A stretch of DNA of 37,033 nucleotides from an uncultured Bacteroidales bacterium (GTDB taxonomy: Bacteria; Bacteroidota; Bacteroidia; Bacteroidales; P3): assembly GCA_946613135.1 (NCBI GenBank), contig CAMOFI010000008.1, forward strand, positions 1 through 37,033, given 5' to 3'. The position numbers were made by a program, and so were the translations under genes. This document shows, one piece after another, positions 1-37,033 of the stretch; position 1 is the first letter of the stretch; the number at the start of each line of letters is the position of its first letter. Below the pieces are notes generated by a model. The model searched no databases, had not been told where the DNA came from, and worked only from the letters and a program-made list of their open reading frames with translations.

Positions 1-413
1 CCGCCAAGAGCCTTGAAATCGCCAAGCCGAAGGTTGCCGTCATCGCTGCCACCGAACAGGTGAGCGTCGGAATGCGTGCTTGCTCGGAAGGCGCATGGCT
101 GGGCATGATGAGCCAGCGCGGCCAGATTAAAGGCGCCATCGTCGACGGTCCTCTGTCGTTAGACTGCTCTATCGACAAAGAGAGCGCCCAGACCAAGAAA
201 CTCGCCAGCGAAGTTGCCGGTGATGCCGACGGACTGCTCTTCCCCAACATCGAGAGCGGCAACGTGTTCTACAAGGCCTGCACCAAGTTCGCCGGTGCCG
301 AACTGGCTTGCATGGTTGTAGGAGCCAAGGTGCCCTGCGTGCTCACCAGCCGCGGCGACAGCATCCAGTCGAAACTCTACAGCATCGCTCTGGCTGCCCT
401 TAACACAAAGTAA
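1..413 (+). CDS. ptb: Phosphate butyryltransferase, C-terminal part (5' end cut by window)
   Basis: The reading frame is open from base 3 to the TAA at 411-413. The ORF track begins at an internal GTG only because the true start lies outside the window. The visible ~136 residues look like the C-terminal half of the phosphate acetyl/butyryltransferase family: DGPLSLD, the SEVAGDADGLLFPNIESGN block, and the VVGAKVPCVLTSRGDS stretch near the end. These blocks line the CoA/acyl-phosphate site in this family. The enzyme interconverts butyryl-CoA and butyryl phosphate. In Bacteroidales it is usually paired with butyrate kinase (buk), which is not visible downstream and may lie elsewhere. A strong hairpin follows the stop, so the transcript probably ends here. 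Assignment to ptb rather than pta rests on the motif wording, and substrate range cannot be read from a fragment. Confidence 0.88.
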   Translation, partial: AKSLEIAKPKVAVIAATEQVSVGMRACSEGAWLGMMSQRGQIKGAIVDGPLSLDCSIDKESAQTKKLASEVAGDADGLLFPNIESGNVFYKACTKFAGAELACMVVGAKVPCVLTSRGDSIQSKLYSIALAALNTK

Positions 414-436
414 TCAATTCTCAATAAATGATTCCA

Positions 437-492
437 GAAGGTTGAAGACAGTTTAAGCCGCAATGACTACACTGCCTTCAACTTTCTTTTTT
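437..492 (+). terminator. Rho-independent terminator after ptb
   Basis: The arms GAAGGTTGAAGACAGT (437-452) and ACTGCCTTCAACTTTC (471-486) can pair over 16 positions with one A-C mismatch and one G-U wobble. The loop is 18 nt, and a run of six T follows at 487-492. It lies 24 bp after the ptb stop, so it fits termination of that transcript and separates it from the PAS gene. Confidence 0.8.
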
Positions 493-509
493 AATCTATA
501 AACAATAAT

Positions 510-872
510 ATGGACCAGTTTTTTGAAGGACTGAAAAACATAGCCATCACTGTCTGCGACGCTGATGCCAACATCCTCGACATGAACCAGCACAGTGCCG
601 ACGTGAACAGCCACGGACACAAAATCATTGGCAACAACCTTATGGACTGCCACCCCGAACCGGCAAAAACAAAGCTTAAAGGACTGCTTGACGAACAGAA
701 ACTGAACGCTTACACCATAGAGAAAACTCTCGAGGACGGCAGCAAAGTGAAAAAACTCATTTACCAGACCCCTTGGTATAAGGAAGACGGCAGTTTTGGC
801 GGACTGGTCGAGTATTCCATCGAAATACCGTTCGAAATGCCACACTATGTACGTCAACCCAAAAAGCAATAG
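510..872 (+). CDS. Small single PAS-domain protein
   Basis: This 120-residue protein consists of little more than one PAS fold. It starts MDQFFEGLKNIAITVCDADA. The blocks DADANILDMNQ, GNNLMDCHPEPAKTKLKGLL and KKLIYQTPWYKEDGSFGGLVEYS follow the strand-helix order of the PAS_10/DUF438-type PAS domain, which often carries the same DCHP-type helix. No histidine kinase, GGDEF or other output domain is attached and no signal peptide is seen, so it is probably a cytoplasmic sensor or adaptor. The ligand is unknown. It stands alone between the ptb terminator and the TonB receptor, with no clear promoter box in the 17 bp after the terminator. The start ATG follows an A/T-rich leader typical of Bacteroidota. 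The fold is fairly sure, the role is not. Confidence 0.75.
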   Translation: MDQFFEGLKNIAITVCDADANILDMNQHSADVNSHGHKIIGNNLMDCHPEPAKTKLKGLLDEQKLNAYTIEKTLEDGSKVKKLIYQTPWYKEDGSFGGLVEYSIEIPFEMPHYVRQPKKQ

Positions 873-1021
873 AGAACAAACCACTATCGACAGATATTCA
901 TCTGCACAGACATTGATGTCCACATGGGATTTGTCTGATAATCCAAAGTCATGAGAAGCGACAACCGCATCATCCTGTCATGGTTAAGGCAAAGGTCATA
1001 GTTAAGGTTAAATAATTTAAA

Positions 1022-3601
1022 ATGAGACTTAGAAATATTTTGATGATCGGCGTAATGATGCTCACGACGATGAGCGGCTACGCACAAAAAGGCAAGATAA
1101 CAGGCAAAGTGATAGACAAGCAGTCGTCGGATGCTGTGGAGTATGCATCTGTGACACTGCTCAATCCTAAGGACAGCAGCATGGTGCAAGGAGTAGGAGC
1201 CATGACAGCGTCGAACGGCAGTTTTACGCTGAGCGCACCGTATGGTTCATACCTTCTCCGAGTGACCTTTATGGGCTATGCACCCTATATCCACCCCATA
1301 CGCATTAACTTGTCGGCACAACATCCCACAGTGTCGGCAGGCAAGATTGTCATCTCGCCGAGTTCGGCATCGCTTGAGGCCGTAGTCGTCACGGCAGAAC
1401 GCACAATGGTCGAATACCAGCTCGACAAACGCGTGGTCAATGTCGACAAGAACCTGGTAGCCAGCGGTGGCACTGCCACCGACGTGTTGCAGAATGTGCC
1501 CAGCGTGTCGATCGACAACGACGGCAACGTCAGTCTGCGCGGCTCGAGCAACGTCAAGGTGCTCATCAACGGCCGCCCCTACGAGCTGGTGGCCAACGAT
1601 TTGGAGAGCCTGCTCGAACAAACCCCGGCCAGCAGCGTGGAGAGCGTTGAAGTAATCACCAACCCATCGGCCAAGTACGACCCCGAGGGCATGTCGGGCA
1701 TCATCAATATCAAACTGAAAGACAAAGCCTCAGCAGCTATGGGCCTGAACGGTGCCGCATCGCTCAATCTGGGCACTCCGCTGGCATTCCTCGCCAGCAG
1801 CTACCCCGACGCGCTGCCGTCAGTGCTGCCTACGACGATGGCCACGCTGAGCCTGAACTACACCACCGAGAAGTACAATCTCTTCCTCTCGGCCGACGGC
1901 GGCGTGCGTAGCCGCGGACACGTGGGCCACGCCTTCCGCGAACGTCTGCGCAACGACAGCGTATGGTCGCGCGACACCATAGACCAGTACAGCCACAGCC
2001 GCAACTATATGGGCAGCATCAAGGTGGGCGGCGAATATTTCTTCAACGACAAGAACAGCCTTTTGGCCAGCTATCAGCTGCGCGGCGGCGCCCGTCACCG
2101 TTGGAACGACATCTATGCCACCGACCTGCTGACGGCGGGCCTGCTGGACTATTGCCAGATCGACACCAACGACAACCGCAACATCAACCACAGTTTCAAC
2201 ATGCACTATACCAAGAAGTTCGACGAAAAAGACCGCGAGTTTACGGCCGACGCTACCTTCAGCACCCGCCAGATGCACGGAACCGGATGGCAGCAGCAGC
2301 TCTACAGCCCCCTGGCTGGCGACAGCACAGCGGTGTGGAATAATTACTACCTGCGCGAATCGACGTCGGAGAACCATCACAATGCGCTGAACCTCAAGTT
2401 TAACTACCTGCATCCTTTCTCCAACGGATGGAAGCTGGAGACAGGCTATGAGGGCCGTATGGACTGGCCCGACCAGGATGCCGTCTACTACCGCACGGAG
2501 TACGACGCTGCGCACAACCTGGCGAAGAACTTCGATTCTCTGTCGTCGACGCACTTCAACTACACGCAGCAGGTCCACGCCATCTATGCCACCTATGGCG
2601 GCAAGCTGGGTGAGAAATTGTCGCTGCAGGCCGGTCTGCGCGGCGAATATGCCCTCACCAAGGGCCACGACCTGAACCACGCATCGACACCCGAAGTCAA
2701 CAAGGAATACTGGAAACTATATCCGACGCTGCACCTGTCGTACGAAATCAGCAAGATGCAGAGCGCACAGTTCAGCTACAGCCGCCGTGTGCACCGCCCA
2801 CATATGTGGGATATGAACCCCTATATGAACGTGCGCGAAGGGCAGGAACTGAGCTTCGGCAACCCGAATCTGGATCCAGAGTTCACCAACGCCTTCGAAC
2901 TGTCGTACAACCTCGGCTTCGACAAGGTCAACCTCTATACGTCGGCCTATTTCCGCCAGACCAACAATATGATTACCTGGTACGGCTTTGTGTGGGATTC
3001 GGCCAGCGCGGCACACTATTCATGGTGGGAACCCTACAACAGCGAATACAACGGCTATTGGGCCTCGGCACCGCAGAACCTGAACCGCGGCCTCAACTAT
3101 GGTCTGGAGTTCATCGTCGACTGGCAGGTGACGAAGTGGTGGAAGCTGAATGTCAGCATCAATGCCTACAAGAACAAAATTGAAGGCACCGAGCTGCTCG
3201 ACAACAAAAGCACCGACGCCTTCCAGGCCAGCGGCAAATTCAATTCGTTCATGACCCTGCCCAAGGACTGGACCATCCAGTTCAGCGGCCAATACTGGGC
3301 ACCATGGCTCGACCTGCAGACCAAGATGTACGGCAACTACTGGTTCGATCTGGCCGTCAAGAAAGATGTGCTGCAGAAACGAGGCACCGTCAACCTGCGT
3401 GTCGGCGACCTGCTGTGCACCGGCGGATGGGGCCACGAGACATTTACCGCACAGCTGAACCGCATCACGCGCTCCAAACGCCTGTCGCCAACGGTGACGG
3501 TGGGCTTCACATACAAAATAGGCAGTGGACTGAAACAGCAGAGACAGGATAATCCCGTAATGGAAGATGAGAGCGAAGGCGAAGGTGGCGGCGGCTATTG
3601 A
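1022..3601 (+). CDS. TonB-dependent outer-membrane receptor (CarboxypepD_reg-like N-terminus, beta-barrel)
   Basis: 859 residues. A signal peptide ends at about residue 21 (MRLRNILMIGVMMLTTMSGYAQ). Residues ~24-110 form a carboxypeptidase-regulatory-like domain (KITGKVIDKQSSDAVEYASV). Residues ~130-235 resemble a TonB plug (NVPSVSIDNDGNVSLRGSSN, then VLINGRPYE and NPSAKYDPEGMSGIINI). The rest is rich in alternating aromatic/polar strands typical of the outer-membrane beta-barrel family OMP_b-brl_3. It presumably imports or binds an unidentified ligand with TonB energy. No SusD-like partner, sigma or anti-sigma gene is adjacent, so a glycan-utilisation locus is not indicated. The C-terminus is an acidic/glycine tail (EGEGGGGY). 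The 149 bp upstream show no TAnnTTTG box, so its promoter is not identified. Confidence 0.88.
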   Translation: MRLRNILMIGVMMLTTMSGYAQKGKITGKVIDKQSSDAVEYASVTLLNPKDSSMVQGVGAMTASNGSFTLSAPYGSYLLRVTFMGYAPYIHPIRINLSAQHPTVSAGKIVISPSSASLEAVVVTAERTMVEYQLDKRVVNVDKNLVASGGTATDVLQNVPSVSIDNDGNVSLRGSSNVKVLINGRPYELVANDLESLLEQTPASSVESVEVITNPSAKYDPEGMSGIINIKLKDKASAAMGLNGAASLNLGTPLAFLASSYPDALPSVLPTTMATLSLNYTTEKYNLFLSADGGVRSRGHVGHAFRERLRNDSVWSRDTIDQYSHSRNYMGSIKVGGEYFFNDKNSLLASYQLRGGARHRWNDIYATDLLTAGLLDYCQIDTNDNRNINHSFNMHYTKKFDEKDREFTADATFSTRQMHGTGWQQQLYSPLAGDSTAVWNNYYLRESTSENHHNALNLKFNYLHPFSNGWKLETGYEGRMDWPDQDAVYYRTEYDAAHNLAKNFDSLSSTHFNYTQQVHAIYATYGGKLGEKLSLQAGLRGEYALTKGHDLNHASTPEVNKEYWKLYPTLHLSYEISKMQSAQFSYSRRVHRPHMWDMNPYMNVREGQELSFGNPNLDPEFTNAFELSYNLGFDKVNLYTSAYFRQTNNMITWYGFVWDSASAAHYSWWEPYNSEYNGYWASAPQNLNRGLNYGLEFIVDWQVTKWWKLNVSINAYKNKIEGTELLDNKSTDAFQASGKFNSFMTLPKDWTIQFSGQYWAPWLDLQTKMYGNYWFDLAVKKDVLQKRGTVNLRVGDLLCTGGWGHETFTAQLNRITRSKRLSPTVTVGFTYKIGSGLKQQRQDNPVMEDESEGEGGGGY

Positions 3602-3610
3602 TAGCCTGTA

Positions 3611-4045
3611 ATGCAATACACTATGGACAGCGACAAGATTAGGATAGAAAACGGCCGAATTTTCGACATAGTACGCCGTCGCTGGGTGGCGCTGACCCCC
3701 GAAGAATGGGTGCGCCAGCAGACTATCAACATGCTGCACTACCGTTTCATGTTCCCCTTAGAACTAATGCAGGTAGAGGCGGCTATCGCACTAAATGGAA
3801 TGACAAAGCGTTGCGACATAGTGGTATATGATCGCAATGTCCATCCATGGATGATTGTGGAGTGCAAGAAAGAATCTGTTCCTCTCAATCAGAAGGTTAT
3901 CGATCAAGCATGCCGCTACAACCTGGTGCTGAAAGTGCCGTATCTACTTCTGACCAACGGAAGTCAATTGCTATGTCTGAAAGTCGACACCGGCACAGAA
4001 ACGTTGCAACAAATCCCGCTGCCCTATTATAGTGCAGGAGAGTAA
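3611..4045 (+). CDS. Orphan type I restriction HsdR N-terminal-like domain protein (PD-(D/E)xK fold)
   Basis: 144 residues starting MQYTMDSDKIRIENGRIFD. The segment RRRWVALTPEEWVRQQ, then CDIVVYDRNVHPWMIVECKK, matches the HSDR_N_2 family, the nuclease-fold domain found at the start of type I restriction R subunits. The D...E-x-K pattern (CDIVVYD..., VECKK) is the PD-(D/E)xK catalytic signature and appears intact. No helicase domain, HsdM or HsdS gene is nearby, so this is a stand-alone family member, which is common in Bacteroidota genomes. Its actual role is unknown; it should not be read as a restriction system. It lies 9 bp after the TonB receptor and could be co-transcribed with it. It ends convergent with sodB, with a 25-bp gap. 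Confidence 0.75.
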   Translation: MQYTMDSDKIRIENGRIFDIVRRRWVALTPEEWVRQQTINMLHYRFMFPLELMQVEAAIALNGMTKRCDIVVYDRNVHPWMIVECKKESVPLNQKVIDQACRYNLVLKVPYLLLTNGSQLLCLKVDTGTETLQQIPLPYYSAGE

Positions 4046-4070
4046 TAATAAATCAACTGATTGCAGATAT

Positions 4071-4661
4071 CTATAGACGGCTTTCCACCGTTGGCCAGTC
4101 GATATGCTGCCATAGGTCGGCGAGATAGTCGGCTCGGCGGTTCTGGTAGTCGAGGTAATAGGCGTGTTCCCATACATCGAAGGTAAGCAACGGAATCAGT
4201 CCGTGTCGGACAGGATTGTCGGCATTGGCGTTCTGAGTGATGACAAGCTTTTTGTTGCTGTCGATACTGAGCCATACCCATCCTGAGCCAAACAGCGTGG
4301 CTCCTTTCTGGTTCATTTCCTTTTGCAGATTCTCGAAGGTTCCAAAATCGCGTTTTATCTGGTCGGCAAAGCTGTCGCTCATCTGTCGCGGCGAGTTACT
4401 GAACTGTTCAAAATACATAGTGTGGTTGAGCACTTGTCCGGCATTGTTGAATATGCCGCCATCGCTGCTTCTCACTATCTCTTGCAGGCTTTTCCCTTCA
4501 AAGGCGCTGCCAGGCAGGGCTTTGTTGAGGTTGTCGACATAGGCTTTCAGGTGCTTGCCGTGGTGGAACGACAGGGTGTTCTGGCTGATGGTGTCGCCAA
4601 GTCTTTCGTATGGCAGCTGCATCATGGCAAACTGTCCATTGGTGGGTGTAATGTCCTTCAT
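4071..4661 (-). CDS. sodB: Superoxide dismutase, Fe-type (possibly cambialistic)
   Basis: 196 residues of the Fe/Mn superoxide dismutase family, which converts superoxide to oxygen and hydrogen peroxide in the cytoplasm. By family alignment the metal ligands are His33 (FHHGKH), His80 (LNHTMYF), Asp162 and His166 (DVWEHAYY). The active-site glutamine is at residue 76 (NNAGQV), the position used by iron enzymes; the position where Mn enzymes carry Gln is Ala here (NANADNP). That points to iron, although some Bacteroidales enzymes accept both metals. About 12 N-terminal residues precede the usual start of the fold (MMQLPYE), but there is no signal peptide. A promoter box lies about 30 bp upstream. 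It is a single-gene unit convergent with the HSDR_N-like gene. Confidence 0.93.
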   Translation of the reverse strand: MKDITPTNGQFAMMQLPYERLGDTISQNTLSFHHGKHLKAYVDNLNKALPGSAFEGKSLQEIVRSSDGGIFNNAGQVLNHTMYFEQFSNSPRQMSDSFADQIKRDFGTFENLQKEMNQKGATLFGSGWVWLSIDSNKKLVITQNANADNPVRHGLIPLLTFDVWEHAYYLDYQNRRADYLADLWQHIDWPTVESRL

Positions 4662-4690
4662 TGTTTCAATTATTAATGGATTTCAAGTTG

Positions 4691-4718
4691 CAAATATACA
4701 CAAAATTTTCTGATTCAA
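4691..4718 (-). promoter_or_regulatory. Bacteroidota-type promoter for sodB
   Basis: On the minus strand the -7 element TATATTTG (complement of 4691-4698) matches TAnnTTTG. A TTG (4716-4718) lies 17 bp upstream as a candidate -33 element. The box sits about 30 bp before the sodB ATG. Confidence 0.6.
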
Positions 4719-4765
4719 CCACAAACCAATAAAAAACATTGACACATAGCCTTATTGAACGTGCC

Positions 4766-6448
4766 TTATTTCAAAACGACACACTTTTTGGCGTGCCCGG
4801 ATGAAGACTTGACGATATAGACACCTGATGTCGGAACGGCAATGGATACAGAATGCGGAGCATCGTTAACCGATGCGACAATTCTGCCGTTCATGTCGTA
4901 GAGGTACAGACTCAATCCCCAGCAGTTATCGACAACAACATGACCATTGCGGACATATACCGCCATATTGTTTTGTCGGGCAATGGGGTTGATGTCGTTG
5001 AGCGGCCGGAAATGAGCAACGAGCCGTCCTGTCGTTCTTGGCGGAACATTGATAGTGTATGGATTGCTTGTCGATCCATCGCTCCAGCGGTCGAAAATAT
5101 ATCCCTCGTTGGGAAATGCCTCGACTGTTTCTTTTCCGTCGCCACAAGCTGCCAGCTCGGTGATTTCGGCACTGCCGTGCGATTCATCGTCAGACACAAC
5201 GTCGATGTAGTACTTTATCTCAATGAAATTGTTTAGAATTGGCCACCCCTCTTGGTAGTTACTTGTCTTGCCGCACGGTATGTATACCGGAATGTCATGG
5301 CTGCAGTCGGCAAAAGAGGTGGCGGTCGAGGTGGTGTAGTATGGTGGTGTCTTGCTCATGCACACTATCGATTCCAGATTCGGGCAGTGAGCGAAGGCAT
5401 CGCTTATATTTGTTACGCTCTCTGGAAGCATCACCTGGCGGAGGCTGTCGCAGTCAGTAAAACTGCCAGTCTCTATAGTTGTGACACTCTTTCCGAAATA
5501 GACATCGCGAAGCATTGTACAATAGCGGAACGCCCACATGAACACTATGCTGACACTGTCGCCGATGTGTACCGACTCGAGTTTGCTGCATCTCTCGAAT
5601 GATGTTTTGATCTCTTTCACATTGTCGGGTATTACTACCTTCTTCAGCGATTTACAGCCTTTACAGAAATAATCGGGGATGGCTTTAACGTTCTCTCCGA
5701 AGGTTATACTTTCAAGACTGAGACAATTCTGCAAAAAGCAATTATGATGATAGTTGCCCGGAAAATTGTAATATACGTATTTCAGATTCAGGCAATCAGA
5801 AAATTGCAAGTCTGCAGCCAATATGGTGTCCGTTCCATCGAGCCACAGGCTGTCAATCATGGTGCCGGCATAGGCATACATGTCTATTGTTCTGACTGTG
5901 GCAGGGTAGCTGAAATGTGTGGTTTGCTTGTCGGCATAGACCAAATGGCTCATCGACTCATCGCTGTAGCACCAGCCGTCCTGAACGTAGGCATTGTAAT
6001 ATCTTGCGCCCCATGGCATACCCACGGCTCCTCCGTCGTATGTTATGTTGCTGACTGAGAAAAAAGCCATATTGCCTATTGAATCGACTGTTGATGGAAC
6101 TTGTATTGTTCCAATAGAATGGCAGGATGAAAAGGCCAATGGAAGAATCGCCTTGACAGACGGCGGAATTTGTACTGAGTGCAGCCTGTAGTCATTCATG
6201 AAAGCCTCTTCGCCTATAACACGGACAGGAAAAGTCTGCCCATTGTGCGAAACGTAGGTAGGAATGACCAAGTCGATATACGGATCAGCGCTCGTCACAG
6301 AATCAGACCGTCCGGTGACGATGGCATAGTTGTTGACAATCTCGTATGTTAGCATATCGCCAGAAGGCGATATGGCCGAAAACCTTTGTGCCCTTGACGC
6401 AACCATTGAGGCAAGGAGTATGACCAATAGTAAAGCTGTTTTTTTCAT
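4766..6448 (-). CDS. BspA-type leucine-rich repeat surface protein with T9SS sorting domain
   Basis: 560 residues. A signal peptide is seen at 1-20 (MKKTALLLVILLASMVASRA). From about residue 72 to 410 there are leucine-rich repeats of the LRR_5/BspA type (VIPDNVKEIKTSFERCSKLE, LPESVTNISDAFAHCPNLES), ending in the common IPVYIPCG...NNFIEI closing unit. Residues ~414-482 resemble one InlB B-repeat unit (GYIFDRWSDGSTSNPYTI). Residues ~490-560 are a type IX secretion C-terminal domain (LYLYDMNGRIV, SGVYIVKSSS, KKCVVLK). The protein is therefore expected to be exported by Sec, cross the outer membrane by T9SS and be displayed or released; BspA-like proteins often bind host proteins or other bacteria. 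It is 16 bp downstream of the InlB-repeat gene and likely co-transcribed. Confidence 0.85.
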   Translation of the reverse strand: MKKTALLLVILLASMVASRAQRFSAISPSGDMLTYEIVNNYAIVTGRSDSVTSADPYIDLVIPTYVSHNGQTFPVRVIGEEAFMNDYRLHSVQIPPSVKAILPLAFSSCHSIGTIQVPSTVDSIGNMAFFSVSNITYDGGAVGMPWGARYYNAYVQDGWCYSDESMSHLVYADKQTTHFSYPATVRTIDMYAYAGTMIDSLWLDGTDTILAADLQFSDCLNLKYVYYNFPGNYHHNCFLQNCLSLESITFGENVKAIPDYFCKGCKSLKKVVIPDNVKEIKTSFERCSKLESVHIGDSVSIVFMWAFRYCTMLRDVYFGKSVTTIETGSFTDCDSLRQVMLPESVTNISDAFAHCPNLESIVCMSKTPPYYTTSTATSFADCSHDIPVYIPCGKTSNYQEGWPILNNFIEIKYYIDVVSDDESHGSAEITELAACGDGKETVEAFPNEGYIFDRWSDGSTSNPYTINVPPRTTGRLVAHFRPLNDINPIARQNNMAVYVRNGHVVVDNCWGLSLYLYDMNGRIVASVNDAPHSVSIAVPTSGVYIVKSSSGHAKKCVVLK

Positions 6449-6464
6449 GGCACTGTCTTTTCTG

Positions 6465-8204
6465 TTACTTTTTAACGAAGTATAAGAAACCCTGGTGCCT
6501 GTCGAGGCTCAGGCGCAATATGTAGCGTCCACGAGGGAGGTCGGACAGATCGATGGTCTCGGACGGCCCGTTTATGCCAAACACTTTGATTCTGCGACCT
6601 TGAAGGTCAAAAATCTCAGCCTTGAAGACTCCCTCCTGCCCTGTAGCCACAGTAATGCCACCTTTTGTCGGATTGGGCGATATGCTGAAAACCAGACCCT
6701 CTGCTTGGTCAATCCCTTCGGTGCCACCATTGCCAAGGTCGATGAAGAATGCCGTGAACGACGTATCCTGTGTGACTGTTACGGTGCGTGGATTGTCCCA
6801 ATTGCCATCGTTCCATTTGTCAAAGAGACCGTTCTCCATAGCTGTCGCCGTTATGATGACAGTCTCGTCCTCATAATAGCTGCCACTTCCACTAACGATG
6901 CCCAAGAGCGGATTGTCACTCTCCACGCTAACGTTGTATATCGGCTTTTCTGCGAAGAAGGCAGTGAAGGCGGTATCCTGCGTGAGGTACACAGTGCGAG
7001 GATTGTCAGTATTGCCATCGTTCCAGCGTGAGAACATGTAGTGTCCGGTCGGGATAGCCTCAATAGTTACAGGTTCATTTTCAGGATAGTTGCCACTACC
7101 CACTACTGTGCCCCATTCTTCATTATCGGACGACACTGTAAGAACATATCTATCCGAGGCTATAAAAAAAGCCGTGAACGATGTGTCGCTGGATGGGTAG
7201 ACAATGCGCGGGTTGTCGGTATTTCCGTCATTCCAGTGAAGGAACCGGTATCCGGCATTGGCTTCAGCACGGATTGTGTCATACCATTCCTCGGGATACC
7301 AGCCGCCACCGTAAACGCTGCCGTGTATGGCAGAGTCCACGTCGACGTCTATTTTATACTGGTTTACGATAGGCAGATAAAGACCAAAGAAGTTGTCGGG
7401 CCACGGACAATGCCAGTAGCCGCCATTGGCACCGACGGTGTAGAAAGCGACATGTCCTCTGGCATAGTGGCTGCCTAACCAATCGTAATTGACAGGGGCA
7501 TTACAGTCCGGGCCCCATCCGTTCTTGGGAGGGTTGACCGTGCCGACAATCTCGGCATATGACGTCGGTTTATATTCAAACATAAATGCATAGCTGTTTA
7601 ATGCGCTGTCAAAATGTCTCTGATTGCTGTTGCCCGACCCCATGATATAGAAGTCCGAGTCCACATAGACAGGGTTCTTAAAGTAGCTCTCATAGGCATA
7701 TACATATTCTTCAATTTCATTTACACCGCCTTGTTCTATGGGCATATATAGGGGCTGGGCGGTGTCCCAACGCACCGAGTCGACAATCTGCAGATCGATT
7801 GTTACAGCCCATGGCGCCGGCATTCCCTGCCAAGACGAATCCTTATATGTCAGTTGGTAAAGGTACATATACTCCGGAAGCCTGTATGTGTGGATATTGC
7901 CCCATCCATTGGGATTCGATTGGAGCACAAGTGCCACCAAGCCCCTGACTTTCAACGGCTGATTTGCGTATTCCCATTTTGCGATACCTCCCCCTCTATC
8001 ACTTGTCACATATTTCTCTGTCCAACAACTGTCTGACGAACCATACATCGGAACTTGGTCGTACCATTGTGTGTAATAATATTTTTGATAGCGCGATGGT
8101 ATAGTGTCATCAAATGACAATGAAGAATACACCACATTTGCCCTTACCATGAAGCAAACAGGTATCAACAATGCCAAAGCTGATAATCTTTTTAACGATT
8201 CCAT
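6465..8204 (-). CDS. Secreted protein with three InlB-type repeats and T9SS sorting domain
   Basis: 579 residues with a signal peptide (MESLKRLSALALLIPVCFMVRA). Residues ~25-280 form a domain I do not recognise, rich in Trp and Tyr. Three tandem repeats of about 70 residues follow at ~283-348, 353-417 and 423-488. Each has the pattern ...WNDGN.DNPR....(Q/S)DT.FTAFF of the divergent InlB B-repeat family. The C-terminus (~505-579) is a type A T9SS sorting domain (SPNPTKGGITV, DLQGRRIKVF, LPRGRYILRLS). The repeats probably act as a rigid stalk that holds the N-terminal domain away from the cell, which is an inference from similar proteins. It sits between two other secreted-protein genes (gaps of 38 and 16 bp), suggesting a three-gene operon. 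Confidence 0.82.
   Translation of the reverse strand: MESLKRLSALALLIPVCFMVRANVVYSSLSFDDTIPSRYQKYYYTQWYDQVPMYGSSDSCWTEKYVTSDRGGGIAKWEYANQPLKVRGLVALVLQSNPNGWGNIHTYRLPEYMYLYQLTYKDSSWQGMPAPWAVTIDLQIVDSVRWDTAQPLYMPIEQGGVNEIEEYVYAYESYFKNPVYVDSDFYIMGSGNSNQRHFDSALNSYAFMFEYKPTSYAEIVGTVNPPKNGWGPDCNAPVNYDWLGSHYARGHVAFYTVGANGGYWHCPWPDNFFGLYLPIVNQYKIDVDVDSAIHGSVYGGGWYPEEWYDTIRAEANAGYRFLHWNDGNTDNPRIVYPSSDTSFTAFFIASDRYVLTVSSDNEEWGTVVGSGNYPENEPVTIEAIPTGHYMFSRWNDGNTDNPRTVYLTQDTAFTAFFAEKPIYNVSVESDNPLLGIVSGSGSYYEDETVIITATAMENGLFDKWNDGNWDNPRTVTVTQDTSFTAFFIDLGNGGTEGIDQAEGLVFSISPNPTKGGITVATGQEGVFKAEIFDLQGRRIKVFGINGPSETIDLSDLPRGRYILRLSLDRHQGFLYFVKK
6741..7358 (-). repeat. Three tandem InlB-type repeat units inside the 579-residue protein
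   Basis: The three ~70-codon units share the WNDGN(T/W)DNPR core and the DT(S/A)FTAFF end. DNA of the core is also recognisably repeated (for example gtgcgaggattgtcagtatt and gcgcgggttgtcggtatttc on the plus strand). Copies have diverged, so this looks like old domain duplication rather than a recent array. Confidence 0.8.
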
Positions 8205-8242
8205 AATATATATTTTTACTATTCGAAACTACTGGTTATTTA

Positions 8243-9805
8243 TTAATTGTCAGTGCATTTTCTTTCAATGTCAAATGCCTCAACAGTAAAGTTTATATAG
8301 TATGTTGGATATGTTATAGAGTCAAAAGGATATCTTTTTTGAATAGGGAGAGACAGTGTAGAAGCTGTTGTTTCAATTGATACGGATGACGCTTTGTCTT
8401 CACTTATGTATGCACAGTTGCTGTTTCCACTAAAGGGTATTTGATAGTCCATCAAAAATAAAGGAGCATTTACCGAATAGGAAATCATGCCCCATGAAAG
8501 GTATTCGGCTCCAATACTGTATGGAGCAACTGACTGTTGATTATATGACGAGGAGTAAAGAATTTGAAAAGAGCTGTAACATTCATTGGTGTTCCATTTG
8601 TTGATTATTGTTGTAGAGTTCGTATTAAAGGCGTCTGAAGTCAATACGGCAGTATATTTATTGGTCGGAAGGTATACAAGTTCTCTGACAACATTATTGC
8701 TCCATTTTTCATATGCACCATCTTGAAACAATAGACCATTGTTGATTCTAAATCTATAAGTATGAATTCCTTGTACATCAGTATTGTCAACACCCAGCGT
8801 GAAAGCAAAGTCATTGTTGGTCATGTTGCATACTCTTAGAGAATCTGAAAACAACAATCCACTCACACCGTCTATATTATTATAACATAAACGGAGTTTA
8901 TTCCAATTTATTGTGTTTATTGTAGTACTTAATTCACGACCACCATAATAGAAGTATGATTCCTTGATGCTGTATCGCATAAAAACATCATGTTTATTGG
9001 TTTTATATCGAGATACCGTAACGACAAAATCATCTGTCCCTGTAATGTCACATAGGATTTCGTTCGAACTTGGATTGAATCGCAAATTATTATCCCATAT
9101 TACAGTACCATTGAAATCCGGATAAAATTTTGTCCTGGTCTGACAGGGTCTTTTTCCCCATGTATGATTAGTTATACCAATAATATCCAATACCGCATTA
9201 TCCCAAAAAGCAGTTTGTTCATACACATGATAACCTCTCCCTTCACCATAGTTTGTCATTCGAAACAGTTCAGATGTTCCTTCAACTTCACGAACCTTTG
9301 CAGTAGCAGAAGACGGAACGTAAGGGTTGTTACTTGCTTCTATAGCATCATCCATCGAGAAAAAACCTGCGAATCCAACGCTGTCAATCTTGTAATAGTA
9401 AGAGCCGTCATGGTTTGCGTATATTCCCTTGTATATTCTTTTAGTTCCACAAAAACAACAAAAATCAGAGGACTGAGTGGTGTCTGACATTTTCCGTAAT
9501 GTAACAAACCTAATGTCATGAACAGTGTATCCAACTGGCAACGAGAAAAGCCTAGCCAACGAACCTGTACTATTATCACGGATAAAGAAATCTGTATATT
9601 CCCAAACTATAGGATTTGTAGTTGGAGCTGAAGGATCTTCTCCGCAACTAGAAATTATGTTGAAGGTGTCGTTATAGTTACGGACAACCGTTTCTGTCGT
9701 GAAATAGGAATTGCTTAACATGGGCTGAATAATTCCAACACTCTGAGCATCCGCTGTTTGCACAAGTGCTCCAAAAATAAAGATATTTAATATAATTTTT
9801 TTCAT
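8243..9805 (-). CDS. Secreted protein of unknown function, AT-rich
   Basis: 520 residues beginning MKKIILNIFIFGALVQTADAQS, a clear signal peptide. I do not recognise the rest. It contains many short beta-prone, Thr/Ser/Asn/Tyr-rich segments, a possible beta-propeller or adhesin-like body, and it recurrently pairs Ser/Thr with Tyr/Trp. Unlike its two downstream neighbours it has no visible T9SS tail: the last residues (VEAFDIERKCTDN) lack the GxYxxR/KK pattern. It could therefore be periplasmic, surface-located by another route, or have lost its tail. Base composition is clearly more AT-rich than the surrounding genes, with many AAT, ATT and TAT codons, suggesting acquisition or relaxed selection. 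It is the first gene of the presumed three-gene secreted-protein operon (38 bp to the next). Confidence 0.7.
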   Translation of the reverse strand: MKKIILNIFIFGALVQTADAQSVGIIQPMLSNSYFTTETVVRNYNDTFNIISSCGEDPSAPTTNPIVWEYTDFFIRDNSTGSLARLFSLPVGYTVHDIRFVTLRKMSDTTQSSDFCCFCGTKRIYKGIYANHDGSYYYKIDSVGFAGFFSMDDAIEASNNPYVPSSATAKVREVEGTSELFRMTNYGEGRGYHVYEQTAFWDNAVLDIIGITNHTWGKRPCQTRTKFYPDFNGTVIWDNNLRFNPSSNEILCDITGTDDFVVTVSRYKTNKHDVFMRYSIKESYFYYGGRELSTTINTINWNKLRLCYNNIDGVSGLLFSDSLRVCNMTNNDFAFTLGVDNTDVQGIHTYRFRINNGLLFQDGAYEKWSNNVVRELVYLPTNKYTAVLTSDAFNTNSTTIINKWNTNECYSSFQILYSSSYNQQSVAPYSIGAEYLSWGMISYSVNAPLFLMDYQIPFSGNSNCAYISEDKASSVSIETTASTLSLPIQKRYPFDSITYPTYYINFTVEAFDIERKCTDN

Positions 9806-10280
9806 AACAATAATTATTTACTAAAGTTTGACAAGTTTTTTTCAAAAAAATGCGACATAACGGCTTGTGCAAATCACTAATTTTTAGTAATTTTGTGGTA
9901 TTAATCAAAAAAACACCGCTATATCACGATGCAAAAATACGAATTTTTTCTCAGAGATTGAGACTTTTTCCAAAAAAAGTGGAGATAACGCAATACAGGC
10001 TATGACAACCGCCTAGAAAGCCATAAAACTGACAGGTAGAATACCCACATTGGATACCCAGCACAACGCAACGGTAAAAACGTCTGAATAGTCTTGTATA
10101 CGTACCTTTTCTTTTTCCGTAGACTCATCGATACCAATGTGCATGAATACGGAAAAGGTCGGCATCGGGACTGTTTTGCACATATACATAAAGTTCGCGG
10201 ACTTGCAATCTAACCGACGAAGATGATTGGCATACAGGCGTACCAAATTATCGGAGGAAAACAAACGTAGTGTACACTGC
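9806..10280. other. Gene-poor 475-bp spacer with inverted repeats and a forward promoter-like site
   Basis: This is the only stretch over 300 bp without a convincing gene. The left third is strongly AT-rich. It contains a plus-strand promoter-like site (9865-9895), a short hairpin ACTTTTT/AAAAAGT (9963-9980), a longer inverted repeat TTTTCCGTA/TACGGAAAA (10113-10121 and 10148-10156, 26-nt loop) and a 10-bp palindrome AGTGTACACT (10269-10278). A minus-strand 83-codon ORF (10013-10264) starts MFSSDNLVRLYANHLRRLDC. I cannot support it as a gene: no signal, domain or family is recognisable. It may be a dispersed repeat or gene remnant between the MBOAT and secreted-protein operons. Confidence 0.5.
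9865..9895 (+). promoter_or_regulatory. Forward-facing Bacteroidota promoter-like site without an annotated gene
   Basis: TTG (9865-9867), then 20 bp, then TAATTTTG (9888-9895), matches the -33/-7 pattern TTG...TAnnTTTG on the plus strand. It overlaps the imperfect palindrome ACTAA-TTT-TTAGT. No plus-strand gene follows, so if active it would make a short RNA or a transcript antisense to the 3' end of the MBOAT gene. In AT-rich DNA this could be chance. Confidence 0.3.
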
Positions 10281-12206
10281 TTAGAACTGGAAGTAGATGA
10301 AGGGCTGCAGATCGGCAGTGATGAACTGATATACTATGAAAACCGCAACGACTGTTGCAAGGAGCATGACCCAAAGGGGGCGTGTGGCGAACCAGAGTCG
10401 ATAGCGGCGTTTGAACCGCGTTGGCAACCAATGGATCAGCATGCCGACAAGGAATATTATAAAGACGTTGCTGTAGGAATGTATGATTTGCGGTATAAGC
10501 TGGAGGTTCCACTCGCCGCCAATGCGACCGACCATGTCGCGGGCAGTCTGCCAAGCCAGTTGGTTAGCCTCGGCGGGAGGAAGATTGGAACCGCTGCGGA
10601 AAAAGAGACGTGTGAAGGTGATAAATGCGAAAGTGAGGAGAATATTCCACGACCGTTCGAGAGTGGCTTTTAGGCGCGGGCGATTAAACTTGTCGCATAG
10701 TGGATTGACAAGGAGATAGCGCAGGGCCGTACCAACAAAGATGATGCCGCTCCATACAACAGCCAGGTTGAAGACTGGGAGAGGCCAAATGACATCGACA
10801 AGGAGAAAGAGGGCGAAGAACGCTTCGGTGACGACAACACGTGCCCTGGGCAGCATGGTTTTCCAACTTTTGTATATGAGTATTCCCGCTCCGTTGAGGG
10901 CTCCCCATGTGATAAAATTGAAACTGGCGCCATGCCACAGGCCTCCAAGGAGCATGGTATCCATATTGTTGACATTGCGGCAATACTCAATGCGATGGCG
11001 TGGAAAGATGAGGTAAATGGCAAGAAGGATGCCCAGCGTGGCGACAACAAGTATCGTGACCCACAGGGTTTGCGCCATAAGGGCTACAACGACAAGCATG
11101 CCGCCAAGTATGAGGTAAGAGGCCAGAGTGGCACGATATTTGCCACCGAGGGGAATGTAAAGGTAATCCTTGAGCCAATTGCTGAGAGATATATGCCAGC
11201 GTTTCCAGAAGCCGGCAGCATTGGTGGCCTTGTAAGGGGAATTGAAGTTCTGGGGAAGGTAAAAGCCCATGAGCATCGCTACACCAATGGCTATATCGGT
11301 GTAGCCAGAGAAATCGGCATAGACCTGCAGAGAATAGACAAAGAGTGCAGAAAGATTCTCGAATCCAGTGAAAAGCAACGGGTTCTCAAAAACCCTGTCG
11401 ACAAAATTGACGGCGAGATAGTCGCTGAGGACGATTTTCTTGATGAGACCGTTGAGAATCCAAAAAACGGCTATGCCAAACTGTCTACGACCGAGAAAAT
11501 ATGGCTTGTAGAGCTGCGGAATGAACTGGTCAGCACGAACTATGGGGCCGGCAACAAGTTGCGGGAAAAAGGTAGTGTAGAAACCAAAGTCAAACACATT
11601 GTTGGCATGGCGAATCTTGCGCTTATAGACATCGACGATATAACTGATGTTCTGGAAAGTGAAGAATGAGATGCCGACAGGAAGGAGTATGACCGATGCA
11701 TCGAACCGCGGCGTGGAGGTGAAATGGTTGGCAAACTTGGCGATGTGGTTGACAACATGTATATTGGAATGAAACATGTTGTTGTATATGTCCGTGAAAA
11801 AGTAGGCATACTTGAAATAGAAAAGTATGACAAGGTTGACAACTATGCCGAAGATGAGCAAACATTTGCGGCGGCGTTGGATGGATAGCTGATTAGTGGA
11901 CATGTCGGCCAAATGGTCGAAGCGGCAACCAAGCCAATAGCCAAAAAAGGTAGAGAATACAAGAAGAAGGACAAACAGGCCACTGGTCTTGTAATAGAAG
12001 AAAAGACTTACAATGAAGAGGTAGCCATTGCGGAAAGTGAGTGGACGCGAAGAGGCGTAAGAATTAGAACTGCATATCCGCCGCAAAAGACAAAGCCCGA
12101 CAAAGACAAGAAGAAAGAAGGCCCAGAAGTTGAACTGGGTAAAGAGTAGTGGATGCTTGGTATCGAAGGTGAACAGGTCACTCAAAAACGTAATAATGTC
12201 TCTCAT
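10281..12206 (-). CDS. MBOAT-family membrane O-acyltransferase (AlgI-like)
   Basis: The track ORF begins at 12314, but its first 36 residues (MMVCHRRRRQ...) read antisense-like. The better start is the internal ATG at 12206 (MRDIITFLSDLFTFD), giving 641 residues and a 29-bp overlap with the preceding SGNH gene. The protein is polytopic with the MBOAT signatures FPQLVAGPIVRADQF, SLSNWLKDYLYIPLGG and GGLWHGASFNFITWG; His425 of WHGAS is the expected catalytic residue. Compared with classic AlgI (~470-500 residues) it is long. About 50 extra hydrophobic residues lie between the PLGGKYR and LWHG motifs, and a longer C-terminal membrane part follows. Such proteins move acyl groups, usually acetyl, across the inner membrane for transfer to a polysaccharide. 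It ends the long minus-strand run and follows two SGNH esterase-type genes, its likely partners. The glycan substrate is unknown. Confidence 0.88.
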   Translation of the reverse strand: MRDIITFLSDLFTFDTKHPLLFTQFNFWAFFLLVFVGLCLLRRICSSNSYASSRPLTFRNGYLFIVSLFFYYKTSGLFVLLLVFSTFFGYWLGCRFDHLADMSTNQLSIQRRRKCLLIFGIVVNLVILFYFKYAYFFTDIYNNMFHSNIHVVNHIAKFANHFTSTPRFDASVILLPVGISFFTFQNISYIVDVYKRKIRHANNVFDFGFYTTFFPQLVAGPIVRADQFIPQLYKPYFLGRRQFGIAVFWILNGLIKKIVLSDYLAVNFVDRVFENPLLFTGFENLSALFVYSLQVYADFSGYTDIAIGVAMLMGFYLPQNFNSPYKATNAAGFWKRWHISLSNWLKDYLYIPLGGKYRATLASYLILGGMLVVVALMAQTLWVTILVVATLGILLAIYLIFPRHRIEYCRNVNNMDTMLLGGLWHGASFNFITWGALNGAGILIYKSWKTMLPRARVVVTEAFFALFLLVDVIWPLPVFNLAVVWSGIIFVGTALRYLLVNPLCDKFNRPRLKATLERSWNILLTFAFITFTRLFFRSGSNLPPAEANQLAWQTARDMVGRIGGEWNLQLIPQIIHSYSNVFIIFLVGMLIHWLPTRFKRRYRLWFATRPLWVMLLATVVAVFIVYQFITADLQPFIYFQF

Positions 12207-13761
12207 TCTGGTTTGCGGGTTGGAGGGTTTGAGGATTGGAGAGATCGGATTGCTTATCTGGAGAAGCAGGCATACTGTCGGGGTTTGTCTGCGGCGACGG
12301 TGGCATACCATCACCGGAAGAACGACGATGTCTCTTTCCTCGATAGAGGGGGTTGGGACGACTATTGCGGCTGGGCGACGTGGAAGTGTCGGCTGAGGGC
12401 GAAAGCGGTGCCTTCAGCTTAGAGGGCGGCAGGGGCGGCTTGAGACTGACAACGGCTTCGAAAATGGCGTTGTGGAGCATGTCGGCAAGGAGCTGGTAAC
12501 CTTTCCGCGTGAAATGGACTTTGTCGCGCTGGGCAAGACTTTGGCCCTGCCACTGGCTCATGGAGGTGAGGCCTCCCATGATGGTAAACTGGTCCCATAC
12601 CATGCCTCCGCATGCGGAAGCAATACGAATGAACGCATCACGCACAAGCGGACCGTTGTTGTTTACACTGTATTTGCGTCTGACAAGACGGTAGCTGTCG
12701 TTGTTGGTAATGAAGATAAAGGCACAGTCAGGACTGATTCTGCGTATGGAGTCGACAAGCTGGAGATAGCGTTTTTGGAACACTACTGTGTCGAAATTGG
12801 GACCCGAGGCATCGTTGATACCTATACCGAAAATGACAAGGTCGGGCTGCAGCAATTGGAGATCGGTAGTAAAATAAGGACACTTGTTGATGTAATCGGC
12901 TGTAGAGGCTCCGTTTACGCCAATAGAATGGTAGGTGAGGCCTGGCTGTTGGTTCTGGAGGCAAAGCCCGGTGAGGGCAAAGGCCTGACCACTGTCGCAG
13001 GGAAGGACTATACGAAATGAGTCAACAGGAAACTGGCTATGATAGATATAGCGGCGACGGAGTGTATCTACAGATGTGGGATGCAGGATGGTGGTGTCGG
13101 GTAACAGCTTTATGAGAGGCACGACACTGCCGGTGGGCTTGCCGAGGAGAATGATGGTGCGCGTGTCGAAGTTGATTTGCGGTTCGCTAAGGGTGATGCC
13201 GATTTCGGCAGCGCTGTCGGCAGCAGTGACGGCTATGCCGCACAGGCCAAGGAGCTGGTCGGGCTCTTTATACACATTGCGCGTAAGGATGAGAGGGTAT
13301 GTCCGAGAGACTTTATAGTCAAAAGGGTTGTTGCATTTGACGGCGGCAGAATAGGGGAAGAGCATACCGCGCGAAGCAACAGGGAAATTATGGTTGTCGC
13401 AATCCGGGTTGGCAATGGCGTTTGCAGCGCAAAGCAGCAGGTTGCGTCGAAGCTGATGGGGAAACGTGCCGCCCTGGACATGCGAGGCTCCTATCTGAAG
13501 AATGTTGACATTGCCCTCTCCCGACCGAAGAAGTCTGTAGAATTTGTCGGCAAAACGTCTCATCTGAGAACTGTCACCACAGAAAATCAGATGATTATCT
13601 TGATAGTTAATAAAGGAATATGATGTGTCGACAGATACAAAAAGCGCACTGTCGTCGACCACATAAGGACGGGGGCATGGCACGTTGGTTTGAGCTTGCC
13701 CACATGAGGCAAACAGGAACGCAAAGAGCATGAGACAACATGTATGTAGTATGAAACGCAT
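12178..13761 (-). CDS. SGNH/GDSL-hydrolase-like lipoprotein, probable O-acyl transfer partner of the MBOAT
   Basis: 527 residues. The N-terminus MRFILHTCCLMLFAFLFASC ends in a plausible lipobox (FASC, Cys20), so it is likely a periplasm-facing lipoprotein. The SGNH blocks are present: block I is ILQIGASHVQGG (Ser93, with Ala in place of the usual Asp of GDS), the Asn block is VIFGIGINDASG, and the Asp/His block is DKVHFTRKGYQLLADML. The last ~85 residues are a low-complexity Pro/Ser/Arg tail (SLKPPLPPSKLKAPLSPSAD onward) that overlaps the MBOAT start and is probably disordered. It lies 3 bp after the other SGNH gene. In AlgI/AlgJ/AlgX-like systems, SGNH proteins finish acetyl transfer to the glycan; that role here is inferred from gene order. 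It could instead be a deacetylase. Confidence 0.82.
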   Translation of the reverse strand: MRFILHTCCLMLFAFLFASCGQAQTNVPCPRPYVVDDSALFVSVDTSYSFINYQDNHLIFCGDSSQMRRFADKFYRLLRSGEGNVNILQIGASHVQGGTFPHQLRRNLLLCAANAIANPDCDNHNFPVASRGMLFPYSAAVKCNNPFDYKVSRTYPLILTRNVYKEPDQLLGLCGIAVTAADSAAEIGITLSEPQINFDTRTIILLGKPTGSVVPLIKLLPDTTILHPTSVDTLRRRYIYHSQFPVDSFRIVLPCDSGQAFALTGLCLQNQQPGLTYHSIGVNGASTADYINKCPYFTTDLQLLQPDLVIFGIGINDASGPNFDTVVFQKRYLQLVDSIRRISPDCAFIFITNNDSYRLVRRKYSVNNNGPLVRDAFIRIASACGGMVWDQFTIMGGLTSMSQWQGQSLAQRDKVHFTRKGYQLLADMLHNAIFEAVVSLKPPLPPSKLKAPLSPSADTSTSPSRNSRPNPLYRGKRHRRSSGDGMPPSPQTNPDSMPASPDKQSDLSNPQTLQPANQNERHYYVFE

Positions 13762-13764
13762 ATA

Positions 13765-15162
13765 TTATCGTATTTTTTCAATTTGGTCGGGATACTGCTG
13801 ACGCAGCAGGTAGAGTTGGTAGAATTTGAGGAAGGCATCGCTGAAAAGGTTGCCCATCAGCTCGGCGCCTTTGTGGGTAAAGTGGATATAATCGCTGCCC
13901 GCAAGCCCGTTGTCGTGCCAGGCAGACATCGAACCTTGTCCACCCATAGCATCGTAGATACTCCAAAATGCTGCATTGTGGGCATTGGCTGTCTGGCGGA
14001 GAGAATTGATGACGTCATGAAGCCGCTTGTAGGTAGTGGAGCTGCTACCCATATCGGACGGCCCGATAAAGAGGATTGCTGCATCGGGGCACGTGGAGTG
14101 CAGATAATCTATCTGTTTGGCCATCTGGGAACAATAGTCCTGGATTGCCTTGTCGGTTCGGAGGTATGGAACAGAATTGCCACCGAACTGCATTATAATC
14201 ATACCAACATCAATGAGCTTGTATGACTCGGCAAGTTGGTTGAACTTGACTTTGCCGAACTGGTGGCCCGAAGTGCTGCGCATGCCTATGTTGTCGACAG
14301 CCACGCCATAGCCGTCGTCGACAAGGATTCCGTATATGTCGGCATTGCCGTTTATGGTGATACGCGCAGACGACGAGACCGTGTCGAGCTGCCAGGCTAT
14401 AAGTCCTATCCCAGGCTCGGAAACAGATGTCTTGAACGAGCCCGACCCTGCTCGGTCGGTCATGCTGACAGAGAGCGGACCGGGGCGGTTGTTGTATAGT
14501 ACACGCAGCATAGAGAATCGGCTGACGCGAGGGGTTGCGTACATGCCTTTGGAGGCAGAAAGCGAAAGCGATGCCTGCCCCGACACATGCCAAGAGCGCA
14601 GCATGGGACCATAATGTCCATTGCGTACAAATGCACTGTCGCCCCACGTGGTCTGGGCAAAGAGCGAACCCGAAGCATTCTGGTTGAAGGAGTAGGTGGG
14701 AACGGGCTGCCTCAAGGGGAGCAGTCCTGGTCCTCCGCCGCCAAACACTTCCTGCATGCGCTCGCGTATGGTGAGCGTGATGCGGTCCTGCTCGATTTGG
14801 GAGTCGCCATAGTGGAGGATTCGTACAATACGATGCTGGCGTTGCGCCTGACAGAGCGACGAGAAGAGATTATCGAAGTAGGCAGGGTCGTCGTTGGGAA
14901 GCCAAAAACGGTACTGTGAGGAAAAGAGTGTCTGGTAGCAGTCGTTGATAGAGTCTATGGCTTGGCTGAGGTCTCGCTTTGGCGCGACAGCCAAAAGGGA
15001 ATCAATATCCTTGGCCTTTTCGCGCACAAGGACTTTGTGGAGGGTAGGAAAACGAAACTCTATGCCGGCAAAACGGATACCGTCGGCAGGAAAAACAACA
15101 CACAGTAGCGCGAGGAGCGCCACTGTGATGATGAAAAATTTGAGTGTGTCTGTCAGTTTCAC
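13765..15162 (-). CDS. SGNH/GDSL-hydrolase-like membrane-anchored protein, partner of the MBOAT
   Basis: 465 residues from a GTG start whose bases overlap the lpxD stop (GTGA), so translation is probably coupled. One N-terminal membrane segment (~residues 9-26, FFIITVALLALLCVVF) anchors a periplasmic domain. SGNH blocks: RILHYGDSQIEQDR (Ser121), IIMQFGGNSVPY with the Gly-Asn block, and DYIHFTHKGAELMGNLF with Asp424 and His427 as the acid/base pair. About 250 residues between block I and the Asn block hold a beta-rich insertion that could bind the glycan (inference). It resembles Bacteroidota proteins found beside MBOAT genes. Two different SGNH proteins in a row suggest division of labour, for example an acetyl carrier/transferase and an esterase. 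No direct evidence for substrate. Confidence 0.82.
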   Translation of the reverse strand: MKLTDTLKFFIITVALLALLCVVFPADGIRFAGIEFRFPTLHKVLVREKAKDIDSLLAVAPKRDLSQAIDSINDCYQTLFSSQYRFWLPNDDPAYFDNLFSSLCQAQRQHRIVRILHYGDSQIEQDRITLTIRERMQEVFGGGGPGLLPLRQPVPTYSFNQNASGSLFAQTTWGDSAFVRNGHYGPMLRSWHVSGQASLSLSASKGMYATPRVSRFSMLRVLYNNRPGPLSVSMTDRAGSGSFKTSVSEPGIGLIAWQLDTVSSSARITINGNADIYGILVDDGYGVAVDNIGMRSTSGHQFGKVKFNQLAESYKLIDVGMIIMQFGGNSVPYLRTDKAIQDYCSQMAKQIDYLHSTCPDAAILFIGPSDMGSSSTTYKRLHDVINSLRQTANAHNAAFWSIYDAMGGQGSMSAWHDNGLAGSDYIHFTHKGAELMGNLFSDAFLKFYQLYLLRQQYPDQIEKIR

Positions 15163-16193
15163 TCTGCGTTAAGCTCCTTCAATATTTTTTCGATTTGGTC
15201 GACACGTTTGTAGAGCTGGTCCAAATTGCGCTCGTAGATGTAGGTCTTGCGCTGCTTGATAGCATCGGTGGCTGGCGACCCGAGGATGGTGACATTGTCG
15301 GGGAAATTGCGTGTGACGCCCGACTGGGCGGCAATGGTCACATTGTTGCCAACCTCTATGTGTCCGACAATGCCTACCTGCCCGGCAATAATACAATGGC
15401 TACCCACTTTGCCCGATCCTGCTATTCCGCTCTGCGAGGCCATCACAGTATCGTGTCCAACAACAACATTGTGGGCCACCTGACATAGGTTGTCGAGCTT
15501 GACACCACGGTGGATGACTGTGGAGCCAAGCGTGGCACGGTCTATGGTGGTATTGGCTCCTATCTCGACATCATCCTCGATGACGACGTTGCCAATTTGG
15601 TCGATCTTTTGATAATTGCCGTCAGCCGTAGGCGCAAAGCCGAAACCATCTGCGCCGATAACAGCACCGGAATGGATTATGCAGCGTTTGCCGACAACTA
15701 TGTTCTGATAAATACGAACACCTGCAAAGAGAGTCGTGCCTTCTCCTATGGACGAATTGTCGCCAACATAGGTCTGAGGATAGATCTTGGCACCGTCAGC
15801 AATAATTGCATTCTCGCCAATATAGGCAAAGGGGCCAATATAGCAATTCTCGCCAATGGTGGCACTGGGTGAGATATAGGCCAGCTTGTCGACGCCTTTC
15901 TTGTCGAGCTGCATCTCGTTATATTTCTTGAGCAGAGAGGCAAAGGCCAGGTACGGGTCGGCAACACGGATGAGCGAAGTCTTGACAGGATGCTCGGGTT
16001 GGAAATCTTTGCTGACAATTACGGCTGTAGCCTTCGTATCATATATATAATTGGTATACTTGCTGTTGGCCAAAAACGAAAGACCTCCTGGTTCGCCCTC
16101 TTCAATTTTGCACAATTTCCATACTTCAGCATTGGCATCGCCTTCAACTGTTCCTCCCAAAAGGGCAGATATCTGAGTGAGAATGAATTTCAT
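15159..16193 (-). CDS. lpxD: UDP-3-O-acylglucosamine N-acyltransferase
   Basis: 344 residues, the usual LpxD length. An N-terminal uridine-binding domain is followed by a left-handed beta-helix of hexapeptide repeats (IGENCYIGPFAYIGENAII) and the LpxD signature around GADGFGFAPTADGNYQKIDQ. The catalytic histidine is His241 in LCQVAHNVVVGH. The C-terminal helix (LDQLYKRVDQIEKILKELN) closes the trimer. The enzyme adds the N-linked hydroxyacyl chain in lipid A synthesis, using acyl-ACP in the cytoplasm. In many Bacteroidales lpxD is followed by lpxC-fabZ and lpxA; here it is followed directly by two SGNH genes and an MBOAT. It lies 75 bp after the comEA-like gene, in the same direction. Confidence 0.95.
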   Translation of the reverse strand: MKFILTQISALLGGTVEGDANAEVWKLCKIEEGEPGGLSFLANSKYTNYIYDTKATAVIVSKDFQPEHPVKTSLIRVADPYLAFASLLKKYNEMQLDKKGVDKLAYISPSATIGENCYIGPFAYIGENAIIADGAKIYPQTYVGDNSSIGEGTTLFAGVRIYQNIVVGKRCIIHSGAVIGADGFGFAPTADGNYQKIDQIGNVVIEDDVEIGANTTIDRATLGSTVIHRGVKLDNLCQVAHNVVVGHDTVMASQSGIAGSGKVGSHCIIAGQVGIVGHIEVGNNVTIAAQSGVTRNFPDNVTILGSPATDAIKQRKTYIYERNLDQLYKRVDQIEKILKELNAE

Positions 16194-16268
16194 CGGGTAT
16201 GAATATATATGGTTTTTACGTGTTTATAGGTTAAAAATGCTTATAACTTTGTTATGAACGTGAAATAG

Positions 16269-16967
16269 TCAATTAAATTGTATATATCCATATAATTTTG
16301 CAACTGTTTCTTCATCAATAAGATTTACCAGCAGAAGATCGGTCATGTTTGTCAAGTTGTTCCCCTGTTGGCGAAATTGCACAATGGCTTTTGCCTGATA
16401 GTAGTCGATATACGGGTGACGTCTGAGCTGGTCTATGGTTGCACTATTGATGTGGATTTTGTCGACAGCGCCGGTATCAACAGTAATATAAGGCAAAATC
16501 TGGTTGTAGCGTTCGTCGGTCATGCCATAGACTTCGCGCAACTGTTCTGTGCGCACATAGCCTCCCAACAGGGATCTGTATTTGACAATGCGCGAGGCAA
16601 ACACAGGCCCGATGCCATAGAGGAGCTGCAGGGTGGCGGTGTCGGCTGTGTTGAGCTCAACGACAACATTGCTGAAATGCTGCTTACGGACAGCAGTGTC
16701 AAACTCTGAAGATTGGAAACGTTTGGTCGACGGAGGTGTGGAACGGCGTGGCTGACGATAGAACTGATGGTTAGAATATGCATGCTGTTCAATGCTATCG
16801 CCAAAGAGATCCACAAGTTCCTCTAATGTCGCATTGTCGTTATGCGTGCCTGACGCAGACTTTGACTTGCCGCGATGCGGGACAAAGACAAGTGCGACCA
16901 ATGCCAGCAAAAGAATGCAAGAAAGGACAATATAGCCGCGCCACTGGCCTCGCGTAGGTGTGTTCAT
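16269..16967 (-). CDS. ComEA-like membrane protein with two helix-hairpin-helix motifs
   Basis: 232 residues. One N-terminal membrane segment (~12-30, YIVLSCILLLALVALVFVP) is followed by a polar linker and two helix-hairpin-helix regions: VELNTADTATLQLLYGIGPV (~102-150) and IHINSATIDQLRRHPYIDYY (~171-232). Both carry the GIGP- or PYI-type hairpin that contacts DNA backbone. This is the ComEA/competence-type architecture, common in Bacteroidota even where transformation is not described. The likely role is DNA binding at the outer face of the inner membrane, inferred by family. It is 5 bp after lptC and thus co-transcribed with envelope genes. No comEC or other competence gene is in the window. 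Confidence 0.8.
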   Translation of the reverse strand: MNTPTRGQWRGYIVLSCILLLALVALVFVPHRGKSKSASGTHNDNATLEELVDLFGDSIEQHAYSNHQFYRQPRRSTPPSTKRFQSSEFDTAVRKQHFSNVVVELNTADTATLQLLYGIGPVFASRIVKYRSLLGGYVRTEQLREVYGMTDERYNQILPYITVDTGAVDKIHINSATIDQLRRHPYIDYYQAKAIVQFRQQGNNLTNMTDLLLVNLIDEETVAKLYGYIQFN

Positions 16968-16972
16968 GGGTT

Positions 16973-17554
16973 TTATTCGTCAATAGTCATCGTTCCTCGC
17001 TGATGCAGTATCTGTGGGGCGACAAATTCGTCATCACTCTCGATGCCGTCACCGTAAGTGATACGCTGTCCGTTGACCGACTTGACGGGGTCGTGAGAGA
17101 AAATGCGATGTTCCGCCGAGTTCCACACAAGGCTTTCGAGATAGGACGTGTCGCCAGAACGATAGTCGATGACGACGACATTGTTGCGAGCCTCGATAAT
17201 CTTCTTTTCGTCGTAGGATATCGCATAATCGGCTCTGATATTGGCAACGGTACGGTTAGGGCCTTCCAGAATCTGCATCTCGAATCCGTCAGGATATACT
17301 GTTCTGCGCTCGGGACTACCATAGGTAAGTACCCTGTCGGCCGAAAGTTTCATCTGTACCTTCCCTTCTACACTGCGTATGGCACTAACGGAGTCTAAAG
17401 CCTGAAGAGGCACATCCTTATGGTCGAAAAAAAGGATTTTGTCCATATCGTTACGACAGGCAGCGAGAAGGAAAAGCAGACAAAAGCAAGGAAGCGTACT
17501 GAATGTACGCCTCCTCGTTGGTGTATGGGTATGGATGTTGATCCGCTTGGACAT
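16973..17554 (-). CDS. lptC: LPS export ABC transporter periplasmic protein LptC
   Basis: 193 residues. The signal segment (FSTLPCFCLLFLLAAC) ends with a lipobox-like LAAC, so this Bacteroidota form appears to be a lipoprotein rather than a single-pass membrane protein. The body has the LptC (DUF1239) beta-jellyroll pattern: VQMKLSADRVLTYGSPERRT, TVYPDGFEMQILE and ADYAISYDEKKIIEARNNVV. The C-terminus ends with FVAPQILHQRG. LptC passes LPS from the LptB2FG transporter to LptA in the periplasmic bridge. It lies 18 bp after the TPR gene and 5 bp before the comEA-like gene; the order coaX - barrel - TPR - lptC is one I know from other Bacteroidales. Confidence 0.85.
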   Translation of the reverse strand: MSKRINIHTHTPTRRRTFSTLPCFCLLFLLAACRNDMDKILFFDHKDVPLQALDSVSAIRSVEGKVQMKLSADRVLTYGSPERRTVYPDGFEMQILEGPNRTVANIRADYAISYDEKKIIEARNNVVVIDYRSGDTSYLESLVWNSAEHRIFSHDPVKSVNGQRITYGDGIESDDEFVAPQILHQRGTMTIDE

Positions 17555-17572
17555 ATATCCTACAGGGGTCTG

Positions 17573-18892
17573 TTATTTTCTGGTACGGACGGTTGTAGTA
17601 ACTCCTATCCAACCAGGTACGGTGTAACTGTTGCCGTCGATAAGGTCCTGCATGAAAGCCTCATCCTGTTTGGGGAAGTGGCCAGAGTAGGAGTTGATGA
17701 GGCGCTGAGCGGCTTCGACATTTTCAGGCGAATCATCTATACTGATGGCTTTGCGTGCGGCATCGACAGCAGCCCAGTAGGCTGAACGTCCTCCCATATT
17801 GTCGCTGACGGCACGTGCACCTTTGGCGTAGAGCTGCGAGATAAGGCGGTAAGGTTCGCCCTTGGTGCCGTCCATGTCGGCAGCACGGTTGTAGGAAGCG
17901 CGGGCAGCTGAGTAGTTGTTGCTGTTGGCGTAGCAAAGACCCTGGAGGATGTACATATTGTATTTATCCTTCTCCTCTGCACCCTGCAGTGCATCGTTTA
18001 CATACTTGGCAGCCTCGCTGAATTTGTCCTTATTGTAGCACATCTGAGCCATGAGGTAAGCCGTAGAGGGTGTGGGCTCTAGAGAGTGAAGCTTCTCGGT
18101 TGCGGCAAAGAAGAGCTCGGTATCCATACATTTCTTCTTGCGAAGTATCGTAGTGATTTTTTTCAGAAGGGCCACATCGTTTGAGTTCGCATTGAACTTC
18201 TTGGTGTATATCTTCACAAGCTCCTCGCAGGAAGCAAACGGTGAGAAATGGTTTTCGACATTGACAAGCACATTATGGATTTCTGTACGCTTGGCACTGT
18301 CTGTAGTGTTTTGGAGCAATGCGTCAAGCGCATCGGAGGCTATATCGTAGTTGTCTACGATAAGGGTGGTGTCGGCATTGCCGGCAGTGACGTATTTGAC
18401 TGTTGCATCGAAGTAGCGCTCAATGAAGGCGACTTCGAGGTCGCTGGCTCCCAGCGACATTGCCTCAGCATAGAGTGCATAGTACTCTTTGAGTGCTGCA
18501 TTGCCACGCAGCTGCTCCATGTCGTAGGCCTTGCGTGCCGTCACCTCTGCGGCCTCGCCAAAGAACTGGATACGAAGATCGTACATCCTCATAAGCTCAT
18601 CAACGATAGCTTTGCGTTCAGCAGGATCCTTGGTGGCATTGAACTTGGACTTGAGAATGGTGACGCCACGAATGTAGAGGTTCTTGTTGTTGGCGGGACA
18701 TTTTTCAAGACACTCTTTCCAGGGCTCGTAAGCCTCGATGTACTGTTTGTTCTTGAACGCTTCGCGATAGAGGAAGGTGTTGGTGACACAGCTGACACTG
18801 TCTTCGGGCGTAGCTCCCCATTTCTGAGCCGAAACAGAGAGCACCGATATGGTCATTAACAATCCGAGAGTTGCAAATTTGAGTGTTTTCAT
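17573..18892 (-). CDS. Exported tetratricopeptide-repeat protein
   Basis: 439 residues with a signal peptide (MKTLKFATLGLLMTISVLSVSAQ). It is largely helical with TPR-like pairs: EAYEPWKECLEKCPANNKNL near the N-terminus, and TAYLMAQMCYNKDKFSEAAK, MYILQGLCYANSNNYSAARA and SYNRAADMDGTKGEPYRLIS towards the C-terminus. The last residues (VPGWIGVTTTVRTRK) are basic. It is expected in the periplasm or at the inner face of the outer membrane, acting as a scaffold. It lies between an outer-membrane barrel gene and lptC in a conserved neighbourhood, which suggests an envelope-assembly role, though the function is not established. Confidence 0.8.
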   Translation of the reverse strand: MKTLKFATLGLLMTISVLSVSAQKWGATPEDSVSCVTNTFLYREAFKNKQYIEAYEPWKECLEKCPANNKNLYIRGVTILKSKFNATKDPAERKAIVDELMRMYDLRIQFFGEAAEVTARKAYDMEQLRGNAALKEYYALYAEAMSLGASDLEVAFIERYFDATVKYVTAGNADTTLIVDNYDIASDALDALLQNTTDSAKRTEIHNVLVNVENHFSPFASCEELVKIYTKKFNANSNDVALLKKITTILRKKKCMDTELFFAATEKLHSLEPTPSTAYLMAQMCYNKDKFSEAAKYVNDALQGAEEKDKYNMYILQGLCYANSNNYSAARASYNRAADMDGTKGEPYRLISQLYAKGARAVSDNMGGRSAYWAAVDAARKAISIDDSPENVEAAQRLINSYSGHFPKQDEAFMQDLIDGNSYTVPGWIGVTTTVRTRK

Positions 18893-19004
18893 CGTGTATG
18901 TTATTTTTAGTTATTTACTTCATTAGTTACCATGCCGAGGGATAAATTGCTTTTTTATGATTTTTTATATGTTGGCATATTCGGCAGGCCCTTATTGGTG
19001 ATGT

Positions 19005-20354
19005 TTAGTTAAACTTGCGTTTTACAAACCAGCTTTCGCAGCTGCCTACAGAAATGCCTATGCTGAAGAGGTCGCGACGCAAGAGGTCGACAGTGCCAAA
19101 CGAAGAGTAGGAGGCTGAAATGTTGAGAACCGAACGCCCCTTGCGCATAGGAAGGGAACATCCGAGACCCACTCCCCACTCGTCAAGTTTGTACTCAGTA
19201 CCGTCGATATGAGCCATCTGCATACGACCCGCCTCGTAGTGAGCGCCGGCAGAGAAAGTGATACGTCTAAGATAAGAAGAAGAATTACGGTCGCCCAGCA
19301 GCTGAAGACCCACAGCATACCTCTGGCTTCCTCCATATCGCAACGGGCTGTCGCCAAAGATAGAGACGCTGCTGCCCTCTGTATATTTGAGACCGTTCCA
19401 CGGCATGAAAGTGGCATCCACTGCAATCAGCCACAAGTCGTTGTGCTGGAACGAGAGGCCTATGCCGGTAGTGAAAGGCTGTTCGAGAGTGCTTTCAAAT
19501 TCGCTGCTGCTGCCTGATGTGGGGAAGACCGTGTCGCGCATAAACTCGGTAGCGGCATTTGTTACGAAAGTATAGACAAGTGCATTATCTCTCACTGTCA
19601 TTGTCCTGTGGGGCCTGATGTTGACTCCGACACCAAAAGAATAATGCTCGCCCACAGGCTGGTCGTACTGGAGTCCAAGATCAAAGGTGAGATTTTTGAT
19701 ATATGTATCTTTCTGACGGCGAGAATCCATAAAATAAGTCGTGTCGCTTGCCACAAAATCATATGTCATTGCTCTTGTCAAGCTGCCATACATGAAGTTG
19801 AGGTTGAAACCCGCACGCAAGTGTGCCTTGGCAGGGTCTGTACCACCGAGAATATTGAAGCCGTGACCCCAAAACAGCTGAGCCACTCCACCTGTTCCCT
19901 CATAGATGGTCTTTACCTCGCCACCAGGATTGATGGCGGAGGTCTGTGTAGACTGGTAGTTGACATCCGACAAAGGCATCACGCCTAAAGAAGTCTTCCA
20001 CCAGTTTGTCAATGGGAAGGCGACATTGAGGTGGCCAAGCTGCCCGTCGGCATCAAACTGCGAGCCAGTGTTGTCGCGGAGGGTGCTCATATCGATAGAA
20101 AGACCCATGTCAAAGACAAATGTTTCTTTGTTGATGGCCGCATACGAAGCAGGGTTGAAGGGATTTATCATGTTATTGTACGAGCGGGTGTAGACTACAC
20201 CTCCCATACTCGCTGCGATGGGTGCATTGTAAGGCATATTGCTGAAACCAACGCCATATTGCGAATACGGTGAGTTTATGCCGTTCTGTGCCTCAACAGG
20301 CATAACGACAACAGCAAGCAACAGCGCCAAAATAATTCTAATATATTTTCTCAC
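19005..20354 (-). CDS. Outer-membrane beta-barrel protein of unknown function (FadL/PorV-like appearance)
   Basis: 449 residues from a GTG start; signal peptide MRKYIRIILALLLAVVVMPVEAQ. The mature protein opens with NGINSPYSQYGVGFSNMPYN and has many amphipathic strands with aromatic ends (LNVAFPLTNWWKTSLGVMPL, LRAGFNLNFMYGSLTRAMTY, ITFSAGAHYEAGRM). The C-terminus ends in a short strand (SWFVKRKFN). This profile fits a medium-size barrel of the FadL/PorV kind. PorV itself is a T9SS shuttle component, but I cannot assign that role because no diagnostic motif is visible. It is 33 bp downstream of coaX, and a 112-bp gap separates it from the TPR gene. Confidence 0.75.
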   Translation of the reverse strand: MRKYIRIILALLLAVVVMPVEAQNGINSPYSQYGVGFSNMPYNAPIAASMGGVVYTRSYNNMINPFNPASYAAINKETFVFDMGLSIDMSTLRDNTGSQFDADGQLGHLNVAFPLTNWWKTSLGVMPLSDVNYQSTQTSAINPGGEVKTIYEGTGGVAQLFWGHGFNILGGTDPAKAHLRAGFNLNFMYGSLTRAMTYDFVASDTTYFMDSRRQKDTYIKNLTFDLGLQYDQPVGEHYSFGVGVNIRPHRTMTVRDNALVYTFVTNAATEFMRDTVFPTSGSSSEFESTLEQPFTTGIGLSFQHNDLWLIAVDATFMPWNGLKYTEGSSVSIFGDSPLRYGGSQRYAVGLQLLGDRNSSSYLRRITFSAGAHYEAGRMQMAHIDGTEYKLDEWGVGLGCSLPMRKGRSVLNISASYSSFGTVDLLRRDLFSIGISVGSCESWFVKRKFN

Positions 20355-20387
20355 AGGTTTAAAGTTTTTCGATAGTTTATCAAGACA

Positions 20388-21134
20388 CTACACATTCATT
20401 CCCAATATTTTATCCAAGCCTATAAAAAGAAGGTTTGAATTTGCAAAGTTCGGAAAAAATAATTGTTTGGCAAAAAAAACAGCATCACCGCCTGTTAAAA
20501 AAAGTTTAAGACCTGGATATAGCCGACTATACGAATCAGCAAAACCCTGTATTTCAAAAAGCAGCGCTTTGAGAACGCCAGAAACTATAGAGTCTCTTGT
20601 CGACCTGCCAGTGAGTGGCAAACCAGCAACTCCGGAATGCTCTGCCTCGGTGAGTTCCACCAATGGAAGCGATGCCGTATAATCGTGGAGCGAGCGCAGA
20701 CGCATCTGTATGCCAGGCAGTATTGAACCGCCACGATAACAATTATTGTTGTCCAATATGTCTATTGTTATACAGCTTCCCGCATCTACGACCATCAGCG
20801 GACTGGCCGGCGACAGCTCGCGGGCACCGACAACGGCTGCCACACGGTCCATACCGAGTGTTTGAGGTGTTTCGTAATCGATATCGATAGGAAGCCTGGA
20901 ACGACTCGTAAGCAAATGGAACGAGCTATATGCTTGAGGTGGCAACAGACGTTCGAAGTCGGGCATTTTCCCGACGACAGAAGCAATGGTGGCTACAACT
21001 TGATACTGTTCGCATTTGTCGCCTATGGCAAGCGACTCAAGGTTGGCGGCAACAAATGTGGCAATAATGGAGCCGTTCTCGGCCACTGCCGCTTTTGTAC
21101 GTGTATTGCCGATGTCGAGAAGAAGATGTGCCAT
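20388..21134 (-). CDS. coaX: Type III pantothenate kinase
   Basis: 248 residues, normal for CoaX. The ASKHA-fold signatures are present: N-terminal phosphate loop LLLDIGNTRTKAAV, GMDRVAAVVGA with the substrate-site Asp-Arg, and VVDAGSCITIDIL (the usual DAGT appears here as DAGS). The PHOSPHATE-2-like region near GGSILPGIQMRLRSL is also typical. It phosphorylates pantothenate in the first step of coenzyme A synthesis, in the cytoplasm, and the family needs a monovalent cation and is not inhibited by CoA. It lies 8 bp after pth and 33 bp before the barrel gene, inside the long minus-strand run. Confidence 0.93.
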   Translation of the reverse strand: MAHLLLDIGNTRTKAAVAENGSIIATFVAANLESLAIGDKCEQYQVVATIASVVGKMPDFERLLPPQAYSSFHLLTSRSRLPIDIDYETPQTLGMDRVAAVVGARELSPASPLMVVDAGSCITIDILDNNNCYRGGSILPGIQMRLRSLHDYTASLPLVELTEAEHSGVAGLPLTGRSTRDSIVSGVLKALLFEIQGFADSYSRLYPGLKLFLTGGDAVFFAKQLFFPNFANSNLLFIGLDKILGMNV

Positions 21135-21142
21135 TGATCTGT

Positions 21143-21715
21143 TCAGTTATACATATTCATTGCACGGTCGACTCCAAGAGTCACGAAGGTCTTTATAGCG
21201 TCCACGGCCCTGTCGAGAGCAGGCTCCAGCAGGGCCTGCTCCTCATTGCTGAAACGGCCAAGCACATAATCGATCTGATGACCTTGGCCAAAATTGTTGC
21301 CCACGCCAATACGAAGACGGCAATAGCTGGACGTATGCAGCATCTGCTCTATATTGGCCAATCCATTGTGTCCGCCTCCGGAGCCTTGTTTTTTCATCCT
21401 TATCTTACCTACCGGCAACGCAATATCGTCGACAACCACAAGCAGGTTTTCCAGCGGTATCTTCTCTTTTTGAAGCCAGTATTGCACTGCCTTGCCACTC
21501 AGGTTCATATATGTTGTCGGGCGAATCAAGACCAGGGAGCGCCCTCTCCACTTGGCCTCTGCCCTATAGGCATGGCGGTCAAGCACGTAGGTAGGCTTTT
21601 CTCCTTCGGCTGTGCACGCTTTCAGCAGTCGATCGACGACCATAAAGCCACTGTTGTGGCGCGTACCCTCATACTCAGCCCCAATGTTGCCAAGTCCTGC
21701 TATAAGGTATTTCAT
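21143..21715 (-). CDS. pth: Peptidyl-tRNA hydrolase
   Basis: The enzyme cleaves peptidyl-tRNA released from stalled ribosomes. The track ORF starts at 21772, but the internal ATG at 21715 (MKYLIAGLGN) is preferred. With it the enzyme is 190 residues, and the active-site residues fall at Asn10 and His20 exactly as in the E. coli enzyme. Further signatures are NLSGKAVQYWL (Asn), VVVDDIALPVGKIRMKKQGS (Asp) and GGHNGLANIE. The 19 extra codons upstream (MGIFDSLFHRGKKQEEDTA) start only 2 bp after the dpp11 stop and could be translated by coupling, giving a harmless basic extension. It lies 8 bp before coaX. Confidence 0.93.
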   Translation of the reverse strand: MKYLIAGLGNIGAEYEGTRHNSGFMVVDRLLKACTAEGEKPTYVLDRHAYRAEAKWRGRSLVLIRPTTYMNLSGKAVQYWLQKEKIPLENLLVVVDDIALPVGKIRMKKQGSGGGHNGLANIEQMLHTSSYCRLRIGVGNNFGQGHQIDYVLGRFSNEEQALLEPALDRAVDAIKTFVTLGVDRAMNMYN

Positions 21716-21774
21716 TGCTGTATCTTCTTCTTGCTTTTTCCCCCTGTGAAACAGTGAATCGAAAATTCCCATAC

Positions 21775-23973
21775 TTATTTGCCTCCCACAAGCGTCATCT
21801 CGTCTATCAGATGGCCGGCACCGGCATATTTGTCAATGATGAAGAGGCAGTAGCGAATGTCGAGACAGATATTGCGACAATAGTCGGGGTCGAAAAGCAA
21901 GTCGCTCATTGTTCCTTCCCAGCAGCGGTCAAAATTCAGTCCTATCAGACGGCCGTCAGCGTTGAGCACAGGGCTTCCGCTGTTGCCGCCGGTGGTGTGG
22001 TTGGTAGCGATGAAACAAACCGGCATCTGGGAGTTTGTCGAGGTGCGCACACTTGTAACCACACGGTCGGGAAGGACAGTGACGGTTGTGTCGTCATGCG
22101 ACTCGACGACACCATATCGGCCATAATCCTTAAGGGCATACAGCTCTTTGAGTTTTGGTTCGACAACATAGTCATAGATGTCCGGATTCTCCTTTTCCAT
22201 GATACCTTGCAGGGTGCTATAGGGTTTATAGTAGACGCCGTCTCGAGGACGGAAACCCTCAACATGGCCATAGGCGACACGAAGGGTCAGATTGGCATCA
22301 GGGAAGAAGTTGACCTCAGGTTGCATTTCCATCATACCCTTGACATAGGTGCGCATAAGCCGCTGTATGTCGGCATAGGCACGGCGGTAGGTGGCCAGTT
22401 TCTGCGCATCGTATGCCATAGTGTAGGCCTGGTCGAAAAGTGCCACGCCTGGGTCGCTCTTCAGCTTCTTGGAACTCTTGGCGGTATATCCGTCAAGAAA
22501 CTTCTGGAGTTTGCTCTCGTTATTGAGGATAGATCCGTCGTATATCTTCTCAAGCTTGGCCTCGACAGCTTTTTTGTCCATACCGCTTTCGGCCAGGTAT
22601 GGGGCGTATCCGGCTTGCCACATATAGAGAAATGTCTCGACAAAAATGGTACGATCCACTACCGTGTGTTGTTCAAAATCGCTGAAATATTTGGCATTGG
22701 CCTCTTTCAGTTTGTTTACTGTCGATACGATACTTACGTCGTCATCTTCGTTAGACAGCTGACGGTAAGTTTGTGCACGCAGCATGAAGTCGCTGGCTCT
22801 TACAGCTTCGCCGAAGTAGGTTAATTCCAAGTCGACCGGCGTGAGTTTTTCATAAGCCTCGTGCAACTGAGCAAGGACGTTGTAGTACTGAGGCTTGTCG
22901 TTGGCCCACAGCTGGAAGCGGCGCTCGAAGTCGCGTTTTTTCGCCACACCATCCAGCCTGTTGATACCCAAGGTCTCACCTTGCCACTTCTTCCATCCGT
23001 TGGCAATCGATGCCACCTTTGAGGCATATTTCAGACGCTGTGCAGCACTTTGGTTCATAGCGTTGTTGTAGTGTTTGAGGCGTATGGTACGCAGGTCGAT
23101 GCGGATAGGATTGTCAAGATTGGCAATTAGATTGACAGCGTCGCTCGTAACGTATCGTTGAGTCGTTCCAGGGTAACCGAAAACAAATGTAAAGTCGCCC
23201 TCCTTCACTCCGTCGAGCGATATCTCGAGATGCTTGAGGGGCTTGTAAGGACGATTATTTTTTGAATAGTTGGCCGGTTTATTGTCGGCATTGGCATAGA
23301 CGCGGAACATCGAGAAGTCGCCAGTATGGCGAGGCCACATCCAGTTGTCGGTGTCGCCACCGAATTTGCCTATGTTCGAGGGCGGAGCTCCCACCAGCCT
23401 GACATCGGTAAAAACCTCATTGATATACATAAAATATTGGTTGCCATAGTAAAATGGCTTAATGATAGCTTTATAGTGTGTTCCTTCAACGGCACGAGCA
23501 GTAATCTTTTTAATGTTGCTCTCCACTATTGCCTCGCGTTCGCCAGGAGTAGTCTCTGCCGATACACCTTCGAGCACCTGAGCGGTGACATCCTCCATAC
23601 GCACCAGTCGCGTGGCCGTAAGTCCGGGGCATGGCAGTTCCTGTTCACGATCCATTGCCCAGAAACCGTTGGTAAGGTAGTCGTGTTCTACGGTACTGTG
23701 CGACGTGATATAGCTATATCCACAGTGGTGGTTGGTGAGGAACAGACCTTCGGCACTTACATATTCTCCCGTGCAGCCCTGGTTGAAAAGCAGTATTGCG
23801 TCCTTGAGGCAGGCATTGTTCACGTCATAGATATCCTTTGCTGAGATGCGCATTCCTGCTTTCTGCATATCAGCCTCGTTGCGGCCAAGAAGCATGGGTA
23901 TCCACATGCCCTCATCAGCCATAGCATTGATTGTCAGTGCTGCCAACACAAGCAGCATCATAAGTCTTTTCAT
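21775..23973 (-). CDS. dpp11: S46-family dipeptidyl-peptidase, Asp/Glu-specific type (DPP11)
   Basis: 732 residues with a signal peptide ending at about residue 19 (MKRLMMLLVLAALTINAMA). The catalytic blocks of family S46 are intact: GLFLTNHHCGYSYI (His83), the GGDTDNWMWPRHTGDFSMF Asp region, and GGNSGSPVLNADGRLIG (Ser665). Counting 18 residues on from the serine gives Arg683 in NFDRCWEGTMSD. In the Porphyromonas enzymes an Arg at this place marks DPP11 (Asp/Glu at P1), whereas DPP7 has Gly. The call to DPP11 therefore rests on a known specificity residue. It removes dipeptides from peptide N-termini in the periplasm for amino-acid-based nutrition. It is the first gene of the minus-strand run. 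Confidence 0.9.
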   Translation of the reverse strand: MKRLMMLLVLAALTINAMADEGMWIPMLLGRNEADMQKAGMRISAKDIYDVNNACLKDAILLFNQGCTGEYVSAEGLFLTNHHCGYSYITSHSTVEHDYLTNGFWAMDREQELPCPGLTATRLVRMEDVTAQVLEGVSAETTPGEREAIVESNIKKITARAVEGTHYKAIIKPFYYGNQYFMYINEVFTDVRLVGAPPSNIGKFGGDTDNWMWPRHTGDFSMFRVYANADNKPANYSKNNRPYKPLKHLEISLDGVKEGDFTFVFGYPGTTQRYVTSDAVNLIANLDNPIRIDLRTIRLKHYNNAMNQSAAQRLKYASKVASIANGWKKWQGETLGINRLDGVAKKRDFERRFQLWANDKPQYYNVLAQLHEAYEKLTPVDLELTYFGEAVRASDFMLRAQTYRQLSNEDDDVSIVSTVNKLKEANAKYFSDFEQHTVVDRTIFVETFLYMWQAGYAPYLAESGMDKKAVEAKLEKIYDGSILNNESKLQKFLDGYTAKSSKKLKSDPGVALFDQAYTMAYDAQKLATYRRAYADIQRLMRTYVKGMMEMQPEVNFFPDANLTLRVAYGHVEGFRPRDGVYYKPYSTLQGIMEKENPDIYDYVVEPKLKELYALKDYGRYGVVESHDDTTVTVLPDRVVTSVRTSTNSQMPVCFIATNHTTGGNSGSPVLNADGRLIGLNFDRCWEGTMSDLLFDPDYCRNICLDIRYCLFIIDKYAGAGHLIDEMTLVGGK

Positions 23974-24008
23974 GTGATATAATGTTTTATAATTCCATTT
24001 TGAAGGTG

Positions 24009-24016
24009 CAAAAATA
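24009..24016 (-). promoter_or_regulatory. -7 box for dpp11 operon
   Basis: The minus-strand sequence TATTTTTG (complement of 24009-24016) matches TAnnTTTG and lies about 35 bp before the dpp11 ATG at 23973. No clear -33 TTG is at the expected distance. The 96-bp spacer also serves the divergent VWA gene. Confidence 0.5.
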
Positions 24017-24062
24017 CAAAAAAATTAGATATATATACTAAAACGGCAAAAATTAAGTTAAA

Positions 24063-24070
24063 TATCTTTG
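24063..24070 (+). promoter_or_regulatory. -7 box overlapping the predicted VWA-gene start
   Basis: TATCTTTG matches TAnnTTTG exactly, and its last base is the G of the GTG start at 24070. The -33 TTG is not evident. If this box is used, transcription would begin downstream of the annotated start codon. Confidence 0.5.
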
Positions 24071-26178
24071 TGAAACTGATTATCGACTATCCATGGTATT
24101 TTGTGCTTCTGTGCCTGCTGCTGGGCATAGCATATGCCTTTGTGCTTTACTATAGAGTGCGACGCGACGACGACGGGATGTCGCGCCGAATGATACTATT
24201 TCTTTCGGCACTGCGCACACTGGCAGTGGCGGCAATTGCGTTCCTGCTGCTTTCGCCTCTTGTCAAACGACAGACCAACCACAAGGAGAAACCCGTCATT
24301 ATCACCCTCGAGGACAATAGCGAGTCTCTCAACATGACACCCGACTCGGCCTATTACAACAACGAATTCCAACAGGAGATGGATGCCCTTGCAGAAGAAC
24401 TGGGCAACGACTTCGATGTCCATCGCTACCACTACGGTTCCTCAATCAAAGACATCAAAGCTATTGACGGGACTGACGCCGAAGGCCTTTTCTCCGACAG
24501 CTATACAGACATTTCGGCAGCCATAGACGAAATAGCCGAACGCTACTATCGCCGCAATGTAGGAGCAATAATACTTACAGGCGACGGCATCTTCAACCAC
24601 GGCATAAACCCTATGGCTGTAGCCACAAAGGCGGCAATCCCGGTCTACACCGTCGCCATGGGCGACACTACCCACTACCCCGACGCTGCCATAGCCAACC
24701 TACGCTACAACCACATTGCCTATATTGGCAACGATTTCCCCATCGACATAACCATCAACGCCTCACTGCTCGCCGGCAAAGAGGCTACACTTTCCGTCTC
24801 GCGCGATGGGCAGAAGCTCTTTTCGAAAAAAATCATATACGACAACCAACGTTTTTCAACGACAGAGAGCATAATGCTAGAAGCCGACAAAGAGGGGCTT
24901 CATAACTACCTGATAGAAATCACCCCTCTCAATGGAGAAAAAACCATACGCAACAACCGGCGCACTATCCCTGTCGAGATTATCGACGGCCGCAAGCGTG
25001 TCGCCATCATCGCCGCGGTGCCTCATCCCGACATAGCTGCACTGCGTGCTGCCATCGAGAGCAACCGCAACTACGAAGTGGAAACATTCCTTGCCAGCGA
25101 CTTCAACGCCCACACCGAAGACTACGACATGCTCATCCTCCATCAGCTCCCAACAAAGGTGGCACAATCCAACATAGACATTGCCGCACTGCTGAAAGGT
25201 GGGATCCCTACACTCTTTGTCATCGGCAGCCAGACCGACCTGCCTCGATTCAACGCCCTGCACACTGGTCTTGAAATATTCACACGAATAGAACGGCAAA
25301 ACGAAACCTTCCCTCTGAAAAACAGCAACTTCACATTCTTTACTCTCGACGACAACGTATCCACGCGCATAGCCTCTTTCCCTCCTTTGCTCTCGCCTTT
25401 CGGCGAATACCGTCTTGCAGGCAACGCACAGACCCTCTTCACATCGCGCATAGGTTCTGTCAACTCTGGCCAGCCGCTCATAGCCATGACACAAGTCCTT
25501 AACCGACGCTATGCATTCATTGCCGGCGAAGGGCTGTGGCGGTGGCGCATGGCCGACTACCTGTCCAACAGCACACATGACGACTTCGACCAGCTGATGA
25601 GCAAAATCATCGTTTTCACTTCCATACACGCCGGCAACGACCGGTTCCATGTCGATGTGCCTCACCTCGTCGCTCCCACCGATGCCATAGTAGCAGAAGC
25701 ACAGCTCTACAACGAAAACTATGAAGCCGTAAACACACCTGACGTGCAACTGACCCTCCAGGACGACAGCGGCAAAAAGTACCAATACCTCTTCAATCGC
25801 TCCGGGACAGGCTATTCCGTAAATATCGGCACCCTGCCTCCGGCCACCTATCGCTACACCGCAACGACGAAACTCAGCGGCACCGAGTTCTCCGCTTCAG
25901 GCTCCTTCATAGTCGACGAACACAACCTTGAAGCGATGCTCACGATTGCCGACCATTCGCTGATGAACACCATTGCCACCTCGACGGGAGCTGTTATGGT
26001 CGACGCACACCATTGCCACGACCTGGCCGACATCATCCGGCAACGCGACGACATGCACACTCTGATTTATAGCGAGACGACCTACTCCGACATGCTAAAC
26101 TCTCCCCTACTTCTCCTTCTTGTTCTCGCGCTGCTGGCAGCGGAATGGATAATCCGCAAATACAACGGTACCGTATGA
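24070..26178 (+). CDS. Membrane-anchored von Willebrand factor A (VWA) domain protein
   Basis: 702 residues. Two N-terminal membrane segments (~8-28 and ~42-64: FVLLCLLLGIAYAFVLYY, ILFLSALRTLAVAAIAFLLL) are followed by a VWA-type fold. The MIDAS-like motif DNSES (residues 82-86, DxSxS) begins it, and the metal-site Asp recurs in the ILTGDGIFNHG block. Later residues (~230-660) contain beta-rich domains, and a C-terminal membrane segment (LLLLLVLALLAAEWII) ends the chain. This layout resembles BatA/BatB-like and other Bacteroidota VWA membrane proteins that bind partner proteins through a metal-dependent site; ligand unknown. It overlaps the flippase gene (ATGA). The GTG start at 24070 coincides with a -7 promoter box, so the actual start may be a little later (for example the GTG at codon 12). 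Confidence 0.8.
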   Translation: MKLIIDYPWYFVLLCLLLGIAYAFVLYYRVRRDDDGMSRRMILFLSALRTLAVAAIAFLLLSPLVKRQTNHKEKPVIITLEDNSESLNMTPDSAYYNNEFQQEMDALAEELGNDFDVHRYHYGSSIKDIKAIDGTDAEGLFSDSYTDISAAIDEIAERYYRRNVGAIILTGDGIFNHGINPMAVATKAAIPVYTVAMGDTTHYPDAAIANLRYNHIAYIGNDFPIDITINASLLAGKEATLSVSRDGQKLFSKKIIYDNQRFSTTESIMLEADKEGLHNYLIEITPLNGEKTIRNNRRTIPVEIIDGRKRVAIIAAVPHPDIAALRAAIESNRNYEVETFLASDFNAHTEDYDMLILHQLPTKVAQSNIDIAALLKGGIPTLFVIGSQTDLPRFNALHTGLEIFTRIERQNETFPLKNSNFTFFTLDDNVSTRIASFPPLLSPFGEYRLAGNAQTLFTSRIGSVNSGQPLIAMTQVLNRRYAFIAGEGLWRWRMADYLSNSTHDDFDQLMSKIIVFTSIHAGNDRFHVDVPHLVAPTDAIVAEAQLYNENYEAVNTPDVQLTLQDDSGKKYQYLFNRSGTGYSVNIGTLPPATYRYTATTKLSGTEFSASGSFIVDEHNLEAMLTIADHSLMNTIATSTGAVMVDAHHCHDLADIIRQRDDMHTLIYSETTYSDMLNSPLLLLLVLALLAAEWIIRKYNGTV

Positions 26179-27485
26179 AATCGCCATTCATCTTTTTGAA
26201 GTCGCGATTCGTCAGAGAAGGCACCACGCTGCTTTCAGGCAACGTTTGGGCTCAAGGCATAGCCTTTTTAGCCTATTTTGCCATCGTACGTCTCTACAGC
26301 CAAGAGGACATAGGACTGTACAATATTTTCTACTCATATATTGAGGTGCTTATCATCTTGAGCACCCTGCGATACGAACAAGCTGCCGTCGTAGCACAAA
26401 ACGACCGCGAAGCCATTGCCGTAAGCCGTCTTGCATTGCTCATCAATGCCGTAGTCTCCGCCATCCTGCTTGCCACAGCGCTGGTCATCATCTTCATGCA
26501 GCAATACAGAGTCGTTCCCAACCTCATGAGCCTGCAGATGCTCATTTTTATTCCTCCCATGGTCTTCTTCTGCGGCACATCACGCGTCTATGCAGCGCTG
26601 TTCAACCGTTTCCGCAACTTTAAGCACATAGCCCTCAGCGAAGCCGTCGGGTCGACAACAAGCGTCGCCGCCAAGCTCCTGTTCGGCCTGCCTCAACTTG
26701 CCCACACGCTCTGGCATACCATAGGACTGCAGTTTGGCACCGTCCTCGGCAAGATAGCATCCAATTTCAACTACCTGGTCGCACTGCGCAAATTAGGACT
26801 ACCCAACGACACCACACGAGCCGAAATGCGTCAAGCCTCACACAAATACCGCAATTTTGCCCTATATACGACGCCTAAAGACCTCGTCAACAGCCTGTCC
26901 TACAACCTGCCTTTCATCTGGCTGGCGCTCTATTTCGACAAAGCCGAAGTAGGGCTCTTCGCTCTGGCACTCACCTTCACCTTCAGACCTGCCAACATCC
27001 TCAACGGCGTGTTCGAGAAGCTGCTCTATGTCCGTATTGCGGAAAAAGTGCGCTGTCAGAGCAGTATCAGCCGCGACATCGTCAAGTTCGCCATCTGCCT
27101 TAACGCCATGGCTTTCCCCCTGTGCGTAGCCGTTTTTCTCTTTGGCGATACAATCTTCGGTTTTCTCTTCGGAGAACGGTGGAGCCAGTGTGGATTCTAC
27201 CTCCGTTGTCTTATCCCATGGGTGTACATAATGCTCACAACCACATCACTCACATTCATAAGCAACGTGTTTGCTCGCCAGCGTACCGAATTTGTGTTCT
27301 ACCTTGTGCTTTTCCTAATGCGCACAGCGTCGGTCGTTGTCGGAATAGCCACAGCGAATTTCCGCACAGGCATAGCCCTTTTTGCAGCCAGTGGGGCATT
27401 GGTTTCTGCCGCACTGCTGGTATGGTACACTATACAAATAAAGAAATACGAAAAAAACAGAATTGAAAATTCAGAGAGGATATGA
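26175..27485 (+). CDS. Polysaccharide flippase, Wzx/MATE-like superfamily
   Basis: The preferred start is the ATG at 26175, which overlaps the VWA stop as ATGA. The track start at 26145 adds 10 residues that would overlap more. The 436-residue product has about 12 hydrophobic segments, beginning GTTLLSGNVWAQGIAFLAYF and IVRLYSQEDIGLYNIFYSYI, which is typical of the polysaccharide synthesis/flippase family. The segment FTFRPANILNGVFEKLLYVR and the late ERWSQCGFYLRCLIPWVYI are characteristic. These proteins move lipid-linked oligosaccharides across the inner membrane. No glycosyltransferases surround it, so the cargo is unknown. Translational coupling to the VWA protein is notable. Confidence 0.85.
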   Translation: MKSPFIFLKSRFVREGTTLLSGNVWAQGIAFLAYFAIVRLYSQEDIGLYNIFYSYIEVLIILSTLRYEQAAVVAQNDREAIAVSRLALLINAVVSAILLATALVIIFMQQYRVVPNLMSLQMLIFIPPMVFFCGTSRVYAALFNRFRNFKHIALSEAVGSTTSVAAKLLFGLPQLAHTLWHTIGLQFGTVLGKIASNFNYLVALRKLGLPNDTTRAEMRQASHKYRNFALYTTPKDLVNSLSYNLPFIWLALYFDKAEVGLFALALTFTFRPANILNGVFEKLLYVRIAEKVRCQSSISRDIVKFAICLNAMAFPLCVAVFLFGDTIFGFLFGERWSQCGFYLRCLIPWVYIMLTTTSLTFISNVFARQRTEFVFYLVLFLMRTASVVVGIATANFRTGIALFAASGALVSAALLVWYTIQIKKYEKNRIENSERI

Positions 27486-27498
27486 TAAAAAAAGACTA

Positions 27499-27511
27499 TC
27501 GCCTTTGGCGA
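27499..27511 (-). terminator. Weak terminator hairpin for the 67-residue gene
   Basis: On the minus strand TCGCC-AAA-GGCGA forms a 5-bp stem followed, after five bases, by seven T (complement of A at 27487-27493). It is about 80 nt downstream of the minus-strand small gene and could end its transcript; the stem is short. Confidence 0.35.
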
Positions 27512-27589
27512 GAAATTCTGCGTAATCGAAAATAAACAAAAGCTGTTTAATGGTTTGACAAAAGTCTGCCCGATGAGCAAAACGGAACA

Positions 27590-27793
27590 TTAAACTTCGC
27601 CCTTCCCCTTCCTGCGCTTGTAGAAAGGACCCTTGAACGAAAAAACGATCTTGACGGACTTCCAAAAATAGTTGGGCACATCTTGAGCTTTCAGTTCCTT
27701 GATTTCTCGATGTATATCTCTAATACTCTCCCCTCGCAACACACGGAACAGTATAAGAAGCACAGTAAGTATCGAAATAGAAATAATTAGCAT
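27590..27793 (-). CDS. Small membrane protein (67 residues), unknown
   Basis: The first 18 residues (MLIISISILTVLLILFRVLR) form a single membrane segment and the rest is basic and polar (ESIRDIHREIKELKAQDVPN, then GPFYKRRKGKGEV), so the protein probably spans the inner membrane once with a positively charged cytoplasmic tail. No family is recognised. Support for a real gene comes from a perfect -7 box TAAATTTG nine bases upstream of its ATG, the membrane pattern, and a plausible hairpin around the stop (GTTTAATG 27545-27552 with CATTAAAC 27588-27595). It is convergent with the flippase and divergent from the lipoprotein gene. Confidence 0.6.
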   Translation of the reverse strand: MLIISISILTVLLILFRVLRGESIRDIHREIKELKAQDVPNYFWKSVKIVFSFKGPFYKRRKGKGEV

Positions 27794-27801
27794 TGACAGT
27801 A

Positions 27802-27809
27802 CAAATTTA
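27802..27809 (-). promoter_or_regulatory. -7 box for the 67-residue membrane protein
   Basis: The minus-strand sequence TAAATTTG matches TAnnTTTG. It ends nine bases before the ATG, so the expected transcript start is within a few bases of the start codon, giving a nearly leaderless mRNA. Confidence 0.5.
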
Positions 27810-27914
27810 TCGTCTTTTTCGTTTATCTAACGACACAAAAGCAAAAATATTGTAACTACATTAAAAATTCAGGACCTACAAAAAAGGGAAAACCTACTTT
27901 AAACCATAATTTAG

Positions 27915-28088
27915 ATGAAACGCCCAACAAGAACCATATTATTCCTTATCGTTGCAACACTGATCTTTGCGGGATGCAGCCACAAAGGAGTTCACATGTC
28001 CAAACACCGCAAAAGTCGCAAATGCAACTGTCCCACATTTGCCGAAACCGCAGCAGCCAACGCTACCACCGCTATCGTCATTCAATAA
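27915..28088 (+). CDS. Small lipoprotein (57 residues), not in ORF track
   Basis: Reading from ATG 27915 to TAA 28086-28088 gives a 57-residue protein starting MKRPTRTILFLIVATLIFAG. It continues CSHKG, so Cys21 follows a proper lipobox (IFAG|C) after a Lys/Arg start and a hydrophobic core. The mature part is only 37 residues: a basic stretch (SKHRKSRK), a CNCP motif and an Ala/Thr-rich tail. I do not recognise a family. The stop overlaps the next ATG as TAATG, so it is probably translationally coupled to the SprT-like gene. It was missed by the track because it is under 60 residues. The signal peptide and overlap together make a real gene likely. Confidence 0.75.
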   Translation: MKRPTRTILFLIVATLIFAGCSHKGVHMSKHRKSRKCNCPTFAETAAANATTAIVIQ

Positions 28089-28732
28089 TGCCAACCCAAG
28101 AAGAGCAATACAAGACCATCCTTTCACACTATCTGCCAGCGACTGCCGTCGACCCGATATACTCGTTTATCGTGACCAACGCTGTCCATTTCCGCATCAG
28201 TGCATCGCGAACGTCCAAGCTGGGCGACTATCGTATGCCGCAGCAGCGTCACCCCTTTCATGAGATAAGCGTGAATGGCGACCTGTCTCCCCACCTCTTC
28301 CTGCTCGTCCTGCTCCACGAGATGGCGCACCTCAACACTTTTCTCCTCTACGGACGCCAAGTGGCGCCACACGGGCATGAATGGCAGGAACAGTACCGGC
28401 AGCTTATCATTCAATACCGCGACGGAGGCCATTTCCCCAAACAAGTGATTCCGCTCCTCGACCGATACACATCCCACATCCCGCTCCACCACCCTACAGG
28501 ACAGCAAATAGAGCGGATGCTCAAACAACTCGACTCGCCCGGTTCACGAGTAGGAATCCTCACTCTTTCCGAACTTCCCATAGGCTCCACTTTCCGCCTG
28601 TCCAACCGGCCGACAATGCTGTTCCGCAACATTGAAAAACGCCGCACACGCCACCTGTGTATCGATGTCAGAACAGGCACACGATACCTCATCAACGGCG
28701 CAGCCGAAATCATACTTTCCGACACAATCTGA
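28088..28732 (+). CDS. SprT-like zinc metalloprotein
   Basis: The track ORF starts at 27974, but that part overlaps the lipoprotein frame and reads as basic filler. The start at 28088 (MPTQEEQYKTIL) fits the TAATG junction and gives 214 residues. It contains LLVLLHEMAHLNTFLLYG with the HExxH zinc motif (His77, Glu78, His81) and PHGHEW, whose first His (95) is the likely third ligand, as in SprT/SPRTN-type domains (HGxEW). The C-terminal part (LPIGSTFRLSNRPTMLFRNI, RRTRHLCIDVRTGTRYL) resembles a small beta domain. SprT-like proteins are putative proteases; SPRTN in eukaryotes acts on DNA-protein crosslinks, but the bacterial role is unknown. No signal peptide, so cytoplasmic. Confidence 0.8.
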   Translation: MPTQEEQYKTILSHYLPATAVDPIYSFIVTNAVHFRISASRTSKLGDYRMPQQRHPFHEISVNGDLSPHLFLLVLLHEMAHLNTFLLYGRQVAPHGHEWQEQYRQLIIQYRDGGHFPKQVIPLLDRYTSHIPLHHPTGQQIERMLKQLDSPGSRVGILTLSELPIGSTFRLSNRPTMLFRNIEKRRTRHLCIDVRTGTRYLINGAAEIILSDTI

Positions 28733-28765
28733 CAAAAGAAGAGGACGAAGGTTAGTTTTTTTTCG

Positions 28766-28773
28766 TATCTTTG
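28766..28773 (+). promoter_or_regulatory. -7 box upstream of the 56-residue gene and lptE
   Basis: TATCTTTG matches TAnnTTTG and lies 33 bp after the SprT-like stop and 73 bp before the ATG at 28847. No clear -33 TTG is seen. It would start a transcript for the small gene, lptE and the DUF2723 gene. Confidence 0.5.
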
Positions 28774-28846
28774 TGTTTTGAAAAAGTTAGGGCTTATCAT
28801 CCGTAAGTTACTGACGAAAAAATCATTACAAAAACAAAAAGAAAAA

Positions 28847-29017
28847 ATGGACAACAATATCAAACTCAAAATCGATGCCATCATCAACGAAATAAGTGCC
28901 ATCAACGACCTCAACATCAAACACGCCATACTGACCTATATGGAGCAGCAGGCTGGCTTCATGCTTTGGCAGATGGAAGACGAAAAACATATCGACAACG
29001 ACTCGCACAACGTATAA
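28847..29017 (+). CDS. Small acidic helical protein (56 residues), unknown
   Basis: The track ORF begins at a TTG (28778) close to the promoter box, but the ATG at 28847 (MDNNIKLKIDAIINEISAI) is more plausible. It follows an A-rich stretch suited to Bacteroidota initiation. The product is mostly helical, acidic at its C-terminus (WQMEDEKHIDNDSHNV) and has no signal or membrane segment. It lies 8 bp before lptE. Family not recognised. It may be a small conserved companion of lptE or non-essential; gene status is likely but not certain. Confidence 0.55.
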   Translation: MDNNIKLKIDAIINEISAINDLNIKHAILTYMEQQAGFMLWQMEDEKHIDNDSHNV

Positions 29018-29025
29018 CCAAAGCC

Positions 29026-29529
29026 ATGAAAAGACTCGTCCTTCTGTTCGCTGCTGTCTTCATGCTGCTTGCAGGCTGCAAAGGTGGTTACAGTTTCACC
29101 GGAGCCTCCATACCTCCAAATGCAAAAACGATTTCGGTGGCTACATTCCCCAACTACGCCGCCACCGTCAATCCCCAATTGAGTCAAAAACTGACCGACG
29201 ACCTTCGCAACCTTTATTCATCGCAGACCTCGCTGAACGTTGTTAACGGCAATGCCGACCTCGAAGTCAGCGGACAGATAACGTCCTACACCACCCGTGC
29301 CGCAGCCCTCTCGGCAAACGACGATGTGTCGATGAACCGCCTGTCGATCACTGTCAAAGTGAAATTTGTCAACAACTGCGACCCCGAAGCCAACTTTGAG
29401 CAGTCGTTCACACGCTATCGCGACTACAACGCACAGCTGAACTTTTCGTCGGTAGAGAGCTCCTTGATGGCCGAAATTGTGGCAGAACTCTGCGACGACA
29501 TCTTCAACAAATCTGTTGTCAACTGGTAG
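29026..29529 (+). CDS. lptE: LPS-assembly lipoprotein LptE
   Basis: The track ORF starts at 28966, but the ATG at 29026 (MKRLVLLFAAVFMLLAGC) gives a proper lipoprotein signal peptide with lipobox LAGC. The mature protein (~150 residues) begins KGGYSFTGASIPPNAKTISV, the usual LptE opening, followed by the beta-alpha LptE pattern (LSQKLTDDLRNLYSSQTSL, ADLEVSGQITSYTTRA) and ends DIFNKSVVNW. LptE plugs the LptD barrel at the outer membrane and helps insert LPS. It lies 8 bp after the small gene. After its TAG stop, the same frame continues without any further stop into the DUF2723 coding region. Confidence 0.88.
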   Translation: MKRLVLLFAAVFMLLAGCKGGYSFTGASIPPNAKTISVATFPNYAATVNPQLSQKLTDDLRNLYSSQTSLNVVNGNADLEVSGQITSYTTRAAALSANDDVSMNRLSITVKVKFVNNCDPEANFEQSFTRYRDYNAQLNFSSVESSLMAEIVAELCDDIFNKSVVNW

Positions 29530-29619
29530 AACCACAAAAAAACGCCACACCATACGGAAACAAGTAAGAAATACACACTCACAGGCTGGCTTGTTGCGAT
29601 CTTAGGCACTGCAGTCTAC

Positions 29620-31983
29620 ATGTTGACTCTGGAGCCCAGCGTCAGTTTCTGGGATTGCGGAGAATTCATTGCCACATCCCACAAGCTGATGGTAGGCCAT
29701 CCGCCTGGAGCTCCGCTGTACCAACTCCTTGCCCACTGCTTCACACTCCTTGCCATGGGCGACGCCGGGCGCATAGCGTGGTGGAGCAATGCCTTGAGCG
29801 CCGTAGCAGGAGGCTTTACTGCCATGTTTCTTTTTTGGACCATCGGACGCCTCGTCGCGCTCCTGAACCCCAGATACACAGCCGACACACCGCCGATCCT
29901 TCCATCGCTCATAGGCTCGACCTGCTACCTTTTTTGCGACACGGCATGGTTTTCGGCCGTGGAGAGCGAAGTCTACAGCCTATCGATGCTTTTCTCCTCT
30001 GCAATACTCTGGACCATGGTACGCTGGGCCACGTCGCCCACTCCGTTCCAGTCCCAACGCTGGCTATTCCTTACGGTATTTCTTGTCTGCCTTTCGACGG
30101 GAGTACACCTCCTTTCGCTCCTTACCCTCCCTGCAATACTCCTCATCTACATCTTCCGTAGGCATCGGACGAGCGCGTACGCTTTTCCGCTAAGGCAACT
30201 GCCTATCCTGTTCATCCTCGTCATCGTAGGGCTATCCCCCTGGCTCATTATACCCCTGCGTGCTGCCGCCGATCCTCCAATCAACAGCGGCGACCCATCG
30301 TCGGCTTCCGCATTCCACCAATACGTATCGCGTGCCCAGTACGAGCATGCGCCCATCGTCTATGGTCGCTGCTTCAATTCGCCCATAGTAGCCTATACCG
30401 ACGGCAAACCCGTCTATGCCAAAGAGATGGACATGATCTTTCCGCGAATGTGGAAACAGCACCCACATGCCGAGCAATACTATACCGACTGGTGCGGACG
30501 ACATGGCAAGAACATCACAATAGGAGGTCACCAATACTACAAACCATCCTTTGTAGACAACCTCGTGATCTTTTTCGGATACCAGCTTGGATACATGAAT
30601 CTGCGATACCTGATGTGGAACTTTAGCGGACGCTACGACGACAATCAAGGTTTCGGCAACCTGCAGAGAGGGCAGTTCATCAGTGGCATACCGTTTTTAG
30701 ACCGCCTTCTTGTGGGCACTGGCAAAGGGATGCCAGAATCTCTTGCAAACAAGGGACACAACCGCTACTTCCTTCTACCCTTTGCATTGGGGCTTGTAGG
30801 GTTCTTCAGTTCAAGGAAAGAGAGACCCCTCTTCTGGATGCTCCTCGCTCTCTTTATAACTTCCAGCCTACTCCTCACAGTATACCTCAACCACCCCGTC
30901 TACGAACCACGCGAACGCGACTACGCCTATATCCTGTCTTTCTACACCTTTGCCATCTATATCGGACTCGGGACCGACAAAGCTTCGCATTGGTTTGTTT
31001 CTTCGCGTCGGCGCCGTCAAGGTGCCGTCAAGAGCCCACTGAGACTGGTCCTGCTTGCCGTTCCCCTCCTGATGGCGTGCCAGAACTGGGACGACCACGA
31101 CCGGAGCTGCCGCTATATAGCCCGTGACTCTGCCGCCAACCTCCTCCAGTCGTGCAGCAAGGGAGCAATCCTTTTCACCCTTGGCGACAACGACACCTTC
31201 CCGCTCTGGTATATGCAGCATGTGGAGGAGTTCCGCACCGACGTACAAGTGATCAACATATCGCTCCTTGCCGACGACAGCTATCTGCGTACCACTCTCC
31301 GCAAGTTGCAGGACACCTCACTCGCCGCAGACGACCTTGTCAACTATGGACCATACCAGCGAATGATGAGCATCATTCGCAGCAGTGTCCGTCCGGTACA
31401 TTTCAGCCATTATGCCAAGGGAGACCCGCGCATCAACTTCCCCAACAGACTCAAACTCTGCGGCATTTCCTATCTGCTTTCCGACAGCGCCAGCGTGGAC
31501 ACCGTGGACATAGGGCGCTGCCAGCGGCTCTTTGCTCAAGAGCTGCAGTGGCATCCTGTGGACAAAGTATATATCGACGAAATCTCGAACCGTTTTTTAC
31601 TCCAGTATTGGAAAGACGCACTGCTTACAGTCGAAAACCTTGCCCACCATGGAAGGGCAAGCGAGGGTTTGGCACTCTTAGACCACATCCAGCAAAAGGT
31701 ACCCCTGAGCGTGCTGAAGAATCCGGAGACAGAATATCGTGCGCTCAACGCCTACAGCATTTGCGGCGACAGGCACACAGCCTCCATGCTTGCCAAGCGA
31801 CTTGAAAAGACGCTCCGAGAGCAGATGGAGTACTACGGCAGCATGCCTGGCTCTATGCTGCAATATATCGAATACACCATCGACCCGCTGCTGAAGCTGG
31901 AAAAACAGCTTGACAGCACCATTGCAGAGATTGAGACATATAATCGCCACACTCCAACACATCACACGGCAACATCCCTATAA
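29620..31983 (+). CDS. DUF2723 GT-C-type membrane protein (protein O-mannosyltransferase-like); N-terminal start unclear
   Basis: 787 residues from the first ATG. The family core is present: LTLEPSVSFWDCGEFIATSH with HKLMVGHPPGAPLYQLLAH, then many membrane segments (about ten) and the central NHPVYEPRERDYAY block typical of DUF2723. The C-terminal ~100 residues are a soluble helical region. It is related to GT-C glycosyltransferases and predicted to transfer sugar from a lipid carrier; substrate unknown. The chosen ATG lies inside the usual N-terminal membrane helix. The upstream 90 bp encode SKKYTLTGWLVAILGTAVYM in the same frame, fitting that helix, but contain no ATG, GTG or TTG before the lptE stop. 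The true start is therefore uncertain. Confidence 0.8.
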   Translation: MLTLEPSVSFWDCGEFIATSHKLMVGHPPGAPLYQLLAHCFTLLAMGDAGRIAWWSNALSAVAGGFTAMFLFWTIGRLVALLNPRYTADTPPILPSLIGSTCYLFCDTAWFSAVESEVYSLSMLFSSAILWTMVRWATSPTPFQSQRWLFLTVFLVCLSTGVHLLSLLTLPAILLIYIFRRHRTSAYAFPLRQLPILFILVIVGLSPWLIIPLRAAADPPINSGDPSSASAFHQYVSRAQYEHAPIVYGRCFNSPIVAYTDGKPVYAKEMDMIFPRMWKQHPHAEQYYTDWCGRHGKNITIGGHQYYKPSFVDNLVIFFGYQLGYMNLRYLMWNFSGRYDDNQGFGNLQRGQFISGIPFLDRLLVGTGKGMPESLANKGHNRYFLLPFALGLVGFFSSRKERPLFWMLLALFITSSLLLTVYLNHPVYEPRERDYAYILSFYTFAIYIGLGTDKASHWFVSSRRRRQGAVKSPLRLVLLAVPLLMACQNWDDHDRSCRYIARDSAANLLQSCSKGAILFTLGDNDTFPLWYMQHVEEFRTDVQVINISLLADDSYLRTTLRKLQDTSLAADDLVNYGPYQRMMSIIRSSVRPVHFSHYAKGDPRINFPNRLKLCGISYLLSDSASVDTVDIGRCQRLFAQELQWHPVDKVYIDEISNRFLLQYWKDALLTVENLAHHGRASEGLALLDHIQQKVPLSVLKNPETEYRALNAYSICGDRHTASMLAKRLEKTLREQMEYYGSMPGSMLQYIEYTIDPLLKLEKQLDSTIAEIETYNRHTPTHHTATSL

Positions 31984-32083
31984 TGAGAATTTTAATGCCA
32001 CGCATAAACCTTTATGATGTGACGATAGAGTAGAGACTCGAAATCATTGAGCAAATCAGAAAGAATATATGAAAATTTTCTTG

Positions 32084-32126
32084 TACCTTTGTAACTTATT
32101 ACAAAAGAGGAACTCTTTTGTAATAA
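32084..32126 (+). promoter_or_regulatory. mrdA promoter within overlapping palindromes
   Basis: The -7 box TACCTTTG (32084-32091) is followed by TTTGTAA-CTTA-TTACAAA (32088-32105), whose left arm shares its TTTG with the box. A perfect 14-bp inverted repeat follows: TTATTACAAAAGAG (32096-32109), loop GAA, CTCTTTTGTAATAA (32113-32126). The TTACAAA arm can pair either with the left or with the right TTTGTAA. This could be a repressor operator, a 5'-end RNA hairpin, or both. mrdA starts 64 bp later. Confidence 0.6.
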
Positions 32127-32189
32127 ACTATTTTTATGTTTTTTAACTCTATATAAAAGAATCGAAATCTATCGAAAAACATCGAACAA

Positions 32190-34043
32190 GTGAGCCGCAA
32201 CCAATACCAAGAGCGCAGCAACGTGATACGCATCATCTTCATTACGATAGGGGCAATCTTTATCGTGAGGCTTGCTTTTTTGCAACTTTTCGACAACACC
32301 TACCGCGATCTGGCCGACCAACAGGCACTGCGCAACGTGACGCAGTATGCCGCACGCGGACTGATATACGACCGAAACGGCAAGCTGCTTGTCTACAACG
32401 AGGCCGTATACGACCTGATGGTTATCCCCAAAATGACGAAGCACCTGGACACAGCTTATTTCTGCAAGGTGATTGGGATAAGTCGGGAGGACTTCGACGC
32501 CCGCATGAAAAAGGCTTGCCGCTACTCAACCTACTCTCCTTCGATATTCATGAAGCAGGTGTCGAAAGAGGAATACGGCTCGTGGCAGAGCCATCTATAC
32601 AAATTCCACGGTTTCTATGTGCAGAAACGCACACTGCGTGTATACGACAAGCCGATAGCTGCCCACGTGCTCGGATATGTGGGCGAAGTTGACCAGAGCG
32701 ATATCGACAACGACCACTACTACAAGCAGGGTGACTATATAGGCAAAAGCGGACTGGAAAAAAGCTATGAGGGAGTGCTGCGCGGTGTGAAAGGCAAACG
32801 GGTCATGCATGTTGATGTGCACAACCGGGAAATAGGACCTTACAAGAACGGCGCGGAGGACACTATGGCTATTGAGGGGGGCAACCTGTACACTACGCTC
32901 GATGCAGACCTGCAGGAATATGCCGAGGGACTTATGGCAAACAAGCGCGGATGTATTGTGGCGATAGAGCCTTCCACAGGGGAGGTACTGGCTCTGCTTT
33001 CGGCGCCTGGCTATGACCCCAACCTGCTTGTGGGCAGGGCGCGAGGCGAAAACTATCTGATGCTGCAGAGGGACATTGCCAAGCCCCTCTTCAACAGGGC
33101 CCTTCAGGCTCAGTATCCTCCAGGATCGATCTTCAAGGTGGCGCAGGCTATGACAGCTCTGGATTTGGGCGTCATATCGCCATCGACGGGTTTTCCGTGC
33201 GACAAGTCGCTGGTGGGATGCCACAACCACCCCTCGGCTCGAACGGTGCAGGAGGCTATAAAGATGTCGTGCAACCCATACTTTTACTTTGTCTACCGAC
33301 GTATAATACAGCAAGGCAAATATAGCAACATCTACCGCGACAGCCCTTACGGTCTGACAGTGTGGCACAACTATATGGAGCGCTTCGGATTCGGCACCAG
33401 AATCGGCATCGACCTGCCGAGCGTGAAGAGCGGCAACATTCCGGACACGAATTACTACAACCGCTGGTACGGTGCCGGCAAATGGGCTTTCTCTACGATA
33501 TACTCGAACAGTATAGGGCAAGGCGAAGTGGAGGTAGTGCCGCTGCAGATGGCCAACCTGGCCTGCATAGTGGCGAACAGAGGCTACTGGATCACACCGC
33601 ACCTGGTACGCTACTACGGGCCAGACTCGACACGCAACGAGGAGTTCTACACACGCCACGAGACAGGGATCGACCGCCGGTACTTCGAAATTGCGGCAGC
33701 AGGAATGTATGATGTTGTGCACACTGCAGGAGGCACAGCACGACGGGCCAACATTGCAGACATTGACGTGTGTGGCAAAACTGGCACAGCGCAGAATATC
33801 GGCTACGACCACTCTGTTTTTATCTGTTTTGCTCCGAAGGAGAACCCCAAAATAGCTGTAGCCGTGTATGTGGAGAACGCTCCGGGTGGCGGCGGTTTCT
33901 GGGCTGCTCCGATAGCGAGCCTTGTGGTGGAGAAATACATTCGCGGAAACGTGACACGCACGGAACTGGAGAAATACTATCGCGAGGCTGCTCCTTGCCA
34001 GAAGCTGCCTCTTACCCGCATATCGAAAAAGAAAAGGAAATGA
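32190..34043 (+). CDS. mrdA: Penicillin-binding protein 2 (peptidoglycan transpeptidase of the elongasome)
   Basis: 617 residues from a GTG start (MSRNQYQERSNVIRII). One N-terminal membrane segment (~11-33, VIRIIFITIGAIFIVRLAFL) is followed by the dimerisation/pedestal domain and the transpeptidase. Active-site motifs are complete: SIFK with Ser313, SCN at 360-362 and KTG at 530-532 (CGKTGTAQN). The C-terminus is basic. PBP2 crosslinks lateral-wall peptidoglycan with RodA. Upstream there is no mreB/C/D as is common in this group; the DUF2723 gene is there instead. The stop overlaps rodA (ATGA), so translation is coupled. It has its own promoter region. Confidence 0.93.
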   Translation: MSRNQYQERSNVIRIIFITIGAIFIVRLAFLQLFDNTYRDLADQQALRNVTQYAARGLIYDRNGKLLVYNEAVYDLMVIPKMTKHLDTAYFCKVIGISREDFDARMKKACRYSTYSPSIFMKQVSKEEYGSWQSHLYKFHGFYVQKRTLRVYDKPIAAHVLGYVGEVDQSDIDNDHYYKQGDYIGKSGLEKSYEGVLRGVKGKRVMHVDVHNREIGPYKNGAEDTMAIEGGNLYTTLDADLQEYAEGLMANKRGCIVAIEPSTGEVLALLSAPGYDPNLLVGRARGENYLMLQRDIAKPLFNRALQAQYPPGSIFKVAQAMTALDLGVISPSTGFPCDKSLVGCHNHPSARTVQEAIKMSCNPYFYFVYRRIIQQGKYSNIYRDSPYGLTVWHNYMERFGFGTRIGIDLPSVKSGNIPDTNYYNRWYGAGKWAFSTIYSNSIGQGEVEVVPLQMANLACIVANRGYWITPHLVRYYGPDSTRNEEFYTRHETGIDRRYFEIAAAGMYDVVHTAGGTARRANIADIDVCGKTGTAQNIGYDHSVFICFAPKENPKIAVAVYVENAPGGGGFWAAPIASLVVEKYIRGNVTRTELEKYYREAAPCQKLPLTRISKKKRK

Positions 34044-35290
34044 TGGAGAACAAAATCGACTGGATATCGCTAACACTATACTTGGCCATACTGTTGTTCG
34101 GTTGGCTGAACATATATGCGGCATGCTATGACGAGAGTCATGCTGGAATATTTGATTTTTCTACCAAGCACGGCAAGCAGCTTATATGGATAGGCGTGTC
34201 GTTGTTTTTTGCTCTTGTGATCACACTTACCGACCCGAAGATTTTTTCGCAGACTGCTTATTTCATCTACCTCGGCGCACTGCTGCTTTTGGTGGTCACC
34301 CTCTTTGTGGCCAACGTGACGAAAGGCGGCCAGTCGTGGATAGACTTCGGCTCTTTTAAGCTGCAGCCCTCAGAATTTGCAAAATTCGCCACAGCTCTGG
34401 CTCTTGCGAAATACATGAGTTCGCTCGACTTGGACTATAAGCTGGTCCGCACTAAGATTGTTTCGTGGGTGATTGTCCTTATTCCGGCTCTGCTGATACT
34501 GCTGCAGCACGACACAGGGTCGGCGATGGTCTTTGCTGGTTTCGTATTGCCGCTCTATCGCGAAGGTCTTTCGCCAAAGATACTCATCTTCGGGCTTATA
34601 GCAATAATTCTTTTCGTCGTGGCTCTGCTCGTAAACCGTTTCATCATTATAGGAATGCTTGCTCTTATAGCACTTTTCTACCTTTTTGTATGGCTCAACA
34701 AACGCACTCGCAAGCACTACATGTGGGCTACGGTGGTATTTCTTGCCTGCTCGCTCTTCACTTTGTCGGTCGACTTCGCGTTTGAACATATCCTGGAACC
34801 TCACCAGCGCGACCGTATCTATGTGCTGCTTGGCAAGACGGACGATACTCGCGGAACAGGATATAACGTGTACCAGTCGAAAATAGCCATCGGGTCGGGT
34901 GGCGTAATTGGGAAGGGATTCCTGAACGGCACCATAACAAAAGCCGACTTTGTGCCCGAACAGGAGACCGACTTCATTTTCTGCACGGTAGGCGAGGAAT
35001 GGGGCTTTGTCGGCGCCACGGCGGTAACGCTGCTCTATGTATGCCTGCTTCTGAGGCTGGTAACACTTGCGGAGCGACAGTATTCGCGATTTTCGCGTTT
35101 CTACGGCTATTCCGTCGCCAGCATACTTTTTGTGCATGTATTCATCAACATCGGCATGGTGCTGGGGTTGCTGCCTGTGATAGGTATTCCGCTACCGTTT
35201 TTCAGCTACGGAGGTTCGTCGCTCATTGCTTTCACCATACTGCTGTTCATATTCCTGCGACAGGATCAGGAACGCTCGAAACCAGTTTGA
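34040..35290 (+). CDS. rodA: Rod-shape SEDS glycosyltransferase RodA
   Basis: The track ORF begins at 33770 inside mrdA; the real start is the ATG at 34040 (MMENKIDWIS), overlapping the mrdA stop as ATGA, or the adjacent ATG at 34043. The 416-residue protein has about ten membrane helices and SEDS signatures: GGQSWIDFGSFKLQPSEFAK, the DTRGTGYNVYQSKIAIGSGG loop, FVPEQETDFIFCTVGEEWGF and PFFSYGGSSL near the C-terminus. RodA polymerises glycan strands with PBP2 during cell elongation. It is followed by a 106-bp gap before clpX, where only a 21-codon ORF (35318-35383) of doubtful value is found. Confidence 0.93.
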   Translation: MMENKIDWISLTLYLAILLFGWLNIYAACYDESHAGIFDFSTKHGKQLIWIGVSLFFALVITLTDPKIFSQTAYFIYLGALLLLVVTLFVANVTKGGQSWIDFGSFKLQPSEFAKFATALALAKYMSSLDLDYKLVRTKIVSWVIVLIPALLILLQHDTGSAMVFAGFVLPLYREGLSPKILIFGLIAIILFVVALLVNRFIIIGMLALIALFYLFVWLNKRTRKHYMWATVVFLACSLFTLSVDFAFEHILEPHQRDRIYVLLGKTDDTRGTGYNVYQSKIAIGSGGVIGKGFLNGTITKADFVPEQETDFIFCTVGEEWGFVGATAVTLLYVCLLLRLVTLAERQYSRFSRFYGYSVASILFVHVFINIGMVLGLLPVIGIPLPFFSYGGSSLIAFTILLFIFLRQDQERSKPV

Positions 35291-35396
35291 GAAACAGGCG
35301 CTAAGGGGTTACTCAACATGGTTTTTGCAGACCAGCAGGAGAGGAGAAAAACGGGAAATGGCGCTTTAACGATTGAAGAATAAAAAATAAACTATA

Positions 35397-36617
35397 ATGC
35401 CAAAGAAAAACAACAACGAAGAACACTGCTCATTTTGCGGACGTCCGGCTTCGCAATGTTCGATGCTCCTTACGGGCATCGACGGATATATATGCCCCGA
35501 CTGTGTCAGCCAGGCCAACCTGATACTGAAACAGGAGGATCCCGCAACTTCGAAAGGCAAGAGACACTACACGCCGGACAAGCACATCCCGACTCCCACG
35601 GAAATAAAGCAACTGATGGACCAGTACGTCATCGGTCAAGACGATGCAAAGAAAATCCTCGCCGTTGCTGTATACAACCACTACAAACGGCTACAGTACT
35701 ACGAAAGGACAGGCTCGTCGAACGATGTGGAGATCGAAAAGTCGAACATAATCCTTGTGGGAGAGACAGGAACTGGCAAAACGCTTATGGCCAGAACTAT
35801 TGCGCGGATGCTCGACGTGCCTTTCTGCATAGCCGACGCGACAACGCTGACGGAAGCCGGATATGTGGGCGACGATGTCGAAAACGTGCTCGTTCGACTG
35901 CTGCAAGCTGCAGACTACGACGTGGCTGCTGCGGAACGCGGCATTGTCTTCATCGACGAGATTGACAAGATTGCACGCAAGAGCGACAATCCGTCAATAA
36001 CACGCGACGTTTCAGGCGAAGGAGTGCAACAGGCACTTCTCAAACTGCTCGAGGGTGCCATAGTGAACGTGCCGCCCAACGGAGGACGCAAGCATCCAGA
36101 ACAGCAGATGATACAGGTGAACACTCGCAACATCCTATTCATCTCGGGAGGAGCTTTCGACGGTATCGAACGCGACATAGCCCTCCGCATGAACTCGAAC
36201 GTAATCGGATTCAACGGCTCGAAGACGAGAGAAGAGATAGACCGCCACAACATGCTGCAATACATCCAGCCGATGGACCTCAAAAAGTTCGGACTGATAC
36301 CCGAACTGGTGGGTCGTTTCCCAGTGCTGACCCACCTCGACCCACTCGATCGCAACGCATTGCTCCGCATCCTTACTGAACCCAAGAACGCCCTCGTCAA
36401 ACAATATCAAGAACTGTTCAAAATGGACGACGTGAAGCTTGAATTCGACACTGCTGCACTCAACCAAATCGTTGACACTGCAGTGGAATACAAACTCGGC
36501 GCTCGCGGACTCCGCTCGATAATGGAAAAGGTAATGAACGACCTGATGTTCGAGCTGCCATCACATAGCGGCGAAACGATACGCATCACGAAAAAAACGG
36601 TACAGAAAAACTTATGA
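35397..36617 (+). CDS. clpX: ATP-dependent Clp protease ATP-binding subunit ClpX
   Basis: 406 residues with the full ClpX layout. An N-terminal zinc-binding domain uses Cys11, 14, 33 and 36. Walker A is GETGTGKT at 122-129, pore loop GYVG at 155-158, and Walker [11 protein letters not shown] follows. The RKH loop (GGRKHP) and IGF loop (NVIGFNG), which docks to ClpP, are present, and sensor 2 is LGARGLRS. It unfolds tagged proteins and feeds them to ClpP. In many Bacteroidales clpX follows tig and clpP; here it follows rodA, so those genes must lie elsewhere. It overlaps queD as ATGA. Confidence 0.96.
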
Positions 36618-37033
36618 TTTTACGTCTCACCAAACAGTTCGACTTCCAGATGGCGCACTCGCTTACGGGCTACGACGGGAAGTGCAGCAATATACATGGG
36701 CACAACTACCGGCTGCTTGTAACCGTAGAAGGAGAGCCCATAGCAAGCGCCGACAACGCCAAAAACGGCATGGTAATGGATTTTGGCGACATAAAGCAGA
36801 TTGTGGCCAAACACCTGATAGAGCCCTTCGACCACGCCCTCGTCGTGCAGAAGGACTCACCCTACAGCAGCATAGAGGGAACAAAACTTATCGTGACATC
36901 ATTCCAACCCACAAGCGAAAACATGCTTATTCATTTCGCCAGCTTGCTCGGTCCGCACATGCCTCCTACAGTGGCTCTCCACAGCCTTCGCCTTTACGAG
37001 ACAGAAAGCTCTTATGCCGAGCTGATACTTTAA
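36614..37033 (+). CDS. queD: 6-carboxytetrahydropterin synthase (QueD)
   Basis: 139 residues, complete to the TAA that ends the window. It shows the 6-pyruvoyl-tetrahydropterin synthase fold with zinc ligands His15, His28 and His30 ([15 protein letters not shown]), catalytic Cys24 (GKCSNIHGH), the MVMDFGDIK helix and FDHALV, plus [10 protein letters not shown] near the end. The Cys two residues before NIHGH is normal for QueD and for PTPS-III-type enzymes. It makes the 6-carboxytetrahydropterin precursor of queuosine and related 7-deazapurines. It is coupled to clpX by an ATGA overlap; the expected queE/queC partners would be beyond the window. Confidence 0.92.

Follow-up and report, generated by a model that had tools for sequence, protein, structure and literature searches.

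Introduction

In Escherichia coli, stem-loops located at the 5' end of a transcript stabilise the mRNA, and RppH and RNase E act from this end (review PMC3997798 and works cited there). Comparatively little is known about the control of mRNA life and of PBP2-RodA dosage in Bacteroidota. For B. thetaiotaomicron, A or G is favoured as the first transcribed base, and leaders have a median length of 32 nt, with 13.5% exceeding 100 nt (PMC7366714). The sigma-A promoters of the phylum carry a -7 box with the consensus TAnnTTTG (PMC7366714), which occupies positions -12 to -5 in F. psychrophilum (PMC9723704). A second element, the -33 TTTG, is weakly conserved and was not found in some Bacteroidota (PMC7366714). 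A mrdA leader comparable to the one described below was absent from Rfam and from the literature searched.

Results and Discussion

The source genome is a 1.74-Mb Bacteroidales metagenome-assembled genome (MAG) with a completeness of 75%, whose nearest named relatives are MAGs from the gut or rumen of sheep, goat, yak and deer. The window, i.e. the whole 37,033-nt stretch of DNA that was analysed, is contig C8 of this genome. The genes of interest follow the order TMEM260-like transferase, mrdA, rodA, clpX and PTPS-family gene, and the gap upstream of mrdA comprises 206 bp of intergenic DNA.

29620-31983: TMEM260-like transferase gene, upstream of mrdA
32190-34043, + strand: mrdA (PBP2), Pfam PF03717 (PBP_dimer) and PF00905 (Transpeptidase), GTG start
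34037-35290, + strand: rodA, Pfam PF01098 (FTSW_RODA_SPOVE), overlapping the end of mrdA

Both genes, mrdA and rodA, are probably carried on one transcript. Directly 5' of the mrdA start codon three copies of ATCGAA are found with an exact spacing of 10 nt (32161-32186, ATCGAAatctATCGAAaaacATCGAA); a single GTCGAA stands in their place in the relatives L017, L019 and L132.

Within the intergenic region a putative promoter, a dyad and a hairpin overlap.

32084-32091, + strand: -7 box TACCTTTG of a predicted Bacteroidota sigma-A promoter for mrdA (consensus TAnnTTTG, PMC7366714)
32088-32105, no strand assigned: dyad TTTGTAACTTATTACAAA, exact match, perfect 7-bp arms TTTGTAA and TTACAAA around the 4-nt spacer CTTA
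32096, + strand: predicted +1, derived from the spacing to the -7 box; purine alternative A 32098
32096-32109, + strand: 5' arm of the hairpin, TTATTACAAAAGAG, from the repeat search (14 bp, 100%)
32110-32112, + strand: GAA loop, from the repeat search
32113-32126, + strand: 3' arm of the hairpin, CTCTTTTGTAATAA, from the repeat search

The first-pass annotation had stated that the -7 box shares bases with a TTTGTAA-N4-TTACAAA repeat and that the right arm of this repeat also belongs to a perfect 14-bp hairpin with a GAA loop. Both statements were confirmed by exact matches, the former at 32084-32091 and 32088-32105, the latter as TTATTACAAAAGAG-GAA-CTCTTTTGTAATAA at 32096-32126. From the position of the box, mrdA would be transcribed from a sigma-A promoter with a start at the first base of the hairpin, the predicted +1 at 32096 being its first paired base. 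If transcription began at the purine A 32098 instead, a blunt hairpin of 12 bp would remain. A -33 TTTG element was not found on the + strand around 32050-32070.

For the hairpin alone a folding energy of -13.3 kcal/mol was calculated (z -7.35). When the 206-bp gap was shuffled 2000 times with its dinucleotide composition kept, the best perfect stem measured 11 bp; the 14 bp observed were reached in none of the shuffles. A survey of a 437-kb sample of this genome covered 79 intergenic TAnnTTTG sites, among which the hairpin was the longest by 4 bp. At the other 78 sites the stems within the 48 nt that follow reach 10 bp at most, and the sole 10-bp stem among them looks terminator-like. The palindrome is thus real, and the hairpin lies far beyond chance. 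Since long perfect inverted repeats are also present elsewhere in the genome, it is notable for its place and not for its existence.

From the predicted +1 the transcript would open with the following leader.

32096-32189, + strand: mrdA 5' leader, 94 nt, predicted +1 to GTG start
32132-32158, + strand: weak second hairpin of 8 bp (arms 32132-32139 and 32151-32158), present in the minimum-energy fold and not in the centroid; low confidence

Fold z-scores of about -4.3 to -4.5 were obtained for this leader. Its layout is similar to that of the leaders L018 and L129 and consists of a 5' hairpin, a short linker, a weaker second hairpin and a stretch left open up to the start codon. In the relative closest to this species, with 88% identity in mrdA, a hairpin of 6-7 bp is present at the same offset; taken alone it would attract no notice, and the leader z of -1.1 is unremarkable. 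Rfam gave no hits in the window, the best match below threshold scoring 21.4 bits where 60.7 are required. Short ATG frames that might encode a leader peptide (MFFNSI*, from 32136-32138) were noted by eye; the few relatives inspected did not share them.

The near-clade set comprised about 20 mrdA orthologs with a protein identity of 77% or more, all from MAGs. In most of them a TAnnTTTG-type box precedes the leader and is followed by about 93-127 nt to mrdA (43 nt in L072); the mrdA leaders of more distant genus members are short. The mean fold z of 16 near-clade leaders, which are related to each other, was -2.24 compared to -0.29 (sd 1.27) for 78 control leaders, all taken from the 437-kb sample of this one genome. 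Seven leaders (L128, L131, L130, L133, L126, L132 and L019) have in common one long hairpin that takes in the entire leader. Their alignment contains 25 double-change cells with pairing kept, versus 10.9 +- 2.8 in shuffled and 5-10 in slid alignments, and the covariation amounts to 0.437 versus 0.286 +- 0.032 in shuffles. The alifold energy is better than that of column shuffles, with a z of -4.8 for all seven sequences and of -5.8 for five. A covariance model of the seven leaders, R1, returned eight matches in 119 genus genomes, one per genome, all directly upstream of mrdA by coordinates. Although outside the training set, G134, a sibling of L132, was matched as well (E 2.9e-5; R1 E-values are approximate owing to a shortened model calibration). 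Outside this group, the pair L018/L129 retains a 5' hairpin of 12 bp with five pairs changed on both sides.

The alignment of all 12 leaders including that of this species gave no consensus structure, and the structure claims are therefore restricted to subgroups. An alifold signal obtained for this species together with L018 and L129 was rejected, as the alignment mispairs the hairpin of this species. With filters off, R1 left the mrdA leader of this species unmatched, the best L016 match lying elsewhere (11 bits, E 4.5). Because R1 misses it, homology of the present hairpin to the conserved structures is argued from position and architecture only. Within these bounds the comparison of genomes indicates that a structured leader is conserved upstream of mrdA in the subclade while its sequence is not. 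The first-pass annotation had regarded absence of the palindrome at the mrdA of relatives, together with a start site located elsewhere, as evidence against its reading. The palindrome sequence is indeed not conserved there; a structured leader in the same place is. A gene-specific, covarying and sequence-free leader at an essential cell wall gene comes as a real surprise and is otherwise ordinary in kind.

Several lineages show further arrangements. In L124, L136 and L137, mrdA abuts the upstream TMEM260-like gene, with neither promoter nor leader between them; judging from this gene arrangement, the leader is lost where the two genes form an operon. A tRNA-Ala gene, detected with ARAGORN, lies ahead of the mrdA leader in L127, and the same tRNA sequence occurs upstream of mrdA in L070, L089 and L125. 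In this sister lineage a strong hairpin is again the first element past the tRNA 3' end. Since no clear promoter is apparent between tRNA-Ala and leader, tRNA and mrdA may be transcribed together in these four, the 5' end of the mrdA message then being generated by tRNA 3' processing. The leaders of L132, L019 and L152 contain GGGC-loop-GCCC hairpins whose 3' arm can alternatively pair with a downstream GGG stretch, and these mutually exclusive pairings possibly constitute a switch.

The feature most widely shared by the leaders is pairing of their first bases. For positions +1 to +5 the median pairing was 0.69 in mrdA leaders and 0.21 in controls (p 7e-5). Against a stricter control, shuffles with these 5 nt fixed, the difference gave p 0.027, and p 0.024 with lineages pooled. 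The last 15 nt 5' of the start codon are less paired than in shuffles (p 0.013). L132, L135 and L152, with an unpaired 5' end, are exceptions. Overall these differences are of modest significance, and they come from leaders that are related to each other.

The best explanation of these observations, to which we assign a probability of about 0.5, is a hairpin coinciding with the start site, part of a subclade-wide structured leader, which protects the mrdA-rodA message from 5'-end decay. A blunt or near-blunt hairpin would form the 5' terminus of the mrdA mRNA, and the A/U-rich sequence between it and the start codon would be largely open. If it forms in vivo, this hairpin would deny a single-stranded 5' end to an RppH-type pyrophosphohydrolase and subsequently to RNase E/G. 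With 5'-end-dependent decay blocked, the mrdA-rodA message would be longer-lived. An RNase E/G is encoded in this genome; a search with the RNase J profile TIGR00649 gave no convincing member in this incomplete genome, and the decay argument consequently leans on RNase E/G. The hairpin described here would represent, in this species, a structured leader that evolves fast and is present in a subclade of gut and rumen Bacteroidales. Conservation would concern the fold and not the sequence, most of all the pairing of the 5' end together with a comparatively open start-codon region. In more general terms, we infer that the structured leader probably protects or tunes the mrdA-rodA message, via stability or translation; the 5' structure could also serve something other than stability. 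Of the two readings offered in the first-pass annotation, a 5'-terminal RNA hairpin of the mrdA-rodA message gained support from its beginning at the predicted +1, from the covarying leaders of relatives with their base-paired 5' ends and from the RNase E/G of the genome, while the operator reading did not.

The strongest rival is a regulated leader, followed by a terminator or attenuator, an operator and a neutral palindrome. In the first case a protein, an sRNA or a signal would tune translation or elongation of mrdA-rodA, for instance by autoregulation or cell-wall feedback, in place of plain stabilisation. The covarying structure is exclusive to mrdA in several relatives, which is in accordance with regulation, as are the competing pairings of GGGC with GCCC or of the latter with downstream GGG in L132, L019 and L152 and the minority status of long leaders in B. 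thetaiotaomicron (PMC7366714). Riboswitches and protein-bound leaders, however, have a fixed recognition site, and hardly any unpaired sequence is conserved here. Moreover, no Rfam family reaches its threshold, and the structure is rebuilt with other sequences and topologies between lineages. Regulation of this kind appears possible and on the whole unlikely.

A lower probability is given to an intrinsic terminator or attenuator, in which the hairpin and a U-rich tract would stop transcription of the TMEM260-like gene or attenuate mrdA. A pattern scan lists the hairpin as terminator-like, a U-rich tract (ACTATTTTTATGTTTTTT) is located 3' of it, and the 112 nt between the end of the upstream gene and the hairpin contain no other terminator-like site. 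The loose pattern, however, found 12 such sites in the region, a number at the level of shuffles (9.8 +- 3.0), the stem contains only three G-C pairs, and the U run begins about 4 nt past the stem and is interrupted. Full termination at a hairpin within the mrdA transcript would silence an essential gene, and in L123, a relative with the same synteny, no hairpin of this type separates the TMEM260-like gene from mrdA. Termination appears doubtful.

The first-pass annotation had also proposed a repressor operator for cell-wall genes. A dimeric repressor bound to the dyad and/or to the 31-bp palindrome would block RNA polymerase, and a perfect 18-bp dyad over the -7 box is an ideal position for it. 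A TTACAAA follows 0-10 nt 3' of TTTGTAA in 0.5% of shuffles (p about 0.005, post hoc). The dyad is weaker evidence than the hairpin: TTTG belongs to the promoter consensus anyway, and in 9 of the 78 TAnnTTTG sites it is directly followed by TA. The genome search suggested in the first-pass annotation returned a single perfect copy of the dyad, and with up to two mismatches 18 sites versus 13 for the reversed control, i.e. barely more and without enrichment. Among 120 genus genomes the palindrome occurred once exactly, in this genome, and the other 119 held one match with three mismatches; upstream of mrdA it was absent from every relative compared. Dyad and palindrome being single-copy across the genome and the 120 genus genomes, an operator regulon was rejected. 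With one copy, no regulon-like repeats and no conservation at the mrdA of relatives, a cell-wall operator is highly improbable.

The first-pass annotation had further noted that the middle arm has two possible partners, of which it can bind just one at a time. This is correct for the letters of the DNA and does not extend to the RNA: the left arm TTTGTAA is part of the promoter and lies upstream of the predicted +1, and the dyad arms would hence not compete in the transcript. Even when the left arm was included as transcript, the hairpin was still the predicted structure. An origin from a mobile element or phage was likewise rejected; viral contigs contained no exact copy of the palindrome, and phage matches were weak and at chance level.

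Template-switch events that create palindromes are common in bacteria, and a neutral leftover of such a quasi-palindrome correction in AT-rich intergenic DNA would agree with the perfectly identical arms, the non-conserved sequence and the repetition of TTTTGTAA of the promoter region in the right arm, but it is the least probable of all readings, as the hairpin sits exactly at the predicted +1, structured mrdA leaders recur in relatives and such a hairpin is rare among control leaders.

A different, putative promoter is found at mrdA in other parts of the genus. In 26 distinct members, among them L074, L079 and L087, mrdA is immediately preceded by the two-part motif CAATA(A/T)-N15-CGTTA, which is also present in the window.

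27828-27852, - strand: CAATA(A/T)-N15-CGTTA site

Four relatives carry 93-112 exact copies of the motif each, compared to 3-11 of the reversed control; this genome has 47 copies (reversed control 7). They usually stand 7-50 nt ahead of an ATG. The motif looks like an alternative promoter class (ECF-type, CGT -10) with a large regulon.

Returning to the protective leader, a wider proposal can be put forward tentatively. An undescribed mrdA-specific leader RNA would control the PBP2-RodA (elongasome) operon in a clade of gut and rumen Bacteroidales, with selection for a sequestered 5' end and with sequence and topology being swapped between species; in this species it would have been reduced to a single perfect 14-bp hairpin at the 5' terminus. 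This leader would go with a sigma-A promoter, where many other members of the genus have the ECF-like CAATA-N15-CGTTA promoter and a short leader, transcriptional control maybe being traded for post-transcriptional control. If true, a leader with structure kept would supply a ready set of equivalent 5' elements, made by nature, with which 5'-end-dependent decay could be tested in the phylum. As much of the genus carries the second promoter class at mrdA, a swap of promoter and leader at an essential gene is open to direct testing. The locus also calls for caution, as what resembles an operator palindrome at a promoter may prove to be an RNA hairpin.

Comparison with Known Systems

The mrdA promoter shares with other Bacteroidota sigma-A (sigma-ABfr) promoters the TAnnTTTG box (TACCTTTG), an AT-rich upstream region and the position relative to the leader. 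It differs in having no recognisable -33 TTTG and in the TAA after the box, where CA is commoner.

Similar to intrinsic terminators and attenuators, the mrdA hairpin has a perfect stem with a short loop and a U-rich stretch behind it. In contrast to these, its stem is AT-rich, its U tract is displaced and interrupted, and it is located inside the predicted transcript of an essential gene.

With the riboswitches and ribosomal-protein leaders collected in Rfam the mrdA leaders share a gene-specific, covarying 5' structure of one operon. They differ from them in having neither a conserved loop or ligand-pocket sequence nor a match in Rfam, and in showing several unrelated topologies in neighbouring lineages.

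The closest likeness of the hairpin is to the stabilising E. coli ompA and papA stem-loops (Emory, Bouvet and Belasco, as cited in PMC3997798). In both cases a hairpin is located at the 5' end or a few nt from it, here at a predicted one, no sequence is fixed and the start-codon region is open; an enzyme of the 5'-end-sensing RNase E/G family is also encoded in the present genome. Conservation of structure and not of sequence, as in the ompA/papA type, was found in the relatives; the hairpin of this species lies outside those alignments. The mrdA leader differs from ompA and papA in phylum and gene, in a stabilisation that is predicted, and in a very fast structural evolution. In addition, Bacteroidota leaders are, unlike those of ompA and papA, devoid of Shine-Dalgarno sequences.
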